From positions 1 through 38,232 of IMG/VR virus record IMGVR_UViG_3300023118_000017: a stretch of DNA of 38,232 nt. The stretch is one strand, 5' to 3'. Source of the DNA: a virus. The notes beneath the pieces are model-generated. The model was not told where the DNA came from. It did no database searches and saw only the letters and a list, made by a program, of their open reading frames with translations. Of this stretch, positions 1 through 38,232 are shown one piece after another; within the stretch, counting starts at the first letter, position 1; each line of letters opens with the position of its first letter. The position numbers and the translations under genes were made by a program.

Positions 1-134
1 ATATCTCAGAGTATGGAACTCCGAAGACGGCTCCGCGTGGTTTTGGCCTCGCGTCTCTGCACGAGAACGAAGAGGATTTCGAGCGCGGTATTGAGATTGC
101 GATCGATCAGGCGTTGAAGGCGGCGGGGCTGTGA
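1..134 (+). CDS. Neck / head-tail connector protein, C-terminal fragment (HK97 gp10-like position)
   Basis: Only the last 43 codons are present; the first whole codon starts at base 3 and the TGA is at 132-134. The end is rich in Glu, Ile and Ala and closes with QALKAAGL. The order neck protein, tail terminator, major tail protein is fixed in siphoviruses, so position suggests the HK97 gp10-type neck protein that joins the head-closure ring to the tail. Its stop overlaps the GTG of the next gene, a translationally coupled arrangement. The assignment rests on position, because the diagnostic N-terminal part is outside the window. Confidence 0.6.
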   Translation, partial: ISEYGTPKTAPRGFGLASLHENEEDFERGIEIAIDQALKAAGL

Positions 135-559
135 GCCGTAAACATGATGCCGCGTTGGTTGCACTGACCGCCGCTCGGATGCCCAACCTGTTCCCTGGCA
201 TCGTTCCTGTTGGGTTTCAGCCTTCGCCGGGTTCTGGTCAGCCGTTCAAGCCGTACGCGGTCTTCTATAGCCAGCCTGGTACTGATCGTCAAACTCGTTT
301 GACTGGTCCCGCCCATGAGCAGAATCCGCGTTGGACGATCCATTGTGTTGGGTCGACTGCGGATCAGGCTGAGTGGGTGAATGAGCAGGTCAAGGGTGCT
401 CTGGTTGTGAATGGTTTCGGTGTGGTGCCGACTATTGCTGGTGAGAATCCTGGCCGGTTCTGGTACTCGAATCCGCAGCCTGTTGCCCGTGATGACGACT
501 CCACACCGCCACTGTTTTTTGTGGTGGCTGAGTGTGGCTTCAGATCCGAATTGATTTGA
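131..559 (+). CDS. Tail terminator protein
   Basis: A 142-residue protein starting at a GTG that overlaps the previous stop (GTGA). Size, position directly before the major tail protein, and an alternating strand/helix pattern with the stretch WTIHCVGSTADQAEWVNEQV fit the tail terminator (lambda gpU / gp17-like) family. That family forms the hexameric ring that stops tail-tube growth and docks the tail to the head. No catalytic motif is expected. Codons favour T and G in third position, like the rest of the structural block. The family is inferred from size and context rather than from a diagnostic motif. Confidence 0.7.
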   Translation: MSRKHDAALVALTAARMPNLFPGIVPVGFQPSPGSGQPFKPYAVFYSQPGTDRQTRLTGPAHEQNPRWTIHCVGSTADQAEWVNEQVKGALVVNGFGVVPTIAGENPGRFWYSNPQPVARDDDSTPPLFFVVAECGFRSELI

Positions 560-584
560 CAACTCCGAACTGAAAGGTGAGCTG

Positions 585-806
585 ATGCCCACATATAAGA
601 GCGCGTATGGCACCGAGACGGTCGATGTCTATCCGAAGAATGTTGAGGCGTACGAGGCGGCTGGCTGGCAGCCCGTAGAGGTTGAATCTACGCCGACCCG
701 TAGGGCTAAGTCCGCCCCGAGGAAAAGCGCGGCTAAGCCGAAGGCGAAGCCCGTTGCCCAGCCGGACCCCACTCCCGATCCGACTCCCGAAACGCCGTCC
801 GAATAG
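585..806 (+). CDS. Small protein of unknown function between tail terminator and major tail gene
   Basis: A 73-residue protein with a good ribosome-binding site (AAAGGTGA) before the ATG. The first 33 residues form a compact segment (YKSAYGTETVDVYPKN, then EAYEAAGW). The rest is a low-complexity Lys/Ala/Pro tail ending in repeated DPTP units. Small proteins with this build occur at this position in other actinophage genomes, but I know of no function. The basic, disordered C-terminus could bind nucleic acid or decorate the head or neck; that is speculation. A terminator follows at 824-850. Confidence 0.65.
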   Translation: MPTYKSAYGTETVDVYPKNVEAYEAAGWQPVEVESTPTRRAKSAPRKSAAKPKAKPVAQPDPTPDPTPETPSE

Positions 807-823
807 TCGGCACAAAGCAGATC

Positions 824-850
824 AGACCTCACCTCGTGGGGTCTTTTTTT
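824..850 (+). terminator. Intrinsic terminator between small ORF and major tail gene
   Basis: A 9-bp stem (AGACCTCAC with CGTGGGGTCT, one G-T pair) has a 3-nt loop and is followed by seven T residues. It lies about 80 bp before the major tail gene, inside what would otherwise be a continuous late operon. Confidence 0.85.
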
Positions 851-928
851 ATGCCCGAAAAGTCTTCCGCCACTTCCCTGTGACGGTTATCGCCCCGGCC
901 AATCGGGGTCCAAACGAAGGAGAACCCC

Positions 929-1423
929 TTGGCCCTTGAAAATGTGCCAGCGTCTATCGCCGCGGATGGAAACTTCCGCATCACTGCAGTCCCGTCTGGC
1001 GCGAATGCGCTGTCGGTTGCCATCCTCACGGGTGGTACTGCTGTCCCGCTCACCTATGGTTTCACCCCGTCTGGTTTCAACCGGAACATCACTGAGAACT
1101 CGGTTGATGACCCGCGTCTGACGCTCAAGCAGGTTCTGTCGCGTCCTGGTACGTCGACTGAGGTGTATGAGGTTCAGTACGTCGATTCGGTGGATACCAA
1201 GTCGGCGAAGGTGAACTTGGTTGAGGGCACTGCTTGGTCGCTGAACATGCGTTACGGCGTCGACAATGCGACCGTGCTGACGGTCGGTCAGAAGGCTGAT
1301 GTGGCGTCGATCGTGTGCGGAAAGCAGCGTCGTGACGCTCCGACCGCGAACGGTCTGCAGACGATCAGCCAGACCCTCTACGTGACGGCTCCGACCGTGA
1401 CGGATGCGGTTCTCGTAGCGTAA
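929..1423 (+). CDS. Major tail protein
   Basis: A 164-residue protein with a TTG start preceded by AAGGAG (917-922) at good spacing. It begins ALENVPASIAADGNF and is rich in Val, Thr and Ser with predicted beta strands, as expected for the tube-forming major tail protein of siphoviruses. It sits between the tail terminator and the G/G-T chaperone pair, the canonical place. Transcription must either read through the terminator at 824-850 or start downstream of it; no convincing promoter is visible in the 78-bp gap. A 13-bp hairpin follows at 1431-1466. The call rests on order and fold type. Confidence 0.85.
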   Translation: MALENVPASIAADGNFRITAVPSGANALSVAILTGGTAVPLTYGFTPSGFNRNITENSVDDPRLTLKQVLSRPGTSTEVYEVQYVDSVDTKSAKVNLVEGTAWSLNMRYGVDNATVLTVGQKADVASIVCGKQRRDAPTANGLQTISQTLYVTAPTVTDAVLVA

Positions 1424-1430
1424 CCAGACC

Positions 1431-1483
1431 CCGTGCACGCCTGTTTCCACCGGCAGGCGTGCACGGTCTTACCTCCGGTGGAA
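1431..1483 (+). promoter_or_regulatory. 13-bp hairpin whose loop complements the sequence beside the chaperone RBS
   Basis: CCGTGCACGCCTG (1431-1443) and CAGGCGTGCACGG (1454-1466) form a perfect 13-bp stem with a 10-nt loop. Nine loop bases, TTCCACCGG (1445-1453), are perfectly complementary to CCGGTGGAA at 1475-1483, which ends 5 nt before the GGAGG at 1488-1492. The hairpin lacks a proper T-tract (TCTT only), so it may be a weak terminator, an RNA-stability element or a translational switch. Confidence 0.7.
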
Positions 1484-1496
1484 CGGTGGAGGAAAC

Positions 1497-1907
1497 ATGA
1501 CTGATTTTGATGAGTTGCTTGCGAGGGCGCAGGCGAAAGAAGTTGCCGTTGAACAGCTCGAGGTGGTTGTCGCCGGCGAGGTTGTGACGCTCGAGTTCAC
1601 TGAGGTTCCGACTTCGGTGTGGTCCCGAATTACGGTGAAGCACCCACCTCGGGCGGATGTGCCAATTGATCGCACCTTCCAGTACAACTACCACGCCGCT
1701 TCTGAAGAATCGCTTGTCGAGTACGCGACCCGCGTTGAGGGTGACGAGCGGGTGAAGATGTCCGCCGAACAGTGGGCTGCCCTGCTTGGGGTCCTGTCCT
1801 CGTGGGATCGCAGTCGTCTGTTCGATGTGGTGTGGGGCATGAATGAGTGGGAGCCCTACCAGCGGACGCAGGATGCAAAAAAAGCCTCCGCCCGCGCCTC
1901 GAAGTAG
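1497..1907 (+). CDS. Tail assembly chaperone, short form (G-type)
   Basis: A 136-residue protein with GGAGG before the ATG. It begins TDFDELLARAQ and is acidic and helical with short strands (VTLEFTEVPTSVW), as in the G proteins that coat the tape measure during tail assembly. The final codons run through a seven-A tract (1877-1883), at which ribosomes can slip -1 to make the longer G-T product. Zero-frame translation ends at TAG 1905-1907. Position between major tail protein and tape measure is diagnostic. The leader carries the unusual hairpin at 1431-1483. Confidence 0.9.
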   Translation: MTDFDELLARAQAKEVAVEQLEVVVAGEVVTLEFTEVPTSVWSRITVKHPPRADVPIDRTFQYNYHAASEESLVEYATRVEGDERVKMSAEQWAALLGVLSSWDRSRLFDVVWGMNEWEPYQRTQDAKKASARASK

Positions 1908-2299
1908 TCGCGGGCCTAGCTCGCGAGCTGGGTAAGAGTGTTGCCCAGTTGCAGGGTTGGACGCCGAAGACGATCACGAAGGTGCATCGTGACGATGATG
2001 GCCGTGTCATTGGCTGGGAGACGTTCACCGAATCCGAGTGGACGACCGAGCAGGTTGACTTGCTGCTGGCTTCCCGCGAGCTCGAGCAGGAACGCGGGCC
2101 GCATGGTGTCCCCATGTCTGAGGCCACAGACCCGGCCAACCAGTTTGCGTATTACGGCGATGAGCCGATCACTGACTGGGTGAAGAAGGCGCAACTCGAT
2201 AAAGAGGACGCCTACAGGAAGAAGCACCATTCGGAGACGAGCCCGGTGAATATGAATGGGCTGATTTTCCCGGTGAAGAAGCGGGACGTTACTGGCTGA
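1497..2299 (+). CDS. Tail assembly chaperone, -1 frameshift product (G-T type)
   Basis: Read 1497-1883, then resume at base 1883 in the -1 frame to TGA 2297-2299. The two frames overlap across the slippery heptamer A-AAA-AAA (1877-1883), whose phase is correct for tandem -1 slippage on GCA AAA AAA. The T-part adds about 139 residues, starting SLRPRLEVVAGLAREL and ending PVKKRDVTG. In lambda and most siphoviruses the G-T fusion links the G-coated tape measure to the tube subunits. The downstream frame has no good start of its own: the first ATG, at 1847, lies upstream of the slip and has no usable RBS. The stop overlaps the end of the convergent minus-strand gene at 2289. Confidence 0.9.
1877..1915 (+). 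promoter_or_regulatory. Programmed -1 frameshift site with stem-loop
   Basis: The slippery site is A-AAA-AAA at 1877-1883. After a 6-nt spacer, GCCCGCG (1890-1896) pairs with CGCGGGC (1909-1915) to form a 7-bp all-GC stem with a 12-nt loop that contains the zero-frame stop codon. Heptamer phase, spacer length and stem are the standard parts of a stimulated -1 frameshift signal. Confidence 0.85.
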
Positions 2300-2522
2300 G
2301 GTCGCGTCGTCGGCGCTGGATTCCAAAGATCAGTAACGCCGCCCCGCCGCCACCGAATAGCAGCAGGCCGAATACGTGCCCTGCGGTCGCGGGGCCGTCT
2401 CCCACGGCTATTGATGCTGGTGTCGCGATCAGATGCAGCAAGCCAAACAGCATTAGCACGATGCCGGCGATTATCCCGACGAGTGCCCATGCCGAGCTTT
2501 TCGTAGTTCCCCCTGAAGTCAT
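2289..2522 (-). CDS. Small two-TM membrane protein, minus-strand moron
   Basis: A 77-residue protein coded against the late operon, between the tail chaperones and the tape measure. Two hydrophobic segments (about residues 13-33, with ALVGIIAGIVLMLFG, and 48-66, with HVFGLLLFGGGGAALLIFG) are followed by a basic RRRR end, so both termini are probably cytoplasmic. The ATG lies six bases after a TAAGAT box and has no ribosome-binding site, so the mRNA is probably leaderless. Its last 11 bp overlap the convergent chaperone gene. Independent transcription, opposite strand and membrane build fit a prophage-expressed gene such as a superinfection-exclusion factor. That role is inferred, and no family is recognised. 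Confidence 0.7.
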   Translation of the reverse strand: MTSGGTTKSSAWALVGIIAGIVLMLFGLLHLIATPASIAVGDGPATAGHVFGLLLFGGGGAALLIFGIQRRRRDLSQ

Positions 2523-2528
2523 GCGCTG

Positions 2529-2557
2529 ATCTTACGGTCGCGCACCACACAACTAAA
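2529..2557 (-). promoter_or_regulatory. Leaderless promoter of the 2289-2522 gene
   Basis: On the minus strand, TTTAGT (2557-2552), 17 bp, TAAGAT (2534-2529), then six bases to the ATG at 2522. TGCGC and GCGCA arms flank the -10 box, the second arm abutting the start codon. The -35 match is poor; the -10 and its distance to ATG match four other accessory genes in the window. Confidence 0.6.
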
Positions 2558-2574
2558 TAGCCCGGAGGTGCTCT

Positions 2575-5397
2575 GTGACCGATCGGGTAGTCAAAGTAAG
2601 TCTTCAGGCGACCGTATCTAACTACATCGCCAACATGGAGGCGGCGTCTAAGTCCACCAAAAAGGTGGAGCAGACCCTTGAGGCGCAGAAGGCCGCGTCG
2701 ATTGAGGCGGCCCGTAAGCAGGGTGAGGCCGCGGCAACTCTTGGCCGCGGCGTTCTGGCGTTCGGTGCCGTGGCTGCGGCTGGTGTCGCTATCGCCATTG
2801 CGAAGTTCAGCGAGTTCGACGCGGCAATGTCCGAGGTGCAGGCTTCGACGCACGAAACCGAAGTCAACATGCAGCGGTTGCGTGACGCGGCTATCGATGC
2901 GGGTGGGCGCACCGTGTTCTCCGCTACTGAGGCTGCGAATGCGATTGATGAGCTGGCGAAGGCTGGCCTGTCAACTGCTGACATTCTCGGTGGCGCGCTC
3001 GACGGGGCCCTGTCCCTGGCTTCGGCTGGTGGTTTGGATGTTGCGGATGCGGCATCCATTGCTGCCACCGCTCTGACTCAGTTCAAGCTCAAGGGTGAGG
3101 ATGTCCCGCACGTTGCTGACCTTTTGGCTGCTGGTGCTGGTAAGGCGCAGGGTTCGGTTGAGGATCTGTCTCAGGCTCTCAATCAGGGTGGTCTTGTTGC
3201 GTCGCAGGCGGGTTTCTCGATTGAGGAAACGACTGGTGTTCTGGCGGCGTTCGCGTCGGCCGGCCTGAAGGGCTCAGACGCTGGAACGTCTTTGAAGACT
3301 GCCATTTTGGCTCTCCAGTCGCCAAGCACTAAGGCTGCCGCGACGATGGATCAGTACGGCATTTCTGTCTATGACTCCAACGGGCAGATGAAGTCGTTCT
3401 CTCAGATCGCTGAGGTTCTGAAGACGAAGCTTGGTGGGCTGACTGCTGAGCAGCGTAACTCTGCTCTGGCGACGATCTTTGGCACGGATGCTGTTCGTTC
3501 TGCCGGTGTTCTGTACTCCAACGGTGGTAAGGGCATCGATGAGTGGAACAAAAAGGTCAATGATTCCGGTTATGCGGCTGAGACTGCACGTCTGAAGCTC
3601 GACAATCTCAAGGGTGATCTCGAGCAGCTTGGTGGTGCGATCGATACCGGGCTGATCCAGTCCGGCTCCGGGGCGAACGATGTCCTGCGCGGTCTTGTGC
3701 AGGGAGTCACCGGGTTTGCCAACGGGATCGGTTCACTGCCCGCACCGCTGCTCGCCACAGGTCTGGGCATCACGGCTGTTGTCGCCGCCACTGCGCTTAT
3801 GGGTGGCGGCTTCCTTGCCGTCGTGCCGAAGGTCGCTGCCGCGAAGGTTGCGCTGTCTGACCTGAACGTTTCGGGCAAGACTCTTGCGGCAGGCTTCGGT
3901 AAGGGTGGTGCTGTTCTTGCGGCGCTCACCCTGTTCAGTGTCGGCGTTGCCGGCGCTGGATCGACTGCCGAGCTCACCACGGATCAGCTTTCGAAGCTGA
4001 ACGCGGCGACCAAAGCGGGCGGGCTGAAGGAACTAAACGATCAGTTCAAGTCCACCGATGAGCGTGCAATCAACGCGTCGTCTGGTGTCTCTGGGTTCCG
4101 TGATGCGCTTGACGCTCTGACTTCTAGCGATTTCTCGAAGAACTTGCAGGGCAACAAGAATGTCGGCGGGTTCTTTGACTCGATCACGTTCGGTGCCGCG
4201 AATGTGTCGGGCGAGCTGAAGAAGTTTGAGGCGCAGTTCAAGCAGATGGGAACTACGCTCGCGTCGACCGCCAGCGAGGACTTCCCGAGCGCCGTTGAGC
4301 AATTCAACAAGTATGTGAAGGCGGCTGGTGGCGGCAAGGAAGCCACCAAGCAGCTTCTCGAGGCGATGCCCGACTATGGTGCGGCACTGCGCGACCTGGC
4401 GGCAGAGCAGGGCAAGACGCTGACGGAGCAGCAGCTTCTCAACCTGGCAACGGGCAAGGGTGCGCTGGCTCATCAGTTGGCACGGGATGCTGCCGCGAAA
4501 GACACCGAAGCGGTCGTCGATTTAGGCGAGTCTGCTGAGAGCGCCCAGAAGAACGTCGACTCGCTTGCGGAATCGATCAAGGGGTTCGGCTCTGCGCAGC
4601 TCGATGTGAATTCGACTCAGCGTGAGTTCCAGGCTGCAATCGATGAGGCGTCGCAGTCTCTGGCGGACAACGGCAAAACGCTTGATATCAACACTGAAGC
4701 GGGCCGGGCCAATCAAGCCTCGCTGGATGGCATTGCGGAGAAAGCTCTCGCTGCGGCGGCTGCGATTGTTGAGCAGACCAAGGGCCAGGACAACGGCACT
4801 GCCGCAATTCAGGCTGGCCGCGAAGCTCTGATTGCGCAGTTGGCGCAGTACGGGATTACCGGCCAAGCGGCGGAAGATTACGCGAACAACGTTGGGCTTA
4901 TCCCCGGCAACGTGACTACAACGATCGGTTTCGTCGGAATTGACGCAGCCATTGCAGAGGCCGATCGCGTGAAAGCGGCTATCGCATCTATCCAACGCAA
5001 TATCGACATTGCGGTGAAGATCAACGGTGCGCAGAACTTGGCGACTACTGGTGGCCTGAAGGTTGGGTTCGCGTCTGGTGGTTACACCGGTGACGCTCCC
5101 ACTGGCGCTGCGGTTGGTGTCGTCCACGGTCGCGAGTGGGTGTCGAAGGCATCCACTGTGGCGATTCCGGAGAACCGTCGTGCTCTCGAGTACATGCATG
5201 CGGGTGGTGTGATTCGTGGTTATGCGGGTGGTGGGTTTGTGCAGCCGCAGTATGCGCGTCCGTCTTATGGCGGTGGCTCAGGTTCGGCGGTTGTTGGTCG
5301 CGGTGATGTGAATGCGTCTTTTCAGATCAATGAAGTGTCGGACACGGTTGGTACCGCGAACGCTGTGGTGCGTCGATTGAAAGCGTTGGCGAGCTGA
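2575..5397 (+). CDS. Tape measure protein
   Basis: At 940 residues this is the longest gene in the window, with a GTG start after CGGAGGTG. The N-terminal third matches the TP901-type tape-measure pattern: helical, with a hydrophobic stretch near residues 55-75 (GVLAFGAVAAAGVAIAIAKF), then FDAAMSEVQAST and repeated Ala/Gly-rich helices. Further hydrophobic segments (ITAVVAATALMGGGFLAV; AVLAALTLFSVGVAGA) would serve the membrane-channel step of DNA ejection. The C-terminus is Gly/Tyr-rich. Its length sets tail length: about 940 residues predicts roughly 140 nm at the usual 0.15 nm per residue. It ends in a TGATG overlap with the next gene. No peptidase motif was seen. Confidence 0.95.
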   Translation: MTDRVVKVSLQATVSNYIANMEAASKSTKKVEQTLEAQKAASIEAARKQGEAAATLGRGVLAFGAVAAAGVAIAIAKFSEFDAAMSEVQASTHETEVNMQRLRDAAIDAGGRTVFSATEAANAIDELAKAGLSTADILGGALDGALSLASAGGLDVADAASIAATALTQFKLKGEDVPHVADLLAAGAGKAQGSVEDLSQALNQGGLVASQAGFSIEETTGVLAAFASAGLKGSDAGTSLKTAILALQSPSTKAAATMDQYGISVYDSNGQMKSFSQIAEVLKTKLGGLTAEQRNSALATIFGTDAVRSAGVLYSNGGKGIDEWNKKVNDSGYAAETARLKLDNLKGDLEQLGGAIDTGLIQSGSGANDVLRGLVQGVTGFANGIGSLPAPLLATGLGITAVVAATALMGGGFLAVVPKVAAAKVALSDLNVSGKTLAAGFGKGGAVLAALTLFSVGVAGAGSTAELTTDQLSKLNAATKAGGLKELNDQFKSTDERAINASSGVSGFRDALDALTSSDFSKNLQGNKNVGGFFDSITFGAANVSGELKKFEAQFKQMGTTLASTASEDFPSAVEQFNKYVKAAGGGKEATKQLLEAMPDYGAALRDLAAEQGKTLTEQQLLNLATGKGALAHQLARDAAAKDTEAVVDLGESAESAQKNVDSLAESIKGFGSAQLDVNSTQREFQAAIDEASQSLADNGKTLDINTEAGRANQASLDGIAEKALAAAAAIVEQTKGQDNGTAAIQAGREALIAQLAQYGITGQAAEDYANNVGLIPGNVTTTIGFVGIDAAIAEADRVKAAIASIQRNIDIAVKINGAQNLATTGGLKVGFASGGYTGDAPTGAAVGVVHGREWVSKASTVAIPENRRALEYMHAGGVIRGYAGGGFVQPQYARPSYGGGSGSAVVGRGDVNASFQINEVSDTVGTANAVVRRLKALAS

Positions 5398-6230
5398 TGG
5401 CATTCCAGGCACTTATCGGAACGCTGGATGTGACCGCGCTCGAGGCTTCCGGTGTGCAGTGGTCGACTGCCGAGATGGAGGGCATGGGGGCGTCCGGTTC
5501 GACGCTGCAGGTTGTTCAGAAGCCGCGGCAGTCGGGTGGTTGGGCTGGGGATGCATTCAGCACCCCGGCCCATTACGTCCTGTCGGGGCTGGTGGCGGCG
5601 ACGTCGCAGGATCTTCTGACGAATGCCCGCGACCGACTGATTGCAGCCGCGTCGTTGTCGGGCACCGTGCTGCAGGTCACTGAGGCGTCGAAGGTATGGA
5701 CGTCGGTTGTGCGCCGTGAGGATGAGGTGATCTTCACCTACATCACTGATGTTGTGGCGTCATGGTCGGTGCAGTTCGTTGCTGTTGACCCGCGCAAGTT
5801 TGGTCTGCCTTTGACGGGTTCGACGTTTCTGCCGTCTGCTTCTGGTGGTTTGACGGTTCCGTTTACGGTGCCGTTTGCGATCAATTCGACGGTGGTGTCT
5901 GGGCAGGTGTCGTTGACGAATCCGGGTAATGCTCCGGGTCGTGTGGTGATCCGTTTGGATGGTCCGTTGGTTGGTCCGCAGGTTACTCATTCGGGTTCTG
6001 CGTTGCCACTCACGTTTGCGAGTTCGCTTGTGTTGGGGGCTGGTGAGTGGTTGACGGTTGATATGGATCGTCGGACTGCGTTGGCGAATGATCAGGCGTC
6101 TCGTAACTCGACGATTACGTCTCGTGGTTGGTCGTCGTTTGATCCGGGTCCGAATACGTGGTCGTTTACGGCGACTGGTTATAACGCTCTTTCGAAGATG
6201 ACTGTCACGGCTTACCCGGCGTCTCTGTAG
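5397..6230 (+). CDS. Distal tail (Dit-like) / minor tail protein
   Basis: A 277-residue protein whose ATG overlaps the tape-measure stop. The first half (SGVQWSTAEMEGMGA, then AHYVLSGLVAATSQ) and the run VVASWSVQFVAVDPRKFG, followed by a second beta-rich half with LTNPGNAPGRVVIRLDGP and a late SFTATGY, match the two-domain layout of siphovirus distal tail proteins. Those have an N-terminal ring-forming domain and a galectin-like C-terminal domain. Being first after the tape measure is the expected Dit position. It probably forms the hexameric hub at the tail tip. Codons are strongly T/G-ending. Confidence 0.85.
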   Translation: MAFQALIGTLDVTALEASGVQWSTAEMEGMGASGSTLQVVQKPRQSGGWAGDAFSTPAHYVLSGLVAATSQDLLTNARDRLIAAASLSGTVLQVTEASKVWTSVVRREDEVIFTYITDVVASWSVQFVAVDPRKFGLPLTGSTFLPSASGGLTVPFTVPFAINSTVVSGQVSLTNPGNAPGRVVIRLDGPLVGPQVTHSGSALPLTFASSLVLGAGEWLTVDMDRRTALANDQASRNSTITSRGWSSFDPGPNTWSFTATGYNALSKMTVTAYPASL

Positions 6231-6285
6231 CTCTTTCTCTCTTCCATCTATGGCCGCGGTGACGCGGTGTCTAAGGAGTTCCGTC

Positions 6286-7269
6286 ATGGCTGGAACTGGT
6301 GTTGTGTGGCCTGTTGATGCGGTGTCTGGTGCGCCGTCGTATACGGGGCGGATGTTGCGGAATACGCAGGCTCCGTTTTTGGCGGGTGCGACTGCCGCCC
6401 GTCCGTTGGGTGCCATTTCGGGTGTTCGTCCGGGGACACCGAATGTGGTGTCTGCTACGTCGACCCTGTATACGGTTACCCCGTTTGCGGGGATTATCGA
6501 CCTCGAGGCTGCAGCCATTTCTGGTCCGTATGCGTTTGCGTTCAATGCGAATGTGACGGGTGCGGTGACGGCAGCTTCAGGGTCGATCGCCCGCAAGGAC
6601 ATCGTGTATGTCCAGATCAATGACAACGCTGAGGGTGATGGCACTGCCGGCACCCCGAATATCAAGATCGACTATCTGGCGGGCACAGTTGCTTCTACCG
6701 CACCGGCCGCACCTGCCCGGTCGTTTGTCATTGCGGAGATCAATGTCCCGGTTTCGGGTGGTGGGTCACCGACTGTCACATGGGTTGCCCCGTATTCGGT
6801 CGCTGCGGGCGCTATCCAGCCAATCCCGTCGTCTTCCGCTTACCCGGCAAGCCCATCCGCTGGTGTCGCCGTGTGGGACCAGACCACCAAGGCGCTGGCG
6901 ATCCATGACGGAACGCAGTGGACAGGTGGGGCGTGGACTAACGGCACCTTGGCTGCTGGTTGGTCTTCGGGTGGTTCAGCAGGTGGCGGCACGTTCTGGG
7001 CACCATTCCGGTACCGGCTGAACGCTCTGGGCGAGGTAGAGATTCAGGGGCAGATCACCCCACCTGCAGCAGTAGCACCGTCCGCGGTGTTCTTCACCTT
7101 GCCGACTGGGTTCCGTCCGGCTGGGCAGCTTGAGTTCCCCTGCTCGATCAACACCAACGCAGGTCGAACTCTTGCCGGTTGTCAGATCACCGCGGCGGGG
7201 CAGATGTCGTTCTCCGCCGGGTCGATTCAGAACGTCAACCTTGGGCAGATCGTGTTCGCCACCACCTAG
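6286..7269 (+). CDS. Minor tail protein (tail tip / baseplate)
   Basis: A 327-residue protein with AAGGAG at 6271-6276 before the ATG. It starts AGTGVVWPVDAVSGAPSYTGR. The central part carries AVWDQTTKALAIHDGTQW, which resembles short surface-binding repeats in tail proteins, and the C-terminal part (FRYRLNALGEVEIQGQI, then FFTLPTGFRP) resembles the head-binding or tip segments of phage adhesins. No enzymatic motif was found. It probably belongs to the tail-tip complex between Dit and the endolysin gene. It is the last gene with T/G-ending codon use; the next gene switches sharply to C/A-ending codons. Confidence 0.75.
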   Translation: MAGTGVVWPVDAVSGAPSYTGRMLRNTQAPFLAGATAARPLGAISGVRPGTPNVVSATSTLYTVTPFAGIIDLEAAAISGPYAFAFNANVTGAVTAASGSIARKDIVYVQINDNAEGDGTAGTPNIKIDYLAGTVASTAPAAPARSFVIAEINVPVSGGGSPTVTWVAPYSVAAGAIQPIPSSSAYPASPSAGVAVWDQTTKALAIHDGTQWTGGAWTNGTLAAGWSSGGSAGGGTFWAPFRYRLNALGEVEIQGQITPPAAVAPSAVFFTLPTGFRPAGQLEFPCSINTNAGRTLAGCQITAAGQMSFSAGSIQNVNLGQIVFATT

Positions 7270-7277
7270 GAGCCCAC

Positions 7278-8099
7278 ATGCCATCCCTAGTTCAAATCCC
7301 CTGGCAGCCCACAATCTGGCTGACCCCACGAACACTAGACCGCCTCAACGACGCATCCCACAGGCTCGGCAGGAACATCTACCTCAACGGGGCGGACGCT
7401 GGCTGGCGATCCTACGACCGGCAGAAATATCTGTGGGACATCAACGGCCATAACCCGGCCAAGGCAAACAACCCCGACATTGGGCAACGAGCCCACATGA
7501 AAGGTGGCGGGCTGGACGTCCCCGTCGATGCGGCCACACGCAAAGCAATGAAAGACGCTGGCTTCCGACCGGATGCGAACGAAGCGTGGCACTGGAACGA
7601 CCCGGACATTGCGTTCATGCCCATCATCCGCACCAACCCGGCAGTGGCTGGCGGGACCAGTGTCCCGATTACCGCAGACCAGCCCGCACCCCCCAAACCG
7701 AAAGGGCAGGACATGTTCCTCATCCAAGTTGCTGAAGATGGCGAAGTTGACCTCGTAACCGATCGGGGCATTATCCGCATCCAGCAGGCGTCACACCGTG
7801 ACCTGTTTCTGCGGATGTTCGCCAAGTTCCCCGACATTGAGGTGTTCGCTGGCCCGCAGCGGGACATCATCACCGGGTATCTGGCGGGGGTTGGCAGTGC
7901 AGACCAGGCCGCGATTCTGACTGCGTTGGGGAAGATCGGAACTGTTGACACGGTGCCGATCGTGAAAGCGGTAGTTGCTGCAGTGAAAGGTAGCGGGGCG
8001 ACGATCACCGATGAGAACATCACCGCCATCGCGAACGCTGTCGATGCTCAGCTTGCGGACAACTTCAGCAAGCTCGAGCTGAAAAACCAGCTCAAGTAA
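7278..8099 (+). CDS. Endolysin, M15 (VanY / L-Ala-D-Glu type) peptidase
   Basis: A 273-residue protein with AGGAG before the ATG. Residues 25-110 show the zinc peptidase M15 pattern: NGADAGWRSYDRQ (R44, S45), then H73 in AHMKGGGLDV with D80, and WHW at 104-106 giving the third ligand H105. Such enzymes cut the peptide stems of peptidoglycan. A proline-rich linker (about 130-145) is followed by a helical C-terminal part (145-273) that probably binds the cell wall or multimerises. It lies among minor tail genes, about 2.5 kb before the holin candidates, an arrangement seen in several actinophages. Codon use is C/A-ending, unlike the genes to its left. Confidence 0.85.
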   Translation: MPSLVQIPWQPTIWLTPRTLDRLNDASHRLGRNIYLNGADAGWRSYDRQKYLWDINGHNPAKANNPDIGQRAHMKGGGLDVPVDAATRKAMKDAGFRPDANEAWHWNDPDIAFMPIIRTNPAVAGGTSVPITADQPAPPKPKGQDMFLIQVAEDGEVDLVTDRGIIRIQQASHRDLFLRMFAKFPDIEVFAGPQRDIITGYLAGVGSADQAAILTALGKIGTVDTVPIVKAVVAAVKGSGATITDENITAIANAVDAQLADNFSKLELKNQLK

Positions 8100-8102
8100 C
8101 TG

Positions 8103-9227
8103 ATGGCTAATCTGCAGTGGGTTGCCACGGAGATGAAGACGGGGAAGGTGGTTGCTGACCTTCCCGATCTGGATGGTGACAGTGGCCCCCTGACTATCAA
8201 GCAGACCATTGGCCGGTATGAGCAGGTCACCGCAGCGTTGCCGATCCCGACCGCGCCGGAGAACTGGACTCGAGCTACCCTCCATGGCGGTACGACGATC
8301 GTTCTTCTGCAGGACGATGTGCCGGTGTGGGGTGGGTATGTTTCACGCCGCCCACGTGATGCGGGTGACACGGTGCAGTTGTCGTTGATGACGATGGAAG
8401 GATACCTGGACCGTCGCTTTGTTGGCGATCAGGTGTTCACCGCAACTGGGCAGAACAGCATCATCCAAACGTTGGTGACAAACTATGTTCTGGCCGGGTC
8501 GAATGGTGGCATTCCGATGCGGGTACAGATCGACAACGGTGGGGTTGGCACCGTCCGTGACCGCACCTATTTCGACAAAGACGACAAAACCGTGTACTCG
8601 GTGATGCAGGAACTGTCTGGTGTTATTGGTGGCCCTGAGTGGACGATCGGTTGGGAGCATCAGACCAACCCGGAGCGGTACACACCAGTTCTCTACATTG
8701 GCAACCGCATCGGATCACCTGTTACGGCAGGGATGGGTGCGAACGCCACGTTTGAGATCCCAGGTGGCATCAACGACTTCGCCCTCGCGGAAGACTTTGG
8801 TGCTTCAGCGGGTGCGAACGACGTTATGGCGTACTCGTCGGGTCAGGGAGACTCCCGCCCACAGTCGCCGCGACAGGTGTTGACTGACCCGGACCGGCCA
8901 ACGTTCGAATACCGGTACTCGCCGTCGACGTCTATCTCTGATGTTTCGACACTGACCAGTCATGCTCAGGCGCGGCTTGGTCAGATGTTTGGTGGGTCGA
9001 ACGTGCTCGCCATGTCCGCGATCCTCGACGACTCCCCGAAGCTCGGAACTGACTGGTTCATCGGTGATGACATCGGCTACCAGATCGGCGGATACGACTC
9101 GGATGGCAAAGACACCGTTCCGTCTATCCCCGGAGGACTTGCTGGTATCGCCCGAGCGGTCGGTTGGGAACTCGAAACAAGTGCGACACCGATCATCACA
9201 CCCATCCTTGCAAGCGCCGACCTGTAG
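8103..9227 (+). CDS. Minor tail protein (Tal / tail-tip lysin-like position)
   Basis: A 374-residue protein. The start ATG follows the endolysin stop by three bases and lacks a strong ribosome-binding site, so it is probably translationally coupled. Segments such as WTRATLHGGTTIVLLQDDVPVWGGYVSR and LSLMTMEGYLDRRFVGDQV match the ReqiPepy6 Gp37-like/siphovirus tail protein type, in which a beta-rich hub contacts the distal ring. The C-terminal third (FEYRYSPSTSISDV and WFIGDDIGYQIGGYD) is the usual end of such proteins. No peptidase motif was seen, so the lytic function rests with the preceding gene. The role is structural by context. Confidence 0.8.
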   Translation: MANLQWVATEMKTGKVVADLPDLDGDSGPLTIKQTIGRYEQVTAALPIPTAPENWTRATLHGGTTIVLLQDDVPVWGGYVSRRPRDAGDTVQLSLMTMEGYLDRRFVGDQVFTATGQNSIIQTLVTNYVLAGSNGGIPMRVQIDNGGVGTVRDRTYFDKDDKTVYSVMQELSGVIGGPEWTIGWEHQTNPERYTPVLYIGNRIGSPVTAGMGANATFEIPGGINDFALAEDFGASAGANDVMAYSSGQGDSRPQSPRQVLTDPDRPTFEYRYSPSTSISDVSTLTSHAQARLGQMFGGSNVLAMSAILDDSPKLGTDWFIGDDIGYQIGGYDSDGKDTVPSIPGGLAGIARAVGWELETSATPIITPILASADL

Positions 9228-9235
9228 GAGAACTG

Positions 9236-9991
9236 ATGCCAAATCCTGGTGATCTTGTCCCCTACGGTGACGACGCGATCGTGCGCCGGCAGGATGATGC
9301 TGGCCGCAGGCAACGGGAACGCGAATCCGCACGCTCACTCGCGGCGTCGCAAATCGGTTCCGGTGGTCTGCTCATCAACAATGGTGGCTCACTCACTATC
9401 TCCGGCACAGGCTCGCTGAACGTCGGATCTGGTGCTTTGAATTCGGCCGGGTCGATCTCCGCAGGAACGACGATCAGTGCTGGCGGGAACATCAGCGGTG
9501 GCGGGTTCAGCACAAGCGGCGCGATCACCGGCAACACCGTCTCAGCGAACGGGGTAAGCACCGGTTCCTTCTCCGCGAGCGGCACATCAACGCTGGGACC
9601 GCTCAACTGCGGATGGGCACGCGGGCACACCGTCCTGTCCGGTTACGCGAACGCGTACTGGGACGGCAACGGTGACGCAGGCGTGAACGTTTCTTCGGTG
9701 GTCTACAAGCAGGACATCGTCCCCGCCGACCTCTCCGATGAGGTACAGGCGATCCTGCGAATGGCGCTCGTCCGCTTCCGATACATCACCGCCGTTGATA
9801 AGTACGGCGAAGATGCACCCATTGAGCTCGGTTCGCTAGCTGAGTACGTGAAGTCGATCGGCCTGGGTGAATACGTCTTCTACGACCTGGACGGCAACGT
9901 GCAGGGCATCGCCTATGAGCGGTTGACCATTCCTCTGATCGCGGTAGTGCAGAGCCTCGATGCGCGACTCAAGGTGCTCGAGGCGGCCTAG
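9236..9991 (+). CDS. Tail fibre with S74-like intramolecular chaperone domain
   Basis: A 251-residue protein with AGGAG before the ATG. Residues 40-120 are a Gly/Ser/Thr/Ile-rich repeat typical of a trimeric beta-solenoid fibre shaft. The C-terminal 100 residues look like the S74 endosialidase-type chaperone. The stretch from S153 to K158 (SSVVYK) matches the Ser-x4-Lys cleavage dyad, and a long C-terminal helix (LIAVVQSLDARLKVLE) is present as in known S74 domains. Such domains trimerise the fibre and then cut themselves off. The stop TAG (9989-9991) shares the CTAG tetramer with the stop of the convergent gene. Confidence 0.7.
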   Translation: MPNPGDLVPYGDDAIVRRQDDAGRRQRERESARSLAASQIGSGGLLINNGGSLTISGTGSLNVGSGALNSAGSISAGTTISAGGNISGGGFSTSGAITGNTVSANGVSTGSFSASGTSTLGPLNCGWARGHTVLSGYANAYWDGNGDAGVNVSSVVYKQDIVPADLSDEVQAILRMALVRFRYITAVDKYGEDAPIELGSLAEYVKSIGLGEYVFYDLDGNVQGIAYERLTIPLIAVVQSLDARLKVLEAA

Positions 9992-10530
9992 TCGCAGGTC
10001 GGGACGCCATTGATAGTCGAACCGGAACCGCTATCGCACTGGGTGGTGTCGTAGTGACCGCCGCCCGCTTCGTTCGGGTCTGAAACGAACGGGATGGGCG
10101 AGCCGGGAGAACCAGCACCCCCGCCGCCACCACCTGATGCGGAACGCTTGACCGGCGCTTTCGTTGTGGCTTTTGCTGCAGCATCCGCAGCGGCCTGAGC
10201 TTCCGCAGCGATCCGGGCATCCTCCGCAGCTTTCGCATCCGCAGCAGCCTTCGCTTCTGCCGCTGCTTTGTCTGCAAGGAACTGCTGGTAGGCGGCTTCG
10301 TCAGCAGCGTCCTGTGCCTTCTTCGCAGCATCGGCAGCGGCGTACATGTCCTGCTCCATCGCGGACTGTTCAGCATCATCCTCAGCCGCTGCGGCAACCT
10401 GCGCCTGATGGTCAGCACGCGCCACGGCAAGACCATTCACCACCGTGAACCCGCCCACACCGACAGCACCGAGCACCACCGCGGCAACACCGATGCGGAT
10501 TTGGTTTCGATACTTCGTCAGCTTGGACAT
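9988..10530 (-). CDS. Membrane-anchored or secreted Ala-rich coiled-coil protein, minus-strand moron
   Basis: A 180-residue protein with a basic N-terminus (SKLTKYRNQIRIG), a hydrophobic segment (about residues 12-32, VAAVVLGAVGVGGFTVVNG) acting as anchor or signal, then a long Ala/Glu/Lys coiled coil (about 40-120). It ends in a Gly-rich linker and a short C-terminal segment with two cysteines (TTQCDSG and PTCD). Excalibur-like or wall-facing proteins end this way (DPNEAGGG, then HYDTTQCDSGSG). An in-frame GTG lies six bases upstream, but it would abut the -10 box, so the ATG at 10530 is preferred. It has no RBS and is probably leaderless. It could alter the cell surface of the lysogen; that is inferred. 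Confidence 0.75.
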   Translation of the reverse strand: MSKLTKYRNQIRIGVAAVVLGAVGVGGFTVVNGLAVARADHQAQVAAAAEDDAEQSAMEQDMYAAADAAKKAQDAADEAAYQQFLADKAAAEAKAAADAKAAEDARIAAEAQAAADAAAKATTKAPVKRSASGGGGGGAGSPGSPIPFVSDPNEAGGGHYDTTQCDSGSGSTINGVPTCD

Positions 10531-10536
10531 GGGCAC

Positions 10537-10575
10537 AGATTAATCCCGACCACCGACAACGGCAAGCATTATCAC
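10537..10575 (-). promoter_or_regulatory. Leaderless promoter of the 9988-10530 gene with conserved upstream boxes
   Basis: On the minus strand, TTGCCG (10565-10560), 17 bp, TAATCT (10542-10537), then six bases to the ATG. Upstream lie GTTGTCG (10560-10554) and GTGATA (10575-10570). The same two boxes stand at nearly the same spacing before the gene at 15260-15508. Confidence 0.65.
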
Positions 10576-10616
10576 ACATTGGTCCCGAACTGGGGCCAAG
10601 CGAACAAGGGGCACTC

Positions 10617-11102
10617 ATGACCGACCCGTTCAGCACTAAAGGGAAAGCGGAGATGCGTCGGCTCATCCAAACGATGAAAGTCGAACCTGTCCCCATCATC
10701 ATGCCCAGATGGATGCTGTACCTGTTCTATGCCATGTTCGCCATTCTCGGCGTCACGTTGGCAGTGTTCGGGTCCGTATCAGTGATGTCTAGTACACCGG
10801 CCGGGTACATCCTCCCGTACGGTGCCGCAGTATTCATCACATCCGTGATCGCCCTGTTCGGTGCAGTCGTAACCCGCCACGAAGCATCCCCCCGTGTCAG
10901 ACGTGCGCTGCTCGAGCTGATCCCCGTCAGCGGACTGTTCTCCCTGCTCAGCGTCTATATTGCGTCCACCGTTCTCCCATGGGCGCAAGGAGACTTTGCT
11001 AAGGGGTCGCTCGGTGTGGTCGTAACCATCTCATCGCTTATCGCATTCATGCGAACGATTGAGCGTGGCGTGTATGTGATCCGCAAGCTGGTAGCCAAAT
11101 GA
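10617..11102 (+). CDS. Four-TM membrane protein, holin candidate
   Basis: A 161-residue protein preceded by AAGGGG. After a hydrophilic N-terminus of about 30 residues come four hydrophobic segments (near 31-53, 61-83, 97-118 and 128-145), for example WMLYLFYAMFAILGVTLAVFG and GYILPYGAAVFITSVIALFG. It opens a three-gene run of membrane proteins. Actinophages often code two or more small membrane proteins near the lysin, of which one is the holin. Which one acts here cannot be told from sequence. The end overlaps the next ATG (ATGA). The 86-bp gap on its left is shared with the divergent moron promoter. Confidence 0.65.
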   Translation: MTDPFSTKGKAEMRRLIQTMKVEPVPIIMPRWMLYLFYAMFAILGVTLAVFGSVSVMSSTPAGYILPYGAAVFITSVIALFGAVVTRHEASPRVRRALLELIPVSGLFSLLSVYIASTVLPWAQGDFAKGSLGVVVTISSLIAFMRTIERGVYVIRKLVAK

Positions 11103-11485
11103 TCACCGCGGCGGCTGCAGCCGCTGTCGCGCCCGACATCACCGTCTTCTTGCCCCTGATCACCGGGATCATCCTCACCGTTGGTGGTGGCATCTTCGCC
11201 ATCTACCAACTGCGGCTCAAATACCGCAAAGACCAGGAACGTCCACTGCCCCCAACCTGGCCGGAAATGTGGGCAAAGATCAGCGAACTCGACGACAAGT
11301 TGAAAGCGCAAGAGGAAACCACCGAGAAGCGAGATAAGGCGATCGGGAACATCCTCACCGCCATCGTCGACCAGTGGCCGGCCGATCGCCCCCTGCCCGT
11401 GTTCGACCCGGCAGACCTGGAAATTGTCACCGACATCATGCCCGGCAAATGGGCACGCCACCGACCCCGACCCGCAACACCATAA
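11099..11485 (+). CDS. Single-TM membrane protein of the lysis cassette
   Basis: A 128-residue protein overlapping the previous stop by ATGA. An N-terminal Ala-rich stretch and one transmembrane segment (about 15-36, FLPLITGIILTVGGGIFAIY) precede a charged cytoplasmic coiled-coil region (KISELDDKLKAQEETTEKRD, about 60-80) and a Pro/Asp-rich end. This build, one TM plus cytosolic coiled coil, is common for the second membrane protein beside phage holins. It could be a regulator or antiholin; only its place in the cassette suggests this. Confidence 0.65.
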   Translation: MITAAAAAAVAPDITVFLPLITGIILTVGGGIFAIYQLRLKYRKDQERPLPPTWPEMWAKISELDDKLKAQEETTEKRDKAIGNILTAIVDQWPADRPLPVFDPADLEIVTDIMPGKWARHRPRPATP

Positions 11486-11496
11486 GGAGCAACACC

Positions 11497-11778
11497 ATGA
11501 GCAACGCAGTATCCGCACTCTGGGCGTCGATCGTCCGCACTCTTGTCCCCATCATCGTTGGCGCTGTGATCGCGTTTGCGGTCGCGCATGGCATCACCCT
11601 TGATGACCAGTTCGAATCGCTGCTCACCGCAGCGCTGACGCTCGGGTTCTCTGGCGTGTATTACATCGTCATCCGTCTGCTCGAGACGTACGTCACACCG
11701 AAGCTGGGTTGGCTGCTCGGACTCGCGAAGACCCCCGCCGTCTACACCCCCGAGTCGCCGGCAAAGCACGTCGCGTGA
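11497..11778 (+). CDS. Holin candidate, two-TM protein
   Basis: A 93-residue protein with AAGGAG before the ATG. There are two hydrophobic segments, near 12-30 (TLVPIIVGAVIAFAVAHG) and 43-65 (LLTAALTLGFSGVYYIVIRLL), with a short loop and a C-terminal tail of about 25 residues (YVTPKLGWLLGLAKTPAVY). Size and topology match small actinophage holins such as the phage r1t/LL-H types better than its neighbours do. It would release the M15 endolysin by permeabilising the membrane. The stop overlaps a GTG that opens a micro-ORF. Confidence 0.7.
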   Translation: MSNAVSALWASIVRTLVPIIVGAVIAFAVAHGITLDDQFESLLTAALTLGFSGVYYIVIRLLETYVTPKLGWLLGLAKTPAVYTPESPAKHVA

Positions 11779-11873
11779 ACCCCGACACCGAAACCACCAC
11801 ATTCGCTGACGGTTACGCGGTCCCGGTTGACCCGATGGACGAAGAAGGCATGCGCTGCGAAGGCTGCGAATAA
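11775..11873 (+). CDS. Micro-ORF, 32 residues, CxxC end
   Basis: The GTG overlaps the holin stop (GTGA) and the frame runs 32 codons to TAA. The peptide is acidic (NPDTETTTFADGYAVPVDP) and closes with MRCEGCE, a single CxxC pair. There is no separate ribosome-binding site, so expression would depend on coupling to the holin. Codon use is C-ending like its neighbours. The Cys pair and the second Cys-rich micro-ORF right after it make a real pair plausible. Function unknown. Confidence 0.45.
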   Translation: MNPDTETTTFADGYAVPVDPMDEEGMRCEGCE

Positions 11874-11875
11874 CC

Positions 11876-11962
11876 GTGTGCGCTTGCCGTCACCGGGATT
11901 GCAGCACCCCCGAATGCTCATGCGATACGAACTGCGACCACTGCGTCCACCCCACACGTTAG
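11876..11962 (+). CDS. Micro-ORF, 28 residues, seven cysteines
   Basis: A GTG two bases after the previous stop opens a 28-residue frame with Cys at 2, 4, 9, 14, 16, 20 and 23 and His at 6, 22 and 25. A quarter of the peptide is Cys, far above chance in this sequence, and the spacing (CxC, CxC, CxxxCxxC-like) suggests a metal-binding knuckle. The ribosome-binding signal is weak (GAAGG 12 bases upstream). The stop TAG overlaps the AGGAG that serves the next gene. It may be a Zn microprotein; no function is known to me. Confidence 0.45.
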   Translation: MCACRHRDCSTPECSCDTNCDHCVHPTR

Positions 11963-11971
11963 GAGTCCGCC

Positions 11972-12751
11972 GTGGCGGTCATCACATTCGACTATCTCAA
12001 CCCGACAGCATCCGGTGACAGGGCGGCATCGGGAACTCTCGAAGCCCACCTGTACGAACGGGAAATCATTGGCGGGGCTTTCCGCACCATCAAACGGTTC
12101 GACATTCCCCTGGTCGACGGGCAAGCATCTGCCCAGTTCAGTTCTACCGGACCGAACCAGTGCTGGGTGATCAAGGAACGCGCACCAATGCCCGGGGCGA
12201 AGACTTTCTACAAGAAGGTCATCGGTGATGCGGCGTTCACTGATCTGGTGGATGTCGACCCGACCACGTTCGCCCCTCTGGTACCGGTGCCCCCGTCGGC
12301 GCAGGATGTCCTGGCAGAAGCCGGGGAAGCGCGGGACGACGCTCAGGCGGCGGCTGGTGAGGCTGCTGGCGCGTCTGGGGATGCCTCAACGGCGGCGGCT
12401 CAGGCTGCTGCTGCACGGGATGCTCTGCTCGCTCAGAAGGGTGCACCGTCCGGACTCGCCCCGCTCGATTCGGGCAAGCGGGTCCCTGATGTGAACCTGC
12501 CGACACGACTGTCAACGGACGGGCTATCGGCCACATACGGGACGCTCATCGGCGGCTCTGTCGTGACCTACTCAGGCGGACTTCCGGCCACCGAGACACT
12601 CCCGAACGGGATCGTGAAGACCTACCACTGGGATGCCGACGGCAACCCCACCACGGCGGACTGGAACATGCCCACCGGTCCTGACTACATCGAGACGTTC
12701 ACCTACGACGGCAGCGGCAACGCGACCGGCTCAACCTTCGCGGAGGCCTAA
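11972..12751 (+). CDS. Minor tail / receptor-binding protein with coiled coil and Rhs-like end
   Basis: A 259-residue protein with a GTG start after AGGAG. Residues 1-100 are beta-rich (MAVITFDYLNPTASGDRA, then FYKKVIGDAAFTDL). An Ala-rich trimeric coiled coil follows (about 108-150, EAGEARDDAQAAAGEAAGAS). The next segment, GLAPLDSGKRVPDVNLPTRL, is a motif often found just after coiled coils in phage tail fibres, where it links to the tip. The end (KTYHWDADGNPTTADWNMP, then FTYDGSGNATG) resembles YD-type repeat strands. It lies directly before the tailspike and may anchor it to the tail. Confidence 0.75.
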   Translation: MAVITFDYLNPTASGDRAASGTLEAHLYEREIIGGAFRTIKRFDIPLVDGQASAQFSSTGPNQCWVIKERAPMPGAKTFYKKVIGDAAFTDLVDVDPTTFAPLVPVPPSAQDVLAEAGEARDDAQAAAGEAAGASGDASTAAAQAAAARDALLAQKGAPSGLAPLDSGKRVPDVNLPTRLSTDGLSATYGTLIGGSVVTYSGGLPATETLPNGIVKTYHWDADGNPTTADWNMPTGPDYIETFTYDGSGNATGSTFAEA

Positions 12752-12753
12752 CA

Positions 12754-14724
12754 ATGGACGTCGTCACCCTGAGCTCCGCGCGAGCAGACGCAAAGCGCCG
12801 CTACACCCAGAAGCGCACCCAGCAGATCGACCTTCGCGAGTGGGCCGAGGACGGCTCGATCCCCAACGACCGTGACGGGGACTCGTTCCCGCTCATGACT
12901 CAGGTCATCAACGACCTCTCCGCGCTATACCTCACCGATGAAGTGATCCGCATGTGCGTGGTCCCGGCAGGCGGGTACGAGTCCAGCAACCGGCTCTCAC
13001 CCGCGACGGTGCCGGGCGGATTCGGCATCAAGGGCGAGGGGCGGACGAACACGACGTTTTACACCCCGGCGAATAAGTCGTGGTTCGGGATGGACCGCGG
13101 CGACGAGATCTGGACCGGCCCCGACTTCGTGTGGTCCGACATGATCTTCGAAGACCTCACCGTCGACGGATCAGAGCAGCCGGACGGGTCCGCCGGGTAC
13201 ATCTCGGGGCTCAAGGGCTTCATCATGCACCACTTCAAAGACTCGTTCTTCCGCCGCGTCACTGTGCGCGGCACCCACGCGACCGGGTTCGGCATCGATG
13301 ATGCCGACGCCGTGTACATCGTCGAATGCCTGGCAGACGGCAACGGACGCGCACGCTTCATCACCGACCCCGCAGCAGCGAGCCGTATCGGCTCCGGCTC
13401 GGGCTTCGGCATCGGCTTCGGCAGCTCGCCCCACCAGACGGTGTACATCATCGACTCGATCGGCCGCAACAACGCAGCAGCTGGCGCATTCGCCGAGAAA
13501 CTCGGACGCCCGGAAAGCCAGTACTCCAGCACCGGAATGGTCGTCGTCGGTGGCCTGTTCGAGAACAACGCCACCGGCATCAACGACGCCGGCACCCGCT
13601 CATCACTGTTCAGCGGCTCCATCCTCCGCAACAACCTGTTCGCCGGAATGCGGGTCGGCGTCTCGCTCGCATCCGAGCAGGGCGGCCGGAAAGGTGTCGC
13701 CTCCGGGATGACAATGTACGGCAATGAAAACGGCGTCGTCGTCGAGGGCAACGCTGGCGAAGGCTACCTGTTCGCGAACAACCAGATCTTCGACAACCTC
13801 AACGCCGGAGTGCTGCTCCGCGACAAACTGGCCGGACCCATCCGCCAGGGCCTCCGGTTCGAGAGCAACGACATCCGCACCAACGGCACATCCGGCATCC
13901 TGTCGGAGTCGACCCTGCCCCTGTCGGATCTGTGGCTCACCGACAACCACATCTACGACAACGGCAAGAACACAGGCAAGCAGTACGGGGACGGCATCAC
14001 TTTCCTCGGGCCGCTGTCTCGCCCGCACATCCACGACAACCGCGAGTACGGAAACCGTGGCTACGCGCTCGCGCTCCGCGGGGCTGCCGTCACATCCCTG
14101 TCGCCACGCATCAGCCGCAACGACTGGGAAGGCTCCCCGGGCGGAACGTTCCTGAACCAGCAGACGATCGCCGACATGACCCGCGTGACCGACAACATCG
14201 GCAACGCGGCCACCAGCGTCAGCATGCCGGTCACCCGCCCCACCCCGTCCGTCGACACCACCGGGTGGCAGGGCGTCGGCACCCGCACGTGGGAAGCAGG
14301 CGGACTTATCGGCCTCGGCAAGATCAAGTGTGTAGCCACCGACACGTCGGCCCGAATCGCAGGCCCGGCGTTCACGGTCGCTGCGGGACAAATCTGGCGC
14401 GTTTCGATTTACGTTCAGGCTGACAAGGGTCAGCAGGTGCAGGCCGCCGCGGTCTTCGGCACTACCTATGTCACCGGTGAGATCGCTCGCGCAACCGGAC
14501 TACCTCAACGTCTCGACATGGTGGTGCAGGTGCCGGCCGGGGCAACCCAGCTCCGCTCGGCAGTCGTGAAGCCGAACTCCGTGATCGGTGATGTCTTCTA
14601 CGCGGACGGCTCAAACGCCACCCAGGGTCACGACCTGTGGAAGTACATCGACGGCGCACAGCCCGGGTGCGCCTGGGCGGGTGCCGCGTACGCATCCGCG
14701 TCGACACTCGCCGTCCCCGCCTAG
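12754..14724 (+). CDS. Tailspike, right-handed beta-helix, possible depolymerase
   Basis: A 656-residue protein with GGAGG before the ATG. After an N-terminal helix (about 1-60), residues 80-500 show repeated short strands with Asn/Asp turns (DLTVDG, GLFENNATGINDAG, IFDNLNAGVLLRD, NDIRTNGTSGI, NHIYDNGKNTG), the signature of a pectate-lyase-like right-handed beta helix. The last 150 residues (WQGVGTRTWEAGGL, then AGQIWRVSIYVQAD) form a jelly-roll, carbohydrate-binding type domain. Such spikes bind and often cut surface polysaccharide. No catalytic residues can be named with confidence. Host range probably depends on this gene and the previous one. Confidence 0.85.
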   Translation: MDVVTLSSARADAKRRYTQKRTQQIDLREWAEDGSIPNDRDGDSFPLMTQVINDLSALYLTDEVIRMCVVPAGGYESSNRLSPATVPGGFGIKGEGRTNTTFYTPANKSWFGMDRGDEIWTGPDFVWSDMIFEDLTVDGSEQPDGSAGYISGLKGFIMHHFKDSFFRRVTVRGTHATGFGIDDADAVYIVECLADGNGRARFITDPAAASRIGSGSGFGIGFGSSPHQTVYIIDSIGRNNAAAGAFAEKLGRPESQYSSTGMVVVGGLFENNATGINDAGTRSSLFSGSILRNNLFAGMRVGVSLASEQGGRKGVASGMTMYGNENGVVVEGNAGEGYLFANNQIFDNLNAGVLLRDKLAGPIRQGLRFESNDIRTNGTSGILSESTLPLSDLWLTDNHIYDNGKNTGKQYGDGITFLGPLSRPHIHDNREYGNRGYALALRGAAVTSLSPRISRNDWEGSPGGTFLNQQTIADMTRVTDNIGNAATSVSMPVTRPTPSVDTTGWQGVGTRTWEAGGLIGLGKIKCVATDTSARIAGPAFTVAAGQIWRVSIYVQADKGQQVQAAAVFGTTYVTGEIARATGLPQRLDMVVQVPAGATQLRSAVVKPNSVIGDVFYADGSNATQGHDLWKYIDGAQPGCAWAGAAYASASTLAVPA

Positions 14725-14740
14725 CGCGACGATCCCTCAC

Positions 14741-14776
14741 GCATGGGAGCGCATCTGCAATAGTGTGCTCCCATGC
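14741..14776 (+). promoter_or_regulatory. Leaderless promoter inside a 10-bp inverted repeat
   Basis: GCATGGGAGC (14741-14750) and GCTCCCATGC (14767-14776) are perfect inverted arms. Between them lies TAGTGT (14761-14766), six bases before the ATG at 14773, which itself is inside the right arm. The element could also end tail-operon transcription as a hairpin without a T-tract. Confidence 0.65.
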
Positions 14777-15348
14777 CTGTCGTCGCCGTCTGCCCTGTCC
14801 ACGGACCGTTTCAGTCGAGCGCTTTCGATTTCTCTTCAAGCCAAAACGTCTCGTTATCCCAAGTGACGGAGAGCTGCCCTCGGTGCGGGCGCCCGTCTCG
14901 GGTGATGGACGGGAGCTTCGACTTCGACGCTGGCGGGATTGCCTCGGTGATATCCGCGCCGCAATGGTCTCGCGAAGCGCTCAAGGCAGTGCAGGGCGAA
15001 TTGATGGAGGCCGCACGTGCTCTTGCTGACCCCAACTACTCAGCCGATCGCGCGTACGGTTTGCTCGACGCGAAGCTGGACAGAATACTCAAGTCTCAGG
15101 ATGAGTCACAGGCGCAGGTGACAGCACTAACAGATGAAGTGCGGCAACTGAAGAAGAAGCTCAGTCGGTCAAAGTTGGCCAATGTTCTTCTGGCTATCTG
15201 CTTCGTTATCGGCAACGTTTCGGACGTCGGCGGCGCCGTATCTACTGTGAGCGATCTGATCAGTTGGGTCGTTGACCAAGTCGAGCATGGGCAGCCGCCT
15301 TCGATGCCGCCGACAACTCCGACTCGGCGGCCTTTAGCGACCGAGTAG
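14773..15348 (+). CDS. Zinc-ribbon, coiled-coil, membrane protein (accessory)
   Basis: A 191-residue protein. The N-terminus holds a split zinc ribbon (C7-x2-H10 and C35-x2-C38, CPVHG and SCPRCGRPSRV). A helical region follows, with a coiled coil at about 95-130 (ILKSQDESQAQVTALTDEVR), then a hydrophobic segment at about 135-168 (LANVLLAICFVIGNVSD) and a Pro-rich tail. Similar zinc-ribbon membrane proteins occur in bacterial chromosomes without assigned roles. There is no RBS; the ATG lies six bases after a TAGTGT box inside an inverted repeat, like the minus-strand accessory genes. A role in lysogeny, such as exclusion or defence, is possible but unproven. Its end overlaps the convergent gene by 89 bp. 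Confidence 0.75.
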   Translation: MPVVAVCPVHGPFQSSAFDFSSSQNVSLSQVTESCPRCGRPSRVMDGSFDFDAGGIASVISAPQWSREALKAVQGELMEAARALADPNYSADRAYGLLDAKLDRILKSQDESQAQVTALTDEVRQLKKKLSRSKLANVLLAICFVIGNVSDVGGAVSTVSDLISWVVDQVEHGQPPSMPPTTPTRRPLATE

Positions 15349-15508
15349 CAGCAGCGAGTCGCGACACGAGAGCACGGCGCTGGATGACGTTGACAGCGAA
15401 AGCCGCAGCAGCAACGGCGGCCCCGACGATCCCCCACCCAGCCGGGAGCACGTCGATCACCCGGAGGGCGACAATCGTCGCGCTCATGCCGAGCATCACT
15501 AGCACCAT
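15260..15508 (-). CDS. Small membrane protein with C-terminal coiled coil, minus-strand moron
   Basis: An 82-residue protein. Two hydrophobic segments (near 2-19, VLVMLGMSATIVALRVI, and 24-42, GWGIVGAAVAAAAFAVNVI) precede an Ala/Ser/Arg-rich helix (RLAAATRSLKAAESELSAAS). Its ATG is leaderless in design (TAATCT plus six bases). The last 89 bp are antisense to the end of the zinc-ribbon gene, so the two transcripts run into each other. The pair of convergent membrane proteins with matching promoter design may work together; this is inference. No family recognised. Confidence 0.65.
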   Translation of the reverse strand: MVLVMLGMSATIVALRVIDVLPAGWGIVGAAVAAAAFAVNVIQRRALVSRLAAATRSLKAAESELSAASKAAAHARLGQRPN

Positions 15509-15514
15509 GCGCTC

Positions 15515-15554
15515 AGATTAATTCAATCCAGCGACAACCACCAGCAACTATCAC
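15515..15554 (-). promoter_or_regulatory. Leaderless promoter of the 15260-15508 gene with conserved upstream boxes
   Basis: On the minus strand, TAATCT (15520-15515) lies six bases before the ATG at 15508. GTTGTCG (15538-15532) and GTGATA (15554-15549) match the boxes before the 9988-10530 gene, the first at exactly the same distance from the -10. Half-sites CGCT/AGCG and GATT/AATC form a dyad across the -10. Confidence 0.65.
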
Positions 15555-15583
15555 TATTCAACTCACATAGCAGCACGATCGAT

Positions 15584-15621
15584 GCCCCCGGCATTCACCT
15601 TTCGAGGTGGGTGTCGGGGGC
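15584..15621. terminator. 17-bp hairpin with TTCG tetraloop
   Basis: GCCCCCGGCATTCACCT (15584-15600) pairs with AGGTGGGTGTCGGGGGC (15605-15621) through 17 pairs, three of them G-T, closed by a TTCG tetraloop. There is no T-tract on either strand. It stands between the end of the minus-strand pair (15724) and the next minus-strand promoter (15515), so it probably insulates them. Confidence 0.7.
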
Positions 15622-15723
15622 TATTCGTCGTTCCCGGACGTTCAATAAATCGGGCGAAATCTTGCAACGTCCCTGCGATATGCAAGATGACTTGGCAGGT
15701 GGTGAAAGATTCGGTCCTTGGAG

Positions 15724-15870
15724 TTAGACCCGGCGGATGCTGAGTGCGCGCCATCCTTCGGGGACCTGCGCCATGGCGGCGGCTTTCGCGGTCTCGTAGT
15801 CGGCGGCTTCGACCTCGATGGCCTTCGACTCCTCGGAGTTCGTGTCGCGGGCGATGATGATGAGCTGCAC
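15724..15870 (-). CDS. Hypothetical protein, 48 residues
   Basis: A GTG start ten bases after the stop of the upstream minus-strand gene, with AGGG about nine bases before it. The peptide begins QLIIIARDTNSEESKAIEV and continues with a helix (ADYETAKAAAMAQVPEGW) and a basic end. One strand, one helix and a final strand suggest a tiny alpha/beta fold. It forms a two-gene minus-strand operon with 15881-16222. It is too short for the usual ORF cut-offs, but coding is supported by C-ending codons and operon spacing. Function unknown. Confidence 0.6.
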   Translation of the reverse strand: MQLIIIARDTNSEESKAIEVEAADYETAKAAAMAQVPEGWRALSIRRV

Positions 15871-15880
15871 CTGATCGACC

Positions 15881-16222
15881 CTACCCGCGCCGTGGGGGCT
15901 CGGTGACGGGCGGCCTGGGGTTCGCTCTCACCCACTCTCCCCAGGTCACGTGAGCGGCTGTGGCGAGGTCGGGGAAGTATCCGATTAGGGCGCGGTCTTC
16001 GGATTGTTCGGCCCATGTGACGGAGCGGATCATCATGATGTCCCGGGGTTTGGTCTTCACCTCGCGGAGGATGGCGATCTTCCGGCCGCGGTCGAGCATG
16101 AGCCATTCGCCGGGGCGGATGCTGCGTTGCAGGGCGCGCATGGGCGTCCAGGTGTGGGCGATGTCCGGGCTCCTCTCGGTGGGGAGCAGACCGGCCTTCT
16201 GCAATGTCGATGGTACGACCAA
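15881..16222 (-). CDS. Hypothetical protein of the minus-strand accessory pair
   Basis: A 113-residue frame starting at TTG 16222. A later ATG (about residue 28, in TWTPMRALQRS) is an alternative start, since no clear RBS marks the TTG. The core, RPGEWLMLDRGRKIAILREV then RDIMMIRSVTWAEQ and LIGYFPDLATAAHVTWGEWV, reads as a compact alpha/beta protein with several Trp residues. I do not recognise a family. TTGAAC and TACCAT (15-bp spacing) upstream of the frame could be its promoter, which would overlap one of the TTGAACGT repeats. It lies divergent from the operon at 16526. Confidence 0.6.
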   Translation of the reverse strand: MVVPSTLQKAGLLPTERSPDIAHTWTPMRALQRSIRPGEWLMLDRGRKIAILREVKTKPRDIMMIRSVTWAEQSEDRALIGYFPDLATAAHVTWGEWVRANPRPPVTEPPRRG

Positions 16223-16299
16223 GCAACGACGTTCAATAAATCAGGCCCAGACTTTACACATCCCCGCAACGTTCAAGAAAACTTGCAACAACCAGTGAG

Positions 16300-16343
16300 G
16301 GTTGATCGGGGGTGGAACAAGTTTGAGGGGTTGAGTCAGAGGT
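16300..16343 (+). repeat. 44-bp repeat, copy A
   Basis: GGTTGATCGGGG, then CAAG, GGTTG and GTCAGAGGT at the same spacing as in copy B (17757-17800), without gaps. Copy B runs straight into the start codon of the DUF3263-like gene, while copy A leads into GTGGGGGAG with no gene. Confidence 0.7.
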
Positions 16344-16356
16344 GGGGGAGTGGTCG

Positions 16357-16471
16357 CCCCGTAAGCTTGGAAACAGCACCAGCAGAACCCGATGTGCCCA
16401 CCACTGTGTACACCGGCTACGGTCTAGGTGCCGCCGATGCCAGTAAATTACAGGCATCTGCCTCTGTAGCT
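16357..16471 (+). repeat. 115-bp repeat, copy A (attP-like, degenerate)
   Basis: It shares with 18573-18687, at a constant offset of 2216, the blocks CCCCGTAAGCTTGGAAACA, TGTGTACACC and a 42-bp block with one mismatch (16430-16471). The last block includes a 23-bp dyad (GATGCC, GTAA, TTAC, GGCATC) and the first 12 bases of the tRNA-like attP core. The -35 present in copy B is absent here. Confidence 0.8.
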
Positions 16472-16475
16472 GCGT

Positions 16476-16513
16476 GGTGTATGTACACCCGGTAAGCTTG
16501 GTGTATGTACACC
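16476..16513 (+). promoter_or_regulatory. Two tandem GGTGTA-TG-TACACC dyads upstream of the RHH operon
   Basis: GGTGTATGTACACC occurs at 16476-16489 and 16500-16513, 24 bp apart, with TAAGCT (a possible -10) between. The second dyad ends just before the AAGGAG of the 16526 gene. They look like operators; the operon's own RHH protein (17323-17496) is a natural candidate regulator. Confidence 0.7.
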
Positions 16514-16525
16514 AAAGGAGACATT

Positions 16526-17083
16526 GTGGCCGAAGAGTCCGATCCAACTATTCACTCGGAGTTAATAGTTGCCCTGTCCGAGCTCTCTCCTGACGAATGG
16601 GCGACTGCCGTACGTACTGAGCGTGAGAGTCAGCGGGCGAAAGGCTTCGATGAGGCGCACGATGATGAGCACGGCATTGACCATCTGCTCATGTGGGCAC
16701 AGGACTACGCCCGCCGTGGTGAGACGGTGAAGTCTGGGGCGCTGATTCAAGCAGCCCGCGACCTCCTGGTGCGATCACTCCACCCGCGCCCGTCCGAGGT
16801 GCGCCTGCACGTCAGCACGCATCCCGACATGGAGACTCGCACCACGCTCCTAAACGAGGGTTACGAGATGGCGATGGCCCATCATCTGGCCGACGATCCG
16901 ACCGTCGCGCAGGACTGGCTCGACGAGCGGGATGCCAGGCGCGAGTCCGAGATACGCCGCGAAGTACTCGAAGCCGCTGCTGCTCGGGTGATGGGTGAGG
17001 ACGTACCGAACCCAGTTGGCACAATCGCTGTCAGTTACGCGGTGGAACTCATCCTCGACGGATTGGAGGCCAACCGTGGCTGA
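16526..17083 (+). CDS. Hypothetical phage protein with HDDxH-type motif
   Basis: A 185-residue protein. The GTG at 16526 is chosen because AAGGAG stands five bases before it; an in-frame ATG at 16505 lies inside an operator-like dyad and has no RBS. The segment ERESQRAKGFDEAHDDEHG followed by GALIQAARDLL matches a recurring phage/bacterial module of unknown function in which a KGxxxxHDDxH stretch precedes an AGALI helix. The C-terminal half is helical. It is the first gene of a three-gene operon. The DNA coding SEIRRE (16943-16962) is a 20-bp exact match to 31577-31596 in a distant gene. Confidence 0.7.
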   Translation: MAEESDPTIHSELIVALSELSPDEWATAVRTERESQRAKGFDEAHDDEHGIDHLLMWAQDYARRGETVKSGALIQAARDLLVRSLHPRPSEVRLHVSTHPDMETRTTLLNEGYEMAMAHHLADDPTVAQDWLDERDARRESEIRREVLEAAAARVMGEDVPNPVGTIAVSYAVELILDGLEANRG

Positions 17084-17330
17084 CGAATACACGCCCACAA
17101 TGCAGCATTTGCGAGCCGCCTGGTTCAGGGGACGTTTCTACCCCGAACGGATGAGTGCAGAGTCGGATGCCGAAATAGATCGGTTCGTTGCCGAGATACG
17201 CCGCGACCAAGCCGAGAAAGACGCGGGGATCGCGGCACTTATCACGCACCACGGTTCGCCATGTCGCGCGGTCACAGATATCCGGCGGCAGTTCACCCCT
17301 TCACCCGAGACGGTTGACCGAGATGCCTGA
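17076..17330 (+). CDS. Small helical protein, paralogous to the 31430-31912 product
   Basis: An 84-residue protein with a GTG start, GGAGG six bases upstream, overlapping the previous gene. The centre reads EIRRDQAEKDAGIAALI and the end TPSPET. Both blocks recur in the early gene at 31430, with 36 bp (17191-17226 and 31581-31616) and 20 bp (17294-17313 and 31873-31892) identical in DNA. The product therefore looks like a shortened copy with the middle removed. Helical, charged, probably coiled coil. Function unknown. Confidence 0.65.
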   Translation: MADEYTPTMQHLRAAWFRGRFYPERMSAESDAEIDRFVAEIRRDQAEKDAGIAALITHHGSPCRAVTDIRRQFTPSPETVDRDA

Positions 17331-17496
17331 CACAATTACCCTCATGCCGGACAAGCCGAAAACCCCGCATTCGACCTTCCGCATCCCACTCGACCTCAAA
17401 GCCGCCGCCGCTGAGAAGGCTGCCGAGGAAGGCAAGACACTCACCGACGTGATCACCGAAGCGCTGGTGAAGTACACGAAGGCCAAACGCAAATAG
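17323..17496 (+). CDS. Ribbon-helix-helix DNA-binding protein
   Basis: A 57-residue protein whose ATG overlaps the previous stop. STFRIPLDLKAAAAEKAAEE forms the beta strand and first helix, and KTLTDVITEALVKYTKAKRK the second helix, a standard Arc/CopG-type fold that dimerises and binds palindromes through the strand. An internal Met (17344) is an alternative start. It closes the operon, is followed by a terminator, and may repress it through the two GGTGTATGTACACC dyads. Confidence 0.75.
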   Translation: MPDTITLMPDKPKTPHSTFRIPLDLKAAAAEKAAEEGKTLTDVITEALVKYTKAKRK

Positions 17497-17514
17497 ATCC
17501 ACCCGCACCGACCT

Positions 17515-17547
17515 AAGCTCCCCACAACAAACCGTGGGGAGCTTTCG
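17515..17547 (+). terminator. Terminator of the RHH operon
   Basis: AAGCTCCCCAC (17515-17525) pairs perfectly with GTGGGGAGCTT (17534-17544), an 11-bp stem with an 8-nt loop. The T-tract is short (TTTC), so termination depends on stem strength, as often in high-GC genomes. Confidence 0.8.
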
Positions 17548-17662
17548 TGCGTTGCGGGCTCGGTGTTCACCCTCGGCTAGTCACATGCCCCGCCGCACAC
17601 CGATAATTCACGCCTCCACATCCCCGAACGAAACCGAATTGGACGTCTCAAACGCACACAAC

Positions 17663-17741
17663 TTGCACCCTGCCGTCTGGCATCTAATTTTTCTCATACA
17701 TCAATGGTGACAGCTCGTCGAAAAGTGGTAGTAGTCACTTT
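17663..17741 (+). promoter_or_regulatory. Promoter with downstream inverted repeat, DUF3263-like gene
   Basis: TTGCAC (17663-17668), 16 bp, TAATTT (17685-17690). Downstream AAAGTG (17722-17727) and CACTTT (17736-17741) form an operator-like inverted repeat. The rest of 17548-17756 shows nothing else I can name. Confidence 0.55.
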
Positions 17742-17756
17742 CAGTCGCCCCGCAAA

Positions 17757-17800
17757 GGTTGATCGGGGTCAGATCAAGCCACACAGGTTGCGTCAGAGGT
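17757..17800 (+). repeat. 44-bp repeat, copy B (gene leader)
   Basis: Gapless partner of 16300-16343. Here it ends GTCAGAGGT directly before the ATG at 17801, so AGAGG may serve as a short-spaced RBS. Confidence 0.7.
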
Positions 17801-18061
17801 ATGCGCGACCATTGGCGAATGAGCCTCACCGACCATCAACGCGACATACTCGCCACCGAAACCAAGTGGCCGGCACCAAGCGCACGGAAATCCGAACACA
17901 TCATCCAGGTACTCCGACTCACGCGCGCACGGTACTACCAGACGCTCAACCAGATACTCGATGACCCAGCAGCACTCGAGTACGACCCTGTTGTCGTGCA
18001 CCGGCTACGGAAGTTGCGAGACGGGCGCGTGAATGGGCGAGCTCAGAGGGCGCTGAGTTAG
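17801..18061 (+). CDS. DUF3263-like small DNA-binding-type protein
   Basis: An 86-residue protein from the ATG at 17801; ATG 17819 (SLTDHQRDILATET) is an alternative. The pattern DILATE, then a helix, LRLTRARYYQTLNQILDDP and a basic end with VVVHRLRKLRDGR matches DUF3263, a helix-turn-helix-like actinobacterial family found next to cell-division and phage genes. RYYQTLN would be the recognition helix. It probably binds DNA. It ends 7 bp from the convergent lipoprotein gene. The upstream 44-bp leader is duplicated at 16300. Confidence 0.65.
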   Translation: MRDHWRMSLTDHQRDILATETKWPAPSARKSEHIIQVLRLTRARYYQTLNQILDDPAALEYDPVVVHRLRKLRDGRVNGRAQRALS

Positions 18062-18068
18062 CGTGATG

Positions 18069-18500
18069 CTACTTGGACTCGAAGCTCATCTCGAAGCCCT
18101 CGGCCGTGCACGCCTGGCCCACACGCTCGAGCTTCGACAAATACATGTCGTTCTCGGGGCTGTCGAAGACACCAAGCCCGCGAATACCAGTAGGACGGGC
18201 GTCAATAAACTCCACCAGATCGTCAATGCGGGTCTTCACGTCACCCTTGGCCTTCACGCTGATCGCTGAATAGTCCGTCGCAGCCTTATCCACCACCGAG
18301 TGCCACTGCTCGATCGTGGACGTCCCCGCCGACCTTGCGTCCCCAGCTTCCTTCAACCGCGTGAACGTGGCAGCGAAGTCACCACACGCGGCAAGGTTCA
18401 CATTCACTGGTGACGGTTTCGCCTTCGGTTCCGCTTTCGGAGCAGACGCACAACCGGTCAGGAGCAGAGCAACAACGGCAGCAACGGCTAGAAGCTTCAT
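18069..18500 (-). CDS. Lipoprotein, minus-strand moron
   Basis: A 143-residue protein starting KLLAVAAVVALLLTGC, a signal peptide with a lipobox (LLTGC) whose Cys16 would be lipidated. A Lys/Pro/Ala linker precedes a helical domain (about 34-143) with two further Cys (ACGDF and QACTAEG) that may form a disulfide. The ATG has no RBS and follows TAGGCT by seven bases. Surface lipoproteins made by prophages often block superinfection by the same phage, for example at the receptor or during DNA entry. This is the best superinfection-exclusion candidate in the window, by analogy only. Confidence 0.8.
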   Translation of the reverse strand: MKLLAVAAVVALLLTGCASAPKAEPKAKPSPVNVNLAACGDFAATFTRLKEAGDARSAGTSTIEQWHSVVDKAATDYSAISVKAKGDVKTRIDDLVEFIDARPTGIRGLGVFDSPENDMYLSKLERVGQACTAEGFEMSFESK

Positions 18501-18541
18501 GGGGGCGAGCCTAACCATCGCACCGTAGTGAGCGCGCCCCC
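18501..18541 (-). promoter_or_regulatory. Leaderless promoter of the lipoprotein gene, flanked by 7-bp arms
   Basis: On the minus strand GGGGGCG (18541-18535) and CGCCCCC (18507-18501) are inverted arms. TAGGCT (18513-18508) lies just before the right arm, which abuts the ATG. A CGGTG box stands seven bases before the -10. Confidence 0.6.
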
Positions 18542-18572
18542 AGTTCGAGTGATGAGGGGTGGGACACTCAGC

Positions 18573-18687
18573 CCCCGTAAGCTTGGAAACAAGCATCAGC
18601 CGGGGCTATGTGACAACCAGTGTGTACACCAGCCCTTGTCCCGATGCCGCCGATGCCAGTAAGTTACAGGCATCTGCCTCTGTAGCT
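18573..18687 (+). repeat. 115-bp repeat, copy B (attP arm)
   Basis: Partner of 16357-16471 at offset 2216. It contains the palindrome GTGTACAC, a 23-bp dyad (18653-18675) and the beginning of the tRNA-like core. It probably forms the left arm of attP. Confidence 0.8.
18636..18665 (+). promoter_or_regulatory. Promoter reading into the tRNA-like attP core
   Basis: TTGTCC (18636-18641), 18 bp, TAAGTT (18660-18665). The expected start is about 18672, four bases before the tRNA-like sequence. After integration it would drive the rebuilt host tRNA gene. Confidence 0.5.
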
Positions 18688-18726
18688 CAATGGAAGAGCA
18701 GTTCCGTCCTAAGGAAAGACAGAGGC
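18676..18726 (+). other. attP: attP core: 5' half of tRNA-Arg(CCU), closed as a tRNA-like hairpin
   Basis: The sequence reads as tRNA: acceptor GCCTCTG, D-arm GCTC/GAGC, anticodon stem GTTCC/GGAA with loop GTCCTAA (anticodon CCT at 18708-18710). The tRNA match ends near 18716; no variable or T arm follows. Instead CAGAGGC (18720-18726) pairs perfectly with the acceptor strand and is followed by TTTTCTT. The upstream position relative to int marks this as the attachment site; crossover probably falls in the anticodon region. Confidence 0.8.
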
Positions 18727-18805
18727 TTTTCTTGTCCCCAATTGTGGGCAATAATTGCCTGTAGATCGCTGATATTCCGGGCTTTTAGTAGGAACCGAAA
18801 CGCAC

Positions 18806-18861
18806 ACTGGCAAACATATGGTTTGCCAGTGGTTGTCACCACCTATGCCACCACCTATAGT
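18806..18861 (+). promoter_or_regulatory. Integrase promoter with palindrome and direct repeats
   Basis: TTGTCA (18833-18838), 17 bp, TATAGT (18856-18861), the best sigma-70-type promoter in the window. Directly upstream is a perfect 10-bp inverted repeat, ACTGGCAAAC and GTTTGCCAGT with a 5-nt centre (18806-18830). CACCACCTAT occurs twice, 12 bp apart, across the spacer. A second dyad, GGCAATAATTGCC, lies at 18747-18759. Confidence 0.7.
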
Positions 18862-18880
18862 TAGAGACGACCTAAGCAAC

Positions 18881-18915
18881 AAAAAGAGGGCCACCGGCTG
18901 GAACCAGTGACCCTC
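18881..18915 (-). terminator. Minus-strand terminator beyond int
   Basis: On the minus strand GAGGG/CCCTC with inner CAC/GTG and CTGG/CCAG pairs, followed by TTTTTG. It would end leftward transcripts that pass through int from the repressor-ImmA operon. On the plus strand it lies in the int leader, about 130 bp before the start codon. Confidence 0.65.
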
Positions 18916-19041
18916 GATCGATTACCTGAGAAAGCAGGCTCGACCCATGAATCATAAGCAGCCAGTACATAGAAGACCAATTCATATCGGCATCATCGGC
19001 GGGCAGTGGACCGCACACGACAGACAACCCAAGGAGCACCG

Positions 19042-20259
19042 ATGCCCCGCAAGCGCAGCACCGGTCAAGGTGGGCTCTACTTCGACGCCGCGCGCAAGCT
19101 GTGGATAGGTTCGTACGACAACGGCTTCACCCCTGAGGGCAAGCGGAAACAAGTCCGCGTAACCTCGAAGTCCCAATCTGTAGCGCGTGCGAAACTCGCG
19201 AAGCTCATCACCGAAGTCAATACTCACGACGCCCCACTCGGCAATCAGACGGTTGCCGAGTGGGGCGTTTTGTGGTTGGAGATGGTGAAGGCCAAGAAGC
19301 CGCAGACGTACCGCACCTATAACTCCATCTTGAAGACATGGGTTCTGCCACAGATCGGACGACGGAAAGTCAAAGACATCCGCCCGTCTGATCTGGCGAA
19401 GGTCTACGCCAACATCAAAGCCGCCGGACGCGCGTCATCTACTGCCCTCAAAGCGCACAACGTCATGTCGGCCATGTTCGAACAGGCGCGACTTGAGCGG
19501 ATCACCGACCGGAATGTGGCCGCCGACATCCGCCCACCCAAAGCGGCGAAGACCACCCGTGACAGCCTCAGCCCCGCGGAAACATTCAACGTCCTGGAAG
19601 TCGCTAAGCAAATACCGGACGGCTCCAAATGGCTGGTGTCCCTCTACGCGGGCATCCGCCAGGGGGAGCGGCTGGGCGCGACGATCGATTCCGTAGACCT
19701 CGAGCGGGGCACATTCACCGTCCGCTGGAACCTGGTCGAAGGCAACTACGAACACGGGTGCGCTGGCGACTGCGGCAAAAAGGCGGCCGGTCACTGTCCC
19801 CAGAAACGACTCGTGATCCCCGACGTAACCGACTACCGGGTACTCAAAGGGCGGCTCATGCTGGTCCCGCCGAAGTCGGGCGAAGAACGCACCTTCCCCA
19901 TCCCCGAAGGACTCCGATCCATCCTGCAAGACCAGATCGACCGGGCCAACTCACAACCGAACCCGCACGGACTGTTGTGGCCGGCAGAAGACGGCTCACC
20001 CATCCTCCCCAGATCCGATCAGGAACAGTGGAGAGCGCTACTCAGGGCGGCCGGAATCGACAGACCTGGGGCGACCACTCACTGGGCGAGACACACGGCC
20101 ATCTCCGACATGACAGCAGGTGGAACTGCAGACCGGGTGATTGGCGAAATGGTCGGACACAAGTCACCGGGTGTGACCGGCAGATACCAGCACGTTTCGT
20201 CACAGGATGCATCAGAGGCAATGGACAAGCTCGAGAAGAGACGTCAGCTCGAAAGCTGA
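19042..20259 (+). CDS. int: Tyrosine integrase
   Basis: A 405-residue protein from ATG 19042, which has AAGGAG at good spacing; an ATG at 19006 is in frame but unsupported. It has an N-terminal arm-binding AP2-like region (GLYFDAARKLWIGSYDNGF), a core-binding SAM-like domain (about 70-165) and a catalytic domain. The catalytic set is R206 (in GIRQGERLG), K278, H347 and R350 (HWARHT), H373 (GH) and the nucleophile Y382 (GRYQHV). A Cys/His insertion near C240, C244 and C252 is typical of actinobacterial integrases. It integrates the phage at tRNA-Arg(CCU). The end overlaps the convergent ImmA gene by 16 bp, and leftward immunity transcripts would be antisense to it. Confidence 0.95.
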   Translation: MPRKRSTGQGGLYFDAARKLWIGSYDNGFTPEGKRKQVRVTSKSQSVARAKLAKLITEVNTHDAPLGNQTVAEWGVLWLEMVKAKKPQTYRTYNSILKTWVLPQIGRRKVKDIRPSDLAKVYANIKAAGRASSTALKAHNVMSAMFEQARLERITDRNVAADIRPPKAAKTTRDSLSPAETFNVLEVAKQIPDGSKWLVSLYAGIRQGERLGATIDSVDLERGTFTVRWNLVEGNYEHGCAGDCGKKAAGHCPQKRLVIPDVTDYRVLKGRLMLVPPKSGEERTFPIPEGLRSILQDQIDRANSQPNPHGLLWPAEDGSPILPRSDQEQWRALLRAAGIDRPGATTHWARHTAISDMTAGGTADRVIGEMVGHKSPGVTGRYQHVSSQDASEAMDKLEKRRQLES

Positions 20260-20672
20260 CGGGCCAACGCACCAGACAGACCAGTGCGCCATGAGCGGCC
20301 ATAGGTTCGCCCACCGAGGCGCTGCAAACACTGCTCCTGGTACGCGGTCACAATGTCGACTGTCACCTGCAGCTCGTCAGCTATCGCAGCGGGGGAGGGG
20401 TCGATCGATTCAGCGGCCGCGTAATCTTCCGGCGCAATGAGCATCTGCGCAGCGTGCCGTTCGGCTCTTCTCTCGTTCGCGCTGGTGCTGCACTGGTCAC
20501 CCATGAGGCAGTGCGCAAGCTCGTGCGCCAGAACAGACCGAAGTTCGAACGGGGTGAGGCCCATGCGGAGAACGATCATCTGCCGTTCCTTGCTGTAGTA
20601 GCCGAGCAGTTCGGGGTCGTCGCTCAGGTGCGCGACGTGCACCCGAACCCCCAACTCCGCAGCCCTAATCAT
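20244..20672 (-). CDS. ImmA/IrrE-type metallopeptidase
   Basis: A 142-residue protein whose ATG overlaps the repressor stop by eight bases, with GGGAG upstream. HELAH at 50-54 is the zinc-binding HExxH motif, and NERRAERHAAQMLI supplies the usual third acidic ligand. In ICEBs1 ImmA cleaves the ImmR repressor after DNA damage, and coupled repressor/ImmA pairs in prophages are believed to act the same way. So this gene probably controls induction by cutting the product of 20665-21093. It runs convergent to int with a 16-bp overlap. Confidence 0.9.
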   Translation of the reverse strand: MIRAAELGVRVHVAHLSDDPELLGYYSKERQMIVLRMGLTPFELRSVLAHELAHCLMGDQCSTSANERRAERHAAQMLIAPEDYAAAESIDPSPAAIADELQVTVDIVTAYQEQCLQRLGGRTYGRSWRTGLSGALARQLSS

Positions 20673-21093
20673 CAACTCCCGCAATGTTCCCCCAGGTCTT
20701 CTTCGCTCGCCCCCGCTTAGCCGCCAGCCCGAAGTCATCGGGACGACCCTCCCGCTCTTCAGCATCGGAAAGTGGGGTGGGCTCATCATCCTTGGGACTA
20801 CTGACACGCTCGCCCCCGACAACAAGGAATGGCACATTTGGCCATAGCCCGCGGTTGAGAACGGCGAGTGCAGCTTCGTCCATCACCTTGTCGATCTCCA
20901 CGCCAAGGACGGTGCACATCACTTCGAGCTGGTCGATGTTGATGTGACGCATGCCACGGATCATCTTGGAAAGCTGCGACTGGTCAACGCCTACATATTT
21001 GGCCATCTCGGTTTGGCCGACGTTGTAACGACTCATGCGGCCTTTGATGATGCCGGCGATCTCCTTGGTCAAGGGGCCTGGAACTGTACTCAT
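20665..21093 (-). CDS. Immunity repressor (HTH), ImmA substrate candidate
   Basis: A 142-residue protein from ATG 21093. The N-terminal half holds an XRE-type helix-turn-helix (about 24-56, GQTEMAKYVGVDQSQLSKM), followed by a helical linker and a disordered acidic/basic tail (SSPKDDEPTPLSDAEERE, then a Lys/Arg-rich stretch) that could be the ImmA cleavage region. A CATGAT box lies seven bases before the ATG, so the mRNA may be leaderless; a start at 21105 (MIRP) is possible. It is divergent from the Cro-like gene, with two operator-like sites in the shared 77-bp gap. Confidence 0.85.
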   Translation of the reverse strand: MSTVPGPLTKEIAGIIKGRMSRYNVGQTEMAKYVGVDQSQLSKMIRGMRHINIDQLEVMCTVLGVEIDKVMDEAALAVLNRGLWPNVPFLVVGGERVSSPKDDEPTPLSDAEEREGRPDDFGLAAKRGRAKKTWGNIAGVDD

Positions 21094-21134
21094 GGGCCTA
21101 ATCATGCCATAAGCGAAATAAATCACGTCAGATG

Positions 21135-21178
21135 TTGCATGTTTAGGTTCTGTGACCTACATTAGTTCTCGTGACCTA
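21135..21178 (+). promoter_or_regulatory. Early rightward promoter with two repressor-type operators
   Basis: TTGCAT (21135-21140), 17 bp, TACATT (21158-21163), seven bases to the GTG at 21171: a leaderless start. O1 TAGGTTCTGTGACCTA (21144-21159, perfect 5-bp arms) covers the spacer and -10. O2 TAGTTCTCGTGACCTA (21163-21178) covers the transcription and translation start. The centres are 19 bp apart. Confidence 0.75.
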
Positions 21179-21407
21179 CCAAAGAAGAACTGAAATTGCG
21201 GCGGGAGAGGTTCGAGCCCTCCTTGGCCGTAATCGCCAGTCGATCCAGGAACTATCTTCCGGCACTGGCATTCCACTATCCACCCTGAATCGCAGACTGC
21301 TCGGAAAAGCTGCATTCACGATCGATGAACTTGACACCATCGCCCGCTATTTTGCGGTCCCCCTCTCCGCGTTGCTGAAAAATGCAGCGCGGGAGGAGGC
21401 GTCATGA
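21171..21407 (+). CDS. Cro-like HTH protein
   Basis: A 78-residue XRE-type protein: VRALLGRNRQSIQELSSGTG (helices 1-2), then IPLSTLNRRLLG (recognition helix) and FTIDELDTIARYF. The GTG is the first coding base after the operator-covered promoter and has no ribosome-binding site, so it is probably leaderless and shut off in the lysogen. It is the first gene of the early operon and divergent from the repressor, the classic Cro position. The stop overlaps the next ATG (ATGA). Confidence 0.8.
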   Translation: MTYQRRTEIAAGEVRALLGRNRQSIQELSSGTGIPLSTLNRRLLGKAAFTIDELDTIARYFAVPLSALLKNAAREEAS

Positions 21408-21628
21408 CCGGCCCCGTGCTGCGGATTGAGTTCCCGCCGGCGCTGATGACAAGAGAACTCGCCGCCTACTACATCTCCGGGTCGCTGCGTGACCTCGACC
21501 GCCTACGCGAGTCGAAGGACATCACCCCCGTGGGCGACGGCAGAAGAGTGATGTACCGGAAGTCCGAACTGGACACCTACATCGAACAGATCCGCGAACG
21601 TGACGCCTCGAGAGGTCAGAGCGCATGA
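21404..21628 (+). CDS. Excisionase-like (MerR-type HTH) protein
   Basis: A 74-residue protein with LMTRELAAYYISGSLRDLDR as the first helix-turn-helix part, followed by ITPVGDGRRVMYRKSELDTY, the wing and last helix. This is the usual pattern of small excision factors and DNA-binding helix-turn-helix-17 proteins that choose a strand in site recombination. It overlaps its neighbours by ATGA on both sides. Role in excision is likely but could equally be transcriptional. Confidence 0.75.
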   Translation: MTGPVLRIEFPPALMTRELAAYYISGSLRDLDRLRESKDITPVGDGRRVMYRKSELDTYIEQIRERDASRGQSA

Positions 21629-22257
21629 TCGCCCTCGCTATTACGTCGGATGAGGCCCAGCGACTGACTCAGCGCATCCGCCTTGTTGCTCAGACATTGA
21701 GCGAGAACATCGACAAGCTCAAGCTGCTGGTGGCTGAGGCTCGCGAGTCGAACGCTTATGCCGCTCTCGGCTACCCGTCTTGGACCGCATATCTGGCGGA
21801 TGTCCTCGGGGAAACGCCGCTCCGTCTTGAGCGCGAGGTGCGCCAAGAACTTGTTGCTGAACTCTCAGCCCAGGGGATGTCCACCCGCGCTATCGCGCCG
21901 ATCGTGGGCGCAAGCCAGCGCACGGTGGCGGGTGACGTGAGCAAGATTGCTCACCTCGCAGATGATGGCGACTTGCCCGCTTATGACGCAGAAACCGGCG
22001 AGGTCATCGAGGCGGAGCTTGTCGATCCTGAGCCCGTCCGCCCTGTTGTCGGGCTGGACGGCAAGCAGTACACGGCGACTCCGCAGCGTCAGATAGCGAA
22101 GCCCAGCACGGAGCTGAGCATCCTCAACGACGTGCGCCTGTACCTCCGCAATCTGGCAACTTCCCCTTCGATCATCCGACTTTCCACAGTCGGCAAGCAG
22201 CACATCATCAACGCCCTGCAGGAAACCATCACTCAACTAGAAGGAAGCACGAAATGA
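21625..22257 (+). CDS. Helix-turn-helix DNA-binding protein
   Basis: A 210-residue protein. An N-terminal coiled helix region (TQRIRLVAQTLSENIDKLKL) and NAYAALGYPSWTAYLADVLG precede a clear HTH at about 88-110 (GMSTRAIAPIVGASQRTVAGD). The C-terminal part is helical. Similar proteins with YxALGYxSWxxY segments are common in actinophage early operons and in plasmids, where they act as ParB/KorB-like or regulatory DNA-binders. The exact role here is unknown; it could assist replication or plasmid-like maintenance. Confidence 0.75.
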   Translation: MIALAITSDEAQRLTQRIRLVAQTLSENIDKLKLLVAEARESNAYAALGYPSWTAYLADVLGETPLRLEREVRQELVAELSAQGMSTRAIAPIVGASQRTVAGDVSKIAHLADDGDLPAYDAETGEVIEAELVDPEPVRPVVGLDGKQYTATPQRQIAKPSTELSILNDVRLYLRNLATSPSIIRLSTVGKQHIINALQETITQLEGSTK

Positions 22258-22838
22258 CCATCCCGCAGCTAACTGGCATCATCAAGTTCAAAGTAGAGGG
22301 GCAGTCGGCTCTGCCGAAGTGGATGCAGACGGCATTGGCTGACGCTCTCGATAAGGCTGACGCCCCGCCCGAGTCCCTCAGATTCCAGTGCCGCATCGCG
22401 ACGGACGCGCAGAAGAACTTGGCCCTAGTCAAGCTCGCGTCGGGGGAGACGCTCACTCTCCACCCGATTGCCCGCCCGCAGTTCGGCAAAGACAACAAGG
22501 GCCATGCATACCTCACCGCGACGATGACCTACTCCGGTGATGGCGAGAACTACACGCTTCGGTGGATCGGTGACGCTGTCCCGTCGAAGATGCAGGAAGT
22601 TGCCGTAAAGCACGACAAGGGACTGGCGGTGTCGCCCACAACGATTGCGCTGGATCTTTCCGCGGCCCAGGTCGCGCCCGCATGGAAGGTGCAAAACAAG
22701 CCGGGACCGTCCGCCCTTGTCCGCGACCACAAGGCGGAGCGTGCACGCAAGAAGGAGATCGAGGCTGCTGGCGCTGTGCGCAAGCGCGGCCCCCGCAGTT
22801 GCGCCCGTCTGACTGACGCCGACCTGCTTTCCGCCTAA
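22254..22838 (+). CDS. Conserved-type early protein, unknown function
   Basis: A 194-residue protein overlapping the previous stop by ATGA. The first 135 residues are alpha/beta (GIIKFKVEGQSALPKWMQTA, then NYTLRWIGDAVPSKMQEV). The last 60 are highly basic (DHKAERARKKEIEAAGAVRK), suggesting nucleic-acid contact. Its place right after a DNA-binding gene supports a role in DNA metabolism. I recognise no family. It is followed by 196 bp without a confident gene; a 6-bp CCTCCC/GGGAGG hairpin with GTTG loop stands at 22976-22991. Confidence 0.65.
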   Translation: MTIPQLTGIIKFKVEGQSALPKWMQTALADALDKADAPPESLRFQCRIATDAQKNLALVKLASGETLTLHPIARPQFGKDNKGHAYLTATMTYSGDGENYTLRWIGDAVPSKMQEVAVKHDKGLAVSPTTIALDLSAAQVAPAWKVQNKPGPSALVRDHKAERARKKEIEAAGAVRKRGPRSCARLTDADLLSA

Positions 22839-23034
22839 CCAATTCCAACCCTGTTCGTTCTCTGACTCGCCCGAAGTTTCGGAGCACGACACCTCGAGCC
22901 TTCGTTGGCTCAGCTTTGCCATGCCCTCGAAAGCGTGGTGGAGCACAACTACATAGATGCAGTGACCCGAGGAGGCCTCCCGTTGGGGAGGACAGATAGG
23001 GCAACCACTGGTTGAAGGCACCTGAATAGGCCCG

Positions 23035-23253
23035 ATGACCACTGCATCACATATAAGCGGCACCCGGTATGTCCCGGTGATGCCGATGAACCAAATGGGG
23101 CCTGTCGCTTTCATCGGCGGCAGGTTCACTCACGGGTCTGGTGTCTGCCAGCCCGCACATGTGATCGATAGGGCGATGGGGCGGCCGATTCATCAAGGCA
23201 TGTCCGTAGCGCCACCTTGGGCCGTGCGCCTCGCCGCGAAAAACAAGCGATGA
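23035..23253 (+). CDS. Hypothetical protein, 72 residues
   Basis: A small protein beginning TTASHISGTRYVPVMPMNQM, rich in Gly, Pro and Met, with a basic end. The RBS is weak (AGG five bases upstream, GAAGG farther away). Its stop forms an ATGA overlap with the next gene, which supports real translation. It has no recognisable motif. It starts a run of tiny coupled genes that continues for about 1.8 kb. Confidence 0.5.
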   Translation: MTTASHISGTRYVPVMPMNQMGPVAFIGGRFTHGSGVCQPAHVIDRAMGRPIHQGMSVAPPWAVRLAAKNKR

Positions 23254-23387
23254 CCACAACCCGCACGATCCCGTCTCCCGGCACCATCACCGATTTCCTT
23301 ACCCGTATTCGTGCGGCAGGGATACAAGAACCCGATGACGACGACCGCAGAAAACAACGACTTGAAGAAACGGAAGACGAACTATGA
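23250..23387 (+). CDS. Small charged protein, 45 residues
   Basis: An ATGA overlap at both ends ties it to its neighbours. TTTRTIPSPGTITDFLTRIR precedes an acidic-basic helix (PDDDDRRKQRLEETEDEL). Small proteins with a Pro start and a charged helix are frequent in actinophage early operons. No function is known to me. Confidence 0.55.
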   Translation: MTTTRTIPSPGTITDFLTRIRAAGIQEPDDDDRRKQRLEETEDEL

Positions 23388-23728
23388 GCGCACTAGAAGA
23401 AATTGAAGCAGCGATCAAAAAGCTGACGAAGATGCGAACGCGCAAGTTCGAGGGGAACTTCTATCCCCACGGAGGTGCTCGCTTTGCCACCAGCTTCGGC
23501 GACGGGAAGCGGGAACTGCTGGCCGACACCTTCGACGCTGAGGCGACAGAGATGTTTGTCACTCTCCACGCAACCATCGACGCACAGTTGGCAATCCTCA
23601 CGCACGCTCACGAGCATTTCCCGCACTTCATCTTGCGAGGCGCAGAGGAAGAGGAATGGCTTGGCAAGCGGCCCAGTGTCCGTGATGCGTTTACTCTCGC
23701 AACCGCTATCAATGGCACCGCATCATGA
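23384..23728 (+). CDS. Hypothetical early protein, 114 residues
   Basis: It begins SALEEIEAAIKKLTKMRTRK, a basic helix, then FYPHGGARFATSFGDGK, DAEATEMFVTLHATIDAQLA and a His-rich segment (LTHAHEHFPHFI). The final GKRPSVRDAFTLATAING is helical. ATGA overlaps both sides. Fold unknown; perhaps a small regulator. Confidence 0.65.
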   Translation: MSALEEIEAAIKKLTKMRTRKFEGNFYPHGGARFATSFGDGKRELLADTFDAEATEMFVTLHATIDAQLAILTHAHEHFPHFILRGAEEEEWLGKRPSVRDAFTLATAINGTAS

Positions 23729-23958
23729 CCACGGTCCCGCGTGACCGTGTTGCCGGGATCATCGCCCAACATGAAGCCGACGAAGCACGACTCAGAGCAC
23801 GGCTTCGGGCTGTATGGCCGTGGATCAAAGACGCCGCATTCATCCTCGGGTGTGTTGCATTCGTTGTCATCGCCGCCTGGTGGATCGAAGGAAAAAATAT
23901 GGGATCACCGACCAAAGCCAGGGCCGATGTATTGGGAATGGCGCTGTCTCGTGTGTAG
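23725..23958 (+). CDS. Single-TM protein, 77 residues
   Basis: A charged N-terminal helix (IIAQHEADEARLRARLRAVW) is followed by one transmembrane segment (about 34-53, DAAFILGCVAFVVIAAWWI) and a short tail. The frame overlaps by ATGA at its start and ends inside the next gene in another frame. It may be an early membrane regulator. Confidence 0.6.
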   Translation: MTTVPRDRVAGIIAQHEADEARLRARLRAVWPWIKDAAFILGCVAFVVIAAWWIEGKNMGSPTKARADVLGMALSRV

Positions 23959-24025
23959 CGAACCTGTCAACGATCACGCCACGACATTCGATCAGCTCAA
24001 ACGATGGCTGCTGCGGTTCCGATGA
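23927..24025 (+). CDS. Micro-ORF with CxxC, 32 residues
   Basis: ATG 23927 lies inside the end of the previous gene, in the +1 frame, with AGGG three bases upstream. YWEWRCLVCSEPVNDHATTF then DQLKRWLLRFR has a CxxC knuckle, a His and a Trp-rich basic helix. The stop overlaps the next ATG. The reading frame stays protein-like for about 12 codons before the ATG, so the true start may be farther upstream at a non-standard codon. Confidence 0.5.
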   Translation: MYWEWRCLVCSEPVNDHATTFDQLKRWLLRFR

Positions 24026-24120
24026 CCCGTTCCCAACGCCTCCTAATCCTCGCGGGCTTCCTATTCGCCCTCACCATCATCACGGTCTGCTGCCTCTGGG
24101 TACGGACCGTTAGTTATTGA
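24022..24120 (+). CDS. Single-TM micro-protein, 32 residues
   Basis: TRSQRLLILAGFLFALTIIT forms most of one transmembrane helix with a basic cytoplasmic start, followed by CCLWVRTVSY. ATGA overlap with the previous gene. Tiny one-TM proteins recur in phage early operons and can act on host membrane enzymes; that is only an analogy. Confidence 0.5.
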   Translation: MTRSQRLLILAGFLFALTIITVCCLWVRTVSY

Positions 24121-24131
24121 AAGGGGCAATT

Positions 24132-24512
24132 GTGTCCATCCCCGCCAAAAGCAGGAAGACAGACCTGCTCAAACTGCCGGACGCCAAATGGGGCGTCGAA
24201 GCCTGGTACGACTTTCTGCTCATCGTGCCCACCCGCAAAATGCACGACTCCGGATACGCCCACATCGCGATAATCGGCGGAAAGTACGACTCCGAGAACG
24301 GCGACCAGGCCGTCGAAATAATCGCCAGCCCGGACGACCTCCAATGGCCTACGGAAACTGCGATCAGCTCACGGATGCCCGAATACGGCGCGTTGCGCAC
24401 TGACGCCTACTGGCCCTCTGGGGTAATTCGCCTCTGGTCTGGCGAGTATCTATTCGGCGTCGACCACCCCACATCATCGACCGCGATCAAGATCCGTCGG
24501 TACGCGAAATGA
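24132..24512 (+). CDS. Hypothetical protein, 126 residues
   Basis: The GTG at 24132 is preferred over the TTG at 24117, because AAGGGG lies six bases before it. The protein has a basic start (SIPAKSRKTDLLKLP), then alternating strands (WYDFLLIVPTRKMHDSGYAH and AIIGGKYDSENGDQAVEI), with a Trp/Tyr-rich end. The fold appears alpha/beta. I recognise no family. It ends in an ATGA overlap. Confidence 0.65.
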   Translation: MSIPAKSRKTDLLKLPDAKWGVEAWYDFLLIVPTRKMHDSGYAHIAIIGGKYDSENGDQAVEIIASPDDLQWPTETAISSRMPEYGALRTDAYWPSGVIRLWSGEYLFGVDHPTSSTAIKIRRYAK

Positions 24513-24868
24513 CCGTCAGCGGACTAAACGCCCGACTCAACACATGGATCGACCTTGCGTTCACACACGCCCGCAACCGGCTGCTATACGGCGTCGACTC
24601 GCCCAACGGAGGACAAGGCCCGTTCCTCTACCCAATCAACCACCCACATTTTCACAACCGAAAGCCGCGAACAATGTCCAAACTTGACCACGCAAGACTG
24701 TGCCTCCAAGCCGCAGAACACCTCGCCACAGTGCCCGACAGCAGCACGGTCAGAGCACAAGTCGCAGTCCTCAACGAATGGTTGCAGCGGGACCAACCAG
24801 CCACCCTCGAAGCATCCGTTATTGGGTTAGCGGTCGCAATCCTGCACGACGCCGGAGTTTTGGCATGA
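24509..24868 (+). CDS. Hypothetical helical protein, 119 residues
   Basis: The ATG overlaps the previous stop and the last codon overlaps the exonuclease start. The first half is basic and aromatic (LNTWIDLAFTHARNRLLYGV), the second half helical (MSKLDHARLCLQAAEHLATV, then RAQVAVLNEWLQRDQPA). An internal Met at residue 56 could start a shorter product. It may partner the nuclease that follows. Confidence 0.6.
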   Translation: MTVSGLNARLNTWIDLAFTHARNRLLYGVDSPNGGQGPFLYPINHPHFHNRKPRTMSKLDHARLCLQAAEHLATVPDSSTVRAQVAVLNEWLQRDQPATLEASVIGLAVAILHDAGVLA

Positions 24869-25689
24869 GTGGACGAACTCCTGGCATCTACCCCGGCATC
24901 CCGAGCGCCGAGTACCACCGTGACCCCGCGCTCGGTTCAACATCGCTCAAGACACTCGCCCTCAAAACGCCGGCCCACTACCAGCACGACAAGACGCACC
25001 CGAAGTTCTCAGACGCATTCACGCTCGGCACCGCGGCACACTCCCTGATCCTCGAGGGCGATAGTTCAAACATCGTCATCGTCGATGCCGACAACTGGAT
25101 GACCAAAGCCGCCAAGGAAGCCAAGGCCGAAGCGTTGGGAGCGGGCAAGCAGCCGTTGTTGGCTCACGAGATGCGCGGCGTCGAAGCGATGCGAGATGCA
25201 GTAATGGCGCACCCCGTGGCCCGTGAAGCGTTCACCCTTCACGCCGCCGAACATTCCGTCTTCTGGGACGAAGACGGACTGCCCCTCAAGTGCAGACCAG
25301 ACGCATGGAAGCCCGGAGTCATCGCAGACCTGAAAACAACAGTCGACGCCAACCCATACGAGTTCGGCAAGACCGCATACAACTACGGCTACTTCATGAG
25401 CGCCGCCCACTACATCGACGGCATCAAAGCAGCCACCGGAGAAGACGTGAAGTTCATCTTCGTCAACGTCGAAAAGACAGCTCCGTACCTGGTGAGCGTC
25501 GTCGAACTGGACGACCTTTCGTTGGACTACGGGCGGCAAATGCTCGAACGCGCCAAACGCATCTACCGGGAATGTGACGCATCCGGCATCTGGCCTGGCT
25601 ATCCCGCCGTGGAACCGGTCGGGCTGCCCCTGTACGCGAGCTACCAGATGGACGACCTCCTAGGCGTCCCCAGAGAAATTGAGGTCTAA
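24865..25689 (+). CDS. RecE/Cas4-like PD-(D/E)xK exonuclease
   Basis: A 274-residue protein, ATGA-coupled to the gene before. IPSAEYHRDPALGSTSLKTL and FTLGTAAHSLILEGD are the entry motifs of the RecE (exonuclease VIII) type. Residues around LKCRPDAW (D of the PD motif), then VIADLKTTVDANP (the ExK-equivalent, here D-L-K), followed by NYGYFMSAAHYIDG (QxxxY-like) complete the active site. It would chew duplex ends 5'-3' for phage recombination, with the next gene as its likely partner. Typical length for the family. Confidence 0.9.
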   Translation: MSGRTPGIYPGIPSAEYHRDPALGSTSLKTLALKTPAHYQHDKTHPKFSDAFTLGTAAHSLILEGDSSNIVIVDADNWMTKAAKEAKAEALGAGKQPLLAHEMRGVEAMRDAVMAHPVAREAFTLHAAEHSVFWDEDGLPLKCRPDAWKPGVIADLKTTVDANPYEFGKTAYNYGYFMSAAHYIDGIKAATGEDVKFIFVNVEKTAPYLVSVVELDDLSLDYGRQMLERAKRIYRECDASGIWPGYPAVEPVGLPLYASYQMDDLLGVPREIEV

Positions 25690-25691
25690 CT

Positions 25692-26261
25692 ATGGACATA
25701 TCAGCAAGCACGGCCCCTCGAACTGATCAGCAAAACTTTGACAATTATCTTGCTGGTCCGAAGACACTGACCATCAGCGAGGTGAAGGCTGGCAGCGCCG
25801 AACAGCCGATCGAGATCCACCTTGTGGAGTTCCCCGGCCAGCCATACAAGCCGAGCAAATCGATGCGGCGTGTTTTGGTGTCTGCGTGGGGCGCTGAAGC
25901 GTCCGTTTACGCCGGCAGGAGATTGACGATCTATGGCGACCCGACTGTCAAGTTCGGGGCCGCTGTCGTTGGTGGCCTGAAGATAAGCCACCTTTCACAC
26001 CTCGATAAGCCGGTGAACGTTTCGCTGACGGTGACTCGTGGCAAGCGTGAGCTATTCACCGTCCAGCCGCTACCAGACGCCGCACCATCCGCCGCCCCGT
26101 ATATCGACCCGGATGTGATCACCGCATGGGTGACCAAATTTGATGAAGCCACCACCCTCGAAGAACTGCAAGGGGTCTGGGGAGAAGCGAAAACGGCCGG
26201 CGTTGTCACCAATGCCGACGTTGTTGCTGCGAAAGACCGGAAGAAAGAAGAACTGGCATGA
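25692..26261 (+). CDS. Recombination-associated protein, possible strand-annealing or ssDNA-binding partner
   Basis: A 189-residue protein starting two bases after the exonuclease stop. GPKTLTISEVKAGSAEQPIE, SKSMRRVLVSAWGAEASVYA and GRRLTIYGDPTVKFGAAVVG give an OB-like all-beta core, followed by a helical end (DVITAWVTKFDEATTLEELQ) like that found after RecT-type proteins. Gene order (exonuclease, then this) mirrors RecE-RecT pairs. I cannot confirm RecT homology from sequence alone, so the role is inferred from context. Confidence 0.6.
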   Translation: MDISASTAPRTDQQNFDNYLAGPKTLTISEVKAGSAEQPIEIHLVEFPGQPYKPSKSMRRVLVSAWGAEASVYAGRRLTIYGDPTVKFGAAVVGGLKISHLSHLDKPVNVSLTVTRGKRELFTVQPLPDAAPSAAPYIDPDVITAWVTKFDEATTLEELQGVWGEAKTAGVVTNADVVAAKDRKKEELA

Positions 26262-26488
26262 ACATCAACTTCCAAGAGATCGCAACCACCGCAACCAAGT
26301 CCGGCGTCTGCCCCATCTGTGGCAAGCGTGTGGTTCGTCGTCAACGTTTCTGGCAGACCGATAACCCGTGGAACCGGAATGATGACGGCACCGTGAAGAC
26401 GCGGGACGAGATCTACGCCGATGTCAAGGCAGAGGCTGATGCCTGGGTGCCGGATTTTACGCATGCTAAGTGCGCGGTGCTCTCGTGA
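26258..26488 (+). CDS. Small zinc-finger protein
   Basis: A 76-residue protein with CPICGKRV (residues 18-25) and HAKC near the C-terminus, a split Cys4/HC-type finger, around a basic middle (RRQRFWQTDNPWNRNDDG). ATGA overlaps at its start and a GTGA overlap with RusA at its end. Such proteins often bind DNA or partner recombination enzymes. Confidence 0.65.
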   Translation: MNINFQEIATTATKSGVCPICGKRVVRRQRFWQTDNPWNRNDDGTVKTRDEIYADVKAEADAWVPDFTHAKCAVLS

Positions 26489-26988
26489 ATATAGATGGTG
26501 CAGAGATGGCGTACCACATCGAACCCGTCCCGTTCAGCACCACATTCCGGTTCGACTGGGTGAAAGCGCCACTGTCGATGAACATGCGACTGCACCGGAT
26601 GGCTGAAGCGAAAATCGTTCGCGAACTTCGCAGCATGATGCACGCCAAAGCCCGCATCATCCCCGAGCTCGGGCGATGTGAAGTGCGCCTCATCTGGTAC
26701 GTCACCACCAACCATCGCAGGGACGAAGAGAACATTATCCCCGTCCTCAAGGCGCTCTGTGACGGGCTGGTGGATGCCGAAGTGGTGGAAGACGACACCC
26801 CCCGATTCATGCACAAACTCATGCCCGAAATCGTCAAAATCAACGCCCGCGACGACACCGCCCACTTCGAGTTCACCATCACCGAAATCGCTGCCGTTGT
26901 CGACACCGTGCCGAAAGATATCGCACTCAAAGCCGCAGCCCGTGTCACACAGAAGAACGCCGAATTGTTGCGCAGATTAGAGGACTAA
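26485..26988 (+). CDS. RusA-like Holliday junction resolvase
   Basis: A 167-residue protein from GTG 26485, which overlaps the previous stop. The catalytic block is NHRRDEENIIPVLKALCDGL with D80, K89 and D93, then VVEDD (D103, D104), matching the RusA pattern (PDxDNxxKxxxDxL, then DD). RusA dimers cut four-way junctions and are common in phages with RecE/RecT-type recombination. The middle helix (KIVRELRSMMHAKA) is normal for the fold. Confidence 0.9.
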   Translation: MNIDGAEMAYHIEPVPFSTTFRFDWVKAPLSMNMRLHRMAEAKIVRELRSMMHAKARIIPELGRCEVRLIWYVTTNHRRDEENIIPVLKALCDGLVDAEVVEDDTPRFMHKLMPEIVKINARDDTAHFEFTITEIAAVVDTVPKDIALKAAARVTQKNAELLRRLED

Positions 26989-26991
26989 CCC

Positions 26992-27426
26992 ATGACTGAC
27001 AAACCTCTCGAGCAGCAGTTAGAGGAAGCACAGCACCGGCTTGAGGCTGCACGCATCCAAGCACGCAACCTGTCCGCCAAAAACACGGCAGCACACGGCG
27101 GCAACGACCCCGGCATCCTGTCCGGTATCCGCCGCAAGAAGAACGCCAAAGCAGACGCAAAACGGTTCGCAGCATACGACCGGGAAGCCGCAGCATGGGC
27201 CGCAATACCAGCGCTCGAACTCGCGGTGATGTTGATCGAGAACCGGATAGCTGAACGTGACCGGGTGCGTTTCCACCGTGACGACATCGTGGGGGCACTG
27301 TTCATCCTCACCAAATGGGGGTGGAAGAAAGTCCGCACCGTCAACAAAGTCACCGTCTCCGTCGACTCCGGGTACTCGTGGGCCGACAAGGTTGCGTTCG
27401 ACCAAGTACTGCAGGTGAAACGGTGA
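26992..27426 (+). CDS. Hypothetical coiled-coil protein, 144 residues
   Basis: It begins TDKPLEQQLEEAQHRLEAAR, a coiled-coil helix, then a basic stretch (GIRRKKNAKADAKRFAAYD), another helix and a C-terminal alpha/beta segment (FHRDDIVGALFILTKWGWKK). The gene lies between RusA and the methyltransferase and overlaps the latter by GTGA. No family recognised. Confidence 0.65.
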   Translation: MTDKPLEQQLEEAQHRLEAARIQARNLSAKNTAAHGGNDPGILSGIRRKKNAKADAKRFAAYDREAAAWAAIPALELAVMLIENRIAERDRVRFHRDDIVGALFILTKWGWKKVRTVNKVTVSVDSGYSWADKVAFDQVLQVKR

Positions 27427-28175
27427 CCAAGCCGCGGATCCTTGACGCCTTCTGCTGTGCGGGTGGTGCAGGTGTCGGATACCAGCGAGCCGGGTTTGAG
27501 GTGTTCGGTGTCGACATCGACCCGCAGCCGCACTATCCGTTCGCCTTCCATCGCGGCGATGCTCTCGATGTTCTCCGCCGTCTGATCGCGGGGGAAGCGA
27601 TCGAGTTCATCCACCCCGATGGGCGATCTGAATGGCTGTCGCTCAGTGACTTTGTTGCAGCACACGGGTCGCCACCCTGCCAGTTGTTCTCCACGACGAA
27701 GCATGCGCACGGCAACGCTGGAAAGCATCCAGATCTGCTCGAGCCAACCAGGCAAGCGCTCCGCGAAACCGGACTGCCGTACGTAATCGAGAACGTCGAA
27801 GGTGCACCACTCATCAACCCGATGACGTTGTGCGGGTCAGAGTTTGGACTGCGAGCTCCAGACGTTGACGGGGTTCCACTCGCGCTCAGAAGACACCGAC
27901 TCTTCGAATCGAACATCTGGCTCATGGGTGCCGGTGGCTGCTACCACGACAGCACACAAGTCGCCGGTTCTTACACGGCCGGCCGACATCGCACGCCCGA
28001 GCATCGCGACAACCCCGAACGGCGCGGCGGATACACCCCCGCATTGAAGGTGCGCGCTGCACTCCTAGGAATCGACTGGCGCATGAACGAACACGAACTC
28101 GCACAAGCCATACCCCCGGCCTATACCGAGTTCATCGGATTGCAGCTGCTAGATCAATTGGAGGCCGCAGCATGA
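27423..28175 (+). CDS. C5-cytosine DNA methyltransferase (orphan)
   Basis: A 250-residue protein from GTG 27423. Motif I DAFCCAGGAGVGY (8-20) binds AdoMet, motif IV GSPPCQLFS carries the nucleophile C86, motif VI is ENVEGAP (E123), motif VIII RRHRLFES (R156-R159), and the end (GIDWRMNEHELAQAIPPAYT) holds motifs IX-X. The target-recognition region is short, as in compact phage enzymes. No restriction gene is adjacent, so it probably protects phage DNA from a host enzyme or marks it for regulation. Insertion of a segment between motifs I and IV (AGEAIEFIHPDGRSEWLSLS) is slightly unusual. Confidence 0.9.
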   Translation: MTKPRILDAFCCAGGAGVGYQRAGFEVFGVDIDPQPHYPFAFHRGDALDVLRRLIAGEAIEFIHPDGRSEWLSLSDFVAAHGSPPCQLFSTTKHAHGNAGKHPDLLEPTRQALRETGLPYVIENVEGAPLINPMTLCGSEFGLRAPDVDGVPLALRRHRLFESNIWLMGAGGCYHDSTQVAGSYTAGRHRTPEHRDNPERRGGYTPALKVRAALLGIDWRMNEHELAQAIPPAYTEFIGLQLLDQLEAAA

Positions 28176-28366
28176 CCGATATCCAGCCGGCGCGCCCGGC
28201 GTATCACTTCTTCCTGGCGACGTCCGATGGGCGTCTTTCCTATTTCCGGTACCCGACGTTCCGGGAAGCGCACAAGGCAGCGAAACGGAACAACAACCGG
28301 CCCGTCTACTACACCGACGAAGAAGCACGCATCCATGTCTGCGAATGGATTGGAGAACTCGGATGA
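28172..28366 (+). CDS. Hypothetical protein, 64 residues
   Basis: Begins TDIQPARPAYHFFLATSDGR and has aromatic strands (LSYFRYPTFREAHKAAKRNN, then RPVYYTDEEARIHV), suggesting a small beta-alpha-beta fold with a basic helix. ATGA overlaps both sides. No known role. Confidence 0.6.
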   Translation: MTDIQPARPAYHFFLATSDGRLSYFRYPTFREAHKAAKRNNNRPVYYTDEEARIHVCEWIGELG

Positions 28367-28410
28367 CACCCAAACAACGACGACAAATCAGAAAGGACGG
28401 AGCCGCATGA
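28363..28410 (+). CDS. Possible 15-residue peptide between two coupled genes
   Basis: ATGA overlaps occur at both ends, so a ribosome could pass from the previous stop into this frame and then into the next gene. The peptide is TPKQRRQIRKDGAA after Met. AGAAAGGA in its middle is the RBS of the following gene. It may only be the spacer needed for coupling. Confidence 0.35.
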   Translation: MTPKQRRQIRKDGAA

Positions 28411-28619
28411 GTACCAGCACACTCATCAGACCGAGCACGACTGATACCGGCAACGTCGAACTCGATCACGCATATTGCTGCCGTAGATCCGATCGCGCCT
28501 TGTGCGGTGCGGACCTTACAGATGCAACCGACGTGAGCTGGTACGACTCTTTGAATATGTGCGTGGTTTGTGACCTAATCACGGTCTGCCCCGACTGCGG
28601 CGCAAGATTCGAGGACTGA
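28407..28619 (+). CDS. Small zinc-ribbon protein, 70 residues
   Basis: STSTLIRPSTTDTGNVELDH, then CCRRSDRALCG and CVVCDLITVCPDCGARFED. Eight cysteines in four pairs could bind two zinc ions. AAAGGA precedes the ATG. The stop overlaps the initiator gene (TGATG). Probably nucleic-acid binding. It contains GTGACCTA (28569-28576), an exact match to the operator half-site, perhaps by chance. Confidence 0.65.
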   Translation: MSTSTLIRPSTTDTGNVELDHAYCCRRSDRALCGADLTDATDVSWYDSLNMCVVCDLITVCPDCGARFED

Positions 28620-29452
28620 TGCCAAGAATCAGATCAATCAAGCCTGAGTTCTGGCGGTCACCATCCACAGCGAAAGCATCACCCCGTGCACGGCTCCTAT
28701 ATATAGCGATGTGGAACTGGGCGGATGACTACGGTGTAGGCGAATGGACGGTCCGTGAATTGCTCGGTTTTGCGTTCCCAAACGACGAAGACGTAACAAA
28801 CGCGGAATTTCAGTGCTTATGCACGGAAGTTGCAACATGCTTCAACACCGTCTTTTACACGGTCGGTGGGAGGCGTTTTTACTGCATTCCGGCATGGGAT
28901 GACCACCAAAAGAACGAGCGTCGTGCACAGGGCAAGTACCCCCGACCTGATGACCCGGAAGCTGTACCTGATCAGGCATTTACCCGAGCGGCGGAAAAGC
29001 ACGGAAAATCCGTGCAGCCAACCGGAAACACAGCGCCTGGAACAGGGAACAGGGAACAGGGAACAGGGGAACAGGGGAACAGGGGAATGGCTCCGAGGGA
29101 GCCGGACATCGACCTGACCGCATTGTTCGAGGCTGCTTATTCGCACTGGCCCAAGAAGGTGAAACGGGATGAAGCCTTCGACCGGTTCAAAACAGCCTGT
29201 AAACGCGAACAGCCCGAACAACTCGCCCAAGCGATTGCCGACTTCGGTAACGCCTACGCGGCCACCACGGAGAAGCAGTTCATCCCCGCGCTCGGTCCGT
29301 GGATCTATCAGAAGCGATGGACGGACGAACTGCCGACCGCGCAGGGCCGCAAACCGACCCGCACGGAGCAGAACCTGGACTTTGTGCAGCAGCTTGCCAG
29401 GGAGCAAGAACAAAAACAACGAAGTATCGAAGGAGCAACAAATGGACGTTGA
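28619..29452 (+). CDS. Replication initiator / replisome organiser (O-like)
   Basis: A 277-residue protein. The first 105 residues are a winged-helix-type region (IRSIKPEFWRSPSTAKASPR, LLYIAMWNWADDYGVGEW and RRFYCIPAWDDHQKNERRAQ), the standard N-terminus of phage replication initiators. A linker at about 139-157 consists of Gly/Thr/Asn/Arg/Glu/Gln repeats coded by the GGAACAG iterons. The C-terminal region (LTALFEAAYSHWPKKVKRDE, then FIPALGPWIYQKRWTDEL) is DnaD/DnaT-like and should bind the helicase loader. The loader gene follows at 29606. As in lambda O, the origin probably lies inside this gene. Confidence 0.85.
   Translation: MPRIRSIKPEFWRSPSTAKASPRARLLYIAMWNWADDYGVGEWTVRELLGFAFPNDEDVTNAEFQCLCTEVATCFNTVFYTVGGRRFYCIPAWDDHQKNERRAQGKYPRPDDPEAVPDQAFTRAAEKHGKSVQPTGNTAPGTGNREQGTGEQGNRGMAPREPDIDLTALFEAAYSHWPKKVKRDEAFDRFKTACKREQPEQLAQAIADFGNAYAATTEKQFIPALGPWIYQKRWTDELPTAQGRKPTRTEQNLDFVQQLAREQEQKQRSIEGATNGR
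28999..29090 (+). repeat. Candidate origin of replication: 17-bp dyad plus six GGAACAG iterons
   Basis: GCACGGA-AAA-TCCGTGC (28999-29015) is a perfect dyad. GGAACAG starts at 29039, 29046, 29053, 29060, 29068 and 29076 (steps 7, 7, 7, 8, 8), with a degenerate GGAATGG at 29084. All are inside the initiator gene, in its linker-coding segment. Confidence 0.65.
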
Positions 29453-29609
29453 GAAGAAGATCACTGGTTACGAGTTCGACATGGCTGCGGATGCGTTCTA
29501 CGAGCACGCCGAAGATAGTGCGCTCAATGAGCAGGGAAACCGGCGCGAAAAGCTGGCAGCAGCTTTCGCCGCTGCCGGAATCACGGTGGAAGGCATGTCT
29601 GAGGCATGA
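29442..29609 (+). CDS. Small helical protein, 55 residues
   Basis: AAGGAG precedes the ATG, which overlaps the end of the initiator gene by 11 bases. DVEKKITGYEFDMAADAFYE then SALNEQGNRREKLAAAFAAA is helical and amphipathic. It sits between initiator and loader and may help replisome assembly. ATGA overlap with the loader gene. Confidence 0.65.
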   Translation: MDVEKKITGYEFDMAADAFYEHAEDSALNEQGNRREKLAAAFAAAGITVEGMSEA

Positions 29610-30043
29610 ATATCGTCCAGGTGGGTCAGCTGCTCACCATCGCATCCGGATTCGACAGGTTCATTACCGTCGACCGGATCACCACCGAAGCATGGTTCCT
29701 CGTGCTCAAAGATGTCGACTTCGAGGAAGCGAAGGATGCCACGGTCGCGCATTTCATCGGACCGCGGGCTAAGGAAACGTTCGCGGTCAGGCACATCCTC
29801 GAGGCGGTGACTGATAAGGCCAGGTTGTCGCCGGCAGCGATAGAAGTCGATGTGAGATCCGCGAAAGCGAGGCTGCTCATCGACAAGAGTTGGCCGTCAA
29901 ACAAAGTGCTTCCCGAGAACATTCGGGAGGCACTTTTTACACTCCGCGACACCGAGAAACGTGCCGCCGCCCAACGGTTCGCATTTGACGAACTCGAGGG
30001 TGACCCGATCGACCCCGGCGACATCGGAAAGGACGTGCCGTGA
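29606..30043 (+). CDS. Helicase loader, G39P-like
   Basis: A 145-residue protein. IVQVGQLLTIASGFDRFITV, then TEAWFLVLKDVDFEEAKDAT and VAHFIGPRAKETFAV, follow the G39P-type pattern (helical N-terminal domain, L-x5-D-x2-x-EAK, then disordered tail) found in SPP1 and many Gram-positive phages. G39P delivers and inhibits the replicative helicase until the initiator recruits it. The order initiator, small gene, loader fits. The gene contains a terminator-like hairpin at 29903-29938, in codons for the C-terminal tail. Confidence 0.75.
   Translation: MNIVQVGQLLTIASGFDRFITVDRITTEAWFLVLKDVDFEEAKDATVAHFIGPRAKETFAVRHILEAVTDKARLSPAAIEVDVRSAKARLLIDKSWPSNKVLPENIREALFTLRDTEKRAAAQRFAFDELEGDPIDPGDIGKDVP
29903..29938 (+). 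terminator. Terminator-like hairpin inside the helicase-loader gene
   Basis: AAAGTGCTTCCCGA (29903-29916) and TCGGGAGGCACTTT (29923-29936) form a 14-bp stem (one G-T pair) with a 6-nt loop, followed by T residues to 29938. On the minus strand the stem is followed by GTTTG, so it may act in both directions. Confidence 0.65.
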
Positions 30044-30156
30044 TGACTCAGAACGATTACGCCGCAGACCTGTTCTTCGCCTCATTCACCCCAGCCATGT
30101 TCTGCGACTACGAATACCGCATCTTCCAGCACTACCAACTCAGGAGAAACAAATGA
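30043..30156 (+). CDS. Small aromatic protein, 37 residues
   Basis: ATG 30043 (or GTG 30040) overlaps the loader stop, with AAAGGA upstream. The peptide, TQNDYAADLFFASFTPAMF then CDYEYRIFQHYQLRRNK, is rich in Phe, Tyr and Asp with a basic end. The stop overlaps the next start. Function unknown; early-operon coupling and composition support coding. Confidence 0.5.
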   Translation: MTQNDYAADLFFASFTPAMFCDYEYRIFQHYQLRRNK

Positions 30157-30371
30157 GCGACGAAACCAAAGACCCGTACATCGGAGAAATCTTCCAGGAC
30201 AAAGACCATCGAAGTAGCAATCGGCGGGTGAAGATCATCGCCTACGACATGGCCAAACAGAAGTACGTCGGACACGAAGTAGATGATCGGGGCAATCCCG
30301 TGCCGTTCCCGAGCACCCGCCGCTACCTCGCCGCGACCCTGAAGAACCGCTACCGGAAGGTGTCCCACTAA
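30153..30371 (+). CDS. Hypothetical protein, 72 residues
   Basis: CAGGAG precedes the ATG. SDETKDPYIGEIFQDKDHRS and VKIIAYDMAKQKYVGHEVDD look like a small beta-barrel, with a basic end (RRYLAATLKNRYRKVS). Proteins with the pattern GxxxxDxDxR followed by VxxxD occur near phage replication genes. It overlaps the SSB-like gene by one base. No known function. Confidence 0.6.
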   Translation: MSDETKDPYIGEIFQDKDHRSSNRRVKIIAYDMAKQKYVGHEVDDRGNPVPFPSTRRYLAATLKNRYRKVSH

Positions 30372-30745
30372 TGGCAAACGACAAGCCGATCAAAGACGGT
30401 GTGTACGGCTACGTGTCCGGCACAGTGGGTCGCAGTTTTCAGCACAAGAACGGGCGCGCGTTCGAACTCGAGGTGAAAGACCCGAAGCAGCAGTACGGCG
30501 ACAAATGGACTGTCTGGGCTGACCTTCCTGTGTCCGAGGGTGACCGCGCATCGGTGAAGGGCTGGTTGGGGATCTCGAAAGAGAACTACACCAAGGACGG
30601 CGAGCAGAAGACCGCGATCCGCCGCAGTGTGAACTCAGCCGAACTTGCCGCACATGAGGCCAATGCGACACCGGCTGCACCCGAGCCTGAGCCGTGGGCG
30701 AGCAGCGGACCGGCGACCACCTACACAGATTCCGCGCCTTTCTAG
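30371..30745 (+). CDS. Single-stranded DNA-binding protein, OB-fold with SSB-type tail
   Basis: A 124-residue protein. Strands VYGYVSGTVGRSFQHKNGRA, FELEVKDPKQ, WTVWADLP and VKGWLGISKENYTKDGEQKT follow an OB-fold, with aromatic residues placed for ssDNA stacking. A Pro/Glu-rich linker ends in TDSAPF, which mimics the DxxPF tip of bacterial SSB proteins that recruits replication partners. It sits in the replication block. Shorter than the chromosomal protein, as in many phages. Confidence 0.75.
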   Translation: MANDKPIKDGVYGYVSGTVGRSFQHKNGRAFELEVKDPKQQYGDKWTVWADLPVSEGDRASVKGWLGISKENYTKDGEQKTAIRRSVNSAELAAHEANATPAAPEPEPWASSGPATTYTDSAPF

Positions 30746-30748
30746 CCC

Positions 30749-30946
30749 ATGGACGCCACCACAATGCACGCGCACCTTGCCGCCCAGAACACCCACTACA
30801 CAACCAACCCCCGCCATGACGATGCAACCCCGGACTGGGATGACCTGAACCCGGAAGAACAACTCACCCTTGACGAAAACCGGTACCTACTCGAAAACGG
30901 TGGGATCGCGTTCGGGGACGACGACGACGAAACGGAGAACGACTGA
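30749..30946 (+). CDS. Acidic small protein, 65 residues
   Basis: The last third is almost all acidic (FGDDDDETEND). The middle, DWDDLNPEEQLTLDENRYLL, forms a helix. There is no clear RBS, so coupling to the SSB-like gene is likely. Such acidic proteins can mimic DNA, but a disordered tail is equally possible. It overlaps the next gene by one base. Confidence 0.55.
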   Translation: MDATTMHAHLAAQNTHYTTNPRHDDATPDWDDLNPEEQLTLDENRYLLENGGIAFGDDDDETEND

Positions 30947-31197
30947 TGGACGCACCAACCATGCTCACCCACGAGCTATGCAAAACCATGCCAGCAGGGA
31001 CCGTCGTTGCTGACGCAGAAGGCTACTGGCACCACACTGGTCGCCATTACGCGAAGACGAGCGACGCAACATGGGCCGTCTTCTTCAACGCGCCGAGCGC
31101 CGACGACATCGCGGAAGCCATCGTTGGCCGTCGCAACAACATTTCGCCATGCCCATCCGGGCACCTCGCACACATCTACCCGCCGAAGGAATCCTGA
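30946..31197 (+). CDS. Hypothetical protein, 83 residues
   Basis: The TGATGG overlap ties it to the previous gene. DAPTMLTHELCKTMPAGTVV and ADAEGYWHHTGRHYAKTSDA give a His-rich alpha/beta core, with PSADDIAEAIVGRRNN and a CPSGH near the end. No family recognised. It overlaps the next gene at TGATG. Confidence 0.6.
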   Translation: MDAPTMLTHELCKTMPAGTVVADAEGYWHHTGRHYAKTSDATWAVFFNAPSADDIAEAIVGRRNNISPCPSGHLAHIYPPKES

Positions 31198-31430
31198 TGC
31201 CTGGACATGACCCCGTGAACACGCCCGCTCACTACACCAGCGACCCATCCGGCATCGAGTGCATCCAAATCACACGACACCGGAACTACAACATCGGCAA
31301 TGCCATCAAATACTTATGGCGCGCCGGTTTGAAAGACACCACAACCGACCCCAGCAAACACATCGAAGACCTCGAAAAAGCGCGCTGGTACATCCTCGAC
31401 GAAATCAACAGGCTGAAAGGCAACAACTGA
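31197..31430 (+). CDS. DUF3310-like (SaV-type) nucleotide-metabolism protein
   Basis: A 77-residue protein. VNTPAHYTSDPSGIECIQIT, NYNIGNAIKYLWRAGLKD and PSKHIEDLEKARWYILDEIN match the DUF3310/SaV family found in many phages and bacteria. That family is sometimes annotated as a nucleotide kinase, but the fold is closer to MazG-like helical bundles. It may modulate nucleotide pools; the exact role is unknown. The start overlaps the previous stop. Confidence 0.85.
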   Translation: MPGHDPVNTPAHYTSDPSGIECIQITRHRNYNIGNAIKYLWRAGLKDTTTDPSKHIEDLEKARWYILDEINRLKGNN

Positions 31431-31912
31431 TGTCTACCCCTGACCCCGAAGAAACCGAACGGGTGCTAGCGAACTCGATCGAGCATTGGACTCCCGCGCT
31501 GGTTCGGAAGTACAACGATGCCGCCCACAAGTACATGACTGCGATGGCATCGGCCCTCGCTGCCCGTCGCCTGTCCGAGTCCGAGATACGCCGCGACCAA
31601 GCCGAGAAAGACGCGGTAATTGCGGATCTTCGACGCCGCGTCAACGCTGGCCGGAGCCTAGCCTTGCTGGGAATCTTTGCCGCTGACGCCATAGGCGAAG
31701 AAGACCTAGTGGCTGAACGTGACCGGCTTATCGCGGAGATACGTCGCGACCAGGCCGCAAAGGATGCATCCATAGCCCGGTTGTTCGTACTGGCCAAGGA
31801 CGCCGCCAGTGCAATTGCTCCTTGTGCGTGCGGCTGCGAAGTCGGCGACCTAACCCCGCAAAGCGACTACACCACCCCTTCACCCGAGACGGAACAGGAG
31901 AACATGCGATGA
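31430..31912 (+). CDS. Helical early protein, paralogue of the 17076-17330 product
   Basis: A 160-residue protein beginning STPDPEETERVLANSIEHWT. It has two internal copies of EIRRDQAxKDAxIAxL (DNA 31581-31616 and 31736-31771), separated by a hydrophobic segment (RSLALLGIFAADAIGEEDLV). Near the end is CACGCEVGDL, a Cys cluster, then PSPETEQENMR. The first repeat and the end are shared with the short accessory gene at 17076. Probably a coiled coil; possibly zinc-binding. Confidence 0.65.
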   Translation: MSTPDPEETERVLANSIEHWTPALVRKYNDAAHKYMTAMASALAARRLSESEIRRDQAEKDAVIADLRRRVNAGRSLALLGIFAADAIGEEDLVAERDRLIAEIRRDQAAKDASIARLFVLAKDAASAIAPCACGCEVGDLTPQSDYTTPSPETEQENMR

Positions 31913-32241
31913 GCCGCCCAACATGGATTGCCGCCCTCGACGCAACGCTCGACAAGGCGGTGGATCGCTGCAACGAAACGGACGCTGCGGTGATGGCCTT
32001 CCTCTCGGACCACATCAAAGTCATCGACGAGTACAAGGCGCTTTGCATGACGCGGGCAAACGCCTACCAGGACGTTCGCAACACCGAAGACGCGATTCGA
32101 TCGCTCGGGTACGTCGTCATGGATGGGGAAGGGGTCATCGCAAAGAACGAAAGCCGACTAGGTGACCGGAAGTACAGCGCGTCCGAAGACGAACGGAAGG
32201 CCCGAGAAGCCCTTGCGAACGGAGAACCAGATGAGCGATAG
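31909..32241 (+). CDS. Hypothetical helical protein, 110 residues
   Basis: It begins SRPTWIAALDATLDKAVDRC and continues as long helices (HIKVIDEYKALCMTRANAYQ and EDAIRSLGYVVMDGEGVIAK), ending in a charged tail. ATGA overlap with the previous gene, 11-bp overlap with the next. No family recognised; perhaps a regulator or coiled-coil partner of the neighbouring protein. Confidence 0.6.
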   Translation: MSRPTWIAALDATLDKAVDRCNETDAAVMAFLSDHIKVIDEYKALCMTRANAYQDVRNTEDAIRSLGYVVMDGEGVIAKNESRLGDRKYSASEDERKAREALANGEPDER

Positions 32242-33025
32242 AGACAGCGAGCAGCCGATAGCGGAGTTCCAGAAAATCAAGATCGCCTACGACCGCGGCA
32301 AGAACAACGAAGCGCTCACCGCCACCCACGGCCACTTCTCCGAAGGCTTCTACCGCACCCTCGACGCCGCAATCAAGAAAGCGCCAGGAGTCATAGAACA
32401 CGTCATCTCACTCATCACCGCATCCGGTGGCGCGGAAGACCGGGTGGACGGAACACGAGAAGTTCCACTACCAATGAGCACCCAAGCGTTCTCCGACGTG
32501 AACGAGATCTACTCAATCCTCGTCTACTGGACCAAAGCATTCGCAGAACAGTTCAACCTGCAAATGCCAGGACCAGCAGCCAGAGCATGGCGCAACGACC
32601 GGGGAACGATCGTCGGACTACCAACCGACATCAGCGCCAGCGATGCCAGATACCTGACCGGTGTAATGACCACATGGCTCGGCATCCACCTGGAAAACAT
32701 CTGCGAGCTCGACCCGGAAGACGTAACAGACTTCCGCGACAACCTCCGATACGTCTTCCAAACCGACGCACGATGGCCACAACAGGAGAAACCCCGCTAC
32801 TCCGACATGCCCTGCACCAACAACGGATGCAACGGCAAAATCGCCGTGTACCCGCCGCGCAACTTCGGAGACAGCGAACGAATCATCTGCGAAACCTGCG
32901 GGCTGCACTACGAACCGGACCAGTACGAAGAACTCATCATCGTGTTCCGGCAAGCACGAATCGAGATGAGACAAGCACAGGCAACAACCGCGCACCTGAT
33001 GAAGAAATACCAAATTGCCGGATGA
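32231..33025 (+). CDS. Zinc-ribbon-containing early protein, 264 residues
   Basis: AACGGAGAACCAG precedes the ATG. The first 190 residues are helical (FYRTLDAAIKKAPGVIEHVI, VNEIYSILVYWTKAFAEQFN and LTGVMTTWLGIHLENICELD). At about 206-240 a zinc ribbon appears: CTNNGCNGKI and ICETCGLHYE. The last part is a helix with Arg/Gln (FRQARIEMRQAQATTAHLMK). This end resembles DNA-binding or transcription-associated zinc ribbons. It is the last gene of the early operon and could switch to late expression. That is inference. Confidence 0.65.
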   Translation: MSDRDSEQPIAEFQKIKIAYDRGKNNEALTATHGHFSEGFYRTLDAAIKKAPGVIEHVISLITASGGAEDRVDGTREVPLPMSTQAFSDVNEIYSILVYWTKAFAEQFNLQMPGPAARAWRNDRGTIVGLPTDISASDARYLTGVMTTWLGIHLENICELDPEDVTDFRDNLRYVFQTDARWPQQEKPRYSDMPCTNNGCNGKIAVYPPRNFGDSERIICETCGLHYEPDQYEELIIVFRQARIEMRQAQATTAHLMKKYQIAG

Positions 33026-33040
33026 CACGCCGAAAGGTAC

Positions 33041-33072
33041 TTGACAAACACCCCCGCGGTTAGGTGTATGCT
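33041..33072 (+). promoter_or_regulatory. Promoter at the early/late boundary
   Basis: Perfect TTGACA (33041-33046). Candidate -10 boxes are TGTATG (18-bp spacing) and TATGCT (20-bp spacing). TAGGT, the repressor half-site, overlaps just upstream (33061-33065). It reads into a short leader ending at the terminator 33113-33143. Confidence 0.65.
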
Positions 33073-33087
33073 AAACGCGAGGATTCA

Positions 33088-33143
33088 ATGGCACTACAGC
33101 CAGAATCAGAGAAAGCCCCTGGACCACGGTCTGGGGGCTTTTT
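33088..33143 (+). ncRNA. Short leader transcript ending in a strong terminator
   Basis: GAGG and ATG (33088) begin a frame whose 8th-17th codons encode the hairpin itself: AAGCCCC (33113-33119) to GGGGCTT (33134-33140), 13 pairs including T-G, followed by five T residues. The RNA of about 70 nt could be a small RNA or an attenuator controlled by the leader peptide. The frame continues to 33336 but looks non-coding beyond the terminator. The rest of 33144-33411 shows only a weak CATAAT box near 33334. Confidence 0.55.
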
Positions 33144-33411
33144 CATTTCCCGACACACTTCCGATCACCTGGGACACATCAGACAGCCTCGAGCGTCAAC
33201 GCCAGCCGATGAATCGGAACACCCCTCCTGCACGTATCGATCCCCGTTGCGTGCATGGGATACAAACACGGCACAGATGCCGTCACAACCGCTGACTGAC
33301 CAGAAGTTGGGCAGCGGCCCCCTCAATTACCCATAATCTCGGCTCGCCGGTTTATGAGTAACACGTCGAGCAACGCACATATTGGCGATGCTGCAACCGA
33401 GTGGAGCCGCA

Positions 33412-34641
33412 ATGTCCTGCACCGTCTGCGCGTCCGGAGTTGTCATCGACGACAGCCTGAGCAACAAAGCGTGGGGACGTCAGCTCGGAATCAACGAATC
33501 ATCCGTGCGCCGGCACCTGAAGCACGCGCCACGTGTTGCCAGCTCGAGTACCACCCCGGCATCCGGTGGCGAATCCGAAACGCATGATGGCAACGGCGAC
33601 CACTACGTCCGGTTCTCGCAGCAGCCGTGGGGTTACGACGACTACCGGGCTTTCATCCAATCCAAAGGGCAGAACCCCGACGAAGTAACCTTCACCTGGG
33701 GTTGGACATCAAACCCTGCAGGTGGGTTCTGGAACAAACTAAACAACGTCCGCCCGATCGCCGCGGGTGCATCACGCATCCCCACTGACGACCTACTCGC
33801 ATCGATTGACGCATGGGTTCCAGCCAAACCTGTAAGCGCCGTTCCAGAAAAAGCGGAGACGTTCGTCGTCTGTGCCGCAGACCTCCAGGCGGGGAAAACA
33901 GACTACGGACTCGGGTCGACGGATTTGGTCAACCGAGTCATGGCATCATTCACCGCCGCCGCTGAGATCGCGTCCACCACCCGGTACGCGGAAATCATTC
34001 TCGCTGACCTCGGTGACGTCGTCGAGAACATCAACAACACCAGCTCACAACGAGCCACCAACGACCTTGCCATCACCGAACAAATCCGGTTAGCACGACG
34101 GCTCATGCTCGAAGGCATCAAACTACTTGCCCCACTCACTGACTCACTCGTGTACGTCGCAGTGCCTTCCAACCACGGCTCAGTACGACTCGGACCCAAG
34201 AGCCCTGAGAACCATGTGCTCGACGATTACGGCATCGAAATCGCTGAACAACTCCGCGACATCGTTACCGAATCCGACAAGCTGTCTAACGTCACCATCC
34301 GAATTCCCGAACAGAGTGCCGAAACACTCGCGCTCACAACATCAGGGACCACGCTCGGATTCGCGCACGGACACCAAGCACAATCACCCGACGCACTCGG
34401 GAAGTTCTGGCAAGGACAATCACACGGCCGCATGCCACTCGCAGCAGCCGACATTGCGCTGTTTGGTCATTATCACAGCCTCAGAGTGCAGCAATCCGGT
34501 GACTCACGCTGGCTCATGGTTTCGCCGTCTAGCGACTCAGGAAGTTCCTGGTTCACCAACAAGACCGGCGAACGATCGCAAGCCGGAATGCTCACCTTCA
34601 TCACCAGCAACGGGCAATGGTCCGACCTGAAAATCCTCTAA
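33412..34641 (+). CDS. HTH plus metallophosphoesterase, Mre11-like
   Basis: A 409-residue protein from ATG 33412 with GGAG upstream. The N-terminus has CTVC, then a helix-turn-helix (AWGRQLGINESSVRRHLKHA). The C-terminal 270 residues are a calcineurin-type phosphoesterase: AADLQAGKTDYG (variant of DxH), GDVVEN, PSNHG (NH motif), AHGHQA and GHYH. Such fused proteins lie just before terminase in several actinophages and are usually called MRE11-like or DNA-binding phosphoesterases. It may process DNA ends or regulate packaging. The first metal motif is D-x-Q rather than D-x-H, so metal binding may differ. Confidence 0.8.
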   Translation: MSCTVCASGVVIDDSLSNKAWGRQLGINESSVRRHLKHAPRVASSSTTPASGGESETHDGNGDHYVRFSQQPWGYDDYRAFIQSKGQNPDEVTFTWGWTSNPAGGFWNKLNNVRPIAAGASRIPTDDLLASIDAWVPAKPVSAVPEKAETFVVCAADLQAGKTDYGLGSTDLVNRVMASFTAAAEIASTTRYAEIILADLGDVVENINNTSSQRATNDLAITEQIRLARRLMLEGIKLLAPLTDSLVYVAVPSNHGSVRLGPKSPENHVLDDYGIEIAEQLRDIVTESDKLSNVTIRIPEQSAETLALTTSGTTLGFAHGHQAQSPDALGKFWQGQSHGRMPLAAADIALFGHYHSLRVQQSGDSRWLMVSPSSDSGSSWFTNKTGERSQAGMLTFITSNGQWSDLKIL

Positions 34642-34651
34642 GGGGCAACCG

Positions 34652-34819
34652 GTGGAAGCGCGAATCTGGTACTACGGCGGCGTCATAGTTGGAGTCCTCG
34701 GCACCATGCTGCTCGCTGACCCAATCGCCCTCATCATCTGGGCACTCTTCTTCGTTCTGCTCGAGGTGACCATCTGGTTCATCCGCAACCGCAAAGCCAA
34801 GAAATCCAGCGAGGTGTGA
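34652..34819 (+). CDS. Small membrane protein, 55 residues
   Basis: GTG start after AGGGG. Two transmembrane segments, about 5-22 (WYYGGVIVGVLGTMLLA) and 26-45 (IALIIWALFFVLLEVTIWF), joined by a short turn, end in a basic tail (IRNRKAKKSSEV). It lies between the phosphoesterase and the next small gene. Unknown role. Confidence 0.6.
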   Translation: MEARIWYYGGVIVGVLGTMLLADPIALIIWALFFVLLEVTIWFIRNRKAKKSSEV

Positions 34820-34820
34820 C

Positions 34821-35024
34821 ATGGACTGGCAAACCACACCGCACCCACTCGACCCGGTGATCGCTGAAGCCGTCGACCACATCAACGAGTTACTACCCGT
34901 CAAACGGGTGATAACAACCAGTAAACGGGAATACCGCGAACCTCTCATCACGGCGCGTGACTGTGAGCTCGCAGGGTTCGATCTGGCCTTGGTTCTCGAA
35001 GCGGCGAAAGGGAACGCACCATGA
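34821..35024 (+). CDS. Hypothetical protein, 67 residues
   Basis: DWQTTPHPLDPVIAEAVDHI is helical, followed by strands (KRVITTSKREYREPLITARD) and a last helix (LAGFDLALVLEAAKGN). ATG follows the membrane gene stop by one base, and its stop overlaps the next start. No family recognised. Confidence 0.6.
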   Translation: MDWQTTPHPLDPVIAEAVDHINELLPVKRVITTSKREYREPLITARDCELAGFDLALVLEAAKGNAP

Positions 35025-35182
35025 GCACCATCATCCGATCCATCTGCGACTGCGGCACACAGAAAACCGACGAACACGGCTACATGATCTGCGACCACTG
35101 CGACACACCCTGCGGCATCAAGAACTGTGGCCTCTGCCGAATGTACGCCACCGCAATCTCACGACGGCTCAACCTCAAATGA
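35021..35182 (+). CDS. Cys-rich zinc protein, 53 residues
   Basis: STIIRSICDCGTQKTDEHGY has CxC, followed by ICDHCDTPCGIKNCGLC. That makes seven cysteines plus His residues, consistent with a zinc-binding ribbon, then a basic helix. ATGA overlaps at both ends. Possibly DNA or RNA binding. Confidence 0.6.
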   Translation: MSTIIRSICDCGTQKTDEHGYMICDHCDTPCGIKNCGLCRMYATAISRRLNLK

Positions 35183-35412
35183 TCGCCCCACGCCGACTCA
35201 CCAACCGTGCACGCGCCAACCGTCAGTCGTCACGCCTCAACGAGATCGCACGCGTTATCCGCGACGAACTCAACACCAACCAGCGCGAACACCGCGACAC
35301 CGAGGCATACACCGAACGTGCATGGCAAGGAAGCGCGGACGAGCTGCATATCGGATTCCGCGTGCAGACCAGCAAGTATGTCGACGCGATGCACAAAGCG
35401 AGCCAGCTATGA
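35179..35412 (+). CDS. Basic helical protein, 77 residues
   Basis: IAPRRLTNRARANRQSSRLN is a strongly basic start, followed by helices (EIARVIRDELNTNQREHRDT) and a C-terminal segment (ADELHIGFRVQTSKYVDAMH). ATGA coupling on both sides. Nucleic-acid binding is plausible; no family recognised. Confidence 0.6.
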   Translation: MIAPRRLTNRARANRQSSRLNEIARVIRDELNTNQREHRDTEAYTERAWQGSADELHIGFRVQTSKYVDAMHKASQL

Positions 35413-35519
35413 CCAACGATCTCACACCGGCCGAAGCAGCAGGCGTCAACATCGCAGCACGACTCGACCCCGGAGTGCTCGCCCAGTTGCTGGACTGGAT
35501 TGACACGCATGACGTGTGA
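35409..35519 (+). CDS. Small helical protein, 36 residues
   Basis: TNDLTPAEAAGVNIAARLDP, then GVLAQLLDWIDTHDV, two amphipathic helices in an acidic peptide. ATGA overlap with the previous gene. It is probably real given the coupling, but function is unknown. Confidence 0.5.
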   Translation: MTNDLTPAEAAGVNIAARLDPGVLAQLLDWIDTHDV

Positions 35520-35607
35520 ACCCATCGGATACGACGGGCACGGCACACCACTGTACGAATGGCAGGTAGACGATGCCAGCACGACAGTCAGGCCGCAGCT
35601 CAGCTAA
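35509..35607 (+). CDS. Small protein overlapping the HNH gene, 32 residues
   Basis: ATG 35509 lies inside the end of the previous gene. TCEPIGYDGHGTPLYEWQVD continues to DASTTVRPQLS and stops at 35607, 35 bases into the HNH gene. The GYDGHGTPLYEW segment is strand-rich and protein-like. It may be the link for coupled translation into the HNH gene. Confidence 0.45.
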   Translation: MTCEPIGYDGHGTPLYEWQVDDASTTVRPQLS

Positions 35608-35851
35608 CGCCAAACACTTCCGCCGTGTCATCGCCAAGGCCAAGCCAGCGTGTCACATATGCGGGCAAGCAATCGACTACACACTCACATACTCAGAGCC
35701 AATGTCATTCGTCGTCGACCACATCATCCCGCTCCACAAAGGCGGCACAGACACCCTCGACAACACCGCAGCAGCACACCGCACATGCAACAGCAAGAAG
35801 CGAGCACGCATCGTCGCACCAATCGTCAGACGCAGCGGCTCACTCGGGTAA
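35573..35851 (+). CDS. HNH endonuclease, packaging-associated
   Basis: A 92-residue protein. CHICG (residues 27-31), VVDHIIPLHKGG with the HNH histidine, then the AAHRTCNSKK end give a complete HNH motif with Cys-pair zinc site. HNH proteins next to terminase are required for packaging in HK97-type phages, where they stimulate cos cutting by terminase. Position directly before the repeat-rich packaging-site candidate and terminase supports that role. N-terminus basic. Confidence 0.9.
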   Translation: MPARQSGRSSANAKHFRRVIAKAKPACHICGQAIDYTLTYSEPMSFVVDHIIPLHKGGTDTLDNTAAAHRTCNSKKRARIVAPIVRRSGSLG

Positions 35852-35854
35852 CAC

Positions 35855-36025
35855 TTTGTACCAAGCAAGCATTGTTTGTAGCAACACGCACATTGGTACA
35901 ACCAGGGGGGCCACCCCCCGACCCGAGGCGCGAAAGACCTCCGGGTCTACAGATGATCCCTCCCCGCCATTTTTTCCACGTTCGGTGTTGCTGCCGGATT
36001 GTTTGTACCAACTGTTTTGTACCAA
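35855..36025 (+). repeat. Candidate packaging site (cos/pac) with five TTTGTACCAA boxes
   Basis: Boxes lie at 35855-35864, 35875-35884 (one mismatch) and 35893-35901 (inverted, TTGGTACAA), then 36002-36011 and 36016-36025. Between the groups lie GGGGGG-CCA-CCCCCC (35905-35919) and a hairpin AGACC-TCCG-GGTCT (35935-35948). Location after HNH and before terminase fits the start site of DNA packaging, the boxes being terminase-small binding sites. There is no protein-coding gene here. Confidence 0.65.
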
Positions 36026-36061
36026 CCCAACCCCGATTCTGTCCGAGAGTGGTGACCCGAT

Positions 36062-36349
36062 ATGGCTGCTTTGCGTGCTGTCGGGAAGGACGAGAAGCCT
36101 CCGGTTCAGGCTCCGAAGACGGTGACTGATGCTGCGTCTGCTGGGTCGCGTCGTGATCTGTTGGTTGCGATGCGTGCGCGTGTGGCTACGGCGGTTGAGG
36201 ACCCGAATACTCCTGCGCGTGATTTGGCTGCGTTGACTCGTCGGTTGATGGAGATTGCGAAGGATATTGAGGCTCTGGATGTGAAGGATGCCGGGGAGGC
36301 CAATAGTGCCGAAGTTACCGATGGCACCTTCGACGCCGCGGCTATCTGA
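36062..36349 (+). CDS. Terminase small subunit (likely)
   Basis: A 95-residue protein, ATG 36062. The start AALRAVGKDEKPPVQAPKTV is disordered and basic, followed by two helices (RRDLLVAMRARVATAVEDPN and LAALTRRLMEIAKDIEALDV) and an acidic tail. Small terminases of HK97-like actinophages have this size and helix pattern and bind cos DNA. It directly precedes the large subunit, overlapping it by 44 bp. T/G-ending codons return here, as in the head and tail genes. Confidence 0.75.
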   Translation: MAALRAVGKDEKPPVQAPKTVTDAASAGSRRDLLVAMRARVATAVEDPNTPARDLAALTRRLMEIAKDIEALDVKDAGEANSAEVTDGTFDAAAI

Positions 36350-37811
36350 GGTTGCTCGCCATGTTGTGATTCCGAAGGGGATTGTGACGACCGCTTGGCC
36401 GCGTGTCGTGGCTCAGTGTGCGGAGATGGGTGTGACTTTTGACCCGTATCAGCACGGTATTGGTGCGATCGCTTTGGGTAAGCGCAAGGACGGGAAGTAT
36501 GCGGCGACGGTCGGTGGCATTGTGCTGTCGATTCCCCGTCAGGTGGGTAAGACGTTCCTGGTGGGCATGATCGTTATTGCTCTGTGCATTCTGTTTCCGG
36601 GGCTGACTGTTTTGTGGTCTGCGCATCGTACGAGGACTGCTTCTAAGACGTTTACGTCGTTAAAGGGTATGACTTCGCGGAAGAAGATTAAGCCGCACAT
36701 GTTGGACCCGCGTTCGACGAATGGTGAGCAGGAGATCCGGTTTCGTAACGGGTCGATCATCATGTTTGGTGCCCGCGAGCAGGGTTTTGGTCGTGGTTTC
36801 GATGAGGTCGACATTGAGGTGTTCGACGAGTCGCAGATTCTTACGGAGAAGGCGCTTGAGGACATGGTGCCGGCGGCTAACCAGTCGCGGCAGCCGTCTG
36901 GTGCGCTCCTGTTCTTCATGGGCACGCCGCCTCGCCCGTCTGATCCGGGTGAAGAGTTCACCAACCGGCGCAAGAAGGCCCTGGATGCTAAGCCTGATGG
37001 TCAGGTTCAGGTCGTGGCCGGAAACATGGTCTACGTAGAGTTTTCTGCCGACCCAGATGCTGACCCGAACGACCATTCGCAGTGGCGTAAAGCTAACCCG
37101 TCGTTTCCTCTCCGCACTCCTTTGGAGTCGATGGAGCGGATGCGGGAGAACCTTACTGATGATGATTCGTTCAAGCGTGAGGCCCTGGGGATTTGGGATG
37201 CGGTTGGTTCGAATCGTGTCATCGATGAGGTGACGTGGGGGTTGCAGGCTGATCCGTCTTCTATGGCGATCGAGCGGTTGAGCATTTCGATCGAGGTTCC
37301 CCCTGATCGGAAGCGTGCTGCTGTTGGTGTTGCTGGTCGTCGTGCCGATGGTCGGTGGCATGTGGAGATGTACGAGGAACGCAACGGCGTTGACTGGGCG
37401 ATCCCGTATGTGGTTGAGAAGGCGAAAACGTACCGGCTTCATGCCGTGGTCGTCGATGAGCTTTCCGGGCTGGTGGAGAAGCGCCGCGATCGATACTTCT
37501 TGGTTGGTTCCGACGTTGAGGTGACCCTTGCGTCTCGGGAGGGGCGCGACATGGTTATGGCCTGCGCGAAGTATTACGACGGCATCCATGACGGTTCCGT
37601 TTTTCACACGGATCAACCACAAGTGAACGTGGCCCTGTCGGTTGCCACGAAACGACCGCTGCAAGGTGGTTGGGCGTGGAATCGCAAGGATGCGACATCA
37701 AACATTTCGCCGGTTGTGGCGGAAACTCTTGCCCTTTGGGGTGCACAAAACGGAAACGTGACGCGTCCTACTAGGCGTGCGAGCGAGCGAAGGGCGGTGA
37801 TGCTGTCGTGA
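36306..37811 (+). CDS. Terminase large subunit
   Basis: A 501-residue protein from GTG 36306, with GGAGG upstream. ATPase part: Walker A-like IPRQVGKT (76-83, typical variant), Walker B IEVFDE (D174, E175) and motif III near FFMGTP. The C-terminal half is the RNase H-like nuclease (AAVGVAGRRADGRWHVEMYE, then LHAVVVDELSG). It pumps DNA into the capsid and cuts concatemers. Full length for the family. The stop overlaps the portal start (GTGA). Confidence 0.95.
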   Translation: MPKLPMAPSTPRLSEVARHVVIPKGIVTTAWPRVVAQCAEMGVTFDPYQHGIGAIALGKRKDGKYAATVGGIVLSIPRQVGKTFLVGMIVIALCILFPGLTVLWSAHRTRTASKTFTSLKGMTSRKKIKPHMLDPRSTNGEQEIRFRNGSIIMFGAREQGFGRGFDEVDIEVFDESQILTEKALEDMVPAANQSRQPSGALLFFMGTPPRPSDPGEEFTNRRKKALDAKPDGQVQVVAGNMVYVEFSADPDADPNDHSQWRKANPSFPLRTPLESMERMRENLTDDDSFKREALGIWDAVGSNRVIDEVTWGLQADPSSMAIERLSISIEVPPDRKRAAVGVAGRRADGRWHVEMYEERNGVDWAIPYVVEKAKTYRLHAVVVDELSGLVEKRRDRYFLVGSDVEVTLASREGRDMVMACAKYYDGIHDGSVFHTDQPQVNVALSVATKRPLQGGWAWNRKDATSNISPVVAETLALWGAQNGNVTRPTRRASERRAVMLS

Positions 37812-38232
37812 TCGAAGCGCTATCTGTTCCGGGGCTGACTGAAGACGAAACGGTGACTCTCAATCTGTTGCTTGCGCAGTTGGATGAGAAGGCTAAACGG
37901 AATCTGATGCGTTCGTCGATTTACGACGGCAAGCGTGCTATCCGCCAGGTGGGGACTGTTATTCCGCCGCAGTACAAGAAGCTGGGTCTGATCCTTGGTT
38001 GGAACGCTAAGGGCGTTGACGGGTTGGCTCGCCGCTGCAATTTGGACGGCATGGTGTGGGCTGGTGGGGATCTTGATTCGCTGGGCATGAAGGAACTGAC
38101 GGATAGCAACTTTCTGCTGTCTGAGGTTGCTTCCGGTCGGACTGATTCGCTCATTCATGGTGTTTCGTATCTGATTACGACGCAGGGTGATGTGGATGAG
38201 CCGAAGGCTTTGCTGCATGCGAAGGATGGCAG
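37808..38232 (+). CDS. Portal protein, N-terminal part
   Basis: It starts with GTG overlapping the terminase stop and is cut by the window end after 141 complete codons. LLLAQLDEKAKRNLMRSSIY and YDGKRAIRQVGTVIPPQYK, followed by GWNAKGVDGLARRCNLDGM and EVASGRTDSLIHGVSYLITT, match the SPP1-type portal N-terminus of actinophages. The portal forms the dodecameric gate for DNA. The rest of the gene and the capsid genes lie outside the window. Confidence 0.9.
   Translation, partial: MIEALSVPGLTEDETVTLNLLLAQLDEKAKRNLMRSSIYDGKRAIRQVGTVIPPQYKKLGLILGWNAKGVDGLARRCNLDGMVWAGGDLDSLGMKELTDSNFLLSEVASGRTDSLIHGVSYLITTQGDVDEPKALLHAKDG

Follow-up and report, generated by a model that had tools for sequence, protein, structure and literature searches.

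The window, a stretch of 38,232 nt (positions 1 to 38,232 of the virus record IMGVR_UViG_3300023118_000017), belongs to a temperate virus of Microbacteriaceae that has two copies, A and B, of the left attP arm (the P arm), with an accessory gene block of about 2 kb between them. The region contains the following features (strand given where assigned):

15637-15694: diverged second copy (72%) of the next element
16228-16285: conserved noncoding element directly to the left of A44, with 100% identity in the sister phages L005, L006 and L007
16300-16343: A44 element, 95-98% identical in the three sisters, where 13 bp separate it from the single P arm to its right
16357-16471, +: A115 (P-arm copy A), with arm-type site, inverted repeat and first 12 nt of tRNA-Arg(CCT)
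16405-16410, +: TGTGTA, putative integrase arm-type site of copy A; distance to the tRNA start, 55 bp
16436-16458: inverted repeat GATGCC..GGCATC of copy A, containing the -10-like TAAATT (16444-16449), which lies 10 nt ahead of the start of the tRNA
16476-16489: predicted operator 1, palindromic GGTGTATGTACACC
16500-16513: predicted operator 2, GGTGTATGTACACC, followed by AAAGGAG
16526-17083, +: first cargo gene, with 16526 as its likely start (GTG) in a frame open from 16505
17076-17330, +: second cargo gene (84 aa), with a 36-bp DNA stretch repeated exactly in a gene at 31.5 kb
17344-17496, +: Arc-like ribbon-helix-helix (RHH) gene (50 aa; phrog_6506, E=3e-11; Pfam below cut-off)
17757-17800: B44 element, abutting the DUF3263 start codon (ATG 17801) on its upstream side
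17801-18061, +: DUF3263 gene (PF11662, E=3.5e-21)
18069-18500, -: putative lipoprotein gene (MKLLAVAAVVALLLTGCASA...), on weak evidence
18573-18687, +: B115 (P-arm copy B), joined to the core, 84-87% against the sisters' arm
18621-18626, +: TGTGTA, putative integrase arm-type site of copy B; distance to the tRNA start, 55 bp
18652-18674: inverted repeat of copy B, with -10-like TAAGTT at 18660-18665
18676-18716, +: attP core, equal to the tRNA-Arg(CCT) 5' half; its last part is the anticodon stem TTCC-GTCCTAA-GGAA, the likely crossover
18720-18733, +: start of P', where CAGAGGC pairs with GCCTCTG (18676-18682), then TTTTCTT
18834-18855, +: two tandem P' arm-type-like sites (TGTCACCACC, TGCCACCACC), putative
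19006-20259, +: tyrosine integrase (PF00589, phrog_1)

Anatomy of attP and its cargo

The integrase starts about 0.3 kb from the core, and the claim of an earlier sequence-only reading that B belongs to attP was supported: B forms its left part, adjoining the integrase and a tRNA-like core. The core is the 5' half of the Microbacteriaceae tRNA-Arg(CCT) rather than the usual 3' half; 41 nt of it match the host tRNA-Arg(CCT) in at least 119 genome stretches, which are labelled Microbacteriaceae with few exceptions. No complete tRNA gene was found within the window. The core and the start of P' together give a tRNA shape that lacks a T arm and precedes a U-run; it scores 30.0 bits against Rfam tRNA (gathering 29). 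As this closed structure and its U-run were absent from P' of an integrated relative in the genome G092, they are not claimed to be general. The putative P' sites overlap the best promoter match upstream of the integrase gene (TTGTCA-17-TATAGT).

In all seven P arms compared, TGTGTA, the putative arm-type site, lies 54-55 bp from the tRNA start. The inverted repeat is a 23-bp palindrome (GATGCC-A-GTAA-N-TTAC-A-GGCATC), the central base of which is the A/B mismatch at 16447, and double changes preserve it (GATGCC/GGCATC, CATCCC/GGGATG, and GATGCCC/GGGCATC). Elsewhere, the 23-bp palindrome was found only in the contigs of the three sisters.

The two copies had been described as flanking a cassette that carries a DUF3263 gene and a lipoprotein gene in addition to an RHH operon, which our analysis bore out. 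The operon lies behind the two GGTGTATGTACACC operators and has the Arc-like RHH gene as its last gene, followed by the other two genes. The first cargo protein partially matches uncharacterised Microbacterium phage proteins, one of which is annotated as MazG-like; no relatives of this protein or of the lipoprotein were found in IMG/VR. RHH homologues adjoin the left arm at attP in the outgroup phage L008 and at attR in G092. The dual operator is placed in front of the RHH operon in L008 and between the RHH gene and the lipoprotein gene in another contig, L161. On the basis of this co-occurrence in the window, L008, and L161, the RHH protein is predicted to bind GGTGTATGTACACC, which would give a predicted operator for an Arc-like phage regulator family adjoining lipoprotein or other accessory genes. 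Among nine contigs with the dual operator, one was L008's own and one was L161; the other seven were rejected, having no RHH homologue and resembling simple repeats or unrelated sequence.

The two P arms and their ancestry

Collinear duplication of a 44-bp and a 115-bp element, as originally described, was confirmed by repeat search, BLAST, and shuffle controls. The repeat search paired A44 with B44 (44 nt, 75% identity, offset 1457) and recovered an 80-nt ungapped core of the 115-bp pair (offset 2216, 85%), and BLAST aligned the full pair at 82.8% with compensating 1-nt gaps. The offset of 2216, said to be constant, holds along the pair but is interrupted across the two compensating single-base gaps (16374 and 16391). 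In the self-comparison that had been proposed, performed over 5 kb with ungapped +1/-1 scores, the 115-bp and 44-bp pairs scored 61 and 22, respectively, against highest scores of 19 among 40 dinucleotide-shuffled sequences and 18 elsewhere in the window. Because these scores exceed those of the shuffles and of the other parts of the window, the 115-bp pair is certainly a genuine repeat, and the 44-bp pair, which is weaker yet above the shuffles, is probably one. The 42-bp block with a single mismatch (A/G at 16447) was exact at 16430-16471; the 12 bp of tRNA reported in it (GCCTCTGTAGCT, 16460-16471) are situated inside A, and the two A elements are, as noted, 13 bp apart with nothing between. 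The longest exact run shared by A and B is 24 bp.

Comparison with relatives, also suggested by that reading, identified single-copy genomes. The three sisters have a single arm, in which an A-type left flank is followed by an A-like arm, the full core, and the integrase, in the exact layout A44, 13 bp, A115, core, int. As the A-type flank and arm run into the core in the sisters, A represents their ordinary P arm; A115 is the orthologue of that sole arm and, in the window phage, is not joined to the core. Twenty sites differ between A and B, of which L006 agrees with A at 18, L008 has the A state at 12 and the B state at 2, and L005/L007 are mosaic (10 A, 9 B, and 1 neither). Because L006 and the outgroup chiefly match A at these sites, B is the odd one. 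Judging from these alignments, A appears to have been separated from the core when the cargo came between them, and not to be a decayed duplicate of B, and B appears to be a diverged arm that arrived with the 2.2-kb cargo. No phage with a B arm and cargo alone was found, so the donor is hypothetical. No nucleotide relatives were retrieved from the annotated phage collection, and no clear homology was found at the left junction (16471/16472).

The explanation that we consider probable combines these elements, with A as the original P arm, B as a diverged arm that came with the cargo, and an attP holding the tRNA 5' half. The 115-bp element would be the P arm of an attP in which the host tRNA-Arg(CCT) is represented by its 5' half, and would comprise the opening bases of the tRNA together with one putative arm-type site (TGTGTA) and an inverted repeat that covaries and contains a -10-like hexamer. 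The two arms would have resulted from the placement of a 2.2-kb cargo cassette, with its own diverged arm B, between the original arm A and the core, and the cassette may have arrived by recombination at or near the 42-bp conserved block. Being alone joined to the core, B would be the sole arm able to act in integration. Copy A keeps the putative arm-type site, the inverted repeat, the -10-like hexamer, and 12 bp of the tRNA, and stops after GCCTCTGTAGCT, so that the anticodon (crossover) region is absent. Lacking the anticodon-loop crossover site, A therefore cannot be attP; it may be a spare integrase arm site, alongside a leader or promoter role.

The sequence-only reading had instead regarded A as a collapsed or older attachment module, with homologous recombination between A and B deleting or multiplying the 2.2-kb cassette. 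The sister layout is exactly what such recombination would leave, and the block of B-like sites within the otherwise A-like arm of L005/L007 is consistent with it; A44 could also be the relic of a leader similar to B44 before the DUF3263 gene, which would make A a gene-depleted B. However, L006 is A-like at 18 of the 20 variant sites and does not change over to B before the core is reached, the outgroup has 12 A states versus 2 B states, A has no crossover site, and an A/B identity of 83% with a longest exact run of 24 bp is poor for homologous recombination. With A being the orthologue of the sisters' only P arm and having the same left flank, we consider the collapsed-module view unlikely. 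The 2216-bp deletion form that it predicted has a counterpart in an allele of the three relatives that resembles a deletion product.

Assembly of two co-occurring phages into a chimera would fit the left part of the window being nearest to L006 and the right part to L005, and the arms are common to these phages. Against it, no exact A/B word is longer than 24 bp, so normal k-mers would not confuse the arms, real reads are needed at both novel junctions (A to the operon and the lipoprotein to B), and the intervening 2.1 kb has no DNA-level match to relatives, which leaves a chimera highly improbable. Very little credence can be given to arrival driven by the integrase, in which a 2.2-kb circle with a P arm entered the phage's own attP by site-specific recombination: the P arms do flank the cassette in direct orientation, as after a Campbell-type insertion, but the repeat covers just the first 12 nt of the tRNA and stops about 20 nt before the anticodon loop, where the crossover is expected, and such a circle would therefore be without the overlap region.

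The P arm upstream of the host tRNA

The Microbacteriaceae genome G092 contains an integrated relative with an integrase 65% identical to that of the window phage. Its attL consists of the host promoter, a 40-nt tRNA 5' fragment, P', and int, and its attR has the phage P arm directly upstream of a complete, rebuilt tRNA-Arg(CCT); in the empty site of G010, a genome of the same genus, both flanks are joined. Following the preferred explanation, integration of the window phage would leave the host promoter at attL with a useless tRNA 5' fragment, and its P arm would become the upstream region of the sole complete tRNA gene at attR. As this phage group carries the 5' half, the tRNA of a lysogen depends on phage DNA for its upstream region.

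The integrated relative is one case. The search for more lysogens yielded none of the window phage itself, and only G092 was close in integrase searches of 400 family, 12 genus, and 396 order genomes. A scan of 400 genomes for the P-arm/tRNA junction returned G092 only, two other matches being ordinary host sites. G152 (integrase 47%) was rejected, as the 19 kb surrounding its integrase contained no tRNA core and a host-type promoter precedes its own tRNA.

Among 115 hosts, 84 have a -10 hexamer (TAnnnT) at a distance of exactly 10 nt from the start of the tRNA, a position occupied by TAAATT in A and TAAGTT in B. L008 has an imperfect version of the hexamer (TAGATA), G092 lacks it, and no promoter was found by a sigma-70 scan of A and B. 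We tentatively propose, while holding it doubtful, that the P arm is a portable tRNA promoter by which the host's only tRNA-Arg(CCT) is kept on in lysogens, and that its second copy was reused for the RHH-controlled cargo operon, for which A may now be the promoter or leader. If true, an attachment-site promoter would have been captured for a moron. The P arm would thus be a recombination site and, we infer, a promoter, which suggests a route by which attachment-site sequence is copied and reused beside cargo genes. A literature search with incomplete coverage found no report of a duplicated P arm, and none that mentioned a "promoter for the tRNA" together with attP.

Comparison with known systems

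Lambda-like attP sites of tyrosine integrases that target tRNA genes are known, for example, in mycobacteriophages (PMC10865867). The window phage resembles them in its tyrosine integrase, about 40 bp of tRNA identity, probable crossover in the anticodon loop, putative arm-type sites on both sides, and rebuilding of the tRNA at one junction (here in the relative with the 65% integrase, G092). It differs in that its attP holds the 5' half, so that the phage supplies the upstream region, and in that the P arm occurs twice. As in tRNA-dependent lysogeny (PMC10865867), host tRNA function must survive phage integration; unlike in that system, the tRNA is rebuilt at attR (in the relative) and no separate phage tRNA gene was found. 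Assignment of the window phage to tRNA-dependent lysogeny was rejected, with no complete tRNA gene in the window and a rebuilt tRNA in the relative.

Elements that integrate with the tRNA 5' half are known as a minority class, and an excerpt of the Islander report (PMC4383910) gives 159 of 3919 for islands with a 5' tDNA fragment. Like the islands described there, the window phage carries the tRNA 5' half and displaces a 5' fragment; the P-arm duplication and the captured cargo operon set it apart from the 5'-tDNA islands of that excerpt. The cargo recalls Arc-like RHH repressors (phrog_6506) with moron genes in its small RHH gene, paired palindromic operators, and nearby lipoprotein gene, and differs in that the operon lies directly behind a duplicated P arm. 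The component parts are of known kinds, and the doubled P arm and the tRNA-promoter idea are worth testing.

Repeated arm and its sequence content

Two pairs of repeats, described in the sequence-only reading, were both recovered at the positions claimed for them:

16300-16343 and 17757-17800, 44-bp element, 75% identity (repeat search)
16357-16471 (copy A) and 18573-18687 (copy B), 115-bp attP P arm, 83% identity (BLAST)

In self-comparison, these pairs scored 22 and 61, respectively; 40 dinucleotide-shuffled versions of that 5-kb region reached 19 at best. The single-mismatch 42-bp block was exactly as claimed, and the mismatched base sits at the centre of a palindrome of 23 bp. The 10-mer GTAAGCTTGG starts both arms (16361 and 18577) and occurs a third time at 16492, between the operators after A, possibly as a relic of another arm copy or by chance. 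A 58-bp noncoding direct repeat (72%; 15637-15694 and 16228-16285) lies on either side of a minus-strand gene (15881-16222); its right copy is 100% identical in the sister phages L005, L006, and L007, with surroundings at 93–97%.

Seven arms were compared, namely A, B, and those of the three sisters, the more distant phage L008, and G092, a Microbacteriaceae genome with an integrated relative. TGTGTA was located 54–55 bp before the tRNA start in all seven, and the integrase-side arm P' carried two tandem related sites spaced by 12–13 bp; judged from sequence, these putative sites fit the arm-type pattern of integrases. The inverted repeat adjoining the tRNA covaried (GATGCC/GGCATC, CATCCC/GGGATG, and GATGCCC/GGGCATC). 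Host tRNA genes had TAnnnT 9–12 nt upstream in 110 of 115 cases, and at exactly 10 nt in 84 of the 115. The −10-like hexamer at 10 nt was TAAATT in A and TAAGTT in B; as the hexamers of L008 (TAGATA) and G092 (GGAATG) misfit the host pattern, we only infer a promoter function of the arm.

Attachment core and integrated relative

Many Microbacteriaceae have the 41-bp core (GCCTCTGTAGCTCAATGGAAGAGCAGTTCCGTCCTAAGGAA) as the 5' half of their tRNA-Arg(CCT), and the anticodon-stem variants of different hosts (GTTCC, ATTCC, or AGTCC) are matched by different phages. As attP carries the tRNA 5' half, integration places the phage arm upstream of the restored tRNA, and the arm was seen there in G092, whose integrated relative encodes an integrase 65% identical to that of the window phage. 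Contig C37 of G092 runs from a host-type upstream region (TGTAAACTCGTGCGGTCA) and a tRNA 5' fragment into P' and the integrase, and contig C19 from the phage P arm into a complete tRNA-Arg(CCT) and host DNA. A genome of the same genus (G010) has the empty site, the two sides of which match the two junction flanks. Core matches in G092 were limited to these two contigs, one on each, and thus its one complete tRNA-Arg(CCT) found sits behind phage DNA.

In the free phage, the core and first P' bases fold into a tRNA shape lacking the T arm, with a U-run behind it (30.0 bits versus the Rfam tRNA threshold of 29). The fold is common to L008 and not clear in G092, and with the U-run it may terminate transcripts initiated at the host promoter left orphaned at attL. 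Further features on the integrase side of the core are the following:

about 18810-18829, palindrome GGCAAACATATGGTTTGCC, candidate excisionase or regulator site; its core (GCAAACATATGGTTTGC) is kept in the sisters and G092 and diverged in L008
18833-18861, TTGTCA-17-TATAGT, best sigma-70-like promoter in the vicinity of int; the integrase may act as an autorepressor, as this promoter overlaps the two P' arm-type-like sites
20244-20837, minus strand, IrrE-like metalloprotease-like ORF with motif HELAH, adjoining the integrase
20665-21126, HTH repressor beside that ORF

Cargo between the arms

Two perfect palindromes (GGTGTATGTACACC), 24 bp start to start, directly follow A and precede an operon for proteins of 186-192 aa and 84 aa and for a 50-aa Arc-like ribbon-helix-helix (RHH) protein. 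In L008, an RHH homologue is found on the side of attP that faces the cargo, and in G092 on that side of attR (55–59%); the L008 operon, with the RHH gene as its last, carries this dual operator too, one copy being imperfect, and a related palindrome (GGTGTTACAACACC) is upstream of the G092 gene. Scanning the whole collection for the dual operator retrieved nine contigs, two of them with RHH homologues (L008's own contig and phage record L161). In L161 (1353-1403), dual GGTGTACATACACC operators separate an Arc-like RHH gene from a lipoprotein gene, and no matching integrase was found in this record; the arrangement independently supports an RHH-operator-moron module with putative operators. 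The rest of the cassette is made up of genes for a DUF3263 protein and a lipoprotein, and DUF3263 relatives also adjoin the integrase in several mycobacteriophages. Apart from the arm on both sides, the cassette has the appearance of ordinary lysogeny cargo in its usual location.

A 45-bp repeat (36 bp exact; 17191-17235 and 31581-31625) lies inside two protein genes and encodes the motif EIRRDQAEKDA. By sequence, the 84-aa protein resembles a shortened relative of the 31.5-kb gene, which hints at a recent intragenomic exchange.

Descent of the arms and comparison with known systems

Relatives with one copy, which the sequence-only reading had proposed to seek, were present: of four IMG/VR phages retrieved by integrase, the three sisters have one arm each. 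They run uninterrupted from an A-type left flank and 44-bp element through the arm to the core and integrase, and thus the window has an extra 2216 bp between the original arm and core. The left flank of A is 93–97% identical to the sisters near the arm, and the core/integrase side following B is 98% (L005), 93% (L007), and 91% (L006) identical. At 20 sites distinguishing A from B, L006 had the A state at 18, L005 and L007 at 10 (B at 9, the B-like sites forming a central block), and L008 at 12 (B at 2). A had been taken for a collapsed or older module; it is not a decayed B, and B is, by these sites, the diverged copy. Nor did B arise by recent tandem duplication of A. B alone joins the probable anticodon-loop crossover and is thus the working arm; A, which lacks this site, cannot be attP.

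The simplest account has a cassette, complete with an arm of its own, inserted between arm and core. Both junctions would lie at the 42-bp conserved block, the joining would have been some recombination whose details are lost, and A would then persist, serving the operon as leader or promoter and the integrase as a spare arm-type site. Deletion of the cassette by recombination between A and B, as proposed earlier, is possible, and the deleted arrangement exists in the sisters; however, A and B share exact runs of 24 bp at longest, and L006, for one, does not resemble such a deletion product.

The literature searched, the coverage of which was incomplete, yielded no description of cargo flanked by duplicated P arms. 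Tyrosine integrases commonly use tRNA genes. Use of the 5' half is known from a minority, 159 of 3919 islands in Islander (PMC4383910). tRNA-dependent lysogeny (PMC10865867) represents a different solution.

Follow-up and report, generated by a model that had tools for sequence, protein, structure and literature searches.

Background

The excerpts of the Islander survey considered here report a 5' tDNA fragment in 159 of 3919 islands and a 3' fragment in 3760 (PMC4383910). The corresponding parts of a study of ICEKp1 describe an integrated element in which the host tRNA promoter drives int, with stem-loops in the int leader as a potential attenuating terminator (PMC13023037). Both the rebuilding of a tRNA from its 5' side, as the minority solution, and terminators lying between tRNA and int are known already.

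The DNA analysed here (the window) is a virus record 38,232 bases long. It has an attP that is uninterrupted and is followed, about 270 bp downstream, by a tyrosine integrase gene (int). Judged from its sequence, the phage is of the minority attP type, carrying a tRNA 5' half. When a tRNA is rebuilt from the 5' side, its promoter has to be replaced, and the strong host promoter that is left over points into the prophage. The attP of the window offers a compact possible solution by way of the tRNA's own fold, one that is missed by simple terminator scans and by a tRNA finder.

Results

Layout of attP and the target tRNA gene

The 5' half of tRNA-Arg(CCU) occupies positions 18676-18717 of the window (+ strand) and comprises the 5' acceptor strand GCCTCTG (18676-18682), the D arm, and the anticodon arm with CCT. 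It is joined by GA to CAGAGGC (18720-18726, +), by sequence and fold a phage-borne partner of the acceptor strand, and this arm is followed by TTTTCTT (18727-18733, +), a T-run for which the sequence and a comparison of T counts suggest the role of a terminator tail. The preliminary description had placed the half tRNA, its partner and the T-run at 18676-18733, and was right both in place and in detail. The likely 7-bp strand-exchange overlap is GTCCTAA in the anticodon loop (18706-18712), as indicated by the junctions in the lysogen G092 (see below) and by the stretch common to the attPs with 3' and 5' halves.

At least 119 stretches of contigs from GTDB species genomes contain the exact first 41 nt of the 5' half; among the matches listed nearly all are Microbacteriaceae by title, and on this sequence match the host family is Microbacteriaceae. 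The 119 loci listed include 115 intact tRNA-Arg(CCU) genes and four cut by contig ends. Among these matches, the ordinary tRNA-Arg(CCU) continuation follows in 115 of 115 readable stretches, the 3' acceptor strand is CAGGGGC in 112 of 115 (CAGGGGT in two, CACAGGC in one), and a -10 hexamer, most commonly TAGACT, TAAACT or TAGAGT, stands at -16 to -11.

Junctions in a lysogen and a prophage remnant

G092 is a genome with a 65% identical integrase in which both prophage ends are present, on two contigs. Its attR consists of the phage leader, the phage 5' half and the host 3' half, which together make an intact tRNA (62 bits), and its attL consists of the host leader with the promoter region, the 5' half and the phage P' arm, followed by the co-oriented int. 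Up to GTCCTAAGGA the two junctions are the same in sequence, and beyond it they diverge; therefore, the exchange probably takes place in the anticodon loop. In G047, about 550 bp of a prophage persist as a remnant comprising attL, P' arm, P arm and attR. Here too attR is an intact tRNA, and at attL the half on the host side is decayed; G047 no longer has a related integrase, the matches found being only distant ones (best E 4.7e-6). The displaced host fragment is the 5' part, seen at attL of G092 and, decayed, at attL of G047.

The junctions in these two relatives show that an attP of this kind rebuilds the host tRNA from the 5' side. An adjoining tyrosine recombinase gene, identity with the host tRNA and a tRNA rebuilt in relatives all mark the site as a tRNA-targeting attP. 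Site selection, one of the explanations offered earlier, fully accounts for the 5' half, since that is the part of the host gene present in attP.

Leader, P' arm and integrase gene

The P arm contains a putative integrase arm-type site, TGTGTACACC (18621-18630, +), with similar repeats in L137 and L157. A weak candidate for the phage promoter of the rebuilt tRNA (TTGTCC, 18 nt, TAAGTT) lies at 18636-18665 (+). Its -10-like TAAGTT is at -16 to -11 relative to the start of the tRNA, a position taken mostly by TAGACT or TAAACT in the host gene, by TAAATT in L003-L005 (near copies of the window, counted with it as one lineage) and by TAGATA in L006. The candidate was not picked up in a promoter scan of the window. 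Across the relatives the promoter candidate is weak or unclear, and it is poorest in G092 and G047, for both of which the assumption of a fixed -10 match in the leader was abandoned.

An inverted repeat, GATGCC-N11-GGCATC (18652-18674), ends 1 nt 5' of the tRNA. Each of the four 5'-half lineages has such a repeat, ending 0-1 nt ahead of the tRNA, and its stem differs yet pairs in L006, G092 and G047 (in G047 with one mismatch). The four stems are GATGCC/GGCATC, CATCCC/GGGATG, AGATGCCC/GGGCATCT and GAT-C-CCAAT/ATTGG-T-ATC. Between the window and L006, two of the six pairs are altered on both sides; the covariation is supportive (25 of 500 shuffles) and comes from L006 against near-identical rows. 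A similar repeat, around AGTAAAT, is present in L157, a phage with a 3' half, and therefore the leader repeat does not serve the tRNA only. It may be an operator surrounding the promoter, or an RNA leader.

The P' arm has an inverted repeat, TGGCAAACATATGGTTTGCCA (18808-18828), at the same place in relatives, and an int promoter candidate, TTGTCA-17-TATAGT (18833-18861, +), that overlaps arm-type sites. Similar candidates occur in L004, L137, L157, L158, L159 and L206, and none of this kind was found in L174 or L006. Farther on, a strong hairpin in the int leader (18886-18915), terminator-like on the - strand, is present in relatives with altered sequence, and positions 18874-18935 (-) give a sub-threshold Rfam match to the antisense RNA ctRNA_pGA1 (23.9 bits, gathering score 45, E 0.073).

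A conserved micro-ORF, beginning MNHKQPVHRRPIHIGIIGGQWTAHDR (18947-19108, +), lies between attP and int. Its HRRPxHxGVINGAxWSAHxR also occurs in L006, L137, L157 and G047 (L285), and it is retained even in the G047 remnant without int. It had no good match in annotated phages and could be a leader peptide or an excision factor. The tyrosine integrase gene spans 19006-20259 (+), with a probable start at ATG 19042; its product matches PF00589 (7.6e-18, at 281-399 of the integrase) and PHROG 1 (6.4e-57). The nearest integrase in annotated phages is that of Microbacterium phage vB_MoxS-R1 (42.7%), and no near matches were found in annotated phages at megablast level.

The region beside attP contains cargo. 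An 80-nt direct repeat of the P arm (85%) is located at 16392-16471 and 18608-18687, the first copy resembling the L004 allele and the second the L003/L005 allele, and the 2.1 kb separating the copies is missing at that place in L003-L005; therefore, the cargo seems to have entered by recombination between two attP alleles. It includes an Arc-like repressor gene (17188-17496, +; PHROG 6506, 1.4e-10). An ORF at 18069-18596 (-) has, on a reading of its sequence, a lipoprotein-like N terminus, and weakly matches Cor superinfection exclusion (E 0.003).

Predicted fold of the half-tRNA element

The fold predicted for 18676-18726 is a T-armless tRNA-Arg(CCU), consisting of a closing stem, D arm and anticodon arm, with the T-run directly 3'. 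The MFE and centroid structures are identical and have exactly this shape (-20.9 kcal/mol, z -2.55), and four of 200 shuffles do equally well. The closing stem has 8 bp, because U8 pairs with A, and the RNA predicted from 18676 is 51 nt long plus the U-tract. The acceptor-like, D-arm and anticodon-arm helices of the preliminary description are thus borne out by both structures, with the length and stem as given here. The pair probability of the closing stem is 1.0 in the window attP, in a modelled attL with the host leader, in L006 and in G047, and for G092 (first 51 nt) it is 0; the closing stems of the window type, L006 and G047 amount to -12 to -13 kcal/mol.

The Rfam tRNA model scores the element at 30.0 bits (gathering score 29), skipping the T arm, and ARAGORN called no tRNA in the whole window. 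The T arm, and with it the full cloverleaf of a functional tRNA, is missing. Intrinsic (rho-independent) terminators have a GC-rich stem base abutting a U-tract and, in the classical form, a short hairpin loop. The predicted fold likewise has a stable stem with a U-tract directly 3'; in place of a short hairpin loop, the closing stem encloses a multibranched loop of about 35 nt. Simple terminator scans of the window and relatives did not flag the half-tRNA site, because the scan admits loops of 3-8 only.

Arm and T-run compared with chance and with host genes

To pass the arm test, a 7/7 partner (G-U allowed) had to occur within 20 nt and be followed by at least five T in 8 nt. Arm plus T-run at attP exceeds chance, since only 0.16% of 40,000 shuffles of the window's P' arm pass the test; the figure is 0.58% for L006. 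Pairing of 7/7 with G-U allowed is by itself reached by 2-4% of shuffles. Because such pairing is cheap, and host T stems reach it too, the T-run bears much of the weight. Over both strands of the window, arm plus T-run at the same span has 18 matches, some overlapping at one site; therefore, the shuffle figure is valid for the attP-specific place only.

Among the matches listed for the host genes described above, the 8 nt immediately past position 72 contain at most four T. When the 8-nt frame is shifted 0-3 nt downstream, 16 of the 115 listed genes reach five T and one reaches six, so that T-rich tails are possible slightly downstream in hosts (17 of 115). A second set comprised 130 distinct tRNA-Arg(CCU) genes, 128 of them with a readable tail; in these 128 the 8 nt that directly follow position 72 never reach five T, the maximum being four. 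The corresponding 8 nt after the phage arm contain six T in the window, six in L006 and five in G047. Going by these sequences, what is distinctive of the phage element with respect to host genes is the direct contact of the T-run with the stem. A scan of all collected loci (1,684,794 bases, overlaps counted repeatedly), to which the decayed attL of G047 is invisible, gave 190 tRNA 5' halves, and a 7/7 partner with at least five T in 8 nt occurred only at sites of the window type and the L006 type (14 redundant rows).

Arm, T-run and attP type among relatives

In the window and L003-L005 the arm CAGAGGC is followed by TTTTCTTG; the arm is CAGGGGC in L006, followed by TTTTTTGC, and in G047, followed by TTTTCTGG. 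Thus, the CAG[A/G]GGC arm with a T-run is present in three of the four 5'-half lineages, namely the window group, L006 and the remnant G047. The 5'-half lysogen G092 has neither arm nor T-run, and the element is therefore not essential. The integrases of the window and L006 are only 56% identical, yet both attPs bear arm and T-run. The preliminary description had looked to relatives for conservation and compensatory changes in the arm. Conservation holds in these three lineages; the arm varies between them only by a one-sided U-A/U-G change, and the covariation of the cloverleaf is not significant (reached by 116 of 500 shuffles). Positions 27-43 were set aside as a compensatory pair, because A27 also occurs together with C43 or A43 in hosts, and the C43 of the phage may therefore be host-derived. 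An alternative cloverleaf in the P' arm of G092 was dropped (z -0.74).

The attPs of L157, L158, L159, L171, L174 and L206 carry the 3' half of the same tRNA, with the same overlap and related integrases, and none of these six has a T-run at the corresponding place. The prophage at L138 also carries the 3' half, with int at the far end. In L138 and L234-L236, related integrases stand at the opposite prophage end, beside a tRNA 3' half in opposite orientation. A 3' half of tRNA-Thr is carried by L162, L163, L164, L170 and vB_MoxS-R1.

In an integrase tree of 21 rows, five of them with attP kind unknown, the 5'-half phages need three changes, at least two of which are forced by well-supported branches. 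In a 14-row tree such branches force only one change. The AU test on the latter, run after the first tree had been seen, rejects a single 5'-half clade at a modest p of 0.029. It appears from these sequences that related integrases at one anticodon-loop site switch which tRNA half the phage carries, which was unexpected. With both kinds in one clade, it can be tested which half a phage carries and which regulatory parts follow from that choice.

The pattern of a half tRNA without T arm was found in only four viral contigs, all known already, and, among 398 Microbacteriaceae genomes, in G092 and G117. In G117 (L155, G117:C7:852782-852813), the 5' half of tRNA-Arg(CCU) is followed by GGGTTGGGTT, perhaps a T-stem deletion. 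A clade-specific integrase search gave no additional contigs, and 12, 366 and 396 further genomes (partly overlapping draws) gave G092 again and otherwise distant relatives.

Discussion

Explanations of the arm and T-run

A transcription stop, one of the possibilities raised in the preliminary description, would appear to be the best fit for the CAGAGGC arm and the T-run, kept as they are in three of the four 5'-half lineages. The arm might instead be a relic of an ancestral attP with the 3' half or the whole tRNA, that lost its variable and T arms by deletion and in which the acceptor strand now lies idle. Such an origin would agree with the CAGGGGC of L006 and G047, which is letter-identical to the 3' strand of the host gene (in 112 of the 115 among the matches listed), with the presence of that acceptor strand in the same P' arm of close 3'-half relatives, and with the AU test, by which attPs did change type. 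It is, however, rather unlikely, considering that the T-run abuts the strand in all three arm-bearing lineages but in none of the six 3'-half attPs and none of the 128 host genes. Moreover, the window has A for the host G, making the stem stronger, and a useless strand should have decayed among lineages whose P' arms otherwise align poorly. Relic and terminator are compatible, since a relic put to use later may satisfy both.

It is improbable that the arm belongs to a binding site of integrase or excisionase beside the core. It lies 8-14 nt from the overlap, and GACA directly past the core is common to the window, L006 and G092, but G092 and L157, with integrases 65-68% identical, are without CAGRGGC at that place, and the T-run would be left unexplained. 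The idea of a functional small RNA that mimics tRNA-Arg(CCU), whether as a decoy, as a substrate of RNase P or a synthetase, or in anti-defence, draws on the tRNA-like fold without T arm and on the CCU anticodon with U33 kept. These 5'-half features, however, are needed anyhow for rebuilding the host tRNA, the anticodon lies within the overlap and cannot vary, and there is neither CCA nor a discriminator base. We consider it very improbable, and the analysis gave nothing in support of a regulatory role for the small RNA resembling tRNA-Arg(CCU) that the preliminary description had suggested. As to chance, 7/7 pairing with G-U is not rare alone, and 18 matches of arm and T-run occur at this span on both strands of the window, overlaps included; but the place-specific probabilities are 0.0016 and 0.0058 in two lineages and the element is seen in a third, which makes a chance origin extremely improbable.

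Proposed mechanism

The proposal as a whole, an attP with the 5' half of tRNA-Arg(CCU), a phage leader before it and a half-tRNA terminator behind it, is in our judgement fairly probable. Integration would swap strands in the anticodon loop. At attR, the phage leader and 5' half would be joined to the host 3' half, rebuilding the tRNA (a junction seen in G092), which would then be expressed from the phage leader promoter. At attL, the phage P' arm would come to follow the host's own tRNA promoter and 5' half, which read toward int, and the host half tRNA would pair with the phage CAGAGGC to form a T-armless cloverleaf whose GC-rich base abuts the U-tract; transcription from the orphan host promoter should therefore end before int, which would be served by its own promoter farther downstream. 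In the free phage, the same element would halt the phage's own tRNA-half promoter. The element would thus be an intrinsic terminator that works in one direction and shields int from a tRNA promoter, the phage's in attP and the host's in attL. It would matter most at attL in the lysogen, whereas the preliminary description had only attP in view. Because the host supplies one side of the stem, it would work with any host having this acceptor strand. The T-run is on the int side, and int follows on the same strand, about 270 bp downstream, with its own promoter candidate. The terminator may in this way guard the control of int, as supported by the separate int promoter candidate with arm-type sites and by the precedent of ICEKp1.

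More tentatively, with the balance slightly against it, the attachment site may be regarded as a place of promoter-terminator exchange, in which the leader takes over the rebuilt tRNA and the arm with its U-tract makes an intrinsic terminator of the half tRNA joined to it, be it the phage's or the host's. The terminator of the lysogen would then be a hybrid of host and phage RNA, and the clade would have switched between a 3' half, with no terminator, and a 5' half, where one is useful.

Comparison with known systems

No account of a half tRNA serving as a terminator stem at attP or attL was found in searches of open-licence papers. As far as the excerpts of the Islander survey go, the locus resembles the 5'-fragment islands in its anticodon-centred crossover, in the rebuilding of the 5' part and in the host 5' fragment left opposite, and differs from them in the acceptor-pairing arm with T-run and in that phages with related integrases carry the other half (PMC4383910). 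In the parts of the ICEKp1 study considered, as here, the host tRNA promoter faces int with a potential terminator between them (PMC13023037). There, however, the tRNA is intact (integration at its 3' end), the promoter is used for int and the stem-loops are in the int leader, whereas here the half tRNA itself would form the terminator stem. In KplE1 intS, the int promoter likewise overlaps the arm-type sites of attL and tRNA and int are co-oriented; a half-tRNA terminator is not described in the sections considered (PMC2951348).

The available portion of the report on tRNA-dependent lysogeny also concerns actinobacterial phages with attB in a host tRNA gene, whose function must be secured (PMC10865867). 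There, a separate complete phage tRNA complements the loss; here, the window contains no tRNA gene, and the host tRNA is rebuilt at the junction, as seen in relatives. Finally, in contrast to known intrinsic terminators, the stem-loop of this element is a multibranched T-armless cloverleaf, half of which possibly comes from the host genome.

Follow-up and report, generated by a model that had tools for sequence, protein, structure and literature searches.

We propose that the segment 28992-29103 of the window (the whole stretch of DNA analysed here, a virus record of 38,232 bases) is a two-element replication origin, in which phased iterons are followed by a purine array for duplex opening and strand capture, with the helicase brought in by the C-domain of the initiator and by a separate loader. 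We consider this reading probable, and it is very likely that the origin is embedded in the initiator gene. The preliminary description had already placed an origin in the part of the gene that encodes the protein linker, and a layout kept in relatives together with constraint at the DNA level supports this location, as far as sequences can tell. The order of the parts, their phasing, the constraint on the DNA, the covariation of one residue with the sites and the fold of the loader can all be read from the sequence (Table 1).

Table 1. Features of the proposed origin and the surrounding genes (nucleotide positions in the window)
Feature	Position	Strand	Basis or remark
Initiator gene	28619-29452	+	277 aa; PHROG 2149 match, AlphaFold pLDDT 85
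Initiator layout	residues ~1-125; 127-154; ~166-275		winged-helix N-domain; disordered linker; C-domain
Specificity segment, codons 98-104 (K N E R R A Q in the window)	28910-28930	+	residue 100 covaries with third base of upstream sites
Putative weak upstream copy of initiator site, CGGAAAA	28992-28998		alignment of relatives; 10 bp before next site
Putative best initiator site, dyad GCACGGA-AAA-TCCGTGC, core CGGAAAATCCG at 29002-29012	28999-29015		sequence and relatives
Putative degenerate initiator site CGGAAACACAG	29023-29033		alignment of relatives; 21 bp past preceding site
GGA purine array, six GGAACAG and GGAA at 29084	29039-29087	+	sequence; family evidence
Dyad after array, GGCTCC-GAG-GGAGCC	29089-29103		stem enrichment just after array; missed by the preliminary description
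Small ORF, 55 aa	29442-29609		between initiator and loader genes
Putative helicase loader, 145 aa, G39P fold	29606-30043	+	predicted structure

The initiator belongs to PHROG 2149 ('replication initiation protein'), whose profile matches residues 2-252 of 277, i.e. most of the protein, with E 1.6e-51. In the AlphaFold model both the N-domain and the C-domain are confident, and pLDDT drops below 50 at residues 127-154 only, a stretch encoded by the DNA around the array. The Pfam models of phage replication protein O and of RepA_N (PF06970) matched neither the initiator (P0001; E 0.1) nor any of 19 N-domains (E 1), the N-domain sequence gave no significant match in PDB or Pfam, and Foldseek on its own returned none for the models of the initiator and the loader. 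The RepA_N N-domain 4pql tops the aligned entries (Z 7.5, 87 residues, 3.1 A), a Z below 8 that may reflect the common winged-helix arrangement only. The initiator stands outside the Pfam lambda-O and RepA_N families and yet, by analogy, would work like both. Genes upstream of it include those for a DNA methyltransferase and a RusA-like resolvase.

Six GGAACAG units at steps of 7-8 bp had been noticed before in the linker-coding part of the gene, and we find them at 29039-29082: they start at 29039, 29046, 29053, 29060, 29068 and 29076 (steps of 7, 7, 7, 8 and 8 bp), and are followed at 29084 by GGAATGG, a degenerate seventh unit. Dinucleotide shuffling of the window gives an expectation of 0.00 for three-copy arrays, versus four overlapping matches observed. 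Megablast of the bare array against phages gave no match, which is expected from the low-complexity filter.

The array is widespread among relatives. The whole protein found 14 homologs in viral contigs, several with quite different C-domains; 13 carry four to seven exact GGAACAG in the linker and the remaining one (L009) has one GGAACAG plus variant units. A search with the N-domain only, blind to the repeats, returned 80 viral loci and 80 from genomes, the majority of them of actinobacterial or proteobacterial origin, and at least four GGA units are present in the linkers of 124 of the 151 usable genes of the N-domain and whole-protein sets. Free destruction of the repeats in relatives, which the preliminary description had named as evidence against an origin, is thus not observed; many of the 27 genes that fail the strict array rule have variant purine arrays. 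By modal period, 67 genes have 5 bp, 37 have 8, 9 have 7, 9 have 6 and 2 have 4. Since the period varies from 4 to 8 bp between relatives and mixes within arrays, it is the coding-strand GGA purine array that is conserved and not the 7-8 bp period. A further variant is seen in phage Nitzel (gp69; L424:1504-2457), where a GGAT-unit array, GGATAGGGATGAGGATGGGGAT, follows GCGGAAnTTCCGC sites spaced 22 bp. Sites and array also occur in the initiator gene on two circular plasmid records, Rhodococcus plas-2 and Klebsiella pKpnB3_1, and in Actinobacteria and Proteobacteria the layout is shared by related phages and prophages.

When viral contigs were scanned with the DNA pattern alone, at least 120 stretches were returned; among the matches listed, most lie in linkers of genes beginning MxRIR[ST]xKPEF[WF], the others being chiefly 7-bp arrays in unrelated genes. 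GGGAACA heptanucleotide minisatellites were observed in unrelated viral genes of L029, L050, L052, L077, L079, L115, L117, L131 and L135, so a 7-bp array does not by itself identify an origin.

That the repeats are kept for the DNA, as the preliminary description supposed, is borne out by codon choice forced by the DNA and by the use of all three frames. When arrays are compared with the rest of the same genes (163 non-redundant genes), Arg is encoded by AGG in 86% of cases versus 8% elsewhere, Gly by GGC in 0 versus 46%, and Thr by ACA in 96% versus 13%, and GGA units occupy the three frames 399, 365 and 263 times. These two properties rule out a protein-level cause of the repeats. At least five GGA units are present in 177 of 215 genes, versus 2 after synonymous-codon shuffling and none on the antisense strand, in a set that is enriched by loci fetched with the repeat pattern itself. 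The purine fraction is about 0.9 in the array versus 0.5 around it. The data show DNA-level selection on the array.

Right after the array the C-domains switch among relatives. Two C-domain relatives with other N-domains (L298 and L299) are devoid of GGAACAG, L299 having no purine stretch. The few cases available suggest, from sequence comparison, that the array type follows the N-domain type and not the C-domain. In L298:1506-2321 the same C-domain is joined to an N-domain starting ARGRVITPEFW, and an AGAGAA-type purine stretch in the linker replaces GGAACAG.

Upstream of the array lies the dyad that had been described as a perfect 17-bp one. It is present and its arms are perfect, but 14 of the 17 bp are paired (7-bp arms around AAA), and the two weaker copies at 28992 and 29023, the first and third sites of the window, both degenerate, had been missed. 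In the alignment of relatives the form of the site in the class of the window is CGGAAnTTCCG at 21-22 bp spacing. Across the family, autocorrelation in the 90 nt before the array reaches 0.389, 0.365 and 0.345 at lags 11, 22 and 33 versus a background of about 0.25; codons do not account for this periodicity, as neither 11 nor 22 is divisible by three. When site cores were scored as TCGCGA, TCGnCGA, TCA[CG]TGA or TCCGGA, a spacing of 11 bp between consecutive cores was seen in 116 cases. Two adjacent phases modulo 11, counted from the array start, held 193 of 236 cores, and the distance from the last core to the array was mostly 19 or 30 bp, while the cores spread about equally over codon frames (95/87/85). 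Helically spaced putative initiator sites are thereby found inside the initiator gene, as in the lambda-type in-gene origin, and the palindromes upstream of the array, 11 or ~22 bp apart, appear to be what the DNA-binding domain reads.

A link between the protein and these sites is provided by residue 100 (P0001 numbering), which lies within the motif HQ[KR]x[D/E/N/S]. In an alignment of 144 N-domains, 85 of which could be classed as TCG or TCA by crude regular expressions, all 15 members with TCA-type sites have N at residue 100, and 68 of the 70 with TCG-type sites have D or E there. Mutual information with the site class is 0.672 for this column versus 0.349 for the next one. The tree requires five changes. 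Independent pairs that test the residue switch number five when all branches are counted and only two, both agreeing, with strong support, and relatedness inflates the counts and limits a formal test. Loci picked by the protein motif HQ[KRL]INRP alone had TCA sites in 45 of 52 cases (one scored TCG, six unclear), and those picked by EHQ[RK]VS[HK]P (S type) had TCC sites in 25 of 32 and TCG in none, some of these loci being contigs seen already (e.g. L302, L310, L373, L380, L411 and L417). Recognition of adenine by Asn and of the C of a G-C pair by acidic residues is usual in DNA-binding proteins, and the observed pattern (N with TCA, D/E with TCG) is consistent with such chemistry. We propose from these sequence data that residue 100 helps to recognise the third base of each upstream site.

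The same data bear on an alternative, implied by the preliminary description, according to which the GGAACAG units themselves are short-period iterons, i.e. the duplex binding sites of the initiator, and the dyad is secondary. GGAACAG is indeed the most repeated and the most constant sequence of the region and goes with the N-domain type rather than with the C-domain. The N-terminal motif of the family, RIRxxKPEFW (28625-28654 in the window), is nearly invariant while site specificity varies; it could contact a constant sequence and is a candidate contact for the equally constant GGA array. However, it is the upstream sites that change with residue 100, whereas the GGA unit stays constant whether that residue is D, E, N, S or Q, and the array is therefore not read by this residue; moreover, a period of 4-8 bp that mixes within arrays is unlike phased duplex sites. 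We therefore regard this alternative as unlikely, and the GGAACAG repeats appear, on sequence grounds, to be a second origin element, distinct from the upstream initiator sites.

The dyad that follows the array is moderately supported as an origin element by the frequency of stems in relatives. Stems of at least 6 bp just after the array (40-nt window) occur in 36% of genes versus 4-13% in later windows, and in a 45-nt window after the array in 39% versus 10% after synonymous shuffling; their sequences differ between relatives. Further downstream, the proposed G39P-like loader gained support from its predicted fold: the model superposes on SPP1 G39P (1no1) with Z 10.1 and rmsd 1.6 A over 64 of 67 residues, while the next entry has Z 5.3. 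No match of its sequence to known loaders, PDB or Pfam was found, and it is on the fold that the label 'G39P-like' and the putative role in helicase loading stand. On Klebsiella pKpnB3_1 (L421:1501-2941) an initiator of the same N-domain type (HQKINRPS, TCA-type sites, GGAAG array) goes with a different loader, being followed by a gene for a lambda-P-like replication protein. In the window, a 124-aa product of 30371-30745 (+ strand), with no PHROG or Pfam match, ends with DSAPF, which resembles the acidic tip of single-strand-binding proteins.

From this arrangement we infer that the initiator binds, that at the array the duplex is opened and a strand captured, that the helicase is loaded and that replication starts at 28992-29103. 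Winged-helix N-domains would bind the palindromic iterons, which are spaced by one or two turns of the helix (11 or 21-22 bp). The coding-strand GGA purine array, starting in a fixed helical phase after the iterons, would be the place where the duplex is opened and one strand is captured, and the C-domain together with the downstream G39P-fold loader would then bring in and place the helicase. A bolder version is that the GGA array is a new strand-specific opening element, a periodic G+A-rich single-strand (or G-quadruplex) dock replacing the AT-rich unwinding element, that its period (5, 6, 7 or 8 nt) may be set by a single-strand-binding partner (an initiator arm, the C-domain or the host replisome), and that the specificity for iterons is set in the N-domain by a single-residue code. 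We offer it tentatively and give it somewhat less than an even chance.

Easy melting of the array is weak at best. Its AT content, ~38-47% across the family, is near that of the flanks and not AT-rich, and mean stacking is slightly less stable (–1.43 versus –1.50 to –1.57 in the surroundings), with no stacking minimum at the array in the window itself. As the array is barely easier to melt than its flanks, 'unwinding element' is to be taken as an analogy. The GC skew of the window makes no clear turn at 29 kb.

Another function of the array might be to form a coding-strand G-quadruplex, by which the duplex is held open, a polymerase is blocked or expression of the initiator is regulated. In the window the array comprises more than four G runs, each three or four long and set apart by AACA, and a canonical quadruplex motif is found in 16 of 21 7-bp arrays and 37 of 69 8-bp arrays. 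But only 11 of 43 5-bp and 3 of 9 6-bp arrays have it, and the AACA spacer is conserved in 7/8-bp arrays though a quadruplex would not need it. Two-layer quadruplexes in the arrays are possible. The quadruplex is not supported as a general requirement, since 5- and 6-bp arrays are mostly off motif, and is possible in the window; as an account of the array we find it rather unlikely.

The two-element origin proposed here has its closest counterpart in lambda. Lambda O binds the iterons and opens a neighbouring 40-bp tract, with purines almost all on one strand (PMC5043065). In the sequence of lambda ori, four iterons are followed by coding-strand AAAAGAAAAAAGAAAAGA and then by a dyad, all in the middle of gene O. 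In both cases the known or proposed origin lies in the linker-coding part of the initiator gene, the order is iterons, coding-strand purine tract and dyad, and the loader gene is next. Because order and strand match, the GGA array corresponds to the purine-asymmetric tract beside the lambda iterons. GGAACAG had been set against the 18-bp iterons of lambda; the counterparts of the latter are rather the upstream dyads phased by 11/22 bp. The two systems differ in that the lambda tract is A+T-rich while that of the window is G+A-rich with a regular GGA period, lambda iterons are 18 bp long and 20-24 bp apart while sites here are 11/22 bp apart, and lambda combines the O N-domain with loader P while here an N-domain without a Pfam lambda O match is combined with a G39P-like loader.

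Parts of the layout are shared with other systems as well. SPP1 oriL lies in gene 38, with gp39 and gp40 (PMC6316719); like the window, it has direct repeats within the initiator gene and a gene for a loader of G39P fold, and unlike it an AT-rich unwinding element and a second origin, neither of which is seen here. In the RepA_N initiator of pSK41, boxes in the rep linker are bound by the N-domain and the C-domain is host-specific and exchangeable, and in pPR9 the N-domain plus the origin were exchanged (PMC5703833). The three-part protein, the origin in the linker, the binding of its boxes by the N-domain and the exchangeable C-domain are as seen or proposed in the window, whereas no GGA array is mentioned for these initiators in the review (PMC5703833). 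Actinobacteriophage proteins annotated as 'RepA-like' or 'replication initiation protein' (e.g. Charlie gp61, Nitzel gp69) belong to the same protein family as the initiator of the window, and phage Charlie has sites and an array of this kind. For phages Miko and Jeeves, RepA was described as a homologue of plasmid RepA, with an origin suspected upstream of or within repA (PMC7157519).

Sites and array might also be an operator or a partition element in the initiator gene, as winged-helix proteins with phased palindromes include repressors and centromere binders, and the fold search with the initiator model listed many such winged-helix regulators. This seems to us quite improbable: the elements lie ~400 bp inside the gene, their order is that of lambda ori, a loader gene adjoins, and lambda, SPP1 and pSK41 provide precedents for an origin in such a place (PMC5043065, PMC6316719, PMC5703833). 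Strongly disfavoured, to the point of being hardly credible, is a low-complexity linker or slippage minisatellite devoid of DNA function, at most a junction for C-domain exchange. Similar heptanucleotide arrays do occur in unrelated genes and the C-domains do change at this point, but codon choice, use of all frames, strand bias, a phase that is fixed relative to the upstream sites and a presence in nearly all relatives speak against it.

Origins inside initiator genes are already known (lambda, SPP1 oriL, pSK41). In the open-access literature searched we found no description of an origin for initiators of the Charlie/Nitzel type, nor of the period-variable GGA array, the iteron code or the breadth of the family. 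We accordingly file the two-part GGA layout as a new, widespread variant of the in-gene origin. It provides a candidate origin for many phages and prophages whose initiator was annotated without one, including phages of Mycobacterium and Gordonia, prophages of Corynebacterium, Bifidobacterium, Pseudomonas and Stenotrophomonas, and a Klebsiella plasmid. A residue-to-base rule would predict the origins that an initiator recognises, which would be of use for phage and plasmid incompatibility and for replicon building. Finally, the period-variable GGA tract poses the question of how an origin opens at a G-rich tract.
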